Shown: positions 1 to 64,000 of the stretch, piece by piece
Layout of the letters: each line of letters begins with the position of its first letter
Numbering within the stretch: the first letter of the stretch is position 1
From: Archangium violaceum
Lineage (GTDB): Bacteria > Myxococcota > Myxococcia > Myxococcales > Myxococcaceae
Assembly: GCF_016887565.1 (NCBI RefSeq)
Contig: NZ_CP069396.1
Span: 12,692,001 to 12,756,000 of the forward strand
Length of the DNA stretch: 64,000 bases
Direction: 5' to 3'
Position numbers and translations under genes: made by a program
Notes under the pieces: model-generated
Databases searched by the model: none
The model's input: only the letters and a program-made list of their open reading frames with translations
What the model was told of the DNA's origin: nothing

Positions 1-1016
1 GCGGAGAAGCGCTCGAGGAACTGCCCGACGATGCTCCGGTGCACCATGAGCAGCTTGAGGGCGGTGCACCGCTGGCCGTTGAAGGACAGCGTGCCGGTGA
101 TGCACTCCTTCACGGCGTTGTCGAGGTCGGCGTCCTCGAGGATGATGCCGGGGTTCTTCGCATCGAGCCCGAGCACGGCCTTGAGGCGATGGGGCCGGGG
201 GTGCATGCGCTTGAGCTCGCTGGCGCCCTTGTTGGTGCCGATGAAGGCGAAGACGTCGACCTTGCCGCTCTCCATCAGCGCGCCGACGGTCTCGCGGCCC
301 CGGCCGTAGATGATGTTGATGACGCCGGGCGGGAAGCTGTCGCGGAAGGCCTCCAGCAGCGGGCGGATGAGCAGCACGCCGAACTTGGCCGGCTTGAAGA
401 CGACGGCGTTGCCCATGAGGAGGGCGGGGAAGAGGGTGCTGAAGGTCTCGTTGAGGGGGTAGTTGTAGGGGCCCATGCACAGGGCCACGCCGATGGGAGC
501 CCGGCGGATCTGCGCCATGATGCCCTGCTCCTGAACGAAGCGGGACGAGGTGCGGTCGAGCTCCTTGAGGGCGCGGATGGTCTCGACGATGAGGTCGACG
601 GTGCGGTCGAACTCCTTCTCGGAGTCGGCCTGGGTCTTGCCGATCTCCCACATGAGGAGGTTGACCACGGCGGTGCGCTGGGCGCGCATGGCGACGAGGA
701 AGCGCTCGACGTGCTCGATGCGCTCGGCGACGCGCATGGAGGGCCAGACGCCGCGACCGTTGTCATAGGCCCGCACGGCGGCATCCAGCGCGGCGAGGGA
801 CTCCTTGGAGGTGAGAAGGGGCGTGGCGCCAATCACCTTGGGCTCGTGGCCCCGGGGCGTCTTCATGAAGACGGGGCTCTGCACCGGGTTGAGCTCACCG
901 GCCCAGGTCAACAGCTCGCCACCGACGAGGTACTCTCGCTGCTCGAGATAGGCGGGGAGCCGCACGCTGGCGGGAATTTGTTCGTCCGATGGGAAGAGGT
1001 CGTCGAGGGTCGTCAT
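1..1016 (-). CDS. gapN: NADP-dependent glyceraldehyde-3-phosphate dehydrogenase (3' end cut by window edge)
   Basis: The reverse strand reads without a stop from an ATG at 1016 to the window edge, giving the first 338 residues of an aldehyde dehydrogenase superfamily protein. It opens MTTLDDLFPSDEQIPASVR and matches throughout the non-phosphorylating GAPN type, which oxidises glyceraldehyde-3-phosphate directly to 3-phosphoglycerate and makes NADPH. Visible landmarks are GPYNYPLNE, the cofactor-binding FKPAKFGV segment and LSFNGQRCTALK, whose Cys (codon 66-68) is the catalytic nucleophile. The end of the catalytic domain and the oligomerisation strand lie outside the window. A related semialdehyde dehydrogenase cannot be excluded, but the N-terminal 30 residues favour the GAPN-like branch. 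Confidence 0.8.
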   Translation of the reverse strand, partial: MTTLDDLFPSDEQIPASVRLPAYLEQREYLVGGELLTWAGELNPVQSPVFMKTPRGHEPKVIGATPLLTSKESLAALDAAVRAYDNGRGVWPSMRVAERIEHVERFLVAMRAQRTAVVNLLMWEIGKTQADSEKEFDRTVDLIVETIRALKELDRTSSRFVQEQGIMAQIRRAPIGVALCMGPYNYPLNETFSTLFPALLMGNAVVFKPAKFGVLLIRPLLEAFRDSFPPGVINIIYGRGRETVGALMESGKVDVFAFIGTNKGASELKRMHPRPHRLKAVLGLDAKNPGIILEDADLDNAVKECITGTLSFNGQRCTALKLLMVHRSIVGQFLERFS

Positions 1017-1183
1017 GGGCAATCCTTTCCGCGACACTATCTACGACCCGGGACGCCTCCGCGCTCTTGAACTTTGAAGCCGGGAGGGCTCGCACTGGTG
1101 CGTTGACAGGATGGAGAATCCCAGGCACAGACTGCCTCTCAAGGACGTGTCCCCTCCGCGCACGAATTCGCGCTGGTGGAACC

Positions 1184-1966
1184 ATGACGAGCCTTGCTGA
1201 TCTCGCGAACGCGCACCCCGTGATTGGGAAGCGTTGGAGTCCGGACCAACTCCCCGAACAGGCGCGAATCCTTGGCCTGGCACGAGACGCTCTGGATTTC
1301 ATCTTCGCCACGGGCCAGCGCTACGGCTTCGAGGACTTCTTCAAGAGTCCCGACTCCCGCCGCCCCCCACCGAGAGGTGACGCCACGGAGCTGAGCGAGC
1401 GCATGGACAGGACGAAGCGCTTCTTCGAGCAGCTTCGCGATGAGCCCGAATCCACCGAGGAGGCAGCTCAGTGCCAGGCCATCCTCGACGCGATTCGCTA
1501 CATCGAATCAACGGGACAGCAGGGTGCTTTCGCTGCCTTTCAGGAGCATGTCGCGGCCAACGCTCCGCCCTTCGTCGTGGCCTCGTTCGACACGTTGGAG
1601 GACGCGGAAGCCTGGCTCGAGAGCCACTCCCATCCACCCGACCCCGCCAACGTGCTCATCGCGAACGCGTACCATGATGTCGTTCATGAGCGCGAAACGA
1701 ACCTTCGCCGATTGCCGCGCAACCGTGCTCTCGAGTGGTACCTCTCCGAGCTCGAACAGGAAGAGAGCCCCGTTGCCGTCGCCTCATTCGAGACTCGCGA
1801 AGAGGCCGACGCCTGGTTGAGGGCGCAGGCCGAGCCGGCCAGACGGGCCTGGGTGCGGGTGGGGGGCGAGCTCCATCTCGCCGCGTATTACCCCAACATC
1901 CACCACCGAGCCTTGTTCCCCCTTTCCCTGGCCAAGGGCCAGCGGCGCAACCCCGCCCCAGGGTGA
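1184..1966 (+). CDS. Hypothetical protein with duplicated VASFxTxEEAxAWL module
   Basis: A 260-residue soluble protein with no signal peptide or membrane segment. I chose the ATG at 1184 (MTSLADLANAHPVIGKRW); the reading frame is open further upstream, but that part has atypical composition and overlaps the divergent gapN promoter. The N-terminal 50 residues form a short helical domain. A roughly 45-residue unit then occurs twice, at about 129-170 (VVASFDTLEDAEAWLESH) and 196-241 (VAVASFETREEADAWLRA), each followed by a strand-rich stretch ending in a Tyr/His-rich turn. It resembles a family that I recall being common in myxobacteria and without known function. It ends 7 bp from the convergent PBP gene. 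Confidence 0.6.
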   Translation: MTSLADLANAHPVIGKRWSPDQLPEQARILGLARDALDFIFATGQRYGFEDFFKSPDSRRPPPRGDATELSERMDRTKRFFEQLRDEPESTEEAAQCQAILDAIRYIESTGQQGAFAAFQEHVAANAPPFVVASFDTLEDAEAWLESHSHPPDPANVLIANAYHDVVHERETNLRRLPRNRALEWYLSELEQEESPVAVASFETREEADAWLRAQAEPARRAWVRVGGELHLAAYYPNIHHRALFPLSLAKGQRRNPAPG

Positions 1967-1973
1967 CCCGACA

Positions 1974-3836
1974 TCACAAGGCCGCGGCGAACTTCGCGGC
2001 GATGGGCGCGGCGACGCGGCCTCCCACACCGCCGCCCTCCACCAGGACGGCGAAGCCGATGCCGTTGCGAAACCCGATGAACCACGCGTGCGTGGGCAGC
2101 GGGGTGCCGCTCCCGAATTCGGCGGTGCCCGTCTTGCCGGCGAGCCCCGTCACACTCGCGCCCGCTCGGCCCGACCCCTCGGTGACGACGGCGCGCATCA
2201 GCGCCTGCAGGGGCCCTCGGGTGCCAGCGGCCAGCGAGGCGCTCGGAGCATCGATGACGTCCGCCACGAGGAAGGGCGCGCGCCACCGGCCCGACTCGGC
2301 CGCCGCGGCGACCGAGGCCATGTGCAGCGGCGTGGCCAACACCCGCCCCTGTCCGATGGCGGCCGCCGCCAGCTCGGCCTTGTCCCGGGGAAGAGGAAAC
2401 GAGGCACCGGGAGACGGAAGCCCCACGCGGTACTCCACGTCGAAGCCGAAGCGGCGGGCCGCGGCCCCGAGCGCGTCCGCCCCGAGCGCATCGGACAGCA
2501 GCACGAAGGCGGTGTTGCACGAGTGGGCGAAGACCGTGCGCAGGCGCGTCTCCCCGAACGCCTCGCCCTCGAAGTTGCGGAACTGCTTGCCGCCCGCCGT
2601 CGCCGCGGGCGGGCACGTCACCGGGGCGTTCACGCCCATGCCTCCGGCGAGCAGCGCTTCCGCCGTGACGACCTTGAACGTCGAGCCGGGCGGATAGCGG
2701 CCAGTGAGGGCCCGGTTCAAGGGCTGATCGAGCGGCCGGCTGGCGACGGCCAGGATGGCGCCCGTGCTGGAGTCCACCGCGACGAGCGCCGCTGGCTGGA
2801 CCACGCCCTCGAGCGCGGCCTCCGCGGCCGACTGCACCTCCGGGAGCAGCGTGGTGTACAGCGCCGTGGCCGGCAGGCCCTCGAAACGGCCAAGGACGCG
2901 CAACTCGCCGGACGGACGGGTGAGGCGCACCTCGCCAGAGGGCAGTCCCGCGAGCTGCACCTCATACGCCAGCTCCAACCCGGAGAGGCCCACGACGTCC
3001 CCCCGCTGGTAGGTCGGACCCAGTTGCTCGAGCAGTTCCGCCGTCACCTCGCCCACCCGGCCCAGCGTGTGCGCCGCGAAGCCCTCCGCCGGAGAGAGCC
3101 GGACACCGCTCTTGCGGCGAAAGAAGATGCCGGGCACGGGCGCCAGCGCCGGGCGCACCTGCTGGTAGCGCTCGGGCCGCACGTCGATGATGGGCACGAA
3201 GTGCTCGGGTGACAGGCCCGGCGTGCTCAGCACCTTCTCCAGCCGCGCCGGGTCCACCCCCAGCTGAGCCTGGAGCGCCGAGGCGACGGCGGCACGACTC
3301 TGGATGCGCCGGGGCTCGACCCCGATGGTGATGACCTCGCCCTCGCGGGTGAGGGGCTGTCCGTGTCCATCGAGGATGTCGGCCCGCTGCGGGCGCGTCC
3401 TCGTACGGGAGAACCGGTCGCCCTCGCGCGCCTCGGGATGCAGCACCGCCGGAGACCAGCGCACCCACCAGCGCTCCTCGCGGCGCACGAAGTGCAGCGT
3501 GCCGTCCACCTCCCACTCGCCCAACCCGCGCAGCACGTGGATGGCGCGGAAGGTGACCCGGGCACTCTCCGCCTCACGCTCGACGCGGCCGAGCTCGAAG
3601 CGCGAGGAGATGATGCGCAAGTCGTCGCGGAAGCGTTGGTGCTGCTCCTCGAGGTTGGCCGGCGGCTCGACCACCACGCGCCGCAGTGCGGCGAGGTCGC
3701 CCTCGGCCCACGAGCCCAGGTAGACCTGGGCCACATCGAGCGGGCCCTGCTCGGGCCGCGTCCGTACCGAAGCGCAGGCCGCCAGGAACAGGGCAGCCGC
3801 GGCGCTGACTCCAACCCTCCACTCTCGCCGTGACAC
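1974..3836 (-). CDS. Lipoprotein penicillin-binding protein, class B, mecA-like
   Basis: A transpeptidase that would cross-link peptidoglycan in the periplasm. From the GTG at 3836 the protein (620 aa) starts VSRREWRVGVSAAAALFLAACASV, a signal peptide with lipobox LAAC, so it is probably lipid-anchored rather than held by the usual N-terminal helix. Residues about 30-130 look like the NTF2-like MecA_N domain, followed by a PBP dimer domain and the transpeptidase domain. The catalytic motifs are complete: STFK at about residue 384, SCN at about 440 and KTG at about 566. A second in-frame GTG lies at 3845 and no strong ribosome site separates them. It is divergent from the propeller lipoprotein, with a 9-bp inverted repeat between. 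Confidence 0.85.
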   Translation of the reverse strand: MSRREWRVGVSAAAALFLAACASVRTRPEQGPLDVAQVYLGSWAEGDLAALRRVVVEPPANLEEQHQRFRDDLRIISSRFELGRVEREAESARVTFRAIHVLRGLGEWEVDGTLHFVRREERWWVRWSPAVLHPEAREGDRFSRTRTRPQRADILDGHGQPLTREGEVITIGVEPRRIQSRAAVASALQAQLGVDPARLEKVLSTPGLSPEHFVPIIDVRPERYQQVRPALAPVPGIFFRRKSGVRLSPAEGFAAHTLGRVGEVTAELLEQLGPTYQRGDVVGLSGLELAYEVQLAGLPSGEVRLTRPSGELRVLGRFEGLPATALYTTLLPEVQSAAEAALEGVVQPAALVAVDSSTGAILAVASRPLDQPLNRALTGRYPPGSTFKVVTAEALLAGGMGVNAPVTCPPAATAGGKQFRNFEGEAFGETRLRTVFAHSCNTAFVLLSDALGADALGAAARRFGFDVEYRVGLPSPGASFPLPRDKAELAAAAIGQGRVLATPLHMASVAAAAESGRWRAPFLVADVIDAPSASLAAGTRGPLQALMRAVVTEGSGRAGASVTGLAGKTGTAEFGSGTPLPTHAWFIGFRNGIGFAVLVEGGGVGGRVAAPIAAKFAAAL

Positions 3837-3845
3837 GCGCGGCAC

Positions 3846-3894
3846 TGTGATGCGAGCAGGCGGCGAGTCAAGGAATACGCCCGAGCGCATCACA
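3846..3894. promoter_or_regulatory. Inverted repeat in PBP/lipoprotein divergent promoter region
   Basis: TGTGATGCG at 3846-3854 and CGCATCACA at 3886-3894 are perfect 9-bp inverted arms, 31 bp apart, immediately upstream of the PBP start and 59 bp upstream of the divergent lipoprotein start. The spacing suits a dimer bound across three helical turns or two separate half-sites. No regulator is identified. Confidence 0.35.
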
Positions 3895-3952
3895 CCTTGT
3901 CGCGATGACCTCCAACGATCAGCTTCGTTCAGTCTTGTCGTGGAGGATGATC

Positions 3953-5257
3953 GTGAAACCGTTTGGCTGCCTGGTTGGATTGTCGGCCGTTGCACTTCTC
4001 GCTTGTGGCACCTCACCGGAGCTGGAGGCCGAAGCGGCTCCCGTTCGAGCCGAAGGGGCGGTGTTGCCCGTCGTGGATCCAGGCTCGAGCGCCTGGAGCT
4101 ACCTCGAACCGGGGCTGCGGTACCGGGGCAATCGCCGGGCTTCCGCGGTGGCGGTGGATCGCCAGGGCAACTCCACTGTCCTGGCGACCTTCCAGAGCGA
4201 AGGGAGCGACACGATGTCGCTCCTGTCGTTCAGCTCCACGGGGCAACAGCGGTGGCGGCGCGACTTCACGGCCCTGTTGGACGGTGACTTCGACATGACC
4301 ACCGACTTCTGGGGGAACGTCTTCATCGTGGGCAGCGCGGACCCCTCGCTGGACCTGGGCGGCGGACCGCTGGGGACCCGGGCCTTCGTGGCGAAGTTTT
4401 CCGCCTCCGGCGCCCTCCTCTGGCAGAAGCCCCTGTGTGACAGCGCCACGGTGTCGTCGGTGACGACCGACTCCCAAGGTGCCGTCTGGTTCGGGGGTTC
4501 CGTCAGCAAGGGGTGCAACATCGGCGGCGGCCCGCTCTGGGAGGTCAATGACAGGACCCAGGGCTTCATCGCCAAGTTCGACGCGCTCGGCGAGTACGTC
4601 TTCTCGCGAGCCATCGGAGGGAAAGGCGATCTGGTCGTCGTCCAGGACCTCGCCGTCACGGCGGACAATGGCGTCGTGGTCGTGGGGGGCCGCTATGTCT
4701 TCTCCGAATCGGAATACATCCGTCCCTTCATCTCCAAGTTCGCCAGCAACGGGCCGCACCGGTGGTTCCGGGAGTACCCGGAGGCCTATGGCGAGTTCTG
4801 GGAGGTGGACGTGGACAACGACCAGGTCGTGGCGGTGGGCGCGTACTCGTTGGACATCGTCTTCAAGGGGGTGCGCTACCCGGCGACCAGCATCTTTGGC
4901 GATGGGCTGGTGGTGGCGTACACCGGCTCGGGTAGCGAGACGTGGCTCCAGCGCATGGGGTGCTGGGCCAAGGCGGTGAGCGCCCGGGCGGGACAGGTGG
5001 CGGTGCTCGCGTCCTCGTGCTCCCGGTCCCTGCCCTTCCCCGAGCAGGTGGGAGTGAGCGGAAATGACGGAGTGCTGGGCCTCTATCGGGCCAACGGGAC
5101 GCCCGTCCGGGCACGGGGAGTCGGCCTCTACCACCAGTCGGGTTGGGACGTGGCCATGAGCCCCATCGGTGTCGCCACCGTGACGGGCAACGAGAACATC
5201 CAGGCGGACCCCACCGGGTATACGGTCAGCCTGTCCGTCTTCGGCCTCATGCCCTAG
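3953..5257 (+). CDS. Secreted lipoprotein with SBBP-like beta-propeller repeats
   Basis: A 434-residue lipoprotein. The GTG at 3953 is chosen because GGAGG at 3942-3946 sits 6 nt before it, whereas the ATG at 3947 touches that site. The product starts VKPFGCLVGLSAVALLACG, a short signal peptide with lipobox LLAC. The rest is built from repeated strands of the kind WGNVFIVGSAD, GAVWFGGSV, NGVVVVGGRY, each near a segment ending in FxxKFxxxG. This pattern is typical of SBBP/beta-propeller proteins that are abundant in myxobacterial envelopes. The function is unknown; a role as a surface or periplasmic binding scaffold is a guess. Confidence 0.75.
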   Translation: MKPFGCLVGLSAVALLACGTSPELEAEAAPVRAEGAVLPVVDPGSSAWSYLEPGLRYRGNRRASAVAVDRQGNSTVLATFQSEGSDTMSLLSFSSTGQQRWRRDFTALLDGDFDMTTDFWGNVFIVGSADPSLDLGGGPLGTRAFVAKFSASGALLWQKPLCDSATVSSVTTDSQGAVWFGGSVSKGCNIGGGPLWEVNDRTQGFIAKFDALGEYVFSRAIGGKGDLVVVQDLAVTADNGVVVVGGRYVFSESEYIRPFISKFASNGPHRWFREYPEAYGEFWEVDVDNDQVVAVGAYSLDIVFKGVRYPATSIFGDGLVVAYTGSGSETWLQRMGCWAKAVSARAGQVAVLASSCSRSLPFPEQVGVSGNDGVLGLYRANGTPVRARGVGLYHQSGWDVAMSPIGVATVTGNENIQADPTGYTVSLSVFGLMP

Positions 5258-5270
5258 GGTTGCGCATGCT

Positions 5271-5411
5271 CCCTCTCCCTCTGGGAGAGGGCGGGGGGTG
5301 AGGGTCGTCACCCTCGTGTTCCTCGCCCCGGCTTGCATCACGGCACGCAACCGGGGTCATGCGCTCCAGGGGGAAGACCCTCACCCTAGCCCTCTCCCAG
5401 AGGGAGAGGGG
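5271..5411. repeat. REP-like inverted doublet
   Basis: Two copies of the palindromic element face each other: 5271-5305 (arms CCCTCTCCC and GGGAGAGGG around TCT, followed by a GGGTGAGGGT tail) and its reverse complement at 5377-5411. The 71-bp core between them can itself fold, pairing CCCCGG-c-TTGC with GCAACCGGGG. It lies between two convergent genes. There is no T-tract, so it is not a classical intrinsic terminator, although it could stop or stabilise transcripts. Confidence 0.8.
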
Positions 5412-5541
5412 ACATCCACGGGCCCTCGGACTCTGTCCAAAGACTTCATGGACACTCCACCAGCGCTTCCGGAGCTGCCGGCGAGAACGCCTCGCCGGCT
5501 CGCGGAGAGAGTCCTCCAGTCCGTCCGTGAACGGCCTCCCC

Positions 5542-6441
5542 CTACGCCGGCTTCCGCTGACTCAGCGCCACGCTTCCCAGGATCAGCGAGCCGGAGATCA
5601 ACAGGGTGCCCGTCAGCGGCTCGCCCAGCATCAGCCAGCCCCAGGCCACGCCGAACAGCGGCACGAGGTAGGTGACGGTGACCGCGCGTGCCGCGCCGAC
5701 GCGCTGGATGAGGCGGTAGTACAAGGTGTACGCGATGCCGGAGCAGATGACGCCGAGCGCCGCGGCCGACAACCACGACACCACCGGGATGGGATGCGAC
5801 GGCCAGGTGGCGACCGCGAACGGCAGCATCAGCAATGCCGCGCATGACAGCGTGGCCGCGGCGACCGCGCCAGCCGGCAGGCCGGTGAGATGACGTCGCA
5901 CCATGTTCGCGCCAATGCCGTACAGGAACGCGGCCGTCGTGCCCGCCGCTACCGCCCAGCCGATGCTCGCGCCCCCGACCTTGCCACTGGCCAGCACCAC
6001 CACGCCGGCGAAGCCCGCGAACAGCGCCACCGCACGCCGCTTGCCAATGCGCTCGCCGTAGAACAGGAACGCCACCAGTGCGGTGAACAGCACCGCCATG
6101 CTGTTGGTGATCGCTCCGATGCCCGCCGGTGCGCGCTGCGCCGCCCAGGCGAACAACGCGAAGGGCACCGCGGAGTTGATCGCGCCGATCAGCGCCAGCT
6201 TCGGCCACAGCTTCGGACTGAAGGCCGAGCGCGCGCGCCACAGGAAGGGCATCAGCACGAGCGCTCCCAGTGCGAGCCGGAGCTCGACCAGGGGCAGCGC
6301 GCCGAAGTCCCTGGCGGCGATGCGCATGAACATGAAGGACGCGCCCCAGATGGCGCCGAGCAGGCCCAGCTCGAGCGGCGTGAGCCACGCTCCTGCGAGG
6401 GAGGAAGGGGAGGTCGTACGAGCGAGCGCGGGAGAGCTCAT
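5542..6441 (-). CDS. EamA/DMT-family transporter
   Basis: A 299-residue inner-membrane protein with about ten hydrophobic helices arranged as two EamA repeats (residues about 27-145 and 160-290), as in RhaT/YdcZ-type drug/metabolite exporters. Landmarks are GAIWGASFMFMRIAAR in helix 1 and the PxxxLFxWLxLGEPLTxxLLISGSLIL end of the second repeat. The substrate is unknown; amino acids or small metabolites are usual for the family. It is divergently transcribed from the LysR gene starting at 6599, a common regulator/target arrangement, so its expression probably depends on that regulator. Confidence 0.85.
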   Translation of the reverse strand: MSSPALARTTSPSSLAGAWLTPLELGLLGAIWGASFMFMRIAARDFGALPLVELRLALGALVLMPFLWRARSAFSPKLWPKLALIGAINSAVPFALFAWAAQRAPAGIGAITNSMAVLFTALVAFLFYGERIGKRRAVALFAGFAGVVVLASGKVGGASIGWAVAAGTTAAFLYGIGANMVRRHLTGLPAGAVAAATLSCAALLMLPFAVATWPSHPIPVVSWLSAAALGVICSGIAYTLYYRLIQRVGAARAVTVTYLVPLFGVAWGWLMLGEPLTGTLLISGSLILGSVALSQRKPA

Positions 6442-6496
6442 GGCGGTTGCCGGGTCCTTGGAAGAGAGGAAAGGCGGCGGTCAGGCGTCACACCGT

Positions 6497-6517
6497 GACA
6501 ACAGCGAGGTTGTTGTC
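6497..6517. promoter_or_regulatory. Perfect dyad, candidate LysR operator
   Basis: GACAACA (6497-6503) and TGTTGTC (6511-6517) form a perfect 7-bp inverted repeat around a 7-bp centre. It lies 56 bp upstream of the EamA start and 82 bp upstream of the LysR start, in the shared promoter region. This is where a LysR-type regulator would normally bind to control both genes. Confidence 0.55.
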
Positions 6518-6598
6518 TGACTTCCATTGTCGCCATCCAGGCCCGGGTCACAAGCGCATCCTTTTGAGGTCAGCCACAAGTATGATTTGAGGCTCGCC

Positions 6599-7492
6599 AT
6601 GACCCTGCCCACGGACTGGCTCCCGGCCCTGGCGGCGTTCGAATCCGCTGCCCGCCACCAGAACTTCGCCCACGCGGCGGAAGAGCTGCACCTGACCGCC
6701 AGCGCGGTCAGCCACCACGTGCGCAAGCTGGAAGCACAGCTCGGCGTCGCGCTGTTCCAGCGGCACGCACGTGGCGTGTCGCTGACGGCCGAAGGTCGCC
6801 GGCTCGCCGATGCCGCCAGCAGCGCGCTGGCCGATATGGACGTCGTCCTGCGCGGGCTGCGCACCACTCGCGACGAGCACGACCGCGTGCGCATCACCAC
6901 CCTGCACTCGCTGACCTACACCTGGCTGCTGCCGCGCCTGCCGCGGTTCACCGCCGCGCATCCGCACATCCGTCTCAGCATCGACACCGAAGTGGTGCTG
7001 ACTCGCTTCGACGAAGGCGGCCCCGACCTCGGCATCCGCTATGGCCAGGGCCATTGGCCGGGATTGACCGCGCACCACCTGATGGACGACGCACTGTTCC
7101 CGGTGGCCTCACCCGCGTTGGCTGGCATCGAGGGCATCCACGAAGCGGCCGACATCGCGAAGCTGCCGCTGGTCTCGGACCTCGCGCTCCAGGGCTGGCA
7201 GGACTGGTTCCGCGCCGCGGGCGTGCGCGGCGCACGGCTCGACGAGCGTCATAGCTTCAGCGACACCACCGATGCGCTGATGGCCGCGGTGCATGGCCTG
7301 GGCGCGGTGCTCGCGCGCGAGCAGATCATCGCGCCCTACTTCGCCGACGGCAGCCTCGTGCGGCTCCCCGGGCCGACCATGCCGGCGCGCTTCGGCTACT
7401 ACGTGGTGTATCCAGCGCATCGGCGGCTGCGGCCGGCGGCTCGCACCTTCGTCGATTGGCTGCTGGAGCAGCCAGGTCAGCCCGACCGGTAG
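6599..7492 (+). CDS. LysR-family transcriptional regulator (GcvA-like)
   Basis: A 297-residue regulator. The start at ATG 6599 gives MTLPTDWLPALAAFESAARHQN, with the winged HTH in the first 60 residues (AAEELHLTASAVSHHVRKLE). Residues about 90-290 form the periplasmic-binding-like effector domain, beginning VRITTLHSLTYTWLLPRL and containing DLGIRYGQGHWPGL, the signature of the GcvA/AmpR side of the family. It is divergent from the EamA transporter with 157 bp between starts, and most likely controls that gene and itself through the dyad at 6497-6517. The effector is not predictable from sequence. Confidence 0.88.
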   Translation: MTLPTDWLPALAAFESAARHQNFAHAAEELHLTASAVSHHVRKLEAQLGVALFQRHARGVSLTAEGRRLADAASSALADMDVVLRGLRTTRDEHDRVRITTLHSLTYTWLLPRLPRFTAAHPHIRLSIDTEVVLTRFDEGGPDLGIRYGQGHWPGLTAHHLMDDALFPVASPALAGIEGIHEAADIAKLPLVSDLALQGWQDWFRAAGVRGARLDERHSFSDTTDALMAAVHGLGAVLAREQIIAPYFADGSLVRLPGPTMPARFGYYVVYPAHRRLRPAARTFVDWLLEQPGQPDR

Positions 7493-7611
7493 CCCCGGCG
7501 CACTCGTCCTCCAGTCCATGAGGTTGTGAGCAAGGACACGGGCTCGCCGCCTTCCGAGGTGGCTTGTGCGCACGGCGCATCGCCACCATCTCCCGCGCCT
7601 CGGAGGAAGTC

Positions 7612-9243
7612 ATGACTCGAGCGAGGGAACCAGGCTGGGTGAGCACCCTCCTTCTGGTGTGTCTGTTGGGGTGTGACGGCGGTGAGCGGGGGGGCCCCCT
7701 GGCTGAACCGCGCCTCCCAGACGGTGCCCCGAGCGTCGAGCGCTCCCGGAGCGAGGAGCCCCCTGGCGGTGACGACAGGCCCAAGCCCCCCTGCCGCCCG
7801 ACCGCGGGAGGCCCCTACTGGCTCGAGGAGGGAGAGCTGCTCGAGGTGCGCGTGTCGTGCGCCACGGGCCTCCCGCTGGAAGGCAAGGACTTCCACCTGA
7901 AGGAGCTGCCATCCGGCGCCCACTACGACAAGAAGACGGCGACCCTGAGTTGGAGGCCACGGCTGGATCAGGCCGGGGTGTACGAGCTCGAGCTGGAGGG
8001 GCCGAAGAAGGAGGTCGGGCGATTGAAGGTGGGGGTGGCGGACAACTGGAAGGATCCGAGCAACGAGCCACTAAAAGACGTCACCCGCTACACCGAGGAG
8101 TACGGACTGCCGGTGTTCCACCTCGCAGGCGGCACGGAGCTCAATCCGGACACCTACTCGCCCGTGAGCATCACGTATCGAGGGCACACGTATACGGCGC
8201 AAGCGAAGCTGCGCGGGAGCAGCTCGCTGAGCTTCCCGAAGAACAGCTACACCGTGAAGTTCGCCGCGGGGGACCCGTTCAACGAGCCCGCGTTGGGAGG
8301 AGGGTTCACGGAGCGGCGCTCACTGGTGCTGGTGAACACCTTCAACGACAACTCCTATCTGCGCTCGCGGCTGGGTTTCGAGCTGTGGAGCCGGCTCTCA
8401 CCCGAAGCCATCCCGGTGAGGACCTTCAGCGTGGTGGTGTTCCTGGACGGGGCCTACTACGGCCTCTACACGGTGGCGGACCACGTCAACGCGCGGCACA
8501 TGAAGGCGAACGGGCTGAGCGAGGAGGGCAACCTCTACAAGGCGGAGACGGGCGGGGCCAACTTCCGCCTGGTGGATCAGTTCGGCCGGCCCAAGCCGCA
8601 CCTGCACGTGGGCTTCGAGAAGAAGGACGGGCAGCCGCCGGAGGGTGAGCCGGGCGCCTTCGACGATCTGGACGCGTTCGTCGCCTTCGTGGCGACCGCG
8701 AGCGACGAGGCATTCCGCACGCAGGGCCCCGTGCTCTTCCGCCAGCGGGACTACGAGGACTGGTGGGCCTTCGTCACCCTGCTGGTGGCGCTCGACGCGG
8801 ACGTGAAGAACGCGCACCACTACCACGACCCGAGCGGTGGCCCATGGCGGTACATCCCGTGGGACCTGGATGGGACGTTCGGGCAGACGTGGAAGACCCA
8901 GCGGCTGCGGCCGACGGCGGCGCTGGACGTGGGGCAGGACAACGAGATGTTCCGGCGCCTGCTGGCCGAGCCGGCCTTCTCCGGTCCATTGAAGGCTCGC
9001 CTCCGGGCCGCGCTCACCCAGGAGCTCGCGGTGCCACTGCTGCATGCACGGCTCGACGCGCTGGCCCAGGAGATCGGCCCGAGCGCGCGGCGAGACGAAG
9101 CCCGGTGGATGGCGCAGTACCGGGGCTTCCCGCTCTGGTCGTCGCGCACGGACTTCACGACCTTCGACGAAGAGGTGGAGTACATCCGCCAGTGGATCTC
9201 CCAACGCTGGGCCTTCCTGGATGCCCAGCTGGCCACCCCCTGA
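7612..9243 (+). CDS. CotH-family lipoprotein (protein kinase-like fold)
   Basis: A 543-residue lipoprotein. ATG 7612 is preceded by GGAGGA at 7602-7607, and the signal peptide ends in the lipobox LLGC. Residues about 60-140 form a strand-rich Ig/cadherin-like module. Residues about 150-540 form the CotH domain, with KNSYTVKF, VLVNTFNDNSYLRSRL, the loop YYGLYTVADHVNARHM and the metal-binding signature YIPWDLDGTFG at about 414-424. CotH proteins in spore formers are atypical kinases that phosphorylate coat proteins. Whether this one acts in myxospore or envelope assembly is inference. Confidence 0.85.
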   Translation: MTRAREPGWVSTLLLVCLLGCDGGERGGPLAEPRLPDGAPSVERSRSEEPPGGDDRPKPPCRPTAGGPYWLEEGELLEVRVSCATGLPLEGKDFHLKELPSGAHYDKKTATLSWRPRLDQAGVYELELEGPKKEVGRLKVGVADNWKDPSNEPLKDVTRYTEEYGLPVFHLAGGTELNPDTYSPVSITYRGHTYTAQAKLRGSSSLSFPKNSYTVKFAAGDPFNEPALGGGFTERRSLVLVNTFNDNSYLRSRLGFELWSRLSPEAIPVRTFSVVVFLDGAYYGLYTVADHVNARHMKANGLSEEGNLYKAETGGANFRLVDQFGRPKPHLHVGFEKKDGQPPEGEPGAFDDLDAFVAFVATASDEAFRTQGPVLFRQRDYEDWWAFVTLLVALDADVKNAHHYHDPSGGPWRYIPWDLDGTFGQTWKTQRLRPTAALDVGQDNEMFRRLLAEPAFSGPLKARLRAALTQELAVPLLHARLDALAQEIGPSARRDEARWMAQYRGFPLWSSRTDFTTFDEEVEYIRQWISQRWAFLDAQLATP

Positions 9244-9262
9244 GCGGTGTCCATCACACCGT

Positions 9263-9297
9263 TGCACGAATGTTCAACCGCATTTAACATTCGTGCA
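9263..9297. promoter_or_regulatory. AbiE operator: 12-bp perfect inverted repeat
   Basis: TGCACGAATGTT (9263-9274) and AACATTCGTGCA (9286-9297) are perfect 12-bp arms with an 11-bp AT-richer spacer. The last base of the right arm is the A of the antitoxin ATG. AbiEi antitoxins are known to repress their operon by binding inverted repeats at the promoter, so this is very probably the autoregulatory operator. Confidence 0.8.
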
Positions 9298-9893
9298 TGC
9301 AGGTCGTTCGCGTGGATCCACCGAATTGGGGGCGGCTCTACGAAGTCGCCGCGGGCCAGGGTGGCTACGTCACCACCCAGCAGGCGCAGGAGGCGGGCTA
9401 TTCCCTGCCGCTCCTGACCCATCACGTGAAGCAGGGACGCCTGCAGCGGGCACGGCGTGGCATCTACCGCCTGACGCATTACCCGGCTGGAGAGAACGAG
9501 GATCTCATCATCCTGTGGTTGTGGAGCGAGCGAGCTGGCGCCTTCAGCCATGAGACAGCGCTCTCCCTGCACCAGCTCTCGGATGCCATGCCAGCGATGT
9601 ACCACCTCACCCTGCCGGCGGCCTGGTCGCGTCGGCGGCTGCGAGTCCCTCCCAGGGTTCGCGTGTACTACGCGGACGTAACGGGGCAAGACCTGACCTG
9701 GGCAGGAGGAGTACCCGCCACCTCACCTCTTCGTACGCTCGTGGATTGTGTAACCGCGGCGGTTCTTCCCGAGTTCATTCACTCCGCCTACAGGCAGATC
9801 CAACAACGGGGTCTCGCGGCTCCCGACGAACTACGAGACAGGTTGTCCCCATTCTTTGAAGGAGCTGACTTTTCAGGTAGACTCCGTGCGTGA
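9297..9893 (+). CDS. AbiEi-type antitoxin of type IV toxin-antitoxin system
   Basis: A 198-residue protein with an N-terminal winged-helix domain (residues about 12-60: GGYVTTQQAQEAGYSLPLLTHHVKQG... RARRGIYRL) and a C-terminal domain typical of AbiEi antitoxins, including the conserved Ser/Arg-rich TSPLRTLVDC segment at about 141-150. In type IV systems the antitoxin does not bind the toxin but counteracts its effect and represses the operon through the N-terminal domain. Its stop overlaps the toxin start by four bases (GTGA). The ATG lies at the very edge of the operator and has no Shine-Dalgarno site, so translation may be leaderless; GTG 9312 is an alternative start. Confidence 0.85.
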   Translation: MQVVRVDPPNWGRLYEVAAGQGGYVTTQQAQEAGYSLPLLTHHVKQGRLQRARRGIYRLTHYPAGENEDLIILWLWSERAGAFSHETALSLHQLSDAMPAMYHLTLPAAWSRRRLRVPPRVRVYYADVTGQDLTWAGGVPATSPLRTLVDCVTAAVLPEFIHSAYRQIQQRGLAAPDELRDRLSPFFEGADFSGRLRA

Positions 9894-10786
9894 GTTCAAG
9901 GCGATACGCTACGCCCGATGCATTCAAGCAAGCGCTCGAAGCCCGCTTGCGGAAAGCCGCGACACAGCAGGGCGTCAGCATGAACCGGCTGCGCCAGCGA
10001 CTCATCTTCGAGCGATTTCTCGTGCGAGTGTTCGCGATCCTGGGTGAGAGCGCCATCCTCAAAGGAGGTGTCGTTCTTGAGTTGCGTCTCAGCCGGGCTC
10101 GCGCAACCAAGGACGTGGACCTGCGCTGCATGGGAAGCCCGCGCGCCCTGCTCGAACAGCTCCGCTCCGCGGGCCGGCAAGACGAGGGAGACCACCTCTT
10201 CTTCGAGGTGAACCTCGCTCCAGGCGGTGACACCATCGCGGGCGAAGGGATCATCTACGAGGGCCGCCGCTTCCAGGTCGAAGCACGACTGGCGGGCAAG
10301 CGCTATGGAGATCCATTCGGAGTCGATGCTGGCTTCGGTGACACGTTGACAGGAGAGGTGGAGCAGCTCGAAGGAAGTGATCTTCTCTCCTTCGCGGACA
10401 TCCCGCGCTCGCGACTCCGCGTCTACCCTCGTGAGACACACGTCGCCGAGAAACTGCACGCCTACACGCTTCCGCGTGAGCTCGAGAACTCCCGGGTCAA
10501 GGACCTCCCGGATATCGCCTTGCTTGCCCAGACCGGACGCTTCAATCGCGAGATTCTACGTGCGGCGCTCGAAAGGACGTTCGCATTCCGCGGCACGCAT
10601 CAACTGCCTGGATCCATGCCACCGCCCCTGACCTCCTGGACCGACCGGTACGCTCGCATGGCGCAAGATCACGGGCTCCCCTGGCCCACGCTCGCGGACG
10701 TCCACCGCGCCGCGAGCGCCTTCCTCGACCCCATCCTCGGTGGCGGCGGGGAGAAGTGGAGCCCCGAGCGTTGGACCTGGGAGTGA
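9890..10786 (+). CDS. AbiEii-type nucleotidyltransferase toxin
   Basis: A 298-residue protein starting at GTG 9890 inside the antitoxin stop. It has the AbiEii/AbiGii nucleotidyltransferase signature: ILKGGVVLELRL at residues 56-67, followed by RATKDVDLR with the two metal-binding acids D75 and D77. The remaining helical domain carries ETHVAEKLHA and KDLPDIALLA, both usual for the family. Such toxins modify tRNA acceptor ends or other nucleotide targets and stop growth, often as an abortive phage defence. All key residues appear intact, so an active toxin is expected. Confidence 0.87.
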   Translation: MSSRRYATPDAFKQALEARLRKAATQQGVSMNRLRQRLIFERFLVRVFAILGESAILKGGVVLELRLSRARATKDVDLRCMGSPRALLEQLRSAGRQDEGDHLFFEVNLAPGGDTIAGEGIIYEGRRFQVEARLAGKRYGDPFGVDAGFGDTLTGEVEQLEGSDLLSFADIPRSRLRVYPRETHVAEKLHAYTLPRELENSRVKDLPDIALLAQTGRFNREILRAALERTFAFRGTHQLPGSMPPPLTSWTDRYARMAQDHGLPWPTLADVHRAASAFLDPILGGGGEKWSPERWTWE

Positions 10787-10795
10787 ATCCCGCGC

Positions 10796-12574
10796 CTACT
10801 CCAGCGACGCTCCGGTGTCCCCCGGCATCAAGGCCTGACGCGCGAGCGACACCGGCAGCCCCAGCTTCAGGAACCGGTCGTGGAAGTCGCGCAACGTGAA
10901 CGTCTGCCCGCGTGCCTCCAGATAGCGCTTGTAGTCCTCGCGCAGCTTCAGGATCTGCATCCGTCCCAACGCGTAATAGAGATACGTCGGGTTGAACGTG
11001 CCCCGCTGCACCTCGCGCAGCGCCGGGAAGGGCTCGAAGTAGGCGATCTCCACGTACCGCTTCGCCGCCCCCTCCACCGACTCGCCAAAGGCATGCATCG
11101 CCAGGCCCGCGTGCCACCGCGCATGCCGCTGCAACGCCCGCCGCAGCTGCCCCAACCGCACTGACGGGTCTCCCCCTCCGAAGCCCTCGTCCACCATCAT
11201 CTGCTCCACGTAGTGCGCCCAGCCCTCCACCAACGACGCGGGCGTGAACACCTTGCGCACCTCGGTGGGAATCTGGGCCCCGTACAGCAATTGCACGAAG
11301 TGGCCCGGGATTCCCTCGTGCACCGTGATGCCCAGCAGCCCCGCGCGGTTGAAGTACGTCAGGTGCTGCGCCTTCTGCTCCTCCGTCCACCCCGGCTCGA
11401 CGTTGGTGATGTTGTAGAAGGCCTCCGTCGCCCGCGTCTCGAACGGCCCCGGCGTGTCCATCGACGCGAAGCCAATCCGCGAGTACGCCGGCGTCTCGCG
11501 CACCGTCGGCAGCCGCTCCGACGGCAGCGTCAACAGGCCCCTCTCCCTCACGAAGCGCTGGCACTCCTCCAGTTGCTTGCGCGCCGTGGGAATCAGCTCC
11601 TCGGCCGAGGGATGGTCGTGCACCAGTGCGTCCATCACCTCCCCGGGCGGCTTCGACGCATCCACCCGCGCCGCCTCCGCCGCCACCTTCGCCTGGTACT
11701 CGCGGATGGTCCGCTCGTTGATGTCACGCAGCTGCTCGACCGTCAGCGCCACGTGCTCCTCCAACGCGAGCTTCTTCTCGAAGCGCTCCCTCCCCAGCCG
11801 GAAGTCCCCCTTCGCCTTCGGCAGCAGCTCCTTCTCCTGCCACCGCACGAACCCCTCCACCTCGGCCGTGGTCCGCGCCAGCGCGGCGGAGAACGACCGC
11901 CGCAGCGCCGCGTCCACCTGCCCCAGTCCCTGTGCCTCCAGCGCCTTCGGCAGGTCCGCGCGCAGGAAGCCCACCGTGCCGCGCGCGTCGAGCAGGGCCT
12001 GCTCGGCCCACGGCCTCGGCACATCGCGCAGGTTCGCCTTCGCCGCCGCCACCACCGAGCCAATCCCCTCCATCCGCGCCATCAGGCTGCGCACCCGCTC
12101 CTCCACCGGAGCGAACTCGCGCTCCGACAGCGACGAGAGGCCCGTCGCGATGGTCCGGGTGTAGAGCATCGGGTCGCGCTGCCAGTCTCGTGACTCCTCC
12201 AGCTCGAACAGCTCCGCGCGGATGGCGTTCTCCAGGATGCGCACGTCGAACACGGCATCCCCGGTGAGCGCCGCGCGGTCCAACCGCTCCAGCCGCGCCA
12301 GCCACCCGTTCAGCACCCCTGTCTTTCGTTGGATGGCCTCGGCCGACAGCTCCGGCAGCCGCGCGTCGTACGCGTGCAGGCCCAGGTTCGTCGAGCGGAT
12401 GGGATGGGCGGCGTAGTACCAGTCGAGGTACTCGCGAGCGAAGCGGGTGTACTCGGCATCGGCGGGAGTGGAGGCCATGGCGGACGAGGAGGCCGCCGGC
12501 ACGACCCCCGTGCGCGGAGCACACGCGGGAACCAGGAGCAGGGCGGCACAGGACAAAAGGGAACGAAGATTCAC
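10796..12574 (-). CDS. DUF885 family lipoprotein, putative zinc peptidase
   Basis: A 592-residue secreted lipoprotein. The GTG at 12574 starts VNLRSLLSCAALLLVPACAP with lipobox VPAC; the frame continues upstream but is not coding-like. The body is mostly helical and matches the DUF885 family of M2/M3-like metallopeptidases. The zinc motif is HEGIPGH in the segment LLGITVHEGIPGHFVQ, and a downstream Glu lies in SLVEGWAHYVEQMM. Substrate is unknown; peptides in the periplasm or outside the cell are likely for a predatory bacterium. It is divergent from the lipoprotein starting at 12673. Confidence 0.85.
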   Translation of the reverse strand: MNLRSLLSCAALLLVPACAPRTGVVPAASSSAMASTPADAEYTRFAREYLDWYYAAHPIRSTNLGLHAYDARLPELSAEAIQRKTGVLNGWLARLERLDRAALTGDAVFDVRILENAIRAELFELEESRDWQRDPMLYTRTIATGLSSLSEREFAPVEERVRSLMARMEGIGSVVAAAKANLRDVPRPWAEQALLDARGTVGFLRADLPKALEAQGLGQVDAALRRSFSAALARTTAEVEGFVRWQEKELLPKAKGDFRLGRERFEKKLALEEHVALTVEQLRDINERTIREYQAKVAAEAARVDASKPPGEVMDALVHDHPSAEELIPTARKQLEECQRFVRERGLLTLPSERLPTVRETPAYSRIGFASMDTPGPFETRATEAFYNITNVEPGWTEEQKAQHLTYFNRAGLLGITVHEGIPGHFVQLLYGAQIPTEVRKVFTPASLVEGWAHYVEQMMVDEGFGGGDPSVRLGQLRRALQRHARWHAGLAMHAFGESVEGAAKRYVEIAYFEPFPALREVQRGTFNPTYLYYALGRMQILKLREDYKRYLEARGQTFTLRDFHDRFLKLGLPVSLARQALMPGDTGASLE

Positions 12575-12672
12575 GGCCCGCAGTCTCCATTCCCCCTGAG
12601 CCACGGGGAAGACCCGTGCAGTGAAGTGAAGGCTTGCGTACGAGACACCTCTCCCATCAATTTCCCACCCCC

Positions 12673-14199
12673 ATGAACTTCCGCGCGCTGCTCGCCTCCG
12701 CCCTCCTCCTGCCCGCCTGCGCGGCGCAGAGAGCCTCGACCCCTTCCACTCCCGAACCCACGGCGTCAGCCGCCCCGACCGGCCTCCAGCGCGAAGCGGG
12801 GCCCATCGGCACGGCCCACCCCATCGTCCTCCAGGCCGCCGCCACGGACGGGCGCTGGGTGGTCGCCTGCCAGGCACGCGAGGACACGAATGGCGATGGG
12901 AAGCTCGAGGTCCGCTACGGCCAGCACGGAGACACCCGCGGGGACGCGCTCGCGCCCTACCTGTTCCTCGACCCGGGTGAAGGCGAGCGGCTCGACGACT
13001 TCCTCACCGCGGATCCCACCGACCGCTACCTCGTGGTGGTCCGCGGCGGTTCGCTCCGGCTGCTCGACACGTACACGCGCGCCGACACCGAGCTGGCCGC
13101 ACCGGGCACCTTCCCCGAGGGCAAAGCCCCCCGCTCGGCCCTGCCCGTGTCCTTCTCGCGGGATGGCAAGCACCTGCTCCTGGTGGTGCTGACCGGGCCG
13201 GACAAGAAGGCCACGGCCTTCCTCGTCAACCTGGCGGATGGGAGCCGGCGGGAGGTGCAACACGGCCCCGGTGTACTGGGCGAGGCCACGCTCGACCCGG
13301 GGGGCCGGTGGGTGATGTTCGGTGTGCTCACGCAGGACACCGATGGTGATGGACAACTGACCTGGCCCAAGCTGAAGACCTCGCTCTCGCCCCGGGGTTG
13401 CCGGGGTCCCATCCTCTCGGCCAGCCAGTACGGCTATACCGGAGACAAGCCCTCCTTCGTCCTGGGCCGGGTGAGTGGAGGCCCGCTCGTGCCGGCGGGC
13501 GACATGCTCCTGCCCGTGGGAGACCTCGCGCTGCGCCAGGGTGAGCAGGGCGAGCTGTTCGTCGAGGACGCCGCGGGCCAGCGCACCGAGTGGGTCCCCG
13601 CGGGCTGCGGCGCGCGGCCCATCCACGTGGACCTCGAGCACCAGCAGCTCCTGGTGACCTGCACCGCGCGAGGCAACGCGCTCGAGCTGCACGGCGCCCG
13701 GGTGCACCAGCCGCTCGGGCTGGCCGTCGAGCCGCCCCACCGGCGCAACGAGCTCTCCTCGGACCCCACCCGTCTGTACCCCGTCTCCCCCGCCGCTCCC
13801 GTCGTGAACCAGAGCCTGGTGGACCTGGAGACGCGCACCGTGCACCCGGTGCCCGTGCCAGGAGAGGTGAACTACACCGAGGGAACTCGCGCCCTGGTGG
13901 TCCAGGAGTCCGAGGCCGGCGCCCCCAAGCGGCTGTGGTTCCTGGACGTCGCCACCGGAGAGAAGCGGGAGCTCGGCCCGGTGGAGGGCTATGGAATCAT
14001 GGCCGCGGGGAACCTCGTCTACATCCAGGGCGCCCTGGTGGACCTGAGCACCGGCCAGCTCCTCGGGAAGCTCGAGGAACACCTCGAGGTCCTCGACAAA
14101 CAGGGACGTACGCTGCGCACCCCGAGCCTGGGGGCGCGGTTGGCACCAGTGGGACCCCTCCAATGGACGCCCGCGGTGCAACCGGGCGGGCACCCGTGA
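12673..14199 (+). CDS. Hypothetical lipoprotein with propeller-like repeats
   Basis: A 508-residue protein. ATG 12673 gives MNFRALLASALLLPACAAQ, a compact lipoprotein signal with lipobox LPAC. The mature part is strand-rich, with WD/TolB-like pieces such as VSFSRDGKHLLLVVL, LDPGGRWVMFGVL and two calcium-like loops, DTNGDGKLEV and DTDGDGQLTW. The overall pattern suggests a beta-propeller that scans or binds a ligand in the periplasm. I recognise no enzymatic motif. It shares a 98-bp divergent promoter region with the DUF885 gene, so the two may be co-regulated. Confidence 0.7.
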   Translation: MNFRALLASALLLPACAAQRASTPSTPEPTASAAPTGLQREAGPIGTAHPIVLQAAATDGRWVVACQAREDTNGDGKLEVRYGQHGDTRGDALAPYLFLDPGEGERLDDFLTADPTDRYLVVVRGGSLRLLDTYTRADTELAAPGTFPEGKAPRSALPVSFSRDGKHLLLVVLTGPDKKATAFLVNLADGSRREVQHGPGVLGEATLDPGGRWVMFGVLTQDTDGDGQLTWPKLKTSLSPRGCRGPILSASQYGYTGDKPSFVLGRVSGGPLVPAGDMLLPVGDLALRQGEQGELFVEDAAGQRTEWVPAGCGARPIHVDLEHQQLLVTCTARGNALELHGARVHQPLGLAVEPPHRRNELSSDPTRLYPVSPAAPVVNQSLVDLETRTVHPVPVPGEVNYTEGTRALVVQESEAGAPKRLWFLDVATGEKRELGPVEGYGIMAAGNLVYIQGALVDLSTGQLLGKLEEHLEVLDKQGRTLRTPSLGARLAPVGPLQWTPAVQPGGHP

Positions 14200-14389
14200 A
14201 CGGGCCGCGGTGCATGTCCGTGGCCCCGTGGCGTCCAAGCCCGTGAATACCATCTTCAACGTCCAGCCCCGAGCCCCCCTGCGCGAGGAACGTGCGGGAA
14301 ATACCCCACTGGGCTAAGGGTGGGCCCGCTGTCCAGCCCGAGCGGGGTGCATTCCCCCGAGGCCCGCTCGCTGGAGGAGGTACCGAGAG

Positions 14390-17089
14390 ATGTCCGAACA
14401 GCAGCCGAAGAAGAAGCGCTGGCCCTATGTCCTGGGCGGCATCGTCCTGTTCCTGGTGTTGGTCGTGTCCATCGCCCTGTGGCGGCTCGATGCCTTCCTG
14501 CTCGAGACCGCCCGCACGGAGGCCGCGAAGTATTCGCAGCAGCTCGGCCGGCCCGTGATGATTGGAGACATCTCCACCAAGCTCGTCCCCTACCTGGGCG
14601 TGAAGGTGGAGAACGTGGTGGTGGGCGCCGCCGAGGGTGAGCAGGTGCCCCTCACGGAGCTGAGGCGGGTGGACGTGAGCATGGCGCTCTGGCCCGCCCT
14701 CACCTCGCGCGGCAAGGACATCCAGGTCCAGAACGCCGAGGTGAATGGCCTCACCGTCAACGTCGTCCGGCTGCCGGACGGCACCACCAATGTCTCCCGG
14801 TTGCAGGAGAAGCTCGCCCGGCAGCAGCCGAAGGAGGAGGAGCCTCCCGCCGAGGAGACGCCGACGGACCTCTCGGGCGTGCGCGTGGACCGGGCGGCGC
14901 TCACCGACGCCACCATCCGCTTCATCGACCAGAGCGGCGGGGCCCAGGCGCGGGAGCTGGCCATCTCCGACCTCGACATCGAGGTGAAGGACCTGCGCGT
15001 GGGCCAGCCCCTGGAGGTGGCGCTGAACGCCGCGGTGCTGGCGCAGCAGCAGAACCTGCACGTGACGGTGAAGACGGCGCCGCTGCCGGCCTCGCTCACG
15101 CCGGTGCCCGAGCGCGTGGTGTTGAAGGCGGAGCCCATCGACATCTCGCCGCTGGGGCCCTTCCTCGGGCCGGACGTGGGACTGCAGGCGGGCAAGGTGC
15201 AGGCGGACTGGACGGCGGAGCTGGGCGCGGCGGTGCCCGGCGGCAACGGGCCCACGAACATCAAGGGCGGGCTGCGCGCGGAGGGCCTGAGCTTCGCGGG
15301 AACCGAGGGCGGCAAGGCGCTCGACGTGGTGCTGGACACGGACGTGACGGGCGACATGAAGACGGGCGACCTCACGCTGCGCAAGCTGCTGATGGAGCTC
15401 GGCCCGGCGCGCCTCACCGGCAAGGGACAGGTGAAGGGGCTGCTCACCGAGACGCCCGCGGTGCAGGACTTCGAGCTGGTGGGACAGAACCTCGACCCGG
15501 CGGTGCTGGCCGAGTACTACCCGCCGCTGCGCAAGCAGCTGGCCAACCAGGTGGCGGGCCCCATCGGGCTGGTGGTGAGGGGCGGAGGCACGCAGCAGTC
15601 GCAGGCGCTGACGGCGGAGATGGACCTGACGCCGGTGCGGCTGAACATCCCCGAGCAGCTCTCCAAGGAGGCGGGAGCGCCCATGCAGGTGACGGCGCGG
15701 ATCACCGGCGCCGCGGCCAGCGGAGGCGCGCTGCGTTTCGACGCGAAGGCGGACCTGACGGGCGTGGACATGCGGCCGGGGCTGCTGCTGGACAAGCGGC
15801 CGGGGCAGACGTTCACGGTGGACACGGCGGGCACGTACCAGCCGGAGAGCGGCAAGAGGCCGATGAAGGTGGACCTGGGCCGGCTGAACGTGGCGCTGCT
15901 GGACTCCACGCTGACGGGGACGGCCTCGGTGGCGCTGGCGGGCCAGGGGGCCAGGCAGACGACGACGTTCGCCCTGGCGCTCAAGAGCCCGCGGCTGAAC
16001 GCGGACGAGCTGTTGATGACGGACGAGGAGATCGCCTCGGTGACCGGCGGCGCGCCCGTGGAGGAGGAGGGGCCGCAGGATCCCAAGCGCTTCAACGGCA
16101 TGCGCGGAGACATGCTGTTCGAGATTGGCGCGCTGCGGATGAACGAGATGGATCTGTCCAACATGGTGGCCGAGCTGAAGATGGTGGACGACCTCATCAC
16201 GGTGGAGCGGTTCACCACGGGCATCTACGGCGGCACGGTGTCGGCGGGAGGGAGCACGGTGCGGCTGGGGCCCGAGCCGGCGCAACGGCCCTTCGAGCTG
16301 AAGGCGGAGGTGCGGGGCATGGACGTGGCGCAGGCGATGTCCAAGCGGGTGCCGCGCAAGGTGCTGGACGGGCGGTTCGACGGGCAGCTGAACCTGACGG
16401 GCGTGGGCTACGAGATGGAGAGCCTGAAGCAGCGGCTGGCGGGGGCCATCCAGGGCAACCTGATGGGCGGAGCGTTCTCCGGGATGGACATTCCGGCCGC
16501 GGTGTCCGCGCCGCTGGTGAAGGCGCTGCCCTTCGCGGGCAAGATGCTGACGGACGAGGGCATGACGCAGCTCGCGGAGCAGTTGCCGTTCGGGGTGACC
16601 ATCAAGAACGGAGTGGCGCAGCTGTCGAAGCCGATCACCTGGACGAGGCCGGAGGTGGCGATGAGCTTCGACGGAGGCATCGGGCTGGACGGAACGCTGG
16701 ACCTGGCGGGGACGGTGAACCTGGGGCCGCCGCTGATACAGAAGATGACGCTGGGCAAGGCGACGCCGACGGATCCGGTGCCGCTGGCGCTGAAGCTGAC
16801 GGGCAAGGCATGGAGCCCGCAGGTGACGGGGCTGGACGTGAAGCCGGCGGCGGTGGCGATCGCGAAGATGGCGGCGGCGAGCGCGGCGACGGAGCTGTTG
16901 GGTGAGAAGGGCAAGGAGGTGGGGAAGGTCATCACCGGCGGCACGGACGCGGCGAAGGAGGCGGCGAAGGCCGAGGCGGAGAAACGTCAGCGCGAGCTGG
17001 AAGAGAAGGCGCGCCAGGAAGCGGAGGCGGCGCGCAAGAGGGCGGAGGAGGAGGCGAAGAAGCGCCTCAAGGGCATCTTCAAGAAGTAA
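14390..17089 (+). CDS. AsmA-family envelope protein
   Basis: An 899-residue protein with one N-terminal membrane helix (residues about 12-31, VLGGIVLFLVLVVSIALWRL) and a long periplasmic region. The segment after the helix (AAKYSQQLGRPVMIGDISTKLVPYLGVKVENV) is the hallmark of AsmA proteins. The strand-rich middle fits the repeating beta-groove that carries lipids between membranes, and the AsmA C-terminal unit lies at about 590-790 (VLDGRFDGQLNLTGVG). The last 60 residues are a charged coiled coil rich in Ala, Glu, Lys and Arg. A role in phospholipid transport or outer-membrane homeostasis is inferred from the family. A purine-rich site (GGAGG) precedes the ATG. Confidence 0.85.
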   Translation: MSEQQPKKKRWPYVLGGIVLFLVLVVSIALWRLDAFLLETARTEAAKYSQQLGRPVMIGDISTKLVPYLGVKVENVVVGAAEGEQVPLTELRRVDVSMALWPALTSRGKDIQVQNAEVNGLTVNVVRLPDGTTNVSRLQEKLARQQPKEEEPPAEETPTDLSGVRVDRAALTDATIRFIDQSGGAQARELAISDLDIEVKDLRVGQPLEVALNAAVLAQQQNLHVTVKTAPLPASLTPVPERVVLKAEPIDISPLGPFLGPDVGLQAGKVQADWTAELGAAVPGGNGPTNIKGGLRAEGLSFAGTEGGKALDVVLDTDVTGDMKTGDLTLRKLLMELGPARLTGKGQVKGLLTETPAVQDFELVGQNLDPAVLAEYYPPLRKQLANQVAGPIGLVVRGGGTQQSQALTAEMDLTPVRLNIPEQLSKEAGAPMQVTARITGAAASGGALRFDAKADLTGVDMRPGLLLDKRPGQTFTVDTAGTYQPESGKRPMKVDLGRLNVALLDSTLTGTASVALAGQGARQTTTFALALKSPRLNADELLMTDEEIASVTGGAPVEEEGPQDPKRFNGMRGDMLFEIGALRMNEMDLSNMVAELKMVDDLITVERFTTGIYGGTVSAGGSTVRLGPEPAQRPFELKAEVRGMDVAQAMSKRVPRKVLDGRFDGQLNLTGVGYEMESLKQRLAGAIQGNLMGGAFSGMDIPAAVSAPLVKALPFAGKMLTDEGMTQLAEQLPFGVTIKNGVAQLSKPITWTRPEVAMSFDGGIGLDGTLDLAGTVNLGPPLIQKMTLGKATPTDPVPLALKLTGKAWSPQVTGLDVKPAAVAIAKMAAASAATELLGEKGKEVGKVITGGTDAAKEAAKAEAEKRQRELEEKARQEAEAARKRAEEEAKKRLKGIFKK

Positions 17090-17109
17090 CGCCCCACCTC
17101 CCAACTCCT

Positions 17110-17143
17110 CCCTCTCCCTCTGGGAGAGGGTCGGGGTGAGGGT
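17110..17143 (+). repeat. REP-like palindromic element (single copy)
   Basis: Arms CCCTCTCCC and GGGAGAGGG around TCT, followed by TCGGGGTGAGGGT. It lies 20 bp after the asmA-like stop, between convergent genes. A weak CCCTCACCC half-copy in the opposite direction follows at about 17157, possibly a decayed doublet. Confidence 0.75.
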
Positions 17144-17182
17144 AGACGTCCCCGTGCCCTCACCCGAGCCCCCGGCCGCGTC

Positions 17183-17824
17183 TCACGAAGCCACGATGTG
17201 AAGGCGAGCGGAGCGAGACCCCGGGGCGGCCGGCCCGCCCTGCCGCAACAGATACTCGCGGATGGCCTCGTGGTCGGGCCTCGTGGAGAGGAACACGTCC
17301 AGGTCCGCGGCCTCCAGGAGCCCGACGTTGAGCACGTGCTTGCAGTAGCCCCAGTGCCCCGTCTCCCAGTACTGGATGCGCTCGTTGTAGACGCCTCGCC
17401 CCCACTCGCCAGGAGACAGGTGGAACAGCGCCTCATGGCGCTGCCCGCGCGCGCCCCCGCTCCACTCGAGCGAGCCCGGCAGACCCATCTTGCCGTGGTC
17501 CAGCAACACCCGGACGCCGTCGTCCGCATGCTCGACGCGGAAGGCCTCCACCTCGACGAAGGGCTTGCCCCTGTGCACGTCCGTCCACTGGCGGGGCAGG
17601 AAGCTCCGCTGCTCGGAGAAGTAGACGTGGTGCAGCCGGAACGGGGCGTCCTCGGGCTGGGTCATCACCTTGGGAAGCACCAGGGCCGGGGGCGTCGAGT
17701 TGCGCGTCCGCGCGCCGGGCCCTCCTCGCGCCTCCTTCGTCCACTCGGTCGTGAGCAGTTGGACGACCAGGCCGGAGACGCGGGTGTCTTCGCAGGGAGT
17801 GCGCTTGCTTCGATGTCGGGACAT
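17183..17824 (-). CDS. Hypothetical protein
   Basis: A 213-residue protein of unknown family. The ATG at 17824 has GGGAG 7 nt upstream (reverse strand). No signal peptide or membrane segment is seen. The second half is rich in aromatic and His residues (LHHVYFSEQRSFLPRQW, YNERIQYWETGHWGYCKHVLN), suggesting a compact enzyme-like or DNA/ligand-binding domain, but I recognise no motif. The open frame on the opposite strand across the same bases looks like a composition artefact. Confidence 0.55.
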   Translation of the reverse strand: MSRHRSKRTPCEDTRVSGLVVQLLTTEWTKEARGGPGARTRNSTPPALVLPKVMTQPEDAPFRLHHVYFSEQRSFLPRQWTDVHRGKPFVEVEAFRVEHADDGVRVLLDHGKMGLPGSLEWSGGARGQRHEALFHLSPGEWGRGVYNERIQYWETGHWGYCKHVLNVGLLEAADLDVFLSTRPDHEAIREYLLRQGGPAAPGSRSARLHIVAS

Positions 17825-18072
17825 GGTGTGGCTCCCAGACGGGGCGTGAATCCAGAACGCACGAAGGGCCCCCTGCCCTCGCGATTCCCCGGGGACCTAC
17901 CCACCCGGCCCTCCCCTCTCAGCCAGATATATCGGCAACACATGCAATCCCGGCAATCCCCCCCTCGGCACTTTCTCGAGCGCGGCGAGCGCTTCGCGTC
18001 GGAGGAGCAACAGTGAGCCACGCCGCGCGGCACGATTCCCAGAGCGCAGGAGGATGAGAAAAACGGCCCCGC

Positions 18073-19071
18073 CTACCCCGAGTGAGGCCCGCCTTCACGA
18101 AGGAGTCCCCGGAGGTGCTCGCAGAGCTTCGCGGTGCCGCGCACGGCCTCGGGGAAGCCGTCGCCGAAGGTCTGGAAGTTGTGGACCATCTCCGGCCACA
18201 CCTCCAGGTGCGCCTGGATGCCGGCGGCCCGCGCCTTCTCGGTGATGCGGCGCGCATCGTCGTACTGCAGCTCCGCCGAGCCCGCGTGGACGAACAGCGG
18301 CGGCAGGCCCCGCAGGTCCGCGTACCAGGGCGAGGCGAGCGGCTCCCTCGGGCTGGCGCCGCCGAGGTACCACTTCGCCCAGTGCAGCAGCATGCGCTTG
18401 TCGCCCCAGTCGTACGGGCCGTTCGTCTCCACGCTCTCGCCGCTGCACTCGAGGTCCACCCAGGGAGCGATGACCCCGGCGCCCGCCGGCAGCGGCACGC
18501 CCTGGTCTCGCAGCGCCACCTGCGCCGCGATGGCCAGCCCGCCGCCCGCCGAGTCCCCGCAGAACACCACCCGCTCCGGCTTCACCCCGGTGGACAGCAG
18601 CCAGCGGTACGCCGCCACGGTGTCCTCCACGGGCGCGGGGAAGGGGTGCTCGGGGGCCAGACGGTAGTTGAGCCCCAGTGCCTTCGCCCCCGTGCCGAGC
18701 GCAATCCGCGCGATGAGGTCCCCGTGCGTGCGCGTGGAGCCGAAGACGTACGAGCCCCCGTGCAGGTACAGCACCACGTGCTCGCTGGCGCCCTCGCGGG
18801 GGATGAACCACTCGGCGGGGACTCCGCCCGCGTCCACCTGCTCGCGCCGCACGCGCTTCAACGCGGGAGAGGGAATGGACAGCCGCTCCATCTCCGCGCG
18901 CTGCGTGGCCGCGTCGAGGTGGACGATGCGCTCGTTGGTGGCCTTCATGAAGGCCACGGTGGCCTCGTACTTGAAGCTCCACCCGGGCCGCAGCGGTCCT
19001 CGCTTCATGCGCCGCGCGGCCGTGGCGAGACTCGTGCCCAGCAGTGTCGACAGGATGGTGAGGCGTCCCAT
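18073..19071 (-). CDS. Alpha/beta hydrolase, HSL-type esterase
   Basis: A 332-residue esterase or lipase of the hormone-sensitive-lipase family. ATG 19071 has GGGGGA upstream; a longer frame exists but starts inside the divergent promoter. The oxyanion motif HGGSY is at 104-108, the nucleophile S174 is in GDSAGGG, and the acid and His of the triad are expected in ELQYDDAR (about 271) and EMVHNF (H297). The N-terminal helix LTILSTLLGTSLATA may associate with membrane. It shares a 79-bp promoter region with the oxygenase at 19151, in which GGGAAT (19121-19126) and ATTCCC (19130-19135) form a small dyad. Confidence 0.85.
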   Translation of the reverse strand: MGRLTILSTLLGTSLATAARRMKRGPLRPGWSFKYEATVAFMKATNERIVHLDAATQRAEMERLSIPSPALKRVRREQVDAGGVPAEWFIPREGASEHVVLYLHGGSYVFGSTRTHGDLIARIALGTGAKALGLNYRLAPEHPFPAPVEDTVAAYRWLLSTGVKPERVVFCGDSAGGGLAIAAQVALRDQGVPLPAGAGVIAPWVDLECSGESVETNGPYDWGDKRMLLHWAKWYLGGASPREPLASPWYADLRGLPPLFVHAGSAELQYDDARRITEKARAAGIQAHLEVWPEMVHNFQTFGDGFPEAVRGTAKLCEHLRGLLREGGPHSG

Positions 19072-19150
19072 GTATTCCCCCCGGATACCTCCACACTGTG
19101 CACCAGTTCGGAGCCGCGGAGGGAATGGAATTCCCATACACTCCCGCCAC

Positions 19151-20206
19151 ATGAACACAGTGCCCGCCGCCGGTGGATTCGATCATGTCCCGGTCATTGA
19201 CGTCCGCGCGCTCGTGACGCCGTCGTCGAGCGCCGCCGAGCGCCGCGCCGTCGCCGCGCGGATTGGCGCCGCCTGTCGCGAGAGCGGCTTCTTCTACGTC
19301 GTCGGCCACGGCGTCGACGCGGGACTCCAGGCCCGACTCGAGGAGCTGAGCCGTCGCTTCTTCGCGCTGCCACTCGACGACAAGATGGCCATCCGCATGG
19401 CGCTGGGAGGGCCCGCCTGGCGCGGCTTCTTCCCGGTGGGCGGCGAGCTGACCTCCGGCCGCCCGGACCGCAAGGAGGGCCTCTACTTCGGCACCGAGCT
19501 CGGCCCCGAGCACCCGCTCGTCCGCGCCGGCACACCGCTCCACGGCCCCAACCTCTTCCCCCAGGAGCCACGGGGCCTGCGCGAGGCCGTCCTCGACTAC
19601 ATGGCCGCGCTCACCCGCCTCGGCCACGCGCTCATGTCCGGCATCGCGCTCAGCCTCGAGCTCGAGGAGGACTACTTCGCCGCGCGCTACACGGGCGATC
19701 CGCTCGTGCTCTTCCGCATCTTCAACTACCCGCCCGGTCCCAGTACCGCCGAGGACGGACAGCCCGTCTGGGGCGTCGGCGAACACACGGACTATGGCGT
19801 GCTCACCATCCTCAAGCAGGACGATGCCGGCGGCCTCCAGGTCAAATCACGCGCGGGGGGCGAGGTGCGCTGGGTGGAGGCCCCGCCCGTTCCCGGCTCG
19901 TTCGTGTGCAACATCGGCGACATGCTCGACCGCATGACCCGTGGCGTGTACCGCTCGACGCCGCACCGGGTGCTGAACCGCTCCGGGCGTGACCGCCTGT
20001 CGCTTCCGTTCTTCTTCGACCCGGGCTGGACCACGGAGATCCATCCGATCGACGCCCCTGCCCTCCACGGTGTCTCCACCCTCGATGACCGGGCCGAGCG
20101 CTGGGACGGCCAGAGTGTCCACGCATTCCGTGGCACCTACGGCGACTACCTACTCGGCAAGGTCGGCAAGGTCTTCCCGGACCTCCGCTCCAAGGTCCTG
20201 TCCTGA
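19151..20206 (+). CDS. Isopenicillin N synthase-like 2-oxoglutarate/Fe(II) oxygenase
   Basis: A 351-residue non-haem iron oxygenase. The N-terminal DIOX_N region (VPVIDVRAL ... RESGFFYVVGHGV) is followed by the jelly-roll core. Iron ligands are H212 and D214 in GEHTDYGVLTIL and H272 in STPHRVLN; the 2-oxoglutarate carboxylate would be held by R282 and S284 (RDRLSL). Close relatives act in secondary metabolism or in hydroxylation of small molecules, but no biosynthetic cluster surrounds this gene, so the substrate is open. It is divergent from the esterase gene. Confidence 0.85.
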   Translation: MNTVPAAGGFDHVPVIDVRALVTPSSSAAERRAVAARIGAACRESGFFYVVGHGVDAGLQARLEELSRRFFALPLDDKMAIRMALGGPAWRGFFPVGGELTSGRPDRKEGLYFGTELGPEHPLVRAGTPLHGPNLFPQEPRGLREAVLDYMAALTRLGHALMSGIALSLELEEDYFAARYTGDPLVLFRIFNYPPGPSTAEDGQPVWGVGEHTDYGVLTILKQDDAGGLQVKSRAGGEVRWVEAPPVPGSFVCNIGDMLDRMTRGVYRSTPHRVLNRSGRDRLSLPFFFDPGWTTEIHPIDAPALHGVSTLDDRAERWDGQSVHAFRGTYGDYLLGKVGKVFPDLRSKVLS

Positions 20207-20259
20207 CTCCAGTGCCCGCCTGACACGCGGCCCTCGAGGGGGAAACCGTGATTCTCTAT

Positions 20260-20294
20260 ACCCTCACCCCGTCCCTCTCCCAGAGGGAGAGGGG
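20260..20294 (-). repeat. REP-like palindromic element (single copy)
   Basis: The reverse-oriented copy begins ACCCTCACCCCG and ends with the palindromic arms. It sits between the convergent oxygenase and glutathionyl-hydroquinone reductase genes, 54 bp after one stop and 8 bp before the other. Confidence 0.75.
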
Positions 20295-20301
20295 ATGTGG
20301 C

Positions 20302-21303
20302 TCAGTGACGTGTGATTCCCGGTGCCGGTGCCAACATCCGCGGTCCCAGCCGGTCCCGGTTGTGCGGCGCCAACAGGTCCACCGCCGGCCCCATCGGAAT
20401 GATTCGCGACGGGTTCACCGTGTCCTGGCTCCAGTAATAGTGCACCTTGATGTGGTCGACGTTCGTCGTCTCCGCGAAACCCGGTGTCTGGTACAGGTCC
20501 AGCAGGTAGTTCCACAGGTTGGGGTAGTCCTGTAGCCGCGACAGGTTGCACTTGAAATGCGAGTAGTAGACGAGGTCGAAGCGCACCAGCGTCGTGTAGA
20601 AGCAGATGTCCGCCTCCGTGAGCACCTCCCCGCATAGGTAGCGCTGCCGGTCCAGCACCCCCTCCCAGTGCTCCAATGCCGTGAACAGCTCCCGGCACGC
20701 CAGCTCGTACGCCCCCTGGCTCGTCGCGAAGCCCGCCTTATAGACCCCGTTGTTCACCGGCTCGTAGAGCGCGTCGATGGTGGCGTCCACCTGCTCGCGC
20801 AGCTCCTCCGGCCACAGCGTCACCGGGTGCTCGGCGAATGCGTCGAACTCCGTGTCCAGCATCCGCAACAGCTCGCGCGACTCGTTGTTCACGATGGTCC
20901 GCTCACGCGCGTCCCAGAGGATCGGCACCGTCACCCGTCCCGAGTAGTGCGCATCCGCCCGCTGGTACAGCTCACGCAAGTAGTGCGTGCCGTTGAGCTT
21001 GTCCTCGTTCGCGCGCGGGTAGCAGCCCCCGAACTTCCACCCGTCGCGCCCCATCCGAGGATCCGCCACCGTGACGCCCACCGCCCCCTCCAGCCCCTTC
21101 AGCTTGCGGATGATGAGCGTGCGCGACGCCCATGGGCAGGCATACGAGACATACAGGTGATAGCGGCCCGCCTCCGCCGGGAAGCGTCCTTCCCCACTCG
21201 CGGAGACCCTGTCATGAAAGCGCGTTCTTGGACGCACGAAGCGTCCGGCCTCGTCCGGGGCGTACCAGTCCGTACGCCACTCTCCGTCCAGCAACATTCC
21301 CAA
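20302..21303 (-). CDS. yqjG: Glutathionyl-hydroquinone reductase (ECM4/YqjG-type GST)
   Basis: A 333-residue Xi-class glutathione transferase that would reduce glutathionyl-hydroquinones and similar adducts in the cytosol. The active-site Cys is C56 in YVSYACPWASR, and the C-terminal all-helical domain carries EADICFYTTLVRFDLVYYSHFKCN, both diagnostic. GGAGG (21313-21317, reverse strand) is 9 nt from a TTG at 21303 and 15 nt from ATG 21297, so the TTG start is preferred, with the ATG as alternative. It stands alone, convergent with the oxygenase. Confidence 0.9.
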   Translation of the reverse strand: MGMLLDGEWRTDWYAPDEAGRFVRPRTRFHDRVSASGEGRFPAEAGRYHLYVSYACPWASRTLIIRKLKGLEGAVGVTVADPRMGRDGWKFGGCYPRANEDKLNGTHYLRELYQRADAHYSGRVTVPILWDARERTIVNNESRELLRMLDTEFDAFAEHPVTLWPEELREQVDATIDALYEPVNNGVYKAGFATSQGAYELACRELFTALEHWEGVLDRQRYLCGEVLTEADICFYTTLVRFDLVYYSHFKCNLSRLQDYPNLWNYLLDLYQTPGFAETTNVDHIKVHYYWSQDTVNPSRIIPMGPAVDLLAPHNRDRLGPRMLAPAPGITRH

Positions 21304-21399
21304 GAGAGCTCACCTCCGTGTAGTGAACTCTCGGCACGCCGCGTCAGGAGGACAACCTCCCCTGCTTTCGAGAAGCCTGGAGCGAGCCCGCCCGGCCCC

Positions 21400-24300
21400 T
21401 CACCTCCTCGGTCCCCCTCCGTCCCGGGGCGCCAGTCCCGGCCTGCCTGCCTGGAGTGTCTCCAGGAGCGTCCGCGCCTCCCGCAGGTCGACCGAATCCC
21501 CGCCCGCCTCGGACCGCGCATGGGCTCGCGACAGCAGACGCCTCGCCACCTTCCACCGGCCCTGGTCCCGCAGCTGGCGGCTCAGGCTCACCACCGCGCG
21601 CAGCTCCAGCAGCCCGCTCCCTTCATGGCGCGCGACCTCAAGGGCATGGAGGAAGGCCCGCCTCGCCTCGTGCTCCCTCCCGTCCAACCGCAGCAGCTCT
21701 CCCCGCAAGCGGTGCAGCTCTGGCTCACCGGCGTGCTCCCCCAGGGTCTCCATCACCTCCAGCGCCTCGTTCGCTGCCTTCAGCCCCTCCCGTCCTCGAC
21801 CCAGCCGCCAGAGGCTCTCCGCCAACAGTCCCAGGTTGTAGGCCATCCCCCCTCGAAGCCCCAGTCCCCTCCAGAGCACGAGCGCCTCACGGATGAGCTC
21901 GCATCCCTCCTGGGCGCGTCCCTGCTGGGACCAGCACCATCCCGTGAGGATCATCGCCCAGGCCCGCCAGACCTTGTAATCGTTCTCCCGGGAGAGCTCG
22001 GCGGCCCGCTCCGCCCACTCCAGGCAATCCCGCACGTCGTGGCGGATCTGACAGGACAGGGCGACGTAGATCATCGCATACGCCTGGGTATGGAGATGAC
22101 CGACGCGTCCGGCCAGCTCCAGCGCTTCGCCGCCATGTCGACGGGCCAACTCGCACTCGCCGAGCACGGACTCGATGACGGACGCGAAGGCCAGCGCCGA
22201 CGTCCTCGGTTCGCATCCGTGATGCATGGCCATCCGCTGGAGCTGCTCGAGCTCCAGCGGCACCGCGGCCACGGCGAGCTCGACGTGCTTCCGGGCCGCC
22301 CTCGGCTGTCCCCAGGTGAAGAGGCAGGTGGCCATCATCCGGTGGCCCACCGAGCTCAGCTCCGGGCTGTGCTGGCGCTCTCCCTCGTCCACGAGCATGC
22401 CCGCCAGCTCCCGCACCAGGTCGAACTCCGCCCGCGCATACGCGAAGGCCAGCAGCGCCCAGTAGGACAGCTCCGTTCGGGGCAGCTCCTCGCCCAGCTG
22501 TTTGAAGAGCTCGCGGATCCGCGAGAAGAGCCCTCCCAGCTCGGGCGAGTCGACGCCATGCAGGTGCGCCAGCGAGATGAACAGCGTGCTCAGCAGGTGC
22601 AGCTCCTCACGCGCGCGCTGGCGGGTATCCGTCAGGTACGGCAGCAGCTTGCGCGCCTGTTCGAGCTGGTGCTTCGCCTCCACGAACGCCGAGCGCTGGT
22701 TGGCCAGCTGTCCAGCCCGGAAACCGTAGCGGATGGCCGGACCGGCCTCGCCCGCTTCCATATAATGCTGGGCGAGCACCTGCGGCCGCGTCTTCCCCAC
22801 GTCGGGGAAGCGCTCCTCCAGGACCCGCGCGATGTGCCGGTGGTGCTGCCTGCGGATGTGGCGTGGCAGGGATTGCCACGCCGCCTCCTGGATGAGCGCG
22901 TGCCGGAACCGGTACCCGGGCTCGCCGCCCGCCCCCGCCTCCTCCTGGAGCAACCCCGCCTCCATCAACCCCAGGAGCTCGCGTTCCAGTGGGGTGTCCT
23001 CCCGCTCCATCAGCGCCGCCAACAGGGCCCGTGAGAAGTCCCGCCCCACCACCGCGCACAGCTGCGCCAGGGCCTTCTGGCGCGAGGGCAGCAGATCCAA
23101 CCGCGCCAGCAACAGCTCGTGCAGGGTGACGGGGATGGACGCCTCCGCTCCGCCCTCCAGCACCATGCGCGTCATCTCCTCGATGAAGAGCGGGATGCCG
23201 TCCGTCCTGCTCACCAACCGTTGCACCGTCTCCTCTGGCAGCGCCCGCTCCCGGGCCACCTCCTTCGCCAGGAGCGCCGCGAGCCCGGCCGGCAGCCGCT
23301 CCAGGACGAGCCAGTGGAGCCAGGGCTTCCGGGGCCAGTGCGGCTGGAGCTCCGGACGGGCGCTGAGCACGACGAGGAGCCGCGCCGCACCCGCGCGCTC
23401 CAGGAGGAAGCCCAGGAACTCCAGCAGGGTGGAGTCGGCCCAGTGCAGGTCCTCCACCACCAGCAGCGTCGGCGCCTGGCAGCGGGCACCGGGCAACATG
23501 ACGCGGACCAGCGCCTCGAAGGTCTTCTCCTTGCGCTCCTCGGGCGTGAGCTGGAGGACGGGCGAGTCCTCGGGCACGGGCAGCGCCAGCAACAGCCCCA
23601 GCAGGTGCGTGTCCTCCCGGGACAGCTCCATCGCCCGGCACCGCTCCTCCAGCTCGCGCATGCGCCACGGCGGGGACTCCCCGGGATCGAAGCACGCCAC
23701 GCTCTGGAGCAGATCGATGACGGGGTGCAGGGCATGGGTGCTGAACCGGGACCAGCACTGCACGCGCAGCAGCAGGGGTGACTCGGGAGCCACCCGCTCA
23801 CACAACTCCTGGATGAGGCGGGACTTGCCGAGCCCGGCCTCGCCGCTCACCAGCACGAAGGCGCCCCGCCCGCGCCGGGCCTCCTCCCACAGCGCCGCGA
23901 GCCGCCCCAGCTCCCACTCCCGTCCCACCAGGGGCGACAGGCGCCCGGCCCCGAGCGCCCGGGCGAATCGCGAGTCCGCCTCCCGCTCGCGCAGCACGCG
24001 GTGGACCTCGAGACGCACCGGCCCCGACAGCCTCTCGAAGGGATGGGAGCCGAGCGGCTCGGTTTCGAAGGCCCCGCGCACGAGCTTCCAGGACGTCTCG
24101 CCGAGGACGACGCCCCCGGGCTCCGCCAGGCGCGAGAGCCACGCGGCCACCTTCGGCGCCTCGCCCTGTAGCGCACGCGTTCCCACCGCCATCAGGTCCG
24201 TGTGGATGCCGCCCCGCACCGACAGGCCCGCGAGCGGCAGGTGCGGCAGCGCGCGCCGCAGGGTGTCCCGCAGCTCCCGGGTGAGGACCAGCCCCGCGCG

Positions 24301-25539
24301 CACCGCGCGCTCCGAGTCGTCCTCCCGCCCTCGCGAATGGCCGAAGCACGCGAGCACCTCGCCTCCCATCGACAGCGTCACGGAGCCGCCATGCCGCTCG
24401 ATGACCTCCGCGCAGGCGCCGTGGAAGGCCGTCTCCAGCTCGCCCACGTCCTCGGCGTCGAGCGGCTCGTTGCCCTGGGCGAGTCCCGAGAGGAGGATGG
24501 CCACCAGCGTCACCTGCCGGCGCTCGGGCGAGGCGGTCCGCGGCGACTCGCCCTCGGGGCGGAGCCGGGCCCTCAGCTCGAGCAGCTCCTCGCGCAGCTC
24601 CAGCGCCGAGCGGAAGCGCCGCGACGGCTCCTTGGCCAGGGCCGTGGCCAGCAGCGCCTCCACCTCCCGAGGCACCTCCGGCCGGCACGTCCGCACCGGG
24701 GGAACCGGCTCGGGCGAGGTCACCCAGGTGCGCAGGCCGGCGAGCGTGTCACTCGCGTGGAGCAGCCCTCCGGTGAGCATCTCGTGGAGCACCGCGCCCG
24801 CCGCCCAGACATCGGTGCGCGCGTCCTGGGGCTCGCCCCGCCACTGCTCCGGCGCCATGTAGGCCGGCGTTCCCGAGGAGGGCAGGTGCGGGGCAACCCC
24901 GGCACTGGCCAGCGTGAGGTGCGACAGGCCGAAGTCGAGCAGCTTCACCCCGCCCTGCCGCGTGAGGAAGACGTTGCTGGGCTTGAGGTCTCGGTGGACG
25001 AGGTGCCGCTCGTGCGCGTGCGCCAGGCCCGTGGTGATGCCCTCCAGGATGTCCAACGCGCGCCCGACATCCAGCGGCCCCCGCGTCAACAGCGCGGCGA
25101 GCGACTCGCCCTCCAGACACTCCATCACGAGGAAGGGAAGGCCCGGTCCCTCGGAGGCGCCGTGCCACTCGCACACGTCGAAGATGCGGACGATGTTCTC
25201 GTGGTCCAGCCTGGCCACCGCCCGCGCTTCCCGCAGCGCATCCTCCTCCTGGCCCGAGCGGGAGAGGAGGAACTTGAGCGCCACCTCGCGGTGCAGCACC
25301 TCGTCGCGCGCGCGAAACACCTGCCCCATCCCGCCGCTCCCCATCCAGTCCAGGACGCTGTACCGGCGGCCATCCAGCCCCCCGAGCCGCTCTCCGGGCT
25401 CCGGCAACCGGTGCTTCGGCTCGGCGACGAGCACCTGCCTCAGGAACGAGTCCTCGGACCCGGCCTCCTCGAGGAGGGACCCGCCAGACCCCGTGTGTTG
25501 GCCCTCCTCCACGGACACCTCAAAGCCATCCCTGCTCAT
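21400..25539 (-). CDS. Ser/Thr kinase fused to degenerate cyclase, AAA ATPase and TPR domains
   Basis: A 1379-residue signalling protein. Residues about 60-320 are an intact protein kinase: glycine loop GSGGMG, VALKF lysine, HRDLKPSN, DFG and APE are all present. A nucleotide cyclase-like domain follows (about 345-500), but both metal-binding Asp positions are lost: the usual FAD is replaced in VTLVAILLSGLAQ and the GDG in SMGGEVLACFG. Next is an AAA/ORC-type ATPase with Walker A GEAGLGKSR and Walker B LLVVEDLHWAD, then about 500 residues of TPR-like helices. Such MalT/AfsR-like proteins integrate phosphorylation and protein binding. The start ATG 25539 is preceded by GGAG with very short spacing; a GTG lies at 25560. 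Confidence 0.9.
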   Translation of the reverse strand: MSRDGFEVSVEEGQHTGSGGSLLEEAGSEDSFLRQVLVAEPKHRLPEPGERLGGLDGRRYSVLDWMGSGGMGQVFRARDEVLHREVALKFLLSRSGQEEDALREARAVARLDHENIVRIFDVCEWHGASEGPGLPFLVMECLEGESLAALLTRGPLDVGRALDILEGITTGLAHAHERHLVHRDLKPSNVFLTRQGGVKLLDFGLSHLTLASAGVAPHLPSSGTPAYMAPEQWRGEPQDARTDVWAAGAVLHEMLTGGLLHASDTLAGLRTWVTSPEPVPPVRTCRPEVPREVEALLATALAKEPSRRFRSALELREELLELRARLRPEGESPRTASPERRQVTLVAILLSGLAQGNEPLDAEDVGELETAFHGACAEVIERHGGSVTLSMGGEVLACFGHSRGREDDSERAVRAGLVLTRELRDTLRRALPHLPLAGLSVRGGIHTDLMAVGTRALQGEAPKVAAWLSRLAEPGGVVLGETSWKLVRGAFETEPLGSHPFERLSGPVRLEVHRVLREREADSRFARALGAGRLSPLVGREWELGRLAALWEEARRGRGAFVLVSGEAGLGKSRLIQELCERVAPESPLLLRVQCWSRFSTHALHPVIDLLQSVACFDPGESPPWRMRELEERCRAMELSREDTHLLGLLLALPVPEDSPVLQLTPEERKEKTFEALVRVMLPGARCQAPTLLVVEDLHWADSTLLEFLGFLLERAGAARLLVVLSARPELQPHWPRKPWLHWLVLERLPAGLAALLAKEVARERALPEETVQRLVSRTDGIPLFIEEMTRMVLEGGAEASIPVTLHELLLARLDLLPSRQKALAQLCAVVGRDFSRALLAALMEREDTPLERELLGLMEAGLLQEEAGAGGEPGYRFRHALIQEAAWQSLPRHIRRQHHRHIARVLEERFPDVGKTRPQVLAQHYMEAGEAGPAIRYGFRAGQLANQRSAFVEAKHQLEQARKLLPYLTDTRQRAREELHLLSTLFISLAHLHGVDSPELGGLFSRIRELFKQLGEELPRTELSYWALLAFAYARAEFDLVRELAGMLVDEGERQHSPELSSVGHRMMATCLFTWGQPRAARKHVELAVAAVPLELEQLQRMAMHHGCEPRTSALAFASVIESVLGECELARRHGGEALELAGRVGHLHTQAYAMIYVALSCQIRHDVRDCLEWAERAAELSRENDYKVWRAWAMILTGWCWSQQGRAQEGCELIREALVLWRGLGLRGGMAYNLGLLAESLWRLGRGREGLKAANEALEVMETLGEHAGEPELHRLRGELLRLDGREHEARRAFLHALEVARHEGSGLLELRAVVSLSRQLRDQGRWKVARRLLSRAHARSEAGGDSVDLREARTLLETLQAGRPGLAPRDGGGPRR

Positions 25540-25660
25540 CTCCGAGCCCCCCCAACGCACCCCGCGTGCACCCCCCCTCGAAGTGGAGAGCCCTCACGGG
25601 AGCCGTGAGGACGGAGACTGCCCGACCGCCCCCCTGGCCCGGAACCGCGCCGGCGCGCGG

Positions 25661-25680
25661 TGAAACACCGTGAAACATTC
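25661..25680 (+). promoter_or_regulatory. Tandem TGAAAC motif, candidate enhancer (UAS) for sulfide:quinone reductase gene
   Basis: TGAAACACCG and TGAAACATTC follow each other directly, giving TGAAAC-N4-TGAAAC with a 10-bp period. The pair lies 71 bp upstream of the GG of the sigma-54 promoter, where an activator would bind. The same arrangement recurs at 27151-27166 and, inverted, at 28507-28522. Confidence 0.7.
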
Positions 25681-25730
25681 CCAGCGGGAAACATCGCCCA
25701 CCAACACTCCGACCGCCTTGCGCCGAACAG

Positions 25731-25746
25731 TGGCACGCGGCCTGCA
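25731..25746 (+). promoter_or_regulatory. Sigma-54 promoter of sulfide:quinone reductase gene
   Basis: TGGCACGCGGCCTGCA matches the consensus TGGCACG-N4-TTGCW with one difference. GG at 25732 and GC at 25744 have the required 10-bp spacing. The GC is 90 bp upstream of the start codon. Confidence 0.75.
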
Positions 25747-25835
25747 ACCTCTCGCCGGGTGTTCATGTCTCCATGGCGGGGACACCGTTGAGGGTTCGAG
25801 AGCCACGAGTGCCCCGGATGGGGCGGGAGGAAGAG

Positions 25836-27113
<1,278 letters not shown>

Positions 27114-27150
27114 CGGCCCTCGGGGAGGCGTTTCAGGCCGGGAGCGGTTA

Positions 27151-27170
27151 TGAAACGGGGTGAAACACCG
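27151..27170 (+). promoter_or_regulatory. Tandem TGAAAC motif upstream of activator gene
   Basis: TGAAACGGGG and TGAAACACCG are in direct tandem with the same 10-bp period as at 25661. An inverted GTTTCA lies 15 bp upstream (27130-27135). The site ends 19 bp before the ATG and I see no sigma-54 promoter nearby, so binding here would more likely repress than activate the regulator gene. Confidence 0.6.
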
Positions 27171-27189
27171 TGCTTCACCCTGTCCGCCC

Positions 27190-28503
<1,314 letters not shown>

Positions 28504-28505
28504 AG

Positions 28506-28544
28506 CGTTTCAGGGTGTTTCAAGGACTGTCACCCGGTGTTTCA
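28506..28544 (-). promoter_or_regulatory. Inverted-orientation TGAAAC motifs, candidate enhancer for persulfide dioxygenase operon
   Basis: Three GTTTCA copies (reverse complement TGAAAC) lie at 28507-28512, 28517-28522 and 28539-28544. The first two have the 10-bp period seen at the other two sites. They start just after the activator stop and lie 146 bp or more upstream of the sigma-54 promoter at 28690. Confidence 0.65.
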
Positions 28545-28552
28545 GCGGGCAT

Positions 28553-28684
28553 CCCCTCTCCCTCTGGGAGAGGGCCAGGGTGAGGGTCTACCCAGAACAT
28601 CCGCGCACACCGTGCTCCCATCAGGAGCCCACCGCGGCAGAGGGAAAACCCTCACCCCCGTCCCCTCTCCCAGAGGGAGAGGGG
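28553..28684. repeat. REP-like inverted doublet between enhancer and promoter
   Basis: A forward copy (28553-28587) and a reverse copy (28648-28684) flank a 60-bp core that has its own GCTCC-catca-GGAGC hairpin. The doublet fills the DNA between the TGAAAC motifs and the sigma-54 promoter. Its organisation and total length (132 bp) are close to those of the doublet at 5271-5411. Confidence 0.8.
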
Positions 28685-28689
28685 TGCGC

Positions 28690-28705
28690 TGGCACGGTGC
28701 TCGCA
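28690..28705 (+). promoter_or_regulatory. Sigma-54 promoter of persulfide dioxygenase operon
   Basis: TGGCACGGTGCTCGCA keeps the full TGGCACG -24 element and the GC of the -12 element, with exact GG-N10-GC spacing (GG 28691-28692, GC 28703-28704). It lies 47 bp upstream of the ATG at 28752. Confidence 0.72.
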
Positions 28706-28751
28706 ATCCGCCTCGGGAGAATCCCAAACCCGACGGTGGAGGGCCCTCGAG

Positions 28752-29450
28752 ATGCTCTTCCGACAGCTGTTCGACCAGGAGACGTGGACGTACACCTATC
28801 TCATCGGAGACGAGACCACGCACGAGGCGGCGCTCATCGATCCGGTGCTGGAGCAGGTGGAGCGGGACCTGAAGGTGGTAACGGAGCTGGGCCTGAAGCT
28901 GACGCGGGTGCTGGAGACGCACGTGCACGCGGACCACGTCACCGGGGCAGGCAAGCTGCGCGAGCTGACGGGAGCGCGGGTGGCGGCCAGTCCCTCGGGA
29001 GCGCCGTGCGTGGACCAGCAGGTGAAGGATGGAGACGTGCTGACACTGGGAGGCCTGAGCATCCAGGTGCTCGCCACGCCGGGGCACACCGATGACAGCC
29101 TGAGCTTCCGGGTGGGCAACAAGCTCTTCACCGGAGACGCGCTGCTCATCCGCGCCTGTGGCCGCACCGACTTCCAGAACGGCAACGCGGGCCAGCTCTA
29201 CGACTCCATCACCGGAAAGCTCTTCACCCTCCCCGACGACACCGAGGTGTACCCGGGCCACGACTACGCGGGCCTGACGATGAGCACGATTGGCGAGGAG
29301 AAGCGCCACAACCCGAGGTTCGCGGGCCGGAGCCGCGAGGCGTTCATCGAGTTCATGAACAACCGCAAGCTGGCCCCGCCCAAGAAGCTCGACGTGGCGG
29401 TGCCCGCCAACCGCTCGTGCGGCAAACCCGCGCCCCAGGCCCAGGCGTGA
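28752..29450 (+). CDS. Persulfide dioxygenase, ETHE1-like metallo-beta-lactamase fold
   Basis: A 232-residue enzyme that would oxidise glutathione persulfide to sulfite with a mononuclear iron. Start ATG 28752 has GGAGG upstream. The fold signature THVHADH gives H57, H59, D61 and H62; with H112 (ATPGHTDD), D129 (FTGDALL) and H170 (YPGHDY) the ETHE1-type iron ligands H57, H112 and D129 are all present. CGRTDFQNG is a family motif near the substrate site. It is the first gene of a three-gene operon with rhodanese and TauE, downstream of a sigma-54 promoter. Confidence 0.9.
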   Translation: MLFRQLFDQETWTYTYLIGDETTHEAALIDPVLEQVERDLKVVTELGLKLTRVLETHVHADHVTGAGKLRELTGARVAASPSGAPCVDQQVKDGDVLTLGGLSIQVLATPGHTDDSLSFRVGNKLFTGDALLIRACGRTDFQNGNAGQLYDSITGKLFTLPDDTEVYPGHDYAGLTMSTIGEEKRHNPRFAGRSREAFIEFMNNRKLAPPKKLDVAVPANRSCGKPAPQAQA

Positions 29451-29476
29451 CCCACCGGAACATGGGAGGACACCCG

Positions 29477-30091
29477 ATGAGCGCCTTGTACGAGAAGGGC
29501 ACCCCTCACGCGGATGGCTACCGGGACGTGGACGTGGGCACCGTCGCGATGTGGCATGCCGAGGTCCGGCTGGTGGACGTGCGCGAGCCGTCCGAGTTCG
29601 ACGGCCTCCTGGGCCACATCACGGGAGCGGAGCTCGTGCCCCTGCGGATGGTGGAGGAGAAGGCCGGCAACTGGCCTCGGGACTCGGAGCTGGTGATGGT
29701 GTGCCGCTCCGGGGGCCGCTCGGCGAAGGCCGCCGCGCAGCTCGCGCGCCGGGGCTTCAACCGGGTGATGAACATGCGCGGGGGGATGCTCGCGTGGAAC
29801 GAGGCGGAACTGCCCGCGGTCCGGGCCGCGCCCCCTCCCGCCCTCGGCGTGCCGGACGTGCTCGACGAGCTGCTCGCATGGATGCGGGAGCAGGGAGGAA
29901 CCACGCCCGCCTCGTCCCCGCACGTGCTGCTCGAGACGCACGGCGGCCAGCACGCGCGGCTCCTCTCGGTGCTCGAGCTGATGCAGATGGCCGGCCAGGT
30001 GGCGGCAAAGGACCCCGGCGCTCTGGACCGGGTGCTGCGCGAGTGCCGCGACCGGCTCGCCGTGGCCCGCCCGGAGGTCCGCGCCAAATGA
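29477..30091 (+). CDS. Rhodanese-domain sulfurtransferase
   Basis: A 204-residue protein. ATG 29477 has GGAGG at 29465-29469. Residues about 15-115 are a single rhodanese domain (VRLVDVREPSEFDGLLGHI) with the active-site loop C76-RSGGRS, so it should be able to carry sulfane sulfur. The last 90 residues are a helical extension (LLAWMREQGG ... LLSVLELMQMAGQVAAK) of unknown role. Next to persulfide dioxygenase it would move sulfur between glutathione persulfide, sulfite and thiosulfate. Its stop overlaps the next start by four bases (ATGA). Confidence 0.88.
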   Translation: MSALYEKGTPHADGYRDVDVGTVAMWHAEVRLVDVREPSEFDGLLGHITGAELVPLRMVEEKAGNWPRDSELVMVCRSGGRSAKAAAQLARRGFNRVMNMRGGMLAWNEAELPAVRAAPPPALGVPDVLDELLAWMREQGGTTPASSPHVLLETHGGQHARLLSVLELMQMAGQVAAKDPGALDRVLRECRDRLAVARPEVRAK

Positions 30092-30987
30092 TGGCGCTCG
30101 GCATCGCCGCCTCGCTGCTCATCGGCGTGTTGCTGGGACTGCTGGGCGGCGGCGGCTCCATCCTCACCGTGCCCCTGCTGGTCTACATCCTCGGCGTCGA
30201 GCCGAAGACGGCCATCGCCATGTCCCTGGTGGTGGTGGGCCTCACCAGTGCCTCGGCCGCCGTGATGCACGCTCGCGCGGGCCGGGTGCGCTGGCGCACC
30301 GCCCTCGTCTTCGGCGCCGGGGGCATGTTGGGGGCCTTCCTCGGCGGGCGCGTGGCCCGGTTCCTCCCCTCGGGCGTCCTGCTGCTCCTCTTCGCCGCCG
30401 TCATGCTCGCCGCCGCCGTAGCCATGCTGCGGCGCAAGGAGACCCCGCCCCCGAGCGATGTGCCCGCGGACGAACCCGTACGACTGCCCGTGCCGCGCGT
30501 GCTGGCCCAGGGAGCCGCCGTGGGGGTGCTGTCGGGACTGGTGGGCGCGGGAGGCGGCTTCCTCATCGTGCCCGCGCTCGTGCTGGTGGGGCTGCCCACG
30601 CCCATCGCCATGGCGACCTCGCTCGTCGTCATCTCGCTCCAATGCGCCGCGGGGCTGCTCGGACACCTGGGGCACGTGGACCTGCCGTGGGGGCTCACCA
30701 CCGCCGTGCTCGCCACCGCCATCGCGGGCAGCTTCCTCGGTGGACGGCTCGCGGGCCGCGTCTCTCCAGGCTCGCTGCGCAAGGGGTTCGGCGGGTTCGT
30801 GCTTGGCACGGCGTGCTTCATGGTCGCGAAGCAGATGCCCGCGTCGGTGCGCGAGCGCTTCACCCCGCTCCTGGCGACTCCCTGGCCCTGGTTGGGACTC
30901 GTGGGAATGGTGGGCGCCGTGGCTCTGCCCTGGGCGCTTTTGTCTCGCGGTGGCTGGGGACGGTCCGGCTCGGAGCGGCGGGGTTGA
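30088..30987 (+). CDS. TauE/SafE family transporter, probable sulfite exporter
   Basis: A 299-residue inner-membrane protein with about eight helices in two TauE repeats (GVLLGLLGGGGSILTVPLLVY and GVLSGLVGAGGGFLIVPALVL, each with the Gly-rich motif). It is translationally coupled to the rhodanese gene, with GGAGG at 30073-30077. In this operon the likely job is to expel sulfite or a related sulfur anion made from persulfide. Substrate specificity is inferred from context only. Confidence 0.87.
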   Translation: MMALGIAASLLIGVLLGLLGGGGSILTVPLLVYILGVEPKTAIAMSLVVVGLTSASAAVMHARAGRVRWRTALVFGAGGMLGAFLGGRVARFLPSGVLLLLFAAVMLAAAVAMLRRKETPPPSDVPADEPVRLPVPRVLAQGAAVGVLSGLVGAGGGFLIVPALVLVGLPTPIAMATSLVVISLQCAAGLLGHLGHVDLPWGLTTAVLATAIAGSFLGGRLAGRVSPGSLRKGFGGFVLGTACFMVAKQMPASVRERFTPLLATPWPWLGLVGMVGAVALPWALLSRGGWGRSGSERRG

Positions 30988-30994
30988 CGCGACG

Positions 30995-31717
30995 TCAACG
31001 GAGGTAGGTCGCCGCCTGGCGCAGGGCCTGGGAGGCGTCGCTCCCGGAGGCGACCTTCTCGTGCGAGACGATCAGGCGCACGAGCCCCGGCAGGGCGGCA
31101 TAGCGCTCGAGGTCGGCCCGCAGCGCCCGTGGCTCCTTGACGAGGAGCAACTTCGAGAGGCGGGACACCCGGGGCCCCGGTGCGGAGCCCAGCACCGTGG
31201 TGAAGAGGAAGCCCAGCACATCGCGCTTGCGGTCCATGTTGAAGACCGCGTCATTCAGCACGAGCGAGGTGCCATCCCTGGACCGCACCAGCATCGCCCC
31301 CTCCTGGTCCTTGATTCCGTGCAGCATCTCCAGCCACACGTCCTCGCCGTGGGGGAAGTCCTCATAGGTGCCATCCACCGGCACCTTCTCCTCCACCTTG
31401 AGGCGCCCGCCCGAAGGCGCGAAGACCTGAAGGGAGGGGTAGCGCTGCTTGTAGGCCGGGGCATCCAACCGGTGGACCCCACTGGGCACGATGAGCGAGG
31501 TGAGAGGCCCCAACGCTTCCAGCTGGCGCTGGAGGGGCTCTTCCAGGGCGATGGCGTTGTGGATGACCAGCGTCCCGTCGTCCCGGCGCACCACGGTCAT
31601 CACCCGCTTGAGGGACATGTTGGGCAGCGAGCCCTCCACGCGCCAGAGGTTCTCGGAGAGTTGCTCCAAGGGTCCGTGCGGCAAGACATTCCAGCTGGGC
31701 GAGGGACGTGTGGACAT
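30995..31717 (-). CDS. DUF4336 protein (metallo-beta-lactamase-like fold)
   Basis: A 240-residue protein resembling DUF4336, with segments LWRVEGSLPNMSLKRVMTVVRRDDGTLVIHNAIAL and SLIVPSGVHRLDAPAYKQRYP. The family has a beta-lactamase-like fold in which most metal His residues are missing; the VPSGVHRLDAPAY loop keeps one. No signal peptide or membrane helix is seen. It ends 8 bp from the convergent TauE gene. Function unknown. Confidence 0.75.
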   Translation of the reverse strand: MSTRPSPSWNVLPHGPLEQLSENLWRVEGSLPNMSLKRVMTVVRRDDGTLVIHNAIALEEPLQRQLEALGPLTSLIVPSGVHRLDAPAYKQRYPSLQVFAPSGGRLKVEEKVPVDGTYEDFPHGEDVWLEMLHGIKDQEGAMLVRSRDGTSLVLNDAVFNMDRKRDVLGFLFTTVLGSAPGPRVSRLSKLLLVKEPRALRADLERYAALPGLVRLIVSHEKVASGSDASQALRQAATYLR

Positions 31718-31772
31718 GCCCGCTGGTTAGCTCAATCCGGCGCGTCCGGCTCACGAAAACGAGCAGACGTGC

Positions 31773-32270
31773 TCACTCGCAGACGCGCGTCTCGGTCTTC
31801 TCCTGGAAGACATAGGGTTTGGCCACCCGCTCCACCCTGACGAAGCAGAAGGGGTAGGAGATCGCATCGGCCGAGGGGCAGTTCCCTGAGAGGGTGGTCC
31901 TCACGTCGACCTCCACCTGGCTCCCGGTCTCCCTCGCGCCGGTGATGGATATCTCCGAGCCGCAGTTCGACTGCTGTCCCATCCACACGGCGACGACGAC
32001 GAACCGCGAGAAGTCGACCTCGGGCACCTCCGTCCCTTCATGGGCGGAGTCGAGGAACGCCTTGCGGAAGGTCGCCGCGTCCTCGATGACCTCGCGCGCC
32101 CGCTCCATCCGGGCGATGTCGCCGGTACAGCTCGAGCACATCAGGGGCTCGACGGACAGAGCGCGAGACACCTGGAGCGAGCTCCCGCCCGGGCTCGCGG
32201 AGCCCGCCGCGCACGAGAGCAACAGGCCCAGCACGGGCGTCGCGGCCATGACCCCGATCCTGTCGCGCAT
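31773..32270 (-). CDS. PrcB-like lipoprotein
   Basis: A 165-residue lipoprotein. ATG 32270 has AGGAG upstream, and the signal ends in LLLSC. The mature region contains EVDFSRFVVVAVWMGQQSNCGSE and YPFCFVRVERVAKPYVFQEK, resembling the PrcB C-terminal domain found in the PrcB subunit of the oral-spirochete protease and in many periplasmic proteins. Six Cys residues in the mature chain suggest disulfides. Function unknown. Confidence 0.7.
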   Translation of the reverse strand: MRDRIGVMAATPVLGLLLSCAAGSASPGGSSLQVSRALSVEPLMCSSCTGDIARMERAREVIEDAATFRKAFLDSAHEGTEVPEVDFSRFVVVAVWMGQQSNCGSEISITGARETGSQVEVDVRTTLSGNCPSADAISYPFCFVRVERVAKPYVFQEKTETRVCE

Positions 32271-32287
32271 GGGCGCCCTCTCCTGAC

Positions 32288-33877
32288 CTAGACGCGGAAG
32301 CTGGAGACCACCTGCTTCAGCCGCTCGAGCGTCGCGTTCACCTGCACCACCGCCTCCTCCGCGCTCATCGTCGACTCCACCACGTCGCCCATCATCTGCG
32401 ACAGCGTGGTCATCACGTCCGTCATCTGCGCGATGCCCGCGTTCTGCTGCGTCACCGACGCGACGATCTGCTTGGCCGCCTGGCTGCTCTCGTGCACCAC
32501 CGTGGTGATCTCCCGCAGCTTGTCCGCCGACGTGAGCACCTGGGTGATTCCCGCCTCCATCTCCTGGCTGTCCTGCTCGGCGATGGACACCGCGCGCCGG
32601 ATGGCCTGGTTGATCTCCAGGAGGATCTTCCCGATGCGCTGCGTGCTCTGCACCGACTGGCCACTGAGCGCCCGCATCTCCCGCGCCACCACCGCGAAGC
32701 TGCGCCCCTCCTCGCCCGCGCGCGCCGCCTCGATGGAGGCGTTGAGCGCCAGCACGTTCGACTGGTCCGCCAGGTCGCGCACGCTGCCGATGATCTCCCC
32801 GGCGCGCGCCGCCTGCTCCGACAGGTGCGCCACGCTGCGCATCAGCGCCTCCACCCGCGCCCGCAGCTGCTGCAACCCCTGCGCGCTGCTCTCGATGGAC
32901 TGCCGCCCCGAGGTGCTGAACTGGTCCGCCTGCGCCGCCACCCTCAGCACCATCTCCGCGCGGCTCGCCGCCAGGTTCGACGTCTGGGCGATCTCACTCA
33001 TCGTCGTGCCCGCCTCGGACAGGCTCCGCGACTGGTGGCTGAGGAAGTTCAACTGTCCCTGGCTCGCCTCGGTGAGCCGCTTCGTCGCCTGCGTCAGCTC
33101 CACCACCACCCCCTGCAACGTCAGCGGCACCGTGCGCAGCCGCGTCACCAGCGCCTCGATGCCCCGCGCCAGCTGACCGAGCTCGTCCTCGGAGTGCACG
33201 TCGATGCGCTGCGTGAGGTCTCCCTCGGTGGCGATGCGCGTGGTCACCTCCGTCAGCCGGGTAAGCGGCCCCACCACGCCCCGCGCCAGCCAGGACGAGA
33301 GCCCCGCCAGCGACAGGATGCACAGCACCACCAGCGTGGTCGTCCACCGCTGCCGCCGCTGCTGCAGCTGGGCCATCTCCTCGAAGGAGGAGCGCAGCGC
33401 TCCCTGGGCCCACTCGCCCGTGCCCAACAGCAACTGCTGCAACGTCGAGTGACGCACCAGCGCCTGCTGGAAGGCGTCCTCCGCTCCCGCGTCCTGCCGC
33501 GCCGCCAGCTCCACCGCCCGCTGCCCTTGCGTCCAGAAGGCACCGAAGGCCTCTCGCAGCGTCTGGCGCCGGGACTCCTCCAGCACGGGGTTGCCCGCCT
33601 CGCGCGCCAGCGTCTCCTCGAAGGACTTCGCCAGCTCGCGCATCGACGCCAGCCGCTCCGGGTCCCGGGCCGAGTACGCGTCCCGCAGATCCCACCGCAG
33701 CGAGGACACCAGGCCCTCCAGGCTCCGCACCGAGGCGAGCGCGGGGGCATACCCCTCGGCGATGCGCTGGCCCAGCCGCGCCGCGTCCCGGCTGATCGCC
33801 AGGGAGAGGCCGAGGATGGCGAGGAGGAAGACGGTGGCCACCACCGGCAGGAGCGCGGCCTTCTGCTTGAACGTCAT
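32288..33877 (-). CDS. Methyl-accepting chemotaxis protein
   Basis: A 529-residue chemoreceptor. The ATG at 33877 is preceded by GGGAGG. A first membrane helix (about 10-27, LPVVATVFLLAILGLSLAI) and a second (about 190-210, TTLVVLCILSLAGLSSWLA) enclose a periplasmic four-helix-bundle sensor, then HAMP (about 212-265) and the long signalling coiled coil. The conserved hairpin tip is LADQSNVLALNASIEAARAGE, the part that meets CheA and CheW. No che genes are nearby, so it would feed a chemosensory system encoded elsewhere, as is common in myxobacteria. Confidence 0.92.
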   Translation of the reverse strand: MTFKQKAALLPVVATVFLLAILGLSLAISRDAARLGQRIAEGYAPALASVRSLEGLVSSLRWDLRDAYSARDPERLASMRELAKSFEETLAREAGNPVLEESRRQTLREAFGAFWTQGQRAVELAARQDAGAEDAFQQALVRHSTLQQLLLGTGEWAQGALRSSFEEMAQLQQRRQRWTTTLVVLCILSLAGLSSWLARGVVGPLTRLTEVTTRIATEGDLTQRIDVHSEDELGQLARGIEALVTRLRTVPLTLQGVVVELTQATKRLTEASQGQLNFLSHQSRSLSEAGTTMSEIAQTSNLAASRAEMVLRVAAQADQFSTSGRQSIESSAQGLQQLRARVEALMRSVAHLSEQAARAGEIIGSVRDLADQSNVLALNASIEAARAGEEGRSFAVVAREMRALSGQSVQSTQRIGKILLEINQAIRRAVSIAEQDSQEMEAGITQVLTSADKLREITTVVHESSQAAKQIVASVTQQNAGIAQMTDVMTTLSQMMGDVVESTMSAEEAVVQVNATLERLKQVVSSFRV

Positions 33878-34163
33878 GGTCCCCGCCTCCCGCCAACGAC
33901 TCGGCCCGGGATGACTCCACGTGCGGCCGCTGGGGGCGTGCAACGCCTGGACATGACTCTCCTTCCTCCGTGGACCGGGGCGGCCCACGCTCCTGGCACG
34001 ACGGGGGACATCCGCCGTGAGGGCCGCAGGATACCGGATGCGCTCTCCCGGCGCGCGAGCACCCCCCCGGCACCACCCCGGAAGGCGGGGGTGGCGAAAA
34101 CCCTACAGGTGCGCCTCCGCGCCTCCCCGCCTGTCGGGTAGCCAGCTCCTGTCCTGGAAACCC

Positions 34164-35249
34164 CTACGAGTACGACTCCATGCGGTGGACCCCCTCGATG
34201 GAGAGGACGAAGTCGGCCCCGAAGGCCTGGGCTGGCGTGAAGGCACCCCGCCGCTCGCCCGCCAGCACCTCCTCCACCGAGCGCACCACGGCACTGGCGG
34301 TGAAGGCGTAGGCCTCGGGCGTCTCCAACCACGCCTCCGCCTGCCGCCCGTCCGGCGAGCGCGCCTGGGCCCAGACCTGGGCGCGGGCCCGCTGGCGCAG
34401 GGACTCGTCCGGCCCTTGCACCCGTGTCTCGATGAGCTTCGCCACCCGCTGGCGCACCGGCTCCGCCGCCAGCACGCGCTGGAGGACGGGGAAGGCATAG
34501 CGCAGCGTGCGGGCCGCGATGGCGGGCTGCGCCATGTAGGTGGTGATGTTGGGAATGCCGGTGGAGTGCCACGCCGTCACCAGGTCGCCCCAGGGGATGG
34601 GGATGGCGGTGCGCTCACGGTCCGAGAAGCGCACCCGGCGCACGCCCTGGCCCATGGGCCAGGGTTGGAGGTGGCCCCCGCGGCGCACGGCCGCACCGGT
34701 GGGCAGGGCCTCCAGCATGGACTTGGCGGTGCCGGCGCTCGCATGGGCGACGCCGCCGATGGCCAGGTCCAGCTCGTGCGCTCCGGGGAGCTTCTCCGCC
34801 ACATGGCGGGCGAGACAGTCGGTGGGCACCACGTCGAAGCCCACGCCGGACATCAACACCACGCCGCGGCCCTTCGCCTCGGCGTCATGGCGGAAGGTGT
34901 TCTCGAAGACGGGAATCTCCCCGGTGATGTCGAGGTAGTGCGCGCCCGCGGCGAGGCAGGCCTGCACCATGGGCTCGCTGGTGTGCACGAAGGGGCCGGC
35001 GGCATGCACCACGAGCGGGAGGCCCTCCAGGGCGGACACCAGGCCGCGCGCGTCATCGAGGCTCACCGCCACCATGTCCAGGCCGAGCCGCGAGGCCAGG
35101 GGCGCGAGCTTCTCGCGGGAGCGGCCGGCGAGCACCGGCTTGTGTCCGCGGCGCACCGCCTCCTCGGCGATGAGGACGCCGGTGTAGCCGGTGGCGCCGT
35201 ACAGCATCCAACGGGGAGTCGTGTTCGTCGAAGGTTTCACGCGCGACAC
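34164..35249 (-). CDS. Saccharopine dehydrogenase-like NAD(P)-binding oxidoreductase
   Basis: A 361-residue protein with an N-terminal Rossmann fold (WMLYGATGYTGVLIAEEAV, residues about 14-32) and the layout of trans-acting enoyl reductase/saccharopine-dehydrogenase-like proteins (YLDITGEIPVF, SGVGFDVVPTDCLA). Such proteins reduce hydrophobic substrates in some lineages, but this substrate is unknown. Two GTG starts are possible, 35249 and 35240; the GAGG in the upstream bases does not clearly decide. It ends close to the immunity gene but in its own coding frame. Confidence 0.8.
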   Translation of the reverse strand: MSRVKPSTNTTPRWMLYGATGYTGVLIAEEAVRRGHKPVLAGRSREKLAPLASRLGLDMVAVSLDDARGLVSALEGLPLVVHAAGPFVHTSEPMVQACLAAGAHYLDITGEIPVFENTFRHDAEAKGRGVVLMSGVGFDVVPTDCLARHVAEKLPGAHELDLAIGGVAHASAGTAKSMLEALPTGAAVRRGGHLQPWPMGQGVRRVRFSDRERTAIPIPWGDLVTAWHSTGIPNITTYMAQPAIAARTLRYAFPVLQRVLAAEPVRQRVAKLIETRVQGPDESLRQRARAQVWAQARSPDGRQAEAWLETPEAYAFTASAVVRSVEEVLAGERRGAFTPAQAFGADFVLSIEGVHRMESYS

Positions 35250-35250
35250 C

Positions 35251-36027
35251 CTACCTCACGGGGCCGACGTTGGCGCGGGGTGCGCGTGCCCGCGGACAGG
35301 TGGACCCGCCCCCAACGTCAACAGGCAGGGGATGGAAGGAGACACCGTCCAATCCCAGACGATGGCAGGCATCGACGAAGCGCTCGGTGCAGATGATCTC
35401 GGTCGAGAAATCTTCCAACCGAAACAGATCCAAGTGACTGGGCAGGGTCGCAGCGTCCAGCAGACGGACCTCGGGCAAGGAGAGACCATCCCGGCCGCAG
35501 CGAGGGCAGGGAGGTGGGCGGTTCGGAGGCAGGCAGTCCGAGTGAAGACGGCCTACGGGGAGAATTTCCAGTTCGAGCAGATCTGGTGAGGCACGTTGAC
35601 GGAACCGAAGCTCGGTACGACAGCCCTTGAGTCCTCGTAGACCTTCTGCCTGAAGCTTCTCCAATGCCTCGCGCTGCGCCAACAGCCACCAGGGGTATGG
35701 GGATACGAGCGACCCGAAGCGGCCCTGTGCCCTGCCCACGAGCGGACCAAAGTTCGCCCCTGGCGCCAACACGACACCAGGAGGCAGTAAAGGGCGTATC
35801 AGCTCACACAGCCGCTCATACTCATCGATGGGCTCGGCTCGGGCCTTCTCGAAATTCGCCAGGGAAGCCACCGGGGTCGGGTCCACCGAGGGATATGCTT
35901 TGGAACCATCACTCCAAGTGGCCTTGCAGGTGGAACATATGATACCCGGGAGCTTCCACTTATGCGCTGCGTCGACTTCACCCGTGTAACCTGCGGCTCT
36001 GTCTTCCTCGATGTTGAAATAGCGCAT
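35251..36027 (-). CDS. sitI6: SitI6-family immunity protein with double CXXC motif
   Basis: A 258-residue cytosolic protein of the myxobacterial SitI6 immunity family. It starts MRYFNIEEDRAAGYTGEVDAA, and the two CXXC pairs are C31/C34 (CSTCKATW) and C174/C177 (CPRCGRDG), likely a zinc site. The ATG at 36027 has GGAGA about 8 nt upstream; an in-frame ATG at 36051 overlaps the toxin stop (ATGA) and would add eight residues. The protein would bind and neutralise the C-terminal toxin domain encoded just upstream. Although the toxin gene is frameshifted, the immunity gene reads intact. Confidence 0.85.
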   Translation of the reverse strand: MRYFNIEEDRAAGYTGEVDAAHKWKLPGIICSTCKATWSDGSKAYPSVDPTPVASLANFEKARAEPIDEYERLCELIRPLLPPGVVLAPGANFGPLVGRAQGRFGSLVSPYPWWLLAQREALEKLQAEGLRGLKGCRTELRFRQRASPDLLELEILPVGRLHSDCLPPNRPPPCPRCGRDGLSLPEVRLLDAATLPSHLDLFRLEDFSTEIICTERFVDACHRLGLDGVSFHPLPVDVGGGSTCPRARAPRANVGPVR

Positions 36028-36047
36028 GCGTACGTTCTCCGCGCTCC

Positions 36048-36756
36048 TCATTTGCAGTAGTAGGGAACAAGCGGACCATTCACTCCAAACCTCATCATGA
36101 GTTCGAACGCGAACCGCCACATATCCTCCGCGGTGGCGGTCTTGTTGTTCTTCCTCATGAACTGCCGCCAGGCCTCATTCCACTGGCCTCCCTTGGGCCC
36201 ACCACTGTGCAGCCAGGTGTGAAAGCTCTCGGGTAGGCGAATGGTGAAGGCGTGAATGTCGATGTTCCTGCTCGCGAACCACTCGGCCAGTTCGTTCTCC
36301 TGCGGAAAAGATATGGTGCTTCTCGTAGGGCTCACGCGGGGTGACGATGCACGGGAGGCGGAGTTCCCTTCGAGCAAACTGGTCGCGGGTGTTCCAGTTG
36401 CGCCAGGGGATTTCGAAGACGGGCTCCGCGTTGGCGGGCGCTGCGATGGAGCGGCCCCACCAGCGACTGGGACTGCCCACCACCAGGGGAGGACGCAAGA
36501 CCCCGGGCCCGCGTGCCAGCACCACGGAGGAAGCATCCTCTTCCACCAGGTCCACGCAGCGCCAGAGGGAGCAGTACTCCTGAGTGCACAACGGCACCAC
36601 GCAGCTCGGGTCCGCACGAGCCTCTTCCCACGAGGACACCGCATCCAACGGCGCCTCCTCCACACGCACGCCAGGCGTCGAGGTGGCACAGGCCACCAGC
36701 AGTACGCAGAGGAGTCCGAGCCCACTCCTGGAGGTCAATAGGCGCATACGGTCCAT
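36048..36756 (-). pseudogene. sitA6: SitA6-family polymorphic toxin lipoprotein, frameshifted
   Basis: The reading frame from ATG 36756 gives a lipoprotein (signal MRLLTSRSG ... LLVACATS) as far as EKHHIF at residue 150. In a run of four T residues (A on the forward strand, 36306-36309) the frame then changes: removing one T yields FPQENELAEWF followed by WLHSGGPKGGQWNEAW, the conserved SitA6 C-terminal nuclease-like domain, ending at 36048. The repaired protein would be 235 residues, normal for the family. As read, the product ends after 193 residues with an unrelated tail. SitA lipoproteins pass between kin cells by TraAB outer-membrane exchange. The defect could be mutation, sequencing error or programmed frameshifting. 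Confidence 0.8.
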
Positions 36757-36851
36757 GCTATCGCCCTCGCACCATCCGGGAATGCCGGGCAGTGGGAAGT
36801 CGCGTACGGTTCCCCGCGCATCATTGCCCCGAGTCGGCTAGGACTGGGGAC

Positions 36852-37595
36852 ATGAGTGAGACGAAGCCTCCCTCGCGCAAGAAGAAGGGCGACCTGGAGG
36901 TGCGCGTGCGGCGCATCCATCGCCGCGACCTCAACCGGACGTGGGAGTTCCTCAAGCTCGTCTTCCGGGACGTCAACCGCGAGACGGTCGAGTACCAGCG
37001 GCCCCGCTCCAAGCGGCGCTTCCTCGAGGTGTACACCTCGGAGTGGATAGAGCAGCTCCTCTACGAGGTGAATGGGGAGATCGTCGGCTACTCCGAGTGC
37101 GCCTTCGAGGCCACCGGCGACGACAACTGGGTCAACCCCCGCTGGTTCGAGAAGCGCGGCATGCGGCCCCTCTTCGTCGAGGAGCTCGCCGTGCACCCGG
37201 ACTACCAGGGCCGTGGCGTGGGCAGCTTCATCATGGAGCAGCTCCAGCACCTGGCGCGCACCCGGGGCTGCACCCACCTGGTGCTCGAGGTGGCCGAGAA
37301 CAACGAGTCCGCGCTCTCCTGGTACCGCACCCGTAACTTCTACAAGCTGGACGCCGCCATCTTCCTCGCCCAGAAGGTGCCCGGCGAGCCGGACCTGCTC
37401 CCCCCTCGCCGCATCAAGCCCCGCCCCACCCATCCGACGGGAGGCGCGCCCACCACCGGCCTCATGCCCGAGGAGGTCAGCGGCCCCGCCCTGCTCGGCA
37501 AGAAGCCCCGGGCCCCGCGCGCGGCCTCCGGGGGGGCCCGGAAGAAGGCCGCCGCGCCCGCCGAGAAGGCACCGGCGCCGGAACCCGAGGAGTAA
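36852..37595 (+). CDS. GNAT-family N-acetyltransferase with Ala/Pro/Lys tail
   Basis: A 247-residue protein. Residues about 18-180 form the GNAT fold; motif A is ELAVHPDYQGRGVGSFIMEQL with the acetyl-CoA loop QGRGVG, followed by LVLEVAENNESALSWYRTRNFY. The N-terminal 17 residues are basic, and the last 60 are disordered, rich in Pro, Ala and Lys and ending in a run of acidic residues. This tail may bind nucleic acid or protein. Substrate unknown. The ATG at 36852 lies in the 95-bp divergent region shared with the toxin gene. Confidence 0.88.
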   Translation: MSETKPPSRKKKGDLEVRVRRIHRRDLNRTWEFLKLVFRDVNRETVEYQRPRSKRRFLEVYTSEWIEQLLYEVNGEIVGYSECAFEATGDDNWVNPRWFEKRGMRPLFVEELAVHPDYQGRGVGSFIMEQLQHLARTRGCTHLVLEVAENNESALSWYRTRNFYKLDAAIFLAQKVPGEPDLLPPRRIKPRPTHPTGGAPTTGLMPEEVSGPALLGKKPRAPRAASGGARKKAAAPAEKAPAPEPEE

Positions 37596-37602
37596 TCCCC
37601 GC

Positions 37603-37947
37603 TCAGCGCGTCGCGCTGGAGATGTACTGGGACACCTCCTCGCGGCAGACGTCCACGCACTCGGGGAACTTCTGGAGGAAGCGGGCCTGCCGGCGGCAGT
37701 CGGCCGAGAGGGAGCCTCCCGGGTCTTCGCGGCACAGGGCCTCGAAGCTCGCGAAGCTCCGCTGGAAGACCACCGCCCGCCTTCCCGGCTCCATCGCCTG
37801 GATGGCCCGCTGCTCGGCCCCCAACACCCACAGCAATCCAGCCACCAGCAGCACCAGGGCAATTCCCACCCCCGCCACCCCGGTCAGCACCTCGCGCTCC
37901 TCCCGGGTGAGCCACGGCCCTCCCCGGCTCATCGCTCGCGTCGCCAT
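37603..37947 (-). CDS. Small membrane protein with four conserved-looking Cys
   Basis: A 114-residue protein with one hydrophobic helix (about residues 24-45, VAGVGIALVLLVAGLLWVLG) and a soluble C-terminal part that holds four Cys (ALCREDP, ADCRRQ, PECVDVCREE), perhaps two disulfides. ATG 37947 has a GTAGGGC upstream; the ATG at 37932 is also possible. It ends 7 bp from the convergent acetyltransferase gene. I do not recognise the family. Confidence 0.6.
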   Translation of the reverse strand: MATRAMSRGGPWLTREEREVLTGVAGVGIALVLLVAGLLWVLGAEQRAIQAMEPGRRAVVFQRSFASFEALCREDPGGSLSADCRRQARFLQKFPECVDVCREEVSQYISSATR

Positions 37948-38086
37948 GCCCTACAGATGGGAACCGGGCCGCGCCAATGCCACCCCTCGTGCAGGATGCA
38001 ACCCCGACAGCACCCGGCGGCCCCCCGCTTCCTCGGGAGGTGTTTCCCGCCCAGTCTGGCGCGCGGCCCGAGTTTAGGATGAAGGC

Positions 38087-39469
38087 ATGGACACCGGACC
38101 TGTCGCGCCCGTGGTGGAGCCGCGCCCCATGCGGGTGCTGGTGGTGGACGACGAGCGGAACATCCGCACCACGCTGCGCATGTGCCTGGAGGGGCTCGGC
38201 TGCGAGGTACGCGAGGCCCCCACCGCCGAGGCCGCGCTCGCCGCGCTCGCCCAGGGGCCGGCCGACCTGGCCTTCGTGGACCTGCGCCTGGGCACCGCCA
38301 GCGGGTTGGACCTGCTCCCCCGCCTGCTCGCCGAGTCCCCCACCCTGGATGTCGTCCTCATCACCGCGTACGCCACCTTTGATACCGCCGTGGAAGCGGT
38401 GAAGCGCGGGGCACGTGACTACCTGCCCAAGCCCTTCACTCCCGCGCAGATACGGCACCTCGTGGAGAAGGCGCGGGCCCACCGGGAGCTGAGCTCGCAG
38501 CTGGGCAACCTGGAGGGGCAGCTCGCCCAGTCCGTGCCCGAGGCCACGCTGGAGACGGCCTCGCCCGCCATGCACGCGGCCCTCGCGCTCGTCACCCGGG
38601 CGGCGGCCTCGGACGCGGCGGTGCTGCTGCGCGGGGAGAGCGGAACGGGCAAGGGAGTGCTCGCGCGGGCGCTGCACTCGATGAGCGCGCGGCGCCGCCG
38701 GCCCTTCGTCACCGTCAACTGCCCCACCCTCTCCGAGCAGCTCCTGTCCAGCGAGCTCTTCGGCCACGTGCGAGGGGCCTTCACCGGAGCGGTGAGGGAC
38801 CAGCCGGGCCGGGTGGAGCAGGCCGAGGGGGGCACGCTCTTCCTCGACGAGGTGGCGGAGATGAGCCCCGCGCTGCAGGCGCAGTTGCTGCGCTTCCTGC
38901 AGGAGAAGCAGTTCGAGCGGCTGGGCGAGGGGCGCACGCGCCGGGCGGACGTGCGGGTGGTGGCGGCCACGAACCGGGATTTGGAGAAGGACGTGGCCGC
39001 GGGCCACTTCCGGGAGGACCTGCTCTACCGGCTCAACGTCATCGAGGTGAAGCTGCCGTCGCTGCGCGAGCGGCGCGAGGACATCCTCCCGCTGGCGAGG
39101 CGCTTCGTGGCCTTCTTCGCGCGGACGGCGCAGCGGCCACCACCGGAACTGTCCCCGGCGACGGAGAAGATGCTGCTGGCGTACCCGTGGCCGGGCAACG
39201 TGCGAGAGCTGCGCAACGCCCTGGAGCGGGCGATCATCATGTGGCCGGCGGAGGTGCTGGAGCCGCAGGCGTTCCCGGAGCGGATTGCGGCGGCGACGGG
39301 CTCGGGGGTGGCGCTGGGCGGGCCGCACACGCTGGAGGAGGTGGAGCGCGAGCACATCCTCCGGGTGATGGCGAGTGTCCCCACGCTGGACGAGGCGGCA
39401 CACATCCTCGGCATCGACGCGTCCACGCTGTGGCGCAAGCGCAAGAAGTACGAGTCCGCGCCCGGCTGA
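38087..39469 (+). CDS. Sigma-54-dependent response regulator, probable partner of the Kdp-linked kinase
   Basis: A 460-residue NtrC/AlgB-type regulator. The receiver domain (residues about 16-125) has the phosphoacceptor D65 (FVDLRLG) with acidic pair D21/D22 and K110. The AAA+ domain has Walker A GESGTGKG, the sigma-54 loop GAFTGA and Walker [12 protein letters not shown]; the Fis HTH is [22 protein letters not shown]. It faces the histidine kinase gene ending at 40068, with one HTH gene between them. No KdpE-type regulator occurs at this kdp locus, so this protein is the best candidate for receiving that kinase's signal. Confidence 0.9.
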
Positions 39470-39563
39470 GCCAGCACGGCCACCCGCCCGCCCGGTGTCT
39501 CCCAACCTAGGAAGTAACTGGATCTGGGGTTACGTTTGGAACGAATACTCGTACATTCGGGGC

Positions 39564-40043
39564 ATGATTCGCTCTCGCGCTGTCCAAGACAAAGGCACGG
39601 TGGACCGGACAGGTCCGATCTCTGCTCCAGAGGAAAAGCTGGCTGACCTCGTCGAGCTGGCTCGCCTCATGGAGAGTCAGGGGACACAGCGACCCAAGCT
39701 CGTCGGCCCTGGCGGCGAGACTCTCGAGTTGCCCGAACCCGTCTTCCATCTCCTCCGTCAGATCGTCACGGTTCTCGCCCAAGGGGATGCCGTGACCGTC
39801 GTGCCCGTGCGCAAGGAACTCAGCTCGCAGCAAGCGGCGGATCTGCTCAACGTGTCACGCCAATACCTGGTCCGGCTGCTCGATCAGGGCGCAATTCCGT
39901 ATACGAAGACTGGAGAACACCGGCACATCCAGCTCAACGATCTTCTCGCGTACAAGCGGAAGCGCGATGCTCAACGCAAGGCAGCCCTCAACGAACTCAT
40001 ACAGATGAGTCAGGACTTTGGCGGTTATTCCGAGTGCAGTTGA
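39564..40043 (+). CDS. Helix-turn-helix protein, excisionase/antitoxin-like
   Basis: A 159-residue protein. Start ATG 39564. The C-terminal half has an excisionase/MerR-like HTH (SSQQAADLLNVSRQYLVRLL, about residues 88-107, then IPYTKTGEHRHIQLNDLLAYKRKR). This family usually serves as the antitoxin or regulator of a PIN-domain toxin encoded immediately after it. Here only 24 bp separate it from the convergent kinase gene and no PIN gene is present. Lower GC and more mixed codon use than its neighbours are consistent with a transferred module. Confidence 0.75.
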   Translation: MIRSRAVQDKGTVDRTGPISAPEEKLADLVELARLMESQGTQRPKLVGPGGETLELPEPVFHLLRQIVTVLAQGDAVTVVPVRKELSSQQAADLLNVSRQYLVRLLDQGAIPYTKTGEHRHIQLNDLLAYKRKRDAQRKAALNELIQMSQDFGGYSECS

Positions 40044-40067
40044 CCTCGAAGACAACACGGTTGTCGC

Positions 40068-41909
40068 TCACGATGGCCGTGGCACCTCCACCTGCGGAAG
40101 CGTGAACCAGAAGGTGCTGCCGACTCCGGGCTGGCTCGACAGTCCCATCTCCCCGCCGTGCGCCTGGACGATCTCCTGCGCGATGGACAGCCCCAGCCCC
40201 GCTCCTCCCGTGGTTCCCCCGGGCACCCGGTAGAACTTCTCGAAGACGCGCTGCTGGTGCTCCGGTGCGATGCCCTCCCCCGTGTCCGCCACCTCGAAGC
40301 GCACCCGCTCACCGTCGCGCCTCGCCCGCACCACCACCTCGCCCCCGTGCGACGTGTGCCGCACGGCATTGGCCACCAGGTTGGACAGCACCAGTTGCAA
40401 CCGCTCCGGATCCGCCTCCACCCGCTCCAGCTCCGGCTCCTGCTCCGAGGCCAGCCGCACGCCCCGCTCCTCCGCCGCCCCCCGGTGCGGCGCGAGCGCC
40501 GCCTCCAATACCGCCTCCGTGGAGACCTCTCGAACCTCCAGCACCAGCCGCCCCGCCTGCAGTCGCGACAAGTCCAACAAGTCATCCACAATGCCTTGCA
40601 GCCGCTCGCAGTCCTCGCGCGCCGCGGACAACAGGTCCGCCTGCTTCTCCGTGATGGGCCCCGCTACCTCCTCCAGGCACAGGTGGATGGCCATGCGCAG
40701 CGAGGTGAGCGGCGTGCGGAACTCGTGCGCCACCGTGGCCACCAGGTCGTTCTTCAGCTCGTCGAAGCGCCTCAGCCGCGTCACGTCCTGAAGCAGCACC
40801 GTGGCCCCCACCACCCCTCCGCCCTCGCCATACACCGGGCTGCCTCGCGGCAGCAGCCACCGGTCTCCCTCCGGCCCCTCCACCCGCACTGCCTCCTCGT
40901 AGCCACGCGGCAGGTACGGCCCCTTTCCTCCCAGCACGTGCACCCGCACCCGCTCCAGCACCTCGCGCACCTCCGGTGCCACCTGCCCCAGCGCTCCCCC
41001 GCCCACCTCCAATGACAGCCGCAGCCCCTCCTCCGCCGCGCGGTTGACGTTGAGCACGCTCCCGTCCAGGCCGAACACCACCACCGGGTCCGGCAGGCTG
41101 TCGATGGCGGCCTGGGAGGCGGACTGCGCCTGGAGCAGCTCTCCCAGCGAGCTCCGCCGGTAGCGCTGCAGCGCCTCGGCCATGGCGTTGAAGTCCTGGG
41201 CCAGCTGGGAGATTTCGTCCCGTCCCTCCACCACCGCCCGGGTGGCCAGGTCTCCCTGCCCCAACCGCCGCACCGCCTGGGACAGCACGGACACCGGCCG
41301 CAGCGCCCGCTGCGTCAGCGACGCCGAGGCCAGCAAGCCCCCCACCAGCGCCACCACCACCGCCGTCACCATGAGCGTGTTCACCCGCCGGCTCTGCCGC
41401 CTCAGGGCATCGCTCTTGCGCACCATGGCGTCCTGGTTGAGCGCCAGGATGTCCTGCGTGGCCTCCCTGGCCTCCTGGAAGGCTGGCGCCAGGGACTCGA
41501 AGTAGGCCTGGCGCGCCCGCTCGGGTGAGTCCAGGGCGAGGAAGGCCTCGTATCCGGACCGGTAGCGCGTCCAGGTCTCCCGGAGCCGCCGGGTGGCCTC
41601 GGCCTCTCCGGACTCGGTGAGGTTGCGCTCCTGTACCTTCAACTCCTCCTCGAGCGGCTGCAGCTGCGCTTCCGCCTGCTCCTGCCCCCGCCGCCGCTCG
41701 CCCGCGACGATGAAGAGGGCGGCGGCGTCCATGCGCTCCAGGTGCTCGAGGGTGCGCTGCATGGCCAGCACACTGCGGTAGTTGTCCGCGAGGATGTCCT
41801 GCCCCGCGCGCCCCAGCCGGCCGAGCGTGTTGACGCCCAGCACTCCCACCAGCAGCAGCGCGAGCGCCAACGGCGCCTGGGCCAACAGCAACTTGTCGCG
41901 CAACCTCAT
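40068..41909 (-). CDS. Membrane histidine kinase, the kinase half of the Kdp sensor system
   Basis: A 613-residue sensor kinase. ATG 41909 overlaps the stop of the KdpD/USP gene (ATGA). A first helix (about 10-27, PLALALLLVGVLGVNTL), a helical periplasmic sensor to about 180, a second helix (VNTLMVTAVVVALVGGLLASA), HAMP, a PAS-like domain (about 275-370), then the HisKA box with His at about 394 (VAHEFRTPLTSLRM) and an ATPase domain with N box NLVANAVRHT, DTGEGI and GAGLGLSI. It lacks the KdpD and USP domains, which are on the preceding gene. Confidence 0.9.
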   Translation of the reverse strand: MRLRDKLLLAQAPLALALLLVGVLGVNTLGRLGRAGQDILADNYRSVLAMQRTLEHLERMDAAALFIVAGERRRGQEQAEAQLQPLEEELKVQERNLTESGEAEATRRLRETWTRYRSGYEAFLALDSPERARQAYFESLAPAFQEAREATQDILALNQDAMVRKSDALRRQSRRVNTLMVTAVVVALVGGLLASASLTQRALRPVSVLSQAVRRLGQGDLATRAVVEGRDEISQLAQDFNAMAEALQRYRRSSLGELLQAQSASQAAIDSLPDPVVVFGLDGSVLNVNRAAEEGLRLSLEVGGGALGQVAPEVREVLERVRVHVLGGKGPYLPRGYEEAVRVEGPEGDRWLLPRGSPVYGEGGGVVGATVLLQDVTRLRRFDELKNDLVATVAHEFRTPLTSLRMAIHLCLEEVAGPITEKQADLLSAAREDCERLQGIVDDLLDLSRLQAGRLVLEVREVSTEAVLEAALAPHRGAAEERGVRLASEQEPELERVEADPERLQLVLSNLVANAVRHTSHGGEVVVRARRDGERVRFEVADTGEGIAPEHQQRVFEKFYRVPGGTTGGAGLGLSIAQEIVQAHGGEMGLSSQPGVGSTFWFTLPQVEVPRPS

Positions 41910-43063
41910 GGCCGGCGCTCCTCGCGCGGCGCCTCGAAGGACACCACGTGGATGTCGAACCCCTCCCCCTCGCGCAACAACCGCACGTCCGACGCGAGCC
42001 CCATCACCCGCTTCCACCACGGCTGCCGCGAGCGGCCCACGATGATGTGGCCCACCCCGTGCGAGCGCGCGAAGTCCAGCAGCGCCGCCACCGGATCCTT
42101 GCCCTTGAGCCGCACCACCTCCGCGCCCAGCTCCCGGGCCATCTCGATGTTGGCCAGCAGGTGGCGCTGTGCCTCGGCGTCGATGAGGTGCGGTGCCTCG
42201 CCGGGCGTCTCCACGTAGACCACGAACCAGTCGGTGTTGAGCCGGCCCGCCATGCGCGAGCCGCGTCGTAGCAGCGTCGCCGCGTGCGGAGGACTGCTGG
42301 AGAGCGCCACCATCAACCGGCCCCAGCCTCCCCCCATCTGCTGCGGCTCCGCGCCCGCGCGGGTCCGGCTGCCCGTGGCCCGGTCCAGGCTCTCGGCCAC
42401 CTCGCGCAGCGCCAGCTCGCGCAGCGTGGAGAGGTTCTCCTGCTGGAAGAAGCCCTCCAGCGCGCGCTGCACCTTGTCCGGCGCGTAGATTCTTCCCGCC
42501 CTCAGCCGCTCGTGCAGATCCTCCACCGCCAGGTCCAGGTTCACCACCTGGTCGGCGCTCTTGAGGAAGCTGTCGGGAATCGTCTCGCGCACGCGGATGC
42601 CGGTGGCGCGATCGACGAGGTCATTGAGGCTCTCCAGGTGCTGCACGTTGAAGGCACCGATGACGTTGATGCCCGCGGCGAGCAACTCCTCCACGTCCTG
42701 GTAGCGCTTGCGGTTGCGGCACAGGGGCACGTTGGTGTGGGCCAGCTCGTCCACCACCGCCACCTGGGGCTTGCGCGCCAGCACCGCGTCCAGGTCCATC
42801 TCCTCCACCGCCACGTCCCGGTAGGTGAAGACCTGGCGCGGCACCACCTCCAACCCCTCCACCAACGCGGCCGTCTCCGAGCGGCCGTGTGTCTCGACGA
42901 AACCGAGCACCACGTCCACCCCTCGCTTCCCGAGCGCGTGGGACTCCTCGAGCATGCGGTACGTCTTGCCCACGCCGGCGGCGAAGCCGATGTACAGCTT
43001 CAGCCGCCCGCGACGGCCGCGCGCGACCAGCTCGAGGAAGTCCTCGGCACGCCGTCGTGTCAC
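41906..43063 (-). CDS. kdpD: KdpD sensor part: KdpD domain plus universal stress domain, no kinase
   Basis: A 385-residue protein starting at GTG 43063, which overlaps the kdpC stop (GTGA). Residues about 10-220 are the KdpD domain with the Walker-A-like GRLKLYIGFAAGVGKTYRML and the Walker-B-like VAVVDELAHTNVPLCRNRKRYQDVEELL; residues about 235-370 are a universal-stress-protein domain (HIIVGRSRQPWWKR). The four-helix membrane part and the histidine kinase of full KdpD are missing and are replaced by the next gene, so ligand sensing (K+, c-di-AMP or ATP) and kinase activity are on two proteins. Confidence 0.9.
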   Translation of the reverse strand: MTRRRAEDFLELVARGRRGRLKLYIGFAAGVGKTYRMLEESHALGKRGVDVVLGFVETHGRSETAALVEGLEVVPRQVFTYRDVAVEEMDLDAVLARKPQVAVVDELAHTNVPLCRNRKRYQDVEELLAAGINVIGAFNVQHLESLNDLVDRATGIRVRETIPDSFLKSADQVVNLDLAVEDLHERLRAGRIYAPDKVQRALEGFFQQENLSTLRELALREVAESLDRATGSRTRAGAEPQQMGGGWGRLMVALSSSPPHAATLLRRGSRMAGRLNTDWFVVYVETPGEAPHLIDAEAQRHLLANIEMARELGAEVVRLKGKDPVAALLDFARSHGVGHIIVGRSRQPWWKRVMGLASDVRLLREGEGFDIHVVSFEAPREERRP

Positions 43064-43674
43064 AGCGCCCCCGCCGCCGAGGGCCGCGCCGAAGGGAGCT
43101 CACCGAATTGCCGGTCCAGCGCCAGGTTGAGGAGGAGCACGTTCACCCGAGGTTCCCCCAGAATACCGAAGGTGCGGCCCTCGAGGTGCTCCTCCACCAC
43201 GGCGAGAATCCTCCCGGGCTCCACGCCCCGAGCGTGGGCCACCCGGGGCACCTGCCAGCGCACGGCCTCGGGGGACAGATGCGGATCCAACCCCGAGCCG
43301 GACGCGGAGACGAGCTCGGCGGGCACGGGCCCCGGAGCGTCCGGGTTCTCCCGGCGCAGGCGCTCGGCCTCGGCCACGGCCCGGTCTCTCAGTGACTGGG
43401 AGGTGGGGCCCAGGTTGCTGCCCGCGGAGGCGGTGGCGTCATGGCCGCCGCCGGCCGCGGACGGGCGCGGCTGGAAGTAGCCGGCCCGGGAGAAGCCCTG
43501 GCCGATGAGGGCGCTGCCCACCACCTGGCCCTTCTCACGGGTGACGAGCGAGCCGTTGGCCTCCTCCGGGAAGAGAAGCTGGGACAGGCCGGTGACGGCC
43601 AGCGGGTAGAGCACGCCAGTGAGCACCAGGGTGACGAGCGAGGCGCGCAGGGCGGTGACGAGTGCGGAGACCAT
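43060..43674 (-). CDS. kdpC: K+-transporting ATPase subunit KdpC
   Basis: A 204-residue single-span periplasmic subunit. The N-terminal helix (LRASLVTLVLTGVLYPLAVTGLSQLLFPEEANGSLV) and the motifs GSALIGQGFSRAGYFQPRPS and DPHLSPEAVRWQVPRVA are those of KdpC, which helps K+ binding and assembly of the complex. It follows kdpB after 12 bp and overlaps the next gene by four bases, so the proteins are made in coupled fashion. Confidence 0.95.
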   Translation of the reverse strand: MVSALVTALRASLVTLVLTGVLYPLAVTGLSQLLFPEEANGSLVTREKGQVVGSALIGQGFSRAGYFQPRPSAAGGGHDATASAGSNLGPTSQSLRDRAVAEAERLRRENPDAPGPVPAELVSASGSGLDPHLSPEAVRWQVPRVAHARGVEPGRILAVVEEHLEGRTFGILGEPRVNVLLLNLALDRQFGELPSARPSAAGAL

Positions 43675-43686
43675 GATGCGTTCCTT

Positions 43687-45747
43687 TCAGACCAGGCCCA
43701 CGGCGGTGAGCACCACGTCGATGACCTTGATGCCGACGAAGGGGACGATGACGCCCCCCACCCCGTAGATGAGGAGACTGCGCCGCAGGAGCGCCGCCGC
43801 GCCCAGGGGCCGGTAGCGCACGCCCCGGAGCGCCAGGGGAATGAGGGCGATGATGATGAGGGCGTTGAAGATGACGGCGGAGAGGATGGCGCTGTAGGGC
43901 GACGACAGGCCCATGACGTTGAGCGGCGCCATCTCCGGGAACACGCCCATGAAGAGCGCGGGGAGGATGGCGAAGTACTTGGCCACGTCGTTGGCGATGG
44001 AGAAGGTGGTGAGCGTGCCGCGCGTCATGAGGAGCTGCTTGCCCACCTCCACCACCTCCAGCAGCTTGGTGGGGTTGGAGTCCAGGTCCACCATGTTGCC
44101 GGCCTCCTTGGCGGCCTGGGTGCCGGTGTTCATCGCCACGCCCACGTCCGCCTGGGCGAGCGCGGGCGCGTCGTTGGTGCCATCTCCCGTCATGGCCACG
44201 AGCTTCCCCTTGGCCTGCTCGGCGCGGATGAGGGCCAGCTTGGCCTCGGGGGTGGCCTCGGCGAGGAAGTCGTCCACGCCGGCCTCGCGGGCGATGGCCC
44301 CCGCCGTGCGCGGGTTGTCGCCGGTAATCATCACCGTGCGGATGCCCATGGCGCGGAAGCGCTCGAAGCGCTCCTTGATGCCGCCCTTCACCACGTCCTT
44401 CAGGTGGATGATGCCCAGCACGCGCGCGCCATCCGCCACCGCCAGCGGCGTGCCGCCCGCGTCGCCGATGCGCGCCGCCATCTCGCGCAGCTCGGGCGGG
44501 ACGGCCCCACCCTGCGACGCCACGTGCTGGATGACGGCGTCCACCGCGCCCTTGCGGATGCTGCGCGGGTGCGGGTCCACGAGCTCGCAGCCGCTCATGC
44601 GCGTCTGCGCCGTGAAGGGCACGAAGGAGGCCTGGTGTGACTGCAATTCTCGCGGCCGCATCTTGTAGGTGTCCTTCACCAGCACGACGATGGAGCGGCC
44701 CTCGGGCGTCTCGTCCGCGAGGCTCGCGAGCTGCGAGGCCTCGGCCAGGTCCTCCATCCGCACGCCCGGCAGGGGCAGCAGCTCCGTGGCCATGCGGTTG
44801 CCCAGGGTGATGGTGCCCGTCTTGTCCAGCAGCAGCGTGTCCACGTCGCCCGCCGCTTCCACCGCCCGGCCGCTCATGGCCAGCACGTTCTTGCGCAGCA
44901 GCCGGTCCATGCCCGCGATGCCAATGGCCGACAGCAGGCCACCGATCGTCGTGGGAATCAGGCACACCAGCAGCGCCACTACCGCCGTGCCCGACAGCTT
45001 CACCCCCGAGTAGAGCGCCATCGGCACCAGCGTCACGCATGCCAGCAGGAAGACGATGGTGAGTCCCACCAGGAGGATGTGCAGGGCGATCTCGTTGGGC
45101 GTCTTCTGGCGCGCGGCGCCCTCCACCAGACCGATCATCCGGTCCAGGAAGGACTCGCCGGGGTCGGCGGTGATGCGCACCACGATGCGGTCCGACAACA
45201 CCTTGGTTCCGCCGGTGACGGAGGAGCGGTCTCCACCGGACTCGCGGATGACGGGGGCGGACTCGCCGGTGATGGCGGACTCGTCCACGCTGGCGATGCC
45301 CTCCACCACCTCGCCGTCGCCGGGGATGAGGTCACCCGCCTCGCACACCACGCGGTCGTCCTTGCGCAGGTCGGGGGCCGGCACGCGCTCCTCCTTCCCG
45401 TCCACCAGACGCCGGGCCGTGGTGTCCTTGCGCATCTTGCGCAGCGCGCTGGCCTGGGCCTTGCCGCGCCCCTCCGCCACCGCCTCGGCGAAGTTGGCGA
45501 AGAGGACGGTGAACCACAGCCACAGCGTCACCGCCACGGTGAACCACGGCGGCGTGGGCGTCGGCCCCGGCGTGACGAGGTCCTTCACCACCAGCACCGT
45601 GGTGAGCACACTGCCCGCCCACACCACGAACATCACCGGGTTGCGCGCCACCTCGCGGGGATTCAGCTTGCGCAGGCTGTCCAGGGTGGCCTGCCCGAGC
45701 AGCGCCGGCTCGAAGAGCGACGACGGTTTCGACGAAGGGGAAGCCAT
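43687..45747 (-). CDS. kdpB: K+-transporting ATPase subunit KdpB (P-type ATPase)
   Basis: A 686-residue P-type ATPase that powers K+ uptake by KdpFABC. The phosphorylated Asp is in LLLDKTGT at about residue 308; the actuator TGES loop ([11 protein letters not shown]) and the hinge [18 protein letters not shown] are present. Membrane helices include those at about 35-60, 70-90, 220-275 and three to four at the C-terminus. It starts two bases after the kdpA stop codon. Confidence 0.96.
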
Positions 45748-45749
45748 GG

Positions 45750-47471
45750 TCAGAACACCTTTCCGGCCTGGCCGAGCGAGTGCTCGACGATGGGGCCGAG
45801 GGAAAGCGCGGGGAAGAAGGTGAGCGCGCCGACGATGACGACCACGCTCACCAGCAGGCCGGTGAAGAGGGCGCCGTGGGTGGGGAACGTCCCGGGGCCG
45901 GGAGCCACCACCTTCTTGCCCACCATGGAGCCGGCGATGGCCAGCACGGGGAGAATCATCAGGAAGCGCCCGGCGAGCATGGCCACGCCCAGGGTGATGT
46001 TCCAGAAGGGTGTGTTGGCGTTGAGTCCGGCGAAGGCACTGCCGTTGTTCCCCGTGCCGCTCGTGTACGCGTAGAGGATCTCCGACAGGCCGTGCGGCCC
46101 CGCGTTGCCGAGCGAGGACAGGCCCTGGGGAAGCACCACCGCCACCGCGCTCAGCCCGAGGATGACGAGCGGGAAGATGAGCACGTACAGCATGGCGAGC
46201 GTCATCTCCCTCGCCTCTATCTTCTTGCCCAGGTACTCGGGCGTGCGGCCCACCATGAGGCCGGCGATGAAGACGGCGAGCACCACCATGACGAGGATGC
46301 CGTAGAGGCCGGCGCCCACGCCGCCGAAGATGACCTCGCCGAGCTGGATGTTGACCAGGGGCACCAGCCCGCCGAGCGCGGTGAAGCTGTCATGCATGGA
46401 GTTGACCGCGCCGCAGCTCGCATCCGTGGTGACGGTGGCGAAGAGCGCCGAGGCCGCGACACCGAAGCGCGTCTCCTTGCCCTCCAGGTTTCCCTCCCGC
46501 GCCACCTGGGCGGCGGCCACGGCGGGGTTGGCCTGGGACTCGGCGGCGTAGGCGGCGGTCACCCCCGCGAAGAAGAGCAGGCTCATGGCCGCGAAGAGGG
46601 CCCAGCCCTGCCGCGTGTCCCCCGTCATCTTCCCGTACGTGTACGTGAGGGCGGCGGGAATCGCGAAGATGGAGAGCATCTGCACCAGGTTGGTGAGCGG
46701 CGTGGGGTTCTCGAAGGGGTGGGCGCTGTTGGCGTTGAAGAAGCCGCCGCCGTTGGTGCCCAGCATCTTGATGGCCTCCTGCGAGGCCACCGGGCCCATG
46801 GCCAGCGTCTGCTTCACGCCCTCCAGCGTGGTCAGCTCGCGGTAGGGCGCGAGGTTCTGCAGCACGCCCTGCGACACCAGGAAGAGCGCATAGACGACAC
46901 AGAGGGGCAGCAGCACGTAGAGGGTGCCGCGCACGAGGTCCACCCAGAAATTGCCCAGCGTCTTCTGGCCCTCGGGGCCGGGACGCCGGGTGAAGCCGCG
47001 CGCGAGCGCCAGCGCCACGCCCATGCCCGCCGCCGCGGACACGAAGTTCTGCCAGGCCAGCCCCGCCATCTGGCTGAGGTAGCTCAGGGTGGACTCGCCC
47101 GCGTAGGACTGCCAGTTGGTGTTGGTGGTGAAGCTGGCGGCCGTGTTGAAGGCCAGCTCCGGCCCCACCGCCGGGAAGCCCTGGGGGTTGAGTGGCAGCA
47201 CGTGCTGCAGCCGCAGGATTCCGTAGGTGACGAGCATGCTGAACAGGCTGAAGGCGAGCAGCGCCAGCGCGTACCGCCCCCACGTCTGCTCACGCAGCGC
47301 CTCCCCGCCGCCGCACAGCCGCAGCAGGAAGCGCTCCACGGGCCCGAGCACCTTCGGCAGGGGCTGGTGGGGCGCCTCGAAGACGCGGAAGAGGTAGCTG
47401 CCCAGCGGCTTCGTCAGCGCGAGCACCAGCGCGAAGAAGAGGAGGATCTGCGACCAACCGATGAGTGTCAT
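45750..47471 (-). CDS. kdpA: K+-transporting ATPase subunit KdpA
   Basis: A 573-residue channel-like subunit with about ten membrane helices that holds the K+ selectivity filter. Family signatures include [38 protein letters not shown] and the final [23 protein letters not shown] 47471 has GAGG upstream and lies 9 bp after kdpF. Length matches the family. Confidence 0.96.
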
Positions 47472-47480
47472 GGCGGGCCT

Positions 47481-47570
47481 CTAGAAGCGCTCCGGACGGA
47501 GCAGGGCATGGACGAGGTAGACGAGGAGCAGCACCGCGAGCACGGCGCCGGAGACGTATTCGAAGGTCAT
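47481..47570 (-). CDS. kdpF: Small K+-ATPase subunit KdpF
   Basis: A 29-residue membrane peptide starting at ATG 47570, with one helix (GAVLAVLLLVYLVHALL) followed by LRPERF, the usual KdpF ending. It stabilises the KdpABC complex and is the first gene of the operon. A run of G residues and GGAGG-like bases precede the start. Confidence 0.9.
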   Translation of the reverse strand: MTFEYVSGAVLAVLLLVYLVHALLRPERF

Positions 47571-47597
47571 GGGAGGGGGGCCTCCTCGGCGGGCAGG

Positions 47598-47620
47598 GAG
47601 CCTTCCAGACTGGAAGGCTC
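47598..47620 (-). promoter_or_regulatory. Perfect 10-bp hairpin in the kdp leader
   Basis: GAGCCTTCCA and TGGAAGGCTC are separated by GAC, a perfect 10-bp stem with a 3-nt loop, 28 bp upstream of the kdpF start. There is no T-tract after it in the kdp direction. It could be an RNA leader structure or a protein-binding dyad. Confidence 0.5.
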
Positions 47621-47780
47621 GACCCACCCCGATGGAGTGCTCAGCGGAAAGGACAGCGGACAGGGAAGCTCGAATGGGGACATGGACACCTCGTCCCCTT
47701 CCCCAGAGCAGCCGCTGTACCAGGAACCGTTCTCGTTACCGCCCGTGATTCCGCTGGGTTAGGCCTCGGGCGTCCCCCGC

Positions 47781-47794
47781 CGGATTGCAATCCG
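47781..47794. promoter_or_regulatory. Perfect palindrome upstream of kdpF, candidate operator
   Basis: CGGATTGCAATCCG is a perfect 14-bp palindrome, 211 bp upstream of kdpF, well placed for an activator acting at a distance such as the sigma-54 regulator at 38087. Confidence 0.4.
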
Positions 47795-47887
47795 CACGAT
47801 GAGCCCCCGAGACCCCTTGCCTCATGAAAGGCACTCGCGCCCCCCAGGAGGGGAGAGCGAACGGGCGGTCATCGGGTGGAAGGGCGC

Positions 47888-48394
47888 TCAGGGACTGCCG
47901 ACGTGCTGGGAGGCGTCGTGGCGGGCCTGAGTGGCCAGATAGGCGTCCTCGGCTCGCACCAGGAGCGCGCGGATGGTGGCCGCGTCGGGCGCCTCCATCA
48001 GGGCCTGACGCAGGCGTCCATCCCGCAGCAGCGCCGCGATGCGCGCGAGCACCCCCAGGTGCGTGCCCGGTGCGCTCGTCGGTGACACGAGCGTCACGAA
48101 GAGTCGCACCGGCTTCCCATCCCGAGCGCCGAAGTCCACGCCCTCGCGGTCCACCGCGATGCAGGCGATGGTCTGCCGCAGCCGCTCGAACCGGCAGTGC
48201 GGGATGGCCACCCCCTCGCCTATGGCGGTACTCGAGATGCGCTCCCGGGTGACGAGCTGCTCCTCGAGCAGCTCGCGCGGAGCCCTCGTCCTCGCCGCGA
48301 GCATGCCGGCCAGCTCGTGCAACACGCCCGCCTTGTCCGTGACCCGCAGGTCCGAACGGATGCTGCCTTCCGCCAGGAAATCGGTGAAGCGCAT
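47888..48394 (-). CDS. PTS EIIA (PtsN-like) protein
   Basis: A 168-residue EIIA domain of the fructose/nitrogen PTS type. ATG 48394 has GGGAGG upstream with ideal spacing. The phospho-accepting His is H66 in EGVAIPHCRFERL, and VRLFVTLVSPTSAPGTHLGVLARIAALLRD is typical. EIIANtr proteins regulate K+ transport and its sensor kinase in other proteobacteria, so its place next to kdpFABC may be meaningful. The open frame upstream of the chosen start is poor in coding signal. Confidence 0.85.
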   Translation of the reverse strand: MRFTDFLAEGSIRSDLRVTDKAGVLHELAGMLAARTRAPRELLEEQLVTRERISSTAIGEGVAIPHCRFERLRQTIACIAVDREGVDFGARDGKPVRLFVTLVSPTSAPGTHLGVLARIAALLRDGRLRQALMEAPDAATIRALLVRAEDAYLATQARHDASQHVGSP

Positions 48395-48617
48395 CTCACA
48401 CCTCCCAGGAGCACGCGCCAGTTGAGTCTTCCGGTGCTCGAGCGGACTCGGGCGACGGGTGCCGCGCCGGGCGCTCTCCCGCACATGCTCGGAATGGTGG
48501 GACGCATCGGCAACCCCCACCGTTCCCCGTCAACGTCCCGCTCGCATCGTGTTGTCCGGTGGAGCACCCGCATGGCCGCCCGCTCTCCGGCTCGCCCAGC
48601 CCGGAGCACGGGCCCCC

Positions 48618-49349
48618 TCACCCTCCAGGTGTCGGATCGCATCCGTAGAAGCGCTTCAGCTCCTCGAACAGCTCCGGCGTCTTGTCCTTCATCTGCCGCG
48701 GCTTCTCGAAGAAGGACTCCGTGGCCACGGCGAAGAACTCGGCCTCGTTGAGTCCTCCGTAGTCGTCCAGCACCTGACGCTCGACGGGCCGGCCCTCGCG
48801 CAGCTTCAGGAAGTGCTCCCCCATCACCGACGCCCACGCCCGGTAATGGGAGTACTGGCGCAGCTGCGGCGTCCCATCGAAGGCCCCATCCTCCCGGTCC
48901 AGCACGTGGGCGAACTCGTGCACGGCCGTGGAGTGGCCATCTCGTGGATCTCCCAGGCCCGCCAGCACCGCCCGCCACGACAGGATGACGGTGCCCCAGT
49001 TCTTCGCCTCGCCGAGCACCCCGCCCGTCCGGTCCGGAAGCCGGAAGGTGTCCGGGTAGACGATGATCTCCCTCAGCCGGTCGTAATAGGAGAGGTCCAG
49101 GTACAGCACCAGCCTCACCGCCGTGGCCGACACCACCACGCGCACCTCATCGGTGATGGAGAAGCCGCCCGCCCCGATGAACTCCTTCTCCCAGGCGAAG
49201 ACCTTGAGCAGGTCCAGGAAGCGCGGGCGCGACTCCGGCGCGAGTCCCCCCCAGAAGGGGATACGCCGCTCGAGGAAGTCGAGCCACTCGGGTGGGAAGG
49301 GGCGGCGCAGCAGGCGCCGCCGTCGGAAGGTGCGGAAGAGGCCGGACAT
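48618..49349 (-). CDS. mtfA: Zinc peptidase MtfA family
   Basis: A 243-residue cytosolic peptidase of the MtfA type. The zinc motif HEFAH gives H144, E145 and H148 in STAVHEFAHVLDREDG, with the distal Glu in ATESFFEKP. MtfA of enteric bacteria is linked to release of the glucose-PTS repressor Mlc. ATG 49349 is chosen because a REP-like element lies directly upstream and the frame beyond it is not gene-like. Confidence 0.88.
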   Translation of the reverse strand: MSGLFRTFRRRRLLRRPFPPEWLDFLERRIPFWGGLAPESRPRFLDLLKVFAWEKEFIGAGGFSITDEVRVVVSATAVRLVLYLDLSYYDRLREIIVYPDTFRLPDRTGGVLGEAKNWGTVILSWRAVLAGLGDPRDGHSTAVHEFAHVLDREDGAFDGTPQLRQYSHYRAWASVMGEHFLKLREGRPVERQVLDDYGGLNEAEFFAVATESFFEKPRQMKDKTPELFEELKRFYGCDPTPGG

Positions 49350-49364
49350 GTCCTGCGAGGGTAG

Positions 49365-49398
49365 ACCCTCACCCCGGCCCTCTCCCAGGGGGAGAGGG
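49365..49398 (-). repeat. REP-like palindromic element (single copy)
   Basis: A reverse-oriented copy fills most of the 53 bp between two genes on the same strand, just upstream of the mtfA start. One arm base differs (CAGGGGGAG for CAGAGGGAG). Confidence 0.7.
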
Positions 49399-49402
49399 AG
49401 TT

Positions 49403-49948
49403 TCAGCGCACCAGGGCCAGCCGGCGTGCCGGCACTCCGGGCGTGGGCGCCACGGGCCTCGGCTCGGGCCGCTCGAGCACCTCGCCCAGCGCCTCCACCA
49501 CCCGGGCGAAGAGCTGATGATCCTGGCTGCGGAGCACCTGCCGCTCGCCCTCGGAGGTGCGCACGGTCAGCCAGTAGGTGTCGGCGGCCACCACCAGCCA
49601 GACGATGGAGGCGAAGACGAGCGCCGTGGCCACCAGCAGCGCGACCGTCACCCGGAACGAGCCCGGTTGCAGCAGCAGCATCGGCACCACCAGCGCCGCT
49701 CCCGCGCCAATGAGCAGCGGCACCCGGAAGCCGGGGGCCTCGTGGCGCGTGCCGAATCCTCGCAGCTCCTCGAGCCGCCAGGAGCTGCCCCCCACCTCCA
49801 GTCGCTCGCTCGTCAGCCGAAGGCCATCCGCCGCCACCAGCACCCGCTCGCCCGAGGCGGTACACGGCTCCGGCGGTAGGGAAGGAACCAACCTCAGCAC
49901 GGACCTGGGGCGCGGCTGCGCCACCGGCCAGGACTCACGCTCCATCAT
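49403..49948 (-). CDS. Two-helix membrane protein, DUF6232-like
   Basis: A 181-residue protein. The two adjacent ATG codons at 49948 and 49945 follow GGGAGG. Two hydrophobic helices (about 83-100, VPLLIGAGAALVVPMLLL, and 106-125, VTVALLVATALVFASIVWLVV) separate an N-terminal strand-rich part (VLVAADGLRLTSERLEVGGSSWRLEELRGF) from a cytosolic tail DTYWLTVRTSEGERQVLRSQDHQLFARVVEAL. This resembles DUF6232-type proteins. It overlaps the upstream receiver-like gene by 14 bp, so the two are probably co-expressed. Function unknown. Confidence 0.7.
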   Translation of the reverse strand: MMERESWPVAQPRPRSVLRLVPSLPPEPCTASGERVLVAADGLRLTSERLEVGGSSWRLEELRGFGTRHEAPGFRVPLLIGAGAALVVPMLLLQPGSFRVTVALLVATALVFASIVWLVVAADTYWLTVRTSEGERQVLRSQDHQLFARVVEALGEVLERPEPRPVAPTPGVPARRLALVR

Positions 49949-50354
49949 CGTGCCTCCCGCGTTCACCCTGCATACCCGCGACGTCCGAGACCCCTCGCGA
50001 ACGGGGCAACCTGCCCACCACATTGCGCAACAGGCCCTTCAACAGCTCCAGCGGCGTGCCCAGCGCGTAACAGCCACTCGCGCCCAGGCTGAGCGCCAGG
50101 CGCCGCAACCGCTCGTCCTCGAAGGGCAGCATCACGAAGACAGGAGCGGCACCCGCCTCATTCCCGGCCACCTTCAACACCTTGGACACGCTGTCCTCGC
50201 GCTGCACCAGCGCGAGCACCACGTCCGGCCGCACCGCGTCACCCGCGGCACACAGGGCGATGCCCATGTCGCCCAGCACGTCGCTCAACAACGAGCGCAG
50301 CGACTCATCCGCGTCTGGCGCGAGGATGACGCAGCACGGCAAGGGGTGGCGCAT
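49935..50354 (-). CDS. Receiver-like protein
   Basis: A 139-residue protein whose pattern (CCVILAPDADESLRSLLSDVLGDMGIAL ... RPDVVLALVQRED ... PVFVMLPFEDERLRRLALSLGASGCYAL) follows a response-regulator receiver fold. The usual phosphorylated Asp after strand 3 is replaced by VQRED, and no Lys follows the fifth strand (CYALG), so it is probably a pseudo-receiver that binds a partner. It overlaps the downstream membrane-protein gene. Confidence 0.6.
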   Translation of the reverse strand: MRHPLPCCVILAPDADESLRSLLSDVLGDMGIALCAAGDAVRPDVVLALVQREDSVSKVLKVAGNEAGAAPVFVMLPFEDERLRRLALSLGASGCYALGTPLELLKGLLRNVVGRLPRSRGVSDVAGMQGERGRHDDGA

Positions 50355-50494
50355 GGCGGCTCCTCATCCCCCTGCATCAGCAAGCGACATGCCCGTGGCG
50401 CTTCCCTCGGAGAGCGCTCCGACGCAGCGCGGCGAACGTGGCACCGTGCAAGACCGCCCTGGCGGATTGCCACGCCCTTCACCCTCGACGTCCG

Positions 50495-51187
50495 CTAGAC
50501 GACGGGTACACCGGCTGGCTCACCCAGGATGCGATGGTGCTCGTGGCCCTCGAAGAAGTCGACCTGGCCGGTCTCCAGTGAGTACTCGGCACCGACAATC
50601 CACATCCCTTCCTCCAGGATGAGCCGCTCGAGCAGGCGGCTGCCATGGCGCAGGTGGGCGCACGACTGGCGGACGTTGGCGCGCACCGCCGCGCGCAGCA
50701 GGCGCTCCTTGTCCGCGCCCGGACCGGCGACCTCCACCACGCTCTCCACCGCGGGCCGGCACCGTTCCAACAGGTCGTGGATGTTCTCCGAGGGCGCATC
50801 CACATCGTTCTGAATGAAGTCCAGCGTGGACTTGATGGCACCGCAGCCGGAGTGGCCCATCACCACCGCCAGGCGGGTCCCGAAGGTGGCGGCGGCGTAC
50901 TCCACGCTCCCCACCAGCGAGGGCGCCACGACGTTGCCGGCCACGCGGATGACGAAGAGGTCTCCCAATCCCTGGTCGAAGACCATTCCCGCCGGCACGC
51001 GGGAGTCGGAGCACGAGAGGATGATGGCGAACGGATTCTGCCCGGCCACCAGCGCGGCGCGCGCGGCCTGCCCGGACGCGACGTCCAGGCTGCGCACGTT
51101 CTGGTAGAAGCGGCGATTGCCCTCCCGCAGACGCTCGAGGGCCTGCGCAGCGGGCAGTGGGGCGGGGGCAACTCCAGCGACGGGCAT
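50495..51187 (-). CDS. Beta-class carbonic anhydrase
   Basis: A 230-residue zinc enzyme that interconverts CO2 and bicarbonate. ATG 51187 has GGAGGAGG upstream. Zinc ligands are C59 (CSDSRVP, with D61/R63 dyad), H112 and C115 (GHSGCGA). The length and the C-terminal LETGQVDFFEG are usual for the beta class. No partner transporter is visible. Confidence 0.93.
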   Translation of the reverse strand: MPVAGVAPAPLPAAQALERLREGNRRFYQNVRSLDVASGQAARAALVAGQNPFAIILSCSDSRVPAGMVFDQGLGDLFVIRVAGNVVAPSLVGSVEYAAATFGTRLAVVMGHSGCGAIKSTLDFIQNDVDAPSENIHDLLERCRPAVESVVEVAGPGADKERLLRAAVRANVRQSCAHLRHGSRLLERLILEEGMWIVGAEYSLETGQVDFFEGHEHHRILGEPAGVPVV

Positions 51188-51297
51188 GTCCGGCCTCCTC
51201 CTCTCCATGTGTGGTGCCGCCCGGAGGGATTCGCACCTGACGCCCGGCCGCCTGCCCTGGTCGCTCCCAGGGAGTCCCGCTCGCCGCCTCGCGCTCC

Positions 51298-52527
51298 TCA
51301 ATGAGGGGGTTCGGCCGGGTGCTCGCCAACGGATGGCACGGGAGGAGCCGGCATGGCGGGCTCCTCCGGGGGAATCCGGTCCCTCGACGGCCCACCGCCT
51401 CCTCGCGGACGGCCCCGGGGCAGGCCCTCGCGCCGGCGCCAGGCCCGCGCCAGCAGCGCCGCGGCCACCAGCACGCCCAACAGGAACAACACCAGCAGCC
51501 CCAGCAGCCAGAGGAAGATGTGATTCACCAGGCCCGTGGCCCGCTCGAAGGCGTGGTCCACCCAACCCCGGGCCAGGGGATCCATCTGCGCCAGCGTCTC
51601 CACGCGCTCGGAGTGGAGCGACGCCAGCACGGCCACGCGCTCGCCCCGCACGTCATCCATCACCGCCTGACGCTCGGAGGAGATGAAGTCCTGCAAGGCC
51701 TCGCGCTCGCGAGTCACCAGCGCGGGCGTGTGGGCGGCCAGCGCCCCCACGCGCTCGAGCACGTCCACCGTACGGTCCAGCTCGTTCAACACGGGGCCCA
51801 GGGCCGGTGCTGCCCCCAGGAGCTCCTGGGTGGCGATCTCCGCCTGCCAACGGGCCTGCCGGGGCAGACTGCCCGCGTACAGGTCCACCCGCGTGAGTAG
51901 ATCCTGCGTGTCCTGGAGGGCCCCGGCCGCCGCTCCCATCAGGCCCACCCCGGAGCGGTCCGTGAAGTCGGCCAGCAGGGGCACGGTGGACTCGCGTGTG
52001 ACGAGCGGACCCGTCAAGGGGTGCTCCGCGGCCCATTGGTGGACCGTCTCCCGCAGGTTGGACACGTCCTGGCGGCCCGACAGCTCGCGCCAGAGCGCCT
52101 CCACCTCCGACTCCAACTCTCGGAGCGATCGCGCGAACGTGGCCCGCATCTCCGGCGCGGCATTCTCCGGCAACGCCTGCTCGAGCTGCGCCAGCAACGC
52201 CCAGCCGTCGATCAGCGCCGCCACCGGATCCGGCTGGAGGAGTGCCGACTGCATGACGGGCACCGCGTTGCTCTTGAAGCGGAGCATCGCCTCGCGAATC
52301 TCGGCCGAGTCGGAGCGCTCGGCGGCGACGTCCGCGGTGGCCTCGAGGACGCCCGGGAAGCGGCGCGCCATGTCGCGAACGCGGATGCGCAGCTCGCCCA
52401 CGGACATGTTGGATCTGCCCACGCGCTCGAGCAGGGGCGAGCGCGGCTTCAACAGGGAACAGGCCGGCATCAGCGCCAGCAACAGGACCGGGAACAGGAG
52501 ACGCGGGAGCCGAGGGAAGGTGCGCAT
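51298..52527 (-). CDS. Helical lipoprotein with C-terminal membrane helix
   Basis: A 409-residue lipoprotein; ATG 52527 gives MRTFPRLPRLLFPVLLLALMPACS with lipobox LMPAC. The long middle part is almost entirely helical with coiled-coil character (LERVGALAAHTPALVTREREALQDFISSERQAV), and one membrane helix lies near the end (about 345-368, IFLWLLGLLVLFLLGVLVAAALLA), followed by a basic, then Pro-rich cytosolic tail. It could therefore tether the outer and inner membranes. I recognise no family. Confidence 0.75.
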   Translation of the reverse strand: MRTFPRLPRLLFPVLLLALMPACSLLKPRSPLLERVGRSNMSVGELRIRVRDMARRFPGVLEATADVAAERSDSAEIREAMLRFKSNAVPVMQSALLQPDPVAALIDGWALLAQLEQALPENAAPEMRATFARSLRELESEVEALWRELSGRQDVSNLRETVHQWAAEHPLTGPLVTRESTVPLLADFTDRSGVGLMGAAAGALQDTQDLLTRVDLYAGSLPRQARWQAEIATQELLGAAPALGPVLNELDRTVDVLERVGALAAHTPALVTREREALQDFISSERQAVMDDVRGERVAVLASLHSERVETLAQMDPLARGWVDHAFERATGLVNHIFLWLLGLLVLFLLGVLVAAALLARAWRRREGLPRGRPRGGGGPSRDRIPPEEPAMPAPPVPSVGEHPAEPPH

Positions 52528-52622
52528 GGGAGGGACCGGCTCCCCAGCATGCACACCCCCTCCCGCTCCGCCGAGAGGCCCCGGGGGGAGAGGCGGCGTC
52601 ACGCTCCGGACGCCCGGTGGCC

Positions 52623-54314
52623 CTAACGGATGGTCGCGGCCTGCGAGGCCGTGCTCAGGCCGCCTCCGGACACCTCCACCGTCGCGGCCCCTGGCTGCGA
52701 GGACCGGATGAAGAAGCTCGCCTCCGCCTGCGGGTTCGAGAGGTTCAAGGTGGTGAGGCTCTCGGTGCAACCCGCGTCCGTGTAGAAGGTGACGCCCGAG
52801 GCCGCCACGCCCGAGGCCGCCACGGTGAACGCATCCGGGTCCGCCGGGCGCACGAGGTTGCCGTTCTCGTCCTGGCTCTGCACGGTGACCTTGCCGGAGC
52901 AGGCCCCCATCGCGAAGTCCTGCGCCGAGGTGAGGAACACGAGCCTCGACGCCGACTTCGTGGGGGACACGTCGATGTCGTACAGGTGCCGGGACTCATC
53001 CCGGGTGTAGCCCGCACCGGAGAAGAGATTCGCGGTGATGATGTTGCCCGTGCCCGAGTCCGAGATGGCGGCCTGGTAGTACGGGTTGAGCACCGCGCCC
53101 CCGTGACGGACGTCGTTCCCGGCCACCCGGATGAGCGTCTTCTCCGCGGGCGGTTCGAAGGCCTCTCCCTCGTACTGGGAGAGGGAGATGCCGACGTCGT
53201 TGTCGGTGAGGGTGTTGCCCTCGATGACGAGTCCGGTGACCAGCGACTGGCCGTAGGCGCTGCCTCCCGCGACGAGGATGCCCGCGCTGGTGGTGTTCAC
53301 CGCGGGCCCGGTATAGGCATTCCCGGAGACGGTGTTCCCCGTCACCCGCCCCCGGGCCCCATTGCTCACCTGGATGCCATTGCGCGCGATGTGCGCCACG
53401 GGTCCGCGGCCATCCACGGTGTTGCCCTCGAGGTTCACCTCCACGGCGCCAGTCACCAGGATGCCGAGCTTCTGGTAGCCCGAGACGCGGTTGCGCAACA
53501 CGTCCACCTTGAGGGAGCCCCGGCTCGCGTCATCGTTGCGCACCTCGATGCCAAAGCCCTCCTGGCAGCCACTCGTGTCCAGGCCCCTGTTCAGGTCGCG
53601 GACCTCGCTGTCGACCACCTCGCCCGTGGCCCCTTCGAGCAGGATGCCCCGGAGCCTCGCCGCGCCGGACTCACAGGGGTCCGTCAGCCCGCTGGCGGTG
53701 ACGCTCACCCCCCGGACTCGCGCCGTTCCCCCCTTGTTGCGGATGACGGCTCCCGTGAAGCGGCCTCCCGAGGGATTCACCGCCGTGACGGTGTGGCCCT
53801 GGCCATCGAACGTGTAGCCGTCCGGAACGAACAGCGGGGAGTCCGTGGTGCAATCGGCCTCCAGCGCGAGCCGCTCGGCGCCCAGCGAGAAGGGACACTG
53901 GGCCTGCGTGCAGACGGGGCCCGTCCAGGAAATCTCAAAGGTGTGCGAAGCGCTCCGCTTCTGGGTGTCGGTGACCATCACCGTCACCTTGGGCTTCACG
54001 TCGGCGGGCAGGCAGGACGGAGATGTCCAGACGACCTCGCTGCGGCTGGTGCCATCCACCGGCGTGCCCAGGACGCCAGCATTCGTGGTCCACGAGAAGG
54101 ACAGCGCCCCACGGCTTCCGCCCGCGACGGTGATGCTCAGCCGCAAGAGGTCCGCGGGCCCCACCGATGTGGGAGTCTGGGAGACCTCCTGGATGGAGGG
54201 AGGCGGCTCGAATGTATAGGTCACGGGGAGGTCTCGCTCCTCACGGCAACCCGCCGCCACCAGCGCGAGTCCCCCGACGAGCAACCACAGGCGCTTCACA
54301 TCCGCTCGGTTCAT
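52623..54314 (-). CDS. Lipoprotein with right-handed parallel beta-helix
   Basis: A 563-residue lipoprotein. ATG 54314 has GGAG 9 nt upstream; the signal ends in AAGC. Residues about 30-115 are Ig-like, and about 140-460 are repeats of the NosD/pectate-lyase type (VIRNKGGTARVRGVSVTASG, VLRNRVSGYQKLGILVTGAVEVNLEGNTVDG, VTGNTVSGNAY). The last 100 residues are again Ig-like. Such proteins bind or cleave polysaccharides at the cell surface. A catalytic site is not evident. Confidence 0.8.
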   Translation of the reverse strand: MNRADVKRLWLLVGGLALVAAGCREERDLPVTYTFEPPPSIQEVSQTPTSVGPADLLRLSITVAGGSRGALSFSWTTNAGVLGTPVDGTSRSEVVWTSPSCLPADVKPKVTVMVTDTQKRSASHTFEISWTGPVCTQAQCPFSLGAERLALEADCTTDSPLFVPDGYTFDGQGHTVTAVNPSGGRFTGAVIRNKGGTARVRGVSVTASGLTDPCESGAARLRGILLEGATGEVVDSEVRDLNRGLDTSGCQEGFGIEVRNDDASRGSLKVDVLRNRVSGYQKLGILVTGAVEVNLEGNTVDGRGPVAHIARNGIQVSNGARGRVTGNTVSGNAYTGPAVNTTSAGILVAGGSAYGQSLVTGLVIEGNTLTDNDVGISLSQYEGEAFEPPAEKTLIRVAGNDVRHGGAVLNPYYQAAISDSGTGNIITANLFSGAGYTRDESRHLYDIDVSPTKSASRLVFLTSAQDFAMGACSGKVTVQSQDENGNLVRPADPDAFTVAASGVAASGVTFYTDAGCTESLTTLNLSNPQAEASFFIRSSQPGAATVEVSGGGLSTASQAATIR

Positions 54315-54394
54315 GTGCACGCGGCTCCCACTCCAAGCTCAGAATGGGAATCACGATAACGACAGCCCGTCACACCTCAAAGGAAGTCCCCCTC

Positions 54395-54913
54395 CTACCG
54401 CAACCGAGTGACCAGCTCTGGACGCCCGATGGGGCTCTCGCCCCGGGCCAGGAGACGCTTCGCGGCCAGGACGGACACGCAGTCATCCGTGCTGTGGATG
54501 TCTCCATAGAAGGAGAGCAGCGTGGCCGGCTCCACCACCCGGATGTCGCCCACCTGCACCGAGGGCACGTGCCTCACGAACACGTCCAGGATGACCTTCG
54601 CGTCTTCCACGTACTTCGCGTAACGGTAGAAGTGCGTGGAAGTGGCGTCGAAGCGGCTCCAGATGCGGTGGAAGCCGCGCTCGGTGAGGAGCTGGACGAG
54701 CTCGGGGAAGCGCTCGGGCTCCACGAAGAGGTCCACGTCCTTGTGGTCGTGGAAGATCTTCAACTCCTCGTGGGGCGGAGCCATGAAGTGCCAGGCCCAC
54801 CCACCGGAGATGATGACGAGGGGGGCGAGCGCCCGCAGCTCGGCCTCGGAGATGCGGACGCGGTCGAGATTCCAGGGCTCGCCGGCCCGCTTCGGGTTTC
54901 GTGGGTCTCCCAT
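54395..54913 (-). CDS. Nucleotidyltransferase-fold protein
   Basis: A 172-residue protein. ATG 54913 has GGAGG upstream. GGWAWHF (37-43) and HKDVDLFVEP with D59 and D61 match the GG ... DxD active site of minimal nucleotidyltransferases such as those related to aminoglycoside adenylyltransferases. No HEPN or antitoxin partner gene lies beside it. It is divergent from the membrane protein at 54977. Substrate unknown. Confidence 0.75.
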   Translation of the reverse strand: MGDPRNPKRAGEPWNLDRVRISEAELRALAPLVIISGGWAWHFMAPPHEELKIFHDHKDVDLFVEPERFPELVQLLTERGFHRIWSRFDATSTHFYRYAKYVEDAKVILDVFVRHVPSVQVGDIRVVEPATLLSFYGDIHSTDDCVSVLAAKRLLARGESPIGRPELVTRLR

Positions 54914-54976
54914 GACGGCTCCTCCAGAAGGTGCGCCGCAGAGACGCGAGGTCTTTCCCGGGGCTGACAAGCTGAG

Positions 54977-56719
54977 ATGATGTGGCCCATGGACACCTCC
55001 TCCCGGGGCCGGTGGTTCACCTTCCCGCGTGTCATCTGGCTCTCGCTGCTGGCCGCGCTGGTGCTCACGCTGCCCACCGTCACGGTGGGTCTCCTCAGCG
55101 ACGACTACATCCACCTGCTCATCCTCGAGGGCTGGCCCGCGATGGGGACGCCCTCGAACCTGTTCCACTTCGCCGGTGGGGATGTCGAGAAGCTCAAGCG
55201 CATGGTGGACGAGGGGCCCTACCCGTGGTGGACACTCCCCGAGCTGAAGCTGACCTTCTGGCGCCCGCTGTCGAGCGCGCTCGCCCGAGGGGACTACCAG
55301 CTCTTCGGCCGCAACCCGGTGGGCTGGCACCTGCACTCGCTGGTCTGGTACCTGGGGATGGTCGCCCTCTTCGGCGCGCTGCTGCGGCGCTTCCTGCCGA
55401 CCGCGCTCGGCGCGCTGGCGCTGTTCCTCTTCGCCATCGACGGCGCGCACTTCATGGTGGCGGGGTGGATCGCCAACCGCAACGCGCTGGTGGCAGCCGT
55501 GCCCGCGCTGTTCGGCCTGTGGATGCACCTGGAGTGGCGGGAGTCGCACCGGCCCTGGGCCCTGCCCCTGTCCCTGGCCGGGCTCGCCGTGGGACTGATG
55601 GGAGGAGAGACCGCGCTGGGCGTCTTCGCGTACGTGCTGGCCTATGAGCTGCTCGGCGGCAGGGGCGGCGTGAAGGAGCGGGTGCGCGCCATCGCTCCGG
55701 CGGCGCTGCTCGGGCTGGCCTACCTCGGGATGTACAAGCTGCGCGGCTTCGGCGCCTACGGCTCGGGCTCCTACGTGGACCCGGTGAGCGAGCCCGGGCG
55801 CTTCCTCCTGGCCGCCCTGGTGCGGGTGCCGGTGCTGCTCTCCGGGCTGGTGATGGAGGTGCCCGCGGACCTCTGGCTGGCGGCGGGCCTGCGCCCCGTG
55901 CTGGTGGGGGTGGGACTGCTCGGGCTCGGGCTGCTCGTCCTGCTGGTGCGCGCCGCGTGGCCCTCCCTCTCCGAGGACGAGCGCCGCCACTGCCGCTGGC
56001 TCTTCCTCGGCGCCGCGCTGTCCCTGCTGCCGGTGGTCGCCACCTTCCCCTCCAACCGCCTGCTGCTCGTCCCGAGCATCGGTGGCTCGGTGGCGGTGGC
56101 CCTGGTGCTCGTATCCGCGTGGCGCTCGCGGGCGCGCGGCTGGCGTCCCCGAGGTATCGCGGCCGGAGCCGGCGTGCTCGCGCTCATGCACCTGGTGGTG
56201 GCGCCGCTGCTCTGGCCAGCGATGACGCTCGCCCTCCGGCAGCTGGGGGCCCAGGTGGAGCCCATGGTCCAGCCGCTGCACCGTGAGCTGGACTGGAAGC
56301 GCCTCCCCCAGCAGCGGGTGGTCGTCCTCCCCATGCCCAACCCCACCATCGGCCTCTACGTGCCCATGCTCATGGCCCTGCGCGGCATGCCGAAGCCCCT
56401 CTCCTGGTGGCAGCTCTCCCTGTCACCCGAGCCCCACGAGCTCGTCCGCACGGGGCCGGCGTCGCTCGAGCTGTCGCTCACCCGGGGCCACTTCCTCACC
56501 AGCGAGTTCGAGGTGGTGTTCCGCGGCACGAACCACCCGCTCCCCCGAGGGTCCCGGGTGGAGCTCGAGGGCATGAGGGTGACGGTGCTGGACGCGGACG
56601 AGGAGGGCCCCACGCGGCTCGGCTTCGAATTCGACACGCCGCTGGAGGACCCCTCCTTCGTCTTCCTGGGCTGGAAGGACGACGCGCTGCGCCCCGTCCC
56701 CCCACCGCCGCCTCGCTAG
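54977..56719 (+). CDS. Polytopic membrane protein, GT-C glycosyltransferase-like
   Basis: A 580-residue protein with about ten membrane helices in the first 430 residues and a soluble C-terminal domain of about 150 residues. The first extracytoplasmic loop has SDDYIHLL, in the place where GT-C enzymes (PMT/ArnT-like) carry an acidic catalytic pair. That suggests transfer of sugar from a polyprenyl donor, but the match is weak. ATG 54977 is chosen; ATG 54989 is possible. Confidence 0.7.
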   Translation: MMWPMDTSSRGRWFTFPRVIWLSLLAALVLTLPTVTVGLLSDDYIHLLILEGWPAMGTPSNLFHFAGGDVEKLKRMVDEGPYPWWTLPELKLTFWRPLSSALARGDYQLFGRNPVGWHLHSLVWYLGMVALFGALLRRFLPTALGALALFLFAIDGAHFMVAGWIANRNALVAAVPALFGLWMHLEWRESHRPWALPLSLAGLAVGLMGGETALGVFAYVLAYELLGGRGGVKERVRAIAPAALLGLAYLGMYKLRGFGAYGSGSYVDPVSEPGRFLLAALVRVPVLLSGLVMEVPADLWLAAGLRPVLVGVGLLGLGLLVLLVRAAWPSLSEDERRHCRWLFLGAALSLLPVVATFPSNRLLLVPSIGGSVAVALVLVSAWRSRARGWRPRGIAAGAGVLALMHLVVAPLLWPAMTLALRQLGAQVEPMVQPLHRELDWKRLPQQRVVVLPMPNPTIGLYVPMLMALRGMPKPLSWWQLSLSPEPHELVRTGPASLELSLTRGHFLTSEFEVVFRGTNHPLPRGSRVELEGMRVTVLDADEEGPTRLGFEFDTPLEDPSFVFLGWKDDALRPVPPPPPR

Positions 56720-58068
56720 CGGCAGATGCCCCAGAGCATCTGCACACCGGAGCCGGACAGGACGGCCAGGTCCCGGATGCCATCCTTGTCGAAGTCCGTC
56801 ACGGAGAGCCCCTGGAGCCCCACGCCCTGGGGGTACGCCGTGAGCAACACCTGGGGCCCGAAGGAGCCATTCGACCGGCCGGGCAACAGGCTCACCCGGT
56901 TGTCCCCGGTGTTGGACACCAGCAGGTCCGGCAGCGAGTCCCGGTCGATGTCCGCCAGGGCCAGCTTCGACGGCCCGCTCCCCGTGGCATGGGCGACCGG
57001 GGCCTGGAAGGTGCCATCGCCATTGCCGCGCATCACGAGCACCCGGGCGCCGCTCGCGTCGGTGACCATCAGGTCCTTGATGGCGTCGAAGTTGAGGTCC
57101 GCCGAGAGGATGCCGTGCGGCTGGCCGCTCACGGCCGAGAAGCGTTGGGCCTGGAAGGTGCCATCGCCGTTGCCCAGCAGCACGCCCACCGACTGGCACC
57201 GGGCCTCGGGCGGAGAGCAGCTCGCCGCGTGGGTGATGGCGATGTCCAGCCGGCCATCCTGGTTGAAGTCGTCGGCCCGCATCGCGCTGGGAGCCGAGGC
57301 GGCGTCGTATTCGACCGGGGTCTGGAGCGTATCGTTGAACCTGGACACGCTGAGCTTCTGCACGTCCCCGCGGAGGACGGCGACGCTCTGGCCGCCTCCA
57401 CCGAAGTTCCCGACCACCACGTCGTTGAGCTCCGAGCCGATCTTCACGCTGCTCGCCAGCGTGAAGGTGCCATCCCCCTTGCCGCGGTACACCACCACCG
57501 TCTCGTTGCCGCTGTTGCCGACGACGATGTCCAGCTTCTGGTCCGAGTCGACGTCCGCGAGCGTCACGGACGAGGGCCCACTGGCCGGCAGCAGGGTGGG
57601 TGTCTGGAAGAGGCCGTTCTTGCGGTTCAGCAGGACGGCCACCCTGTTGCCGGTGCCGTTCACCGTGACGAGGTCCTCGTACTGGTCACCGTTGAGGTCG
57701 CCCATCGCGAGGCCCCTCGGGCTTCCGGAGAGTCCGTACGTCACGGGGGCCAGGAAGCCGCAGTTGCCCGCGCACTCGACTCCGCCATCCGCGCAGGCGC
57801 CGACGCACGAGCCGGAGGCACACGCGGGCTTGCCCCCGAAGGTGCCCCCGTCGCTGAGCACCACGTCCCCGCCATCGGTCGGAGGGCCCCCATCGTTCTG
57901 CCCGGTATTCCCCGGCGGCGGGGGAGTGTAGGGAATGTAATCGTCGGGGAGCCCCCCGTCTTCCTTGCAGCCACTGGCCAGCACGAGCACGGCGCTCAGC
58001 GCACACAGAAGGCCGGTGAAGGACCTGGCGGACAGCCCTCGGGGAACAGCGGTTCTTGGCGGGGACAC
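56716..58068 (-). CDS. VCBS/FG-GAP repeat lipoprotein
   Basis: A 450-residue lipoprotein. GTG 58068 has GGAGG 10 nt upstream; the signal ends in LASGC. After a low-complexity Pro/Gly/Asp linker there are about six FG-GAP/VCBS repeats of the kind GDLNGDQYEDLVTVNG, ADVDSDQKLDIVVGN, ADDFNQDGRLDIAIT, whose acidic loops bind calcium. They form an integrin-like propeller. The stop overlaps the stop of the convergent membrane-protein gene. Confidence 0.88.
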   Translation of the reverse strand: MSPPRTAVPRGLSARSFTGLLCALSAVLVLASGCKEDGGLPDDYIPYTPPPPGNTGQNDGGPPTDGGDVVLSDGGTFGGKPACASGSCVGACADGGVECAGNCGFLAPVTYGLSGSPRGLAMGDLNGDQYEDLVTVNGTGNRVAVLLNRKNGLFQTPTLLPASGPSSVTLADVDSDQKLDIVVGNSGNETVVVYRGKGDGTFTLASSVKIGSELNDVVVGNFGGGGQSVAVLRGDVQKLSVSRFNDTLQTPVEYDAASAPSAMRADDFNQDGRLDIAITHAASCSPPEARCQSVGVLLGNGDGTFQAQRFSAVSGQPHGILSADLNFDAIKDLMVTDASGARVLVMRGNGDGTFQAPVAHATGSGPSKLALADIDRDSLPDLLVSNTGDNRVSLLPGRSNGSFGPQVLLTAYPQGVGLQGLSVTDFDKDGIRDLAVLSGSGVQMLWGICR

Positions 58069-58123
58069 GGTGCTGGGACCTCCGAGAGAAGAGAGGCCGA
58101 CAGTGTACCCACCACACCCGGAG

Positions 58124-59494
58124 CTACGAGCCGTTTCCACTCCGCTCGCGCTCGCGGCGGTGGATGGTGGAGACGTCGATGCCGAGGATTTCCGCTGCCT
58201 TCGTCTTGTTGCCACCGCATTGCGCCACCACGTAGGCGATGTACTCCCCTTCGAGCTGCCGCAACGGCACGAGCCGGGCCTGGGCACGTGACAGCGGATG
58301 GGTGTCCGCCGTCACACCGGGCGCGTGGAGCTGAAGCGTGGGCAGGTCCACCGTCTCCTGCACCGTCACCACGGCGAGGCGCTCGACGAGGTTCTCCAGC
58401 TCGCGGACGTTGCCGGGCCACGGCGCGGTGGCGAGCGCGGCGAGCGCCTCGGGGGTGAAGCCGGTGAGGCGGGCGCGAGGGTTGCGCTTGCGCGACTGGG
58501 CGACGAAGTGCTCCACCAGCAGGGGGATGTCCTCGCGGCGCTCGCGCAGGGGCGGCACGTGCAGCGGCACCACGTTGAGCCGGTAGAAGAGGTCCTGGCG
58601 GAAGCGGCCCTCGCGCACGCGAGTCTCGAGCTCCTGGTGCGTGGCCGCCACCACGCGCACGTCCACCTTGCGCGAGGCATCCGCGCCCACCGCGCGCACC
58701 TCGCCATCCTCCAGCACGCGCAGCAGCTTGGCCTGGAGCTCGGGGGCCATGTCGCCAATCTCGTCGAGGAAGAGCGTGCCGCCGTCCGCCTCCAGGAAGA
58801 GGCCGCGCCGGGGCGTGGTGGCGCCGGTGAAGCTGCCCTTCACGTGGCCGAAGAGCTCGCTCTCCAACAGCGCGTTGGGGATGGCCGTGCAGTTCACCGC
58901 CACGAAGGGGCCGGCCTTGCGCGGGCCCTCGAAGTGCAGCGCCTTGGCCACCAGCTCCTTGCCCGAGCCGCTCTCGCCGCGCACCAGCACCGGCGCGGGC
59001 GAGTGCGCCACGCGCTCGACGAGCTCGTACAGCGTGCGCATGGGAGCGCTGCGTCCCACCAGCGCCGCGTAGGCGGAGCGGTCTCCCACGGCCTGGCGCA
59101 GCGCCCGGTTCTCCTCGCGCAGCCGCCGCTCGGCGATGGCGCGCTGCACGTACAGCAACACCTCGTCCAGCCGGAAGGGCTTGGTGAAGTAGTGCGTGGC
59201 CCCGCGCCGCATGGCCTCCACGGCGTTCTCCACCCCGCCGAAGGCCGTCATGATGAGCACCGGCAGCAGGGGGTCCACCTTGCGGACCGCGGCCAGCACG
59301 TCGAAGCCGTCCACCTGCTCCATGCGCAGGTCGCACACCACGGCGTCCAGCACGCGCCCGCTCACCACCGCGAGGGCCTCCTGGCCGCTGGTGGCCACGT
59401 CCACCGTGTAGCCCGCGTCCGTGAGGTGGTCGGCCAGCAGCCGCGCCATCTCCACGTGGTCATCCACCACCAGCACTCGTCCCTCAGACGGCAT
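58124..59494 (-). CDS. Sigma-54-dependent response regulator (GSFTGA variant)
   Basis: A 456-residue NtrC-type regulator. Receiver with D55 (VVCDLRM) and acidic D11/D12; AAA+ domain with Walker A GESGSGKE, the loop GSFTGA (Ser in place of the usual first Ala) and Walker B GTLFLDEIGDM; Fis HTH GGNKTKAAEILGIDVSTIHRRER. Its start overlaps the end of the kinase gene by 11 bp, so the pair is one unit. Target genes are unknown. Confidence 0.93.
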   Translation of the reverse strand: MPSEGRVLVVDDHVEMARLLADHLTDAGYTVDVATSGQEALAVVSGRVLDAVVCDLRMEQVDGFDVLAAVRKVDPLLPVLIMTAFGGVENAVEAMRRGATHYFTKPFRLDEVLLYVQRAIAERRLREENRALRQAVGDRSAYAALVGRSAPMRTLYELVERVAHSPAPVLVRGESGSGKELVAKALHFEGPRKAGPFVAVNCTAIPNALLESELFGHVKGSFTGATTPRRGLFLEADGGTLFLDEIGDMAPELQAKLLRVLEDGEVRAVGADASRKVDVRVVAATHQELETRVREGRFRQDLFYRLNVVPLHVPPLRERREDIPLLVEHFVAQSRKRNPRARLTGFTPEALAALATAPWPGNVRELENLVERLAVVTVQETVDLPTLQLHAPGVTADTHPLSRAQARLVPLRQLEGEYIAYVVAQCGGNKTKAAEILGIDVSTIHRRERERSGNGS

Positions 59495-61601
59495 GTCGCT
59501 CCTCGCTCGGCGCGGGCGTGGCGGGCCACCACAGCGTCACGCACGTGCCCTGGCCGGGCTCGCTCTCCAGCTCGATGCGGCCCCCGTGGTTGCGGACGAT
59601 TTGAGCCACCATCGTCAGCCCCAGTCCCGTGCCCTGGCCGCGCTTCTTCGTGGTGAAGAACGGGTCGAAGACGCGGTTGAGGCTCTCCGGTGGAATGCCG
59701 CACCCATCGTCCCGCACCGTCACCCTCACCCCGCTCCAGACTCCTGGCTCGCCCGGCGCCTCCATGTGGGCGGCGATGCGCACCGAGCCCCCGGGCTCGC
59801 ACGCATCGCACGCGTTGAGGGCCAGGTTGAGCACCACCTGCTGCAGCTGGTCCGGGTCCGCCGACAGCGGGGGCAAGCCCTCGGGCACCTCCACCTCCAC
59901 CCTCACCTTGCGCCGCTCGGCCTCGCCGTGCAGCAGCTCCTGCGCGCCCCGCAGCAGCGGCCCGAGCGCCACGCCCTTCACGGCCACCGGCTGCACCCGC
60001 GAGAAGTCCAGCAGCTGGCGGATGGTGCGGCTCACCCGGTCGATCTGCTCGATGATGACCTGCATGCCCGCGGCCTGCGGGTGCTGCGCGCCCAGCTTGC
60101 CCTGGACGTACTCGGCGCGACCGCGCACCACGCCCAGCGGCGTGCCAATCTCGTGCGCGATGCCGGCGGCGAGGATGCCCACCGTGGCCAGCTTCTCCGC
60201 GCGCAACAGCTGCGACTCGAGCGCGTGGAGGTTGCTCAGGTCCTCCACCACGAGCAGCACGCGCACTTCGGGGTCGTGCCGCTCCAGGGGCACGGCGTGG
60301 ATGCGGTACTGGCCGGCCTCGCCGAAGAGGGGCAGCGGCTCGCCGTGGAGGCTGAGGACGCGCTCGGCGGAGCACGCGCCCTCCACCAGCGAGGCGAGCC
60401 GGTCCACCATGGCGGGGGGCGCGTTCGGGAAGGCCTCGGGGAGCGAGGCGCCCACGGCGGTGGGAGGCAACCGCTCGCGCAGGGCCTGGTTGACGGCGGT
60501 GATGCGCCCGGCGGCGGAGAGGGCGAGGACGCCGGTGGGGATGTTGTCGAGAATCTTCTGTGTCTTCTCGTGCAGGTGGGCGAGCCGATCCGCGTGGCGG
60601 CGGCTCTCCTGGAGCGCGACGGCGCGGCGCGAGGCGATGATGACGTAGGCGCCGAAGACGACGAGGAAGAAGGCCACCAGCGAGGCGCCGAGCGCCACCC
60701 GGAGGATGACGCCGCGCTCGTGGGCGCGCAGCTCGGCGGTGGTGGTGAGGGTGGCCACGGCCCAGTGGGCACCGCCACGCATGCGGATGGGGACGTAGGC
60801 GGCGATGGCGTCCGCCGCGCCCAGGCCCAGCAGGGCGGCCTCGCCCTCGGGGATGCGGATGGAGCCGCGCTCGCCCGCCTCCATGTGCCGCACGAGCGAC
60901 GCGAAGGCGGGGATGTTGCCCGCCTCCGTCGCCAGCCGCTTGTGCCACTCGGTGAGGTTGGCATCGCTCACCGAGGTGGGCACGCCGCGCGCGCCGATGA
61001 GCAGCAGCCGCGCCTCGGGATCCGTGGCGATGAGCCGCAGGGGCGCGAAGAAGGGCTCGGTGTCCACCAGCACGGCGACCACGCCGCCGGGCCCGTCCGC
61101 GGAGGGCGCGTAGGCGGTGGCGAAGACGCGGAACCAGCCTCCGGGCGCGGCGGCCACGGGCGGCGAGGTGAGGATGTCCCCGGGCGTCCGGGTGAGCGCC
61201 TCGCGGGCGGTCTCCGTCAGGACGGTGCCCACGGCCCCGCGCGTGACGGCCGGCCCCGCGCGCCGGTCCATGATGGCGAAGCGCTGGGCTCCGGTGGAGT
61301 CGAGCACGACGATGGCCTTGTACTGCCCCACCACCTCGAGGAGGGCGAGCAGCTCGCGCCGGTGCTCGGTGACGGAGCCGGGCCGGGAGAGGAGCTCGCC
61401 GGCGAAGCGGAGGTCATCGGCCGCGTCGTCGAGCGCATCGGCCACCTCGCGAACCGCCGCCTCCACCTGGGCCTTGCGGTCCGCGGCGAACTGGTCCACC
61501 AGCGCCGCGCGGTCGCGGCGGATGAGGTAGACGACGCCCACCACCACGCTCGCGAGCGCGATGCACAGCAGGAGCACGGAGGCGACGGCCTGGCGGTTCA
61601 T
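59484..61601 (-). CDS. Membrane histidine kinase partner of the GSFTGA regulator
   Basis: A 705-residue sensor kinase. Helices at about 8-27 and 305-328 enclose a dCache-like periplasmic sensor (VLDSTGAQRFAIMD, VAVLVDTEPFFAPL). A PAS-like domain (about 355-440) is followed by HisKA with His at about 480 (AAGIAHEIGTPLGVV) and the ATPase domain (NLALNACDAC, DDGCGIPPE, GQGTGLGLTMV). The signal is unknown. Confidence 0.93.
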   Translation of the reverse strand: MNRQAVASVLLLCIALASVVVGVVYLIRRDRAALVDQFAADRKAQVEAAVREVADALDDAADDLRFAGELLSRPGSVTEHRRELLALLEVVGQYKAIVVLDSTGAQRFAIMDRRAGPAVTRGAVGTVLTETAREALTRTPGDILTSPPVAAAPGGWFRVFATAYAPSADGPGGVVAVLVDTEPFFAPLRLIATDPEARLLLIGARGVPTSVSDANLTEWHKRLATEAGNIPAFASLVRHMEAGERGSIRIPEGEAALLGLGAADAIAAYVPIRMRGGAHWAVATLTTTAELRAHERGVILRVALGASLVAFFLVVFGAYVIIASRRAVALQESRRHADRLAHLHEKTQKILDNIPTGVLALSAAGRITAVNQALRERLPPTAVGASLPEAFPNAPPAMVDRLASLVEGACSAERVLSLHGEPLPLFGEAGQYRIHAVPLERHDPEVRVLLVVEDLSNLHALESQLLRAEKLATVGILAAGIAHEIGTPLGVVRGRAEYVQGKLGAQHPQAAGMQVIIEQIDRVSRTIRQLLDFSRVQPVAVKGVALGPLLRGAQELLHGEAERRKVRVEVEVPEGLPPLSADPDQLQQVVLNLALNACDACEPGGSVRIAAHMEAPGEPGVWSGVRVTVRDDGCGIPPESLNRVFDPFFTTKKRGQGTGLGLTMVAQIVRNHGGRIELESEPGQGTCVTLWWPATPAPSEERHAV

Positions 61602-61764
61602 GGGGGGTCCAGCGGGACAGTGTATCCCGCGCCCCGGGACCTGGCGGGGCGGGATTCACCTCCGCGACCGCCCCGGTCGTCCGGGGGGCAGGCGCGCGCT
61701 GTCGCTCAACTGGTCCGACTGTCCGACCAGTTCACGCGGAGCTGAACCGCCCCCCCCTGCTGGC

Positions 61765-62181
61765 TCAGGTCACCGCGGGATGGCAGGACACGCCGAGAGG
61801 GAGACCCAACGAGGAGAGGGCGATCAGCTCCTCGGGGCTGAGCTCGAAGTTGCACTGCTTCTCGTAGGCCACGACCAGGTAGAGCGAAACCTCGGTGGCG
61901 CCCGCGGCCCGGAGCTCCGGGAGCCGTTCCTTCAACGCCCGCAGCGGCTCCAGGGCGGACACACCCGGCTCCAAGTCGTCATCGAGCAGCACCAGCATCG
62001 CGCTGCCGTACGGCAGGGGCTTGCCCTCGTACCGTCCCGAGGGAGCCATCTCGCCGGGCTCGTTCTTGTCCAACAGGACGAGCCCCGTGCGCGCCTCGGC
62101 GAGCGACGGGGAGAAGTCATCCCCCTGGAGGAGGCAGTACAGGAACCGTCGCGTCGAGAGCCGCTGGTTCATGGGAGGCAT
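61765..62181 (-). CDS. Hypothetical protein paired with XRE regulator
   Basis: A 138-residue soluble protein of unknown family. Start ATG 62181 lies two bases after the regulator's stop with GGGGTGAG before it; ATG 62172 is alternative. Segments such as SAMLVLLDDDLEPGVSALEPLRALKERLPELRAAGATEVSLYLVVAYEKQCNFELSPEELIALSSLGLPLGVSCHP suggest an alpha/beta fold. Because it is coupled to an HTH gene, it may be its partner or target. Confidence 0.6.
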   Translation of the reverse strand: MPPMNQRLSTRRFLYCLLQGDDFSPSLAEARTGLVLLDKNEPGEMAPSGRYEGKPLPYGSAMLVLLDDDLEPGVSALEPLRALKERLPELRAAGATEVSLYLVVAYEKQCNFELSPEELIALSSLGLPLGVSCHPAVT

Positions 62182-62182
62182 C

Positions 62183-62680
62183 TCACCCCACGTCCACCAC
62201 GAGAGCCAGCGGCGTGCCCCGCCGCACCAGGAGGAGCGGAAGCACCTCCGTCACCGGGAGACTCGGAGCCGCCGCCAGCAGCCCCCACGAGTCCCTCCGC
62301 ATGACGGGGTACACCTGGGGAGGCACGGGGAGGACCTGACGCGGGGAGTGGGCCCGCGAGGCACGCACACGAGGAGCACCGGAGCGCGCCGGGCGCCGCC
62401 GGCGAGCAGGCCTGGAGGCAGCCCGCTCCACGGCCGCCGCGCACTCGGGGCCGAGCAACGTGTCCAGCGAGAGGCACAACACCTGGCTGAGCTGCCGCAG
62501 GGTAGGGAGCCCGGGAGACAGGGTGCCACGCTCGAGCCGACCATAGGTGGAGGAGCCCAGGCCGAGCCGCCGAGCCATCTCCTCCTGGGTGAGCGCCGCG
62601 CTCTCGCGGGCGGTGCGAAGGGTCTCCCGGATGGCCCGGGCCAACCGTGCGCGGACCTTGGGAGGGAGGTGACTTGGCAT
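62183..62680 (-). CDS. XRE-family transcriptional regulator
   Basis: A 165-residue protein. The N-terminal part has a Cro/cI-type HTH (ALTQEEMARRLGLGSSTYGRLERGTLSPGLPTLRQLSQVL, about residues 28-68). It is followed by a basic Arg/Ala/Pro linker and a C-terminal strand-rich tail. ATG 62680 is chosen; upstream bases are weak as a ribosome site. It is the first gene of a two-gene unit. Confidence 0.82.
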   Translation of the reverse strand: MPSHLPPKVRARLARAIRETLRTARESAALTQEEMARRLGLGSSTYGRLERGTLSPGLPTLRQLSQVLCLSLDTLLGPECAAAVERAASRPARRRRPARSGAPRVRASRAHSPRQVLPVPPQVYPVMRRDSWGLLAAAPSLPVTEVLPLLLVRRGTPLALVVDVG

Positions 62681-62821
62681 GGTGGTCCGAACCCTAGCGA
62701 CCCTGGACGTCAAGTCAACCCACATCCTATTTTACCGGTCACTTTTTCGACGCCCACCGTTTCAAGTAGGGTCGCATGGCGCGGGAAGCCCCGGAGGGGC
62801 CACCGCTGGAAACCGGGAGAC

Positions 62822-63244
62822 TCACCCCGCGCGCTTGCCCGCCAGGGAGGGCCGCCCCTCCGCCTCGGCCTTGCGGTCCGCCAGCAGCGCCGCCAGGGCC
62901 TCGTCGCGAGTCTTGTAGACGTTCACCGCCGCGCCGTTGATGGTGCCGCTGGTGCTGACGAACATCTTCGTCATCTCGTCGCCGCCGAAGCGGAAGGAGC
63001 GGTGGGTGTAGCGCGCCAGCACCTCCGAGCGCTCGCGCCCGAAGACCCGGCCCGCCGTGTACTTCACCACCAGCCCGTCCAGGTTGATGAGCAGGTCCAC
63101 CTTGGACGGGTAGCGCGACAGGTGACCCTCCACCTCAGTGCGCCAGCGCGCCACGTCCAGCGCGTTGTTGAGGATGCAATCCTCGAAGGTCGCGGTGACG
63201 ACGTCGTGCCGCTCGTCGTACTCGAAGGACATCTTCCAAGCCAT
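62822..63244 (-). CDS. STAS/SpoIIAA-like protein
   Basis: A 140-residue protein whose pattern (VVTATFEDCILNNALDVARWRTEVEGHL, DLLINLDGLVVKYTAGRVFGRERSEVL, FVSTSGTINGAAVNVYKTRDEALAALL) follows the STAS/SpoIIAA-like fold seen in small myxobacterial proteins. No Ser/Thr phosphosite can be fixed. It lies 15 bp after the hydrolase gene, so the two may be one unit. Confidence 0.65.
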   Translation of the reverse strand: MAWKMSFEYDERHDVVTATFEDCILNNALDVARWRTEVEGHLSRYPSKVDLLINLDGLVVKYTAGRVFGRERSEVLARYTHRSFRFGGDEMTKMFVSTSGTINGAAVNVYKTRDEALAALLADRKAEAEGRPSLAGKRAG

Positions 63245-63259
63245 GGTGATGCCTCCGTA

Positions 63260-64000
63260 CTACCGCCCCAGCCCCGCGAGGAAGGACGTGAGAAGTGCGG
63301 CCGTCTCCAAGGGCCGCTCCACCGCCGGGTAGTGCCCCGGGCCCGGCAGGTACGCCAGGCGCGCGCCCTTGATGGGGTTGGCCACCTTCTCGCGCAGGAA
63401 GGCCGGCGGCAGGAACGGGTCATCCGTGGCCACCACCAGCGTGGGCGCGGTGATGGAGGCCAGCTTCGCCTCGAAGCCACCGCCCGTCCACGCGTCGAAG
63501 CTGCCCTCGATGGAGCCCTTCGCCACCGCGCCCGCGTCCTTCAGCAGCCGCTCCAGCGCCGCCTCCGGCAGCTGCTTGCACGCCAGCCCGAGGATGGTCT
63601 TCTGCTTCTCCCGGTCGTTGGCCGAGGTGCGGAACAGCCCCACCGCCTCCGGCGGCAGCTGCATGCCCGAGGCCGGCACCGTGCACAGCAGCACCAGGCC
63701 CTCCACGCGCGAGGACTCCTGCGCGGCGATCCACTGGGCGAGCTGCCCGCCCATGCTGTGGCCCACCACGGTGAAGCGCTTCAGCCCGGCGTGGTCCGCC
63801 ACGGCCAGCACGTCACGCACATGCTGCTCGAGCGTGTAGCCACCGGCGGGCGCCCCGGACTTCCCCGAGCCGCGCAGGTCCGGAATCACCAGCCGCAGGC
63901 CCGTGGTGTCCAGCTTCTCCAGCAGGTCGTCGAACACCGCGCCCGACACCATCCAGCCGTGCACGAGCAACACGTTGCGCGGCCCATCTCCCACGACGCG
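63260..64000 (-). CDS. Alpha/beta hydrolase (5' end beyond the window)
   Basis: At least 246 residues of an alpha/beta hydrolase. The frame stays open to the window edge, so the N-terminus is outside; GTG 63994 is possible but unlikely as a start. Features are LLVHGWMVSGAVF, the nucleophile elbow VVGHSMGGQLA, acid in VVATDDPFLPP and the catalytic His in PGPGHYPAVERP. Substrate unknown. It is followed by the STAS-like gene. Confidence 0.85.
   Translation of the reverse strand, partial: RVVGDGPRNVLLVHGWMVSGAVFDDLLEKLDTTGLRLVIPDLRGSGKSGAPAGGYTLEQHVRDVLAVADHAGLKRFTVVGHSMGGQLAQWIAAQESSRVEGLVLLCTVPASGMQLPPEAVGLFRTSANDREKQKTILGLACKQLPEAALERLLKDAGAVAKGSIEGSFDAWTGGGFEAKLASITAPTLVVATDDPFLPPAFLREKVANPIKGARLAYLPGPGHYPAVERPLETAALLTSFLAGLGR

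Follow-up and report, generated by a model that had tools for sequence, protein, structure and literature searches.

AbiEi autorepression has been shown in S. agalactiae (Dy et al. 2014, PMC3985639); here and below, published systems are given as set out in the available portions of the cited reports. In the S. agalactiae abiEi-abiEii operon, AbiEi is the autorepressor and AbiEii the nucleotidyltransferase (NTase) toxin, the two genes overlap by 4 nt, and an inverted repeat lies over the promoter, with the -35 element in its left arm and 17 bp between the -35 and -10 elements (PMC3985639). The Archangium violaceum locus described here is predicted to be alike in these respects; it differs in that the S. 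agalactiae operon is transcribed from 26 bp before the ATG and has an RBS (PMC3985639), and in that the S. agalactiae repeat arms are TGTTGCTTTTA-N27-TAAAAGCAACA, whereas ours has 12-bp arms around N11, a predicted transcription start on the start codon and no RBS. Autorepression has also been shown for the AbiEi-family protein Rv2827c of M. tuberculosis (Beck et al. 2020, PMC7319586). The repeats of the Rv2827c-Rv2826c operon overlap the promoter and, as in our locus, reach the start codon, to about -1, but there are four of them, each of 23 bp, spread over -1 to -131 and 13 bp apart within pairs; in the available text of that paper the word "leaderless" occurs in the reference list only.

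Leaderless control is on record for toxin-antitoxin modules and for other autorepressors. Of 37 toxin-antitoxin pairs in M. tuberculosis, 32 are leaderless (Cortes et al. 2013, PMC3898074); unlike our locus these belong to an actinobacterium and were mapped experimentally, they come with no operator geometry in the available text, and the main text makes no mention of Rv2827c. The acuR-acuI-dddL operon of R. sphaeroides (Rhodobacter) resembles the arrangement predicted for ours in having the autorepressor first in a leaderless operon, a repeat over the promoter, -35 and -10 elements directly before the ATG, and downstream genes with Shine-Dalgarno sites (Sullivan et al. 2011, PMC3017554); it differs in that AcuR is a TetR-family protein with an inducer and no toxin-antitoxin function, in that its leaderless start was proven by 5' RACE, and in its repeat, TAATAGAC-n6-GTCTATTA. 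Mesorhizobium nreAXY likewise encodes an autorepressor on a leaderless mRNA (proven by 5' RACE) with the operator within the promoter, but the protein belongs to the CsoR/RcnR family and the operator lies in the -35/-10 spacer, short of the start codon (PMC12724321). A search of titles and abstract openings, which speaks for the searched collection and is silent on papers outside it, found no leaderless AbiE operon, and the operator layout seen here is not described in the available text of two of its papers on AbiE and leaderless mRNAs. Leaderless autorepressor operons are already known (acuR, nreA), and the fusion of operator, promoter and start codon predicted here for AbiE is an added variant.

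An AbiE operon in A. violaceum

The window (the whole 64,000-nucleotide stretch of A. violaceum DNA analysed) contains a two-gene operon with overlapping frames:

9297 to 9893, plus strand: abiEi, antitoxin/repressor, 198 aa; ATG start, stop TGA at 9891-9893; assigned from Pfam, PADLOC and PDB 6y8q
9890 to 10786, plus strand: abiEii, nucleotidyltransferase toxin, 298 aa; GTG start; assigned from Pfam AbiEii, PADLOC AbiEii and motifs I-IV

A preliminary description of this DNA had called the pair AbiE, and the Pfam, PADLOC, PDB profile and fold matches all agree. The antitoxin scores 43.8 bits against Pfam AbiEi_4 (cut-off 25) and 21.5 bits, just below the cut-off of 22.2, against AbiEi_1, and it matches PADLOC AbiEi at 3.4e-66. 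A profile built from 27 antitoxin relatives retrieves 9hlo (AbiGI, 9.5e-6) and 6y8q (S. agalactiae AbiEi, 1.1e-5) from the PDB, and 6y8q is also the best fold match (E 3.7e-6) of a structural model of the antitoxin (pLDDT 76.5, nine sequences), though model and structure superpose poorly overall (TM 0.45, rmsd 9.9). The antitoxin is an AbiEi with an N-terminal winged helix and a C-terminal antitoxin domain. The downstream protein matches Pfam AbiEii at 3.9e-29 and contains each of the patterns G[GS]x14DhD, KLxAa and +DxxD once, identifying it from its sequence as a predicted AbiEii NTase with motifs I-IV; its motif I-II spacing is 14, versus the 15 quoted in the available text of PMC3985639. 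None of the antitoxin, toxin and CotH proteins had an NCBIfam match. A second antitoxin copy was sought in the genome and none was found at E values up to 10 (25 candidates scored). The operon is flanked by a CotH-domain gene (cotH) upstream, which ends at 9243, and by a convergent DUF885 gene downstream. The locus had also been put forward as a clean case of type IV autoregulation; so far we infer such control from homology.

An antitoxin match at E 1e-10 or better was found in 53 of the 195 Myxococcota genomes searched. There were 59 matching places, of which 50 were analysed (window included) and 9, weak or partial, were left out. A scan of genome contigs yielded one relative only, in a Thermoanaerobaculia MAG (L031), which brings the set to 51 loci; L032 repeats the window's own locus. 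A distant homologue (L052, 35% identity) lacks a comparable operator; it was counted as a miss and is left out of the 50-locus counts (Shine-Dalgarno, tandem operator and promoter spacing). Starts were set by hand for L006, L007, L013 and L034, and automatic scoring covered 46 operator-bearing loci. Kinship among the loci inflates these counts; the 36 automatically scored loci with a spacing of 35 were also reduced to a non-redundant set of 27, from which the profile used below was made.

The toxin GTG overlaps the antitoxin TGA by 4 nt, an arrangement present in 33 of the 42 loci that have both genes (of the 51 loci, 7 lack a toxin match and 2 ran off the contig). Six operator-bearing AbiEi genes have no toxin match by tblastn, with the window toxin as query, in the 1.4-2.0 kb downstream (L002, L014, L017, L028, L033 and L049, the last with an antitoxin that is also cut short); these are possibly orphan antitoxins or autorepressors. 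The abiE genes adjoin the DUF885 gene in their own genome (window 9297-12877) and in G064, and lie 4 kb from it in G061, while G062, G063 and G065 keep the DUF885 gene and have no abiE match. From this comparison of G061-G065, abiE appears to be old in the genus and to have been lost in some of its members.

An inverted repeat ending on the antitoxin start codon

The sequence directly before abiEi contains an inverted repeat, the predicted operator, with the following arms:

9263 to 9274, plus strand: left operator arm TGCACGAATGTT; conserved core GCAC... from 9264 in the 27-locus profile; overlaps the predicted -35 element
9286 to 9297, plus strand: right operator arm AACATTCGTGCA, whose conserved core runs to C 9296, adjoining the start codon; overlaps the predicted -10 element

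The arms are complementary at 12 of 12 positions across an 11-nt spacer, and position 9297, the last of the right arm, is the A of the antitoxin ATG, exactly as the preliminary description had it; if one mismatch is allowed, the repeat at 9263-9297 lengthens to 15 bp. No other perfect inverted repeat in the 64-kb window combines arms of 12 bp or longer with a spacer of 3-20, and 400 kb sampled from the same genome contain six such repeats. No match to the AbiE repeat at up to 3 mismatches arose in 100 shuffles of the window, and the AbiE site is the sole match at that threshold in the 13.2-Mb genome. The AbiE repeat is not a product of chance. Its G+C content is 43%, versus 70% for the window. 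Across homologues the conserved arm stops at the C before the start codon, and the paired A of the ATG lies outside the conserved core, since 8 of the 27 non-redundant loci have GTG there. A wider operator regulon was considered and rejected, because a genome search allowing up to 3 mismatches turned up no second match to the operator.

The window has a single operator, without a second copy upstream. Thirteen of the 50 loci have a second copy, placed 51-55 bp (about five helical turns) further upstream (L010, L011, L014, L015, L017, L020, L024, L029, L030, L042, L046, L047 and L049); 14 loci had been flagged, and L045, with its copy at 141 bp and a left arm of only 6/13, was removed as spurious. 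The two arms of the L030 copy disagree, the right arm matching best at 102 bp and the left at 51, and several further loci keep only a left-arm copy, at 52-53 bp.

A predicted promoter within the repeat

A candidate sigma-70-type promoter falls inside the repeat:

9262 to 9267, plus strand: predicted -35 element TTGCAC, 35 nt before the ATG; T-35, T-34, G-33 and the distance are conserved
9285 to 9290, plus strand: predicted -10 element TAACAT, 17 bp after the -35 element and 6 nt before the ATG; from the homologue profile
9297 (or within about 1 nt), plus strand: predicted transcription start, the A of the ATG, from promoter geometry

The boxes TTGCAC and TAACAT are weak by the E. coli consensus, with which the -35 element agrees at 3 of 6 positions, and a generic sigma-70 promoter scan returned no sites and did not flag them. 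Their placement is conserved: in the 50 loci the distance from the TTGCAC-like box to the ATG or GTG is 35 nt in 38 (17 genera, 7 families), 36 in 7, 38 in 4 and 42 in 1. TAnnnT follows that box at 17 bp in 27 of the 50 and at 18 bp in 21 more (48 together), the 18-bp form weighing less because the palindrome partly implies it. L039 lacks TAnnnT at either distance, and in L051 the left arm is degenerate. Numbered with the start codon as +1, the 27-locus profile opens with T-35 T-34 G-33 C-32 A-31 C-30; a further block reaches about -21, the middle varies, and T-13 T-12 A-11 A-10 .. T-7 comes next, followed by GTGC adjoining the A or G of the start codon. This is the textbook spacing for a sigma-70-type promoter whose transcript begins with the start codon.

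Part of this conservation goes beyond the symmetry of the repeat. T-35, T-34 and G-33 are kept in 23, 25 and 27 of the 27 loci, even though -35 and -34 mirror bases of the start codon. Only 10 of the 27 loci have a complementary -23/-11 pair, versus 271 of 324 cells for twelve other arm pairs (Fisher 3.6e-7, with related loci not independent); the palindrome is broken at this pair because A is preferred at -11, the key position of a -10 element. The retention of T-35/T-34 and the broken -23/-11 pair thus appear to be promoter features that the palindrome leaves unexplained. The earlier proposal that the repeat covers the promoter and abuts the start codon is borne out, as a prediction, by this conservation across homologues.

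Translation start of the antitoxin

An in-frame TAA at 9285-9287 limits early starts to ATG 9297 or GTG 9312. Of the 50 antitoxin genes 29 start with ATG and 21 with GTG; GTG is less usual on leaderless mRNAs in E. coli. Only 53 nt lie between the end of cotH and the ATG. Little room had been expected for a Shine-Dalgarno site, and this proved correct: a core (GGAG, GAGG or AGGA at -20 to -5) precedes 1 of the 50 antitoxin starts and is absent before the window's antitoxin, so that a leader with an RBS of the S. agalactiae type was not found. By the same rule 86 of 228 sampled starts of this genome carry a core, as do 21 of 33 overlapping toxins (about 4.6 expected), while the window's own toxin has none. 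Promoter boxes placed for a start on the start codon, together with no Shine-Dalgarno site, are what the acuR operon has as well. The suggestion of a leaderless mRNA, one of two that the preliminary description had offered, thus draws support from the conserved promoter-to-start geometry and the missing Shine-Dalgarno site.

The other suggestion, a later start at GTG 9312, fared badly. Translation from that codon would imply a 15-nt leader beginning at 9297; the codon is in frame and the first antitoxin codons are poorly conserved, but an extra in-frame ATG, GTG or TTG before residue 12 occurs in only 2 of the 46 operator-bearing loci (L001, which is the window, and L008), whereas an ATG or GTG abuts the operator in most, and no Shine-Dalgarno core precedes 9312. 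This scarcity led us to reject GTG 9312 as the start, and we regard its use as very improbable.

Alternative explanations

A different account would keep the repeat as the AbiEi operator and give the mRNA an ordinary leader, with transcription beginning in or before cotH and ATG 9297 used without a Shine-Dalgarno site. Because cotH ends at 9243, 53 nt before the ATG, readthrough is possible, and the weakness of the promoter boxes points the same way. Yet promoter-spaced boxes are conserved inside the repeat in loci whose upstream sequences differ, and a readthrough RNA would fold the repeat into a stem holding the A of the AUG, so that we consider an upstream start unlikely. If the repeat instead acted mainly as an RNA hairpin, whether as a cotH terminator or as a translational switch, one could point to the folding of RNA 9244-9330, which only 4 of 200 shuffled sequences equal (z -2.28). 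The scan found no terminator-like site there and Rfam no match. An RNA stem should also have fewer A-C mismatches than G-U pairs, but between -33 and -24 in the arms A-C occupies 11 cells and G-U 6. The scan, the Rfam null and this mismatch pattern led us to discard hairpin or terminator as the main role, to which we give very little credence; the hairpin could still matter on readthrough RNA.

Proposed mechanism

We consider it likely, from sequence conservation, that operator, sigma-70-type promoter and start codon are fused at 9262-9299, giving a leaderless, autorepressed antitoxin mRNA that starts at or next to the start codon; AbiEi binding, repression, the exact transcription start and leaderless translation are what we infer from this arrangement. 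The segment would then govern a type IV (AbiE) toxin-antitoxin operon as a single element, with the -35 element TTGCAC in the left operator arm and the -10 element TAACAT in the right. The positions of the boxes in the arms predict that RNA polymerase initiates on the A of the antitoxin ATG or no more than about 1 nt away from it; the abiEi mRNA would then have no leader, and its translation would not rely on a Shine-Dalgarno site. A pair of AbiEi subunits, each on its own arm (23 bp from centre to centre), would shut RNA polymerase out of both boxes. With plentiful antitoxin both boxes would be covered and the operon off; when the antitoxin drops, polymerase would begin on the start codon and leaderless translation of the antitoxin would follow, the toxin being made from the same mRNA by coupling across the 4-nt stop/start overlap. 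On RNA read through from cotH, the repeat may fold into a stem holding the A of the AUG, a possible second lock.

If the proposed fusion is correct, leaderless toxin-antitoxin control, documented for M. tuberculosis, would reach Myxococcota, and the AbiE operator would have a layout unlike the two studied ones, a 35-bp element serving as operator, promoter and translation start. The 50 loci would also offer natural variation from which the DNA specificity of AbiEi could be read. With the antitoxin leaderless and its neighbour, the toxin, coupled or Shine-Dalgarno-led, the question arises whether their ratio is tied to translational stress. As a speculation that we think unlikely to hold, the operon mRNA might be translated by two modes of initiation, leaderless for the antitoxin and coupled, often with a Shine-Dalgarno site, for the toxin. 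The antitoxin:toxin ratio might then follow the ribosome pool (the supply of free 70S ribosomes and initiation factors, and whether the 16S 3' end is intact or cut), so that AbiE would act as a translational-stress sensor atop autorepression, with the repeat also silencing readthrough mRNA via an AUG-trapping hairpin.

AbiEi on plasmids and viral contigs

Among 81 plasmid records with a match, we examined nine AbiEi genes from other phyla. Six have TAnnnT at exactly -12 to -7 (Simkania, Thermus, Deinococcus, Streptomyces, Rhodococcus and Mycobacterium branderi), two (Corynebacterium L059 and E. faecium L061) have purine-rich, Shine-Dalgarno-like leaders instead, and the Neochlamydia copy is split. 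The Simkania repeat abuts the ATG and a wide repeat in Rhodococcus reaches it, while those in Deinococcus, Streptomyces, Corynebacterium and E. faecium lie further upstream of the start; none was found before the Thermus and M. branderi genes. This survey suggests that leaderless AbiEi may be widespread, whereas a complete fusion of all three elements (operator, promoter, start codon) is clearest in Myxococcota.

A phage collection gave two partial matches. Scanning IMG/VR for the operator pattern returned two contigs, one without an AbiEi behind the match: on L113 (minus strand, 5104-5140) an AbiE-like operator ends on an ATG with a 25-aa frame behind it, and the 10.8 kb examined contain no AbiEi or AbiEii match, so this operator is stray or borrowed. 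Three distant AbiEi relatives in IMG/VR (L085, L087 and L089) have an upstream repeat with the opposite half-site order, for example TTTCGTGC...GCACGAAA in L089; L085 and L087 have Shine-Dalgarno-like leaders.

Leaderless genes in the genome at large

Leaderless genes have been predicted in 8 of 33 delta-proteobacterial genomes (PMC3160421, in its available text), and a genome-wide Cappable-seq study of M. xanthus exists (PMC8844925). Among the 228 sampled starts of this genome (from the window and L062-L081), TAnnnT stands at -12 in 7, versus about 1 per position elsewhere (Poisson 1e-4), a peak from which leaderless genes probably exist more generally in A. violaceum. One of these -12 cases precedes an ORF at window positions 38077-39469.
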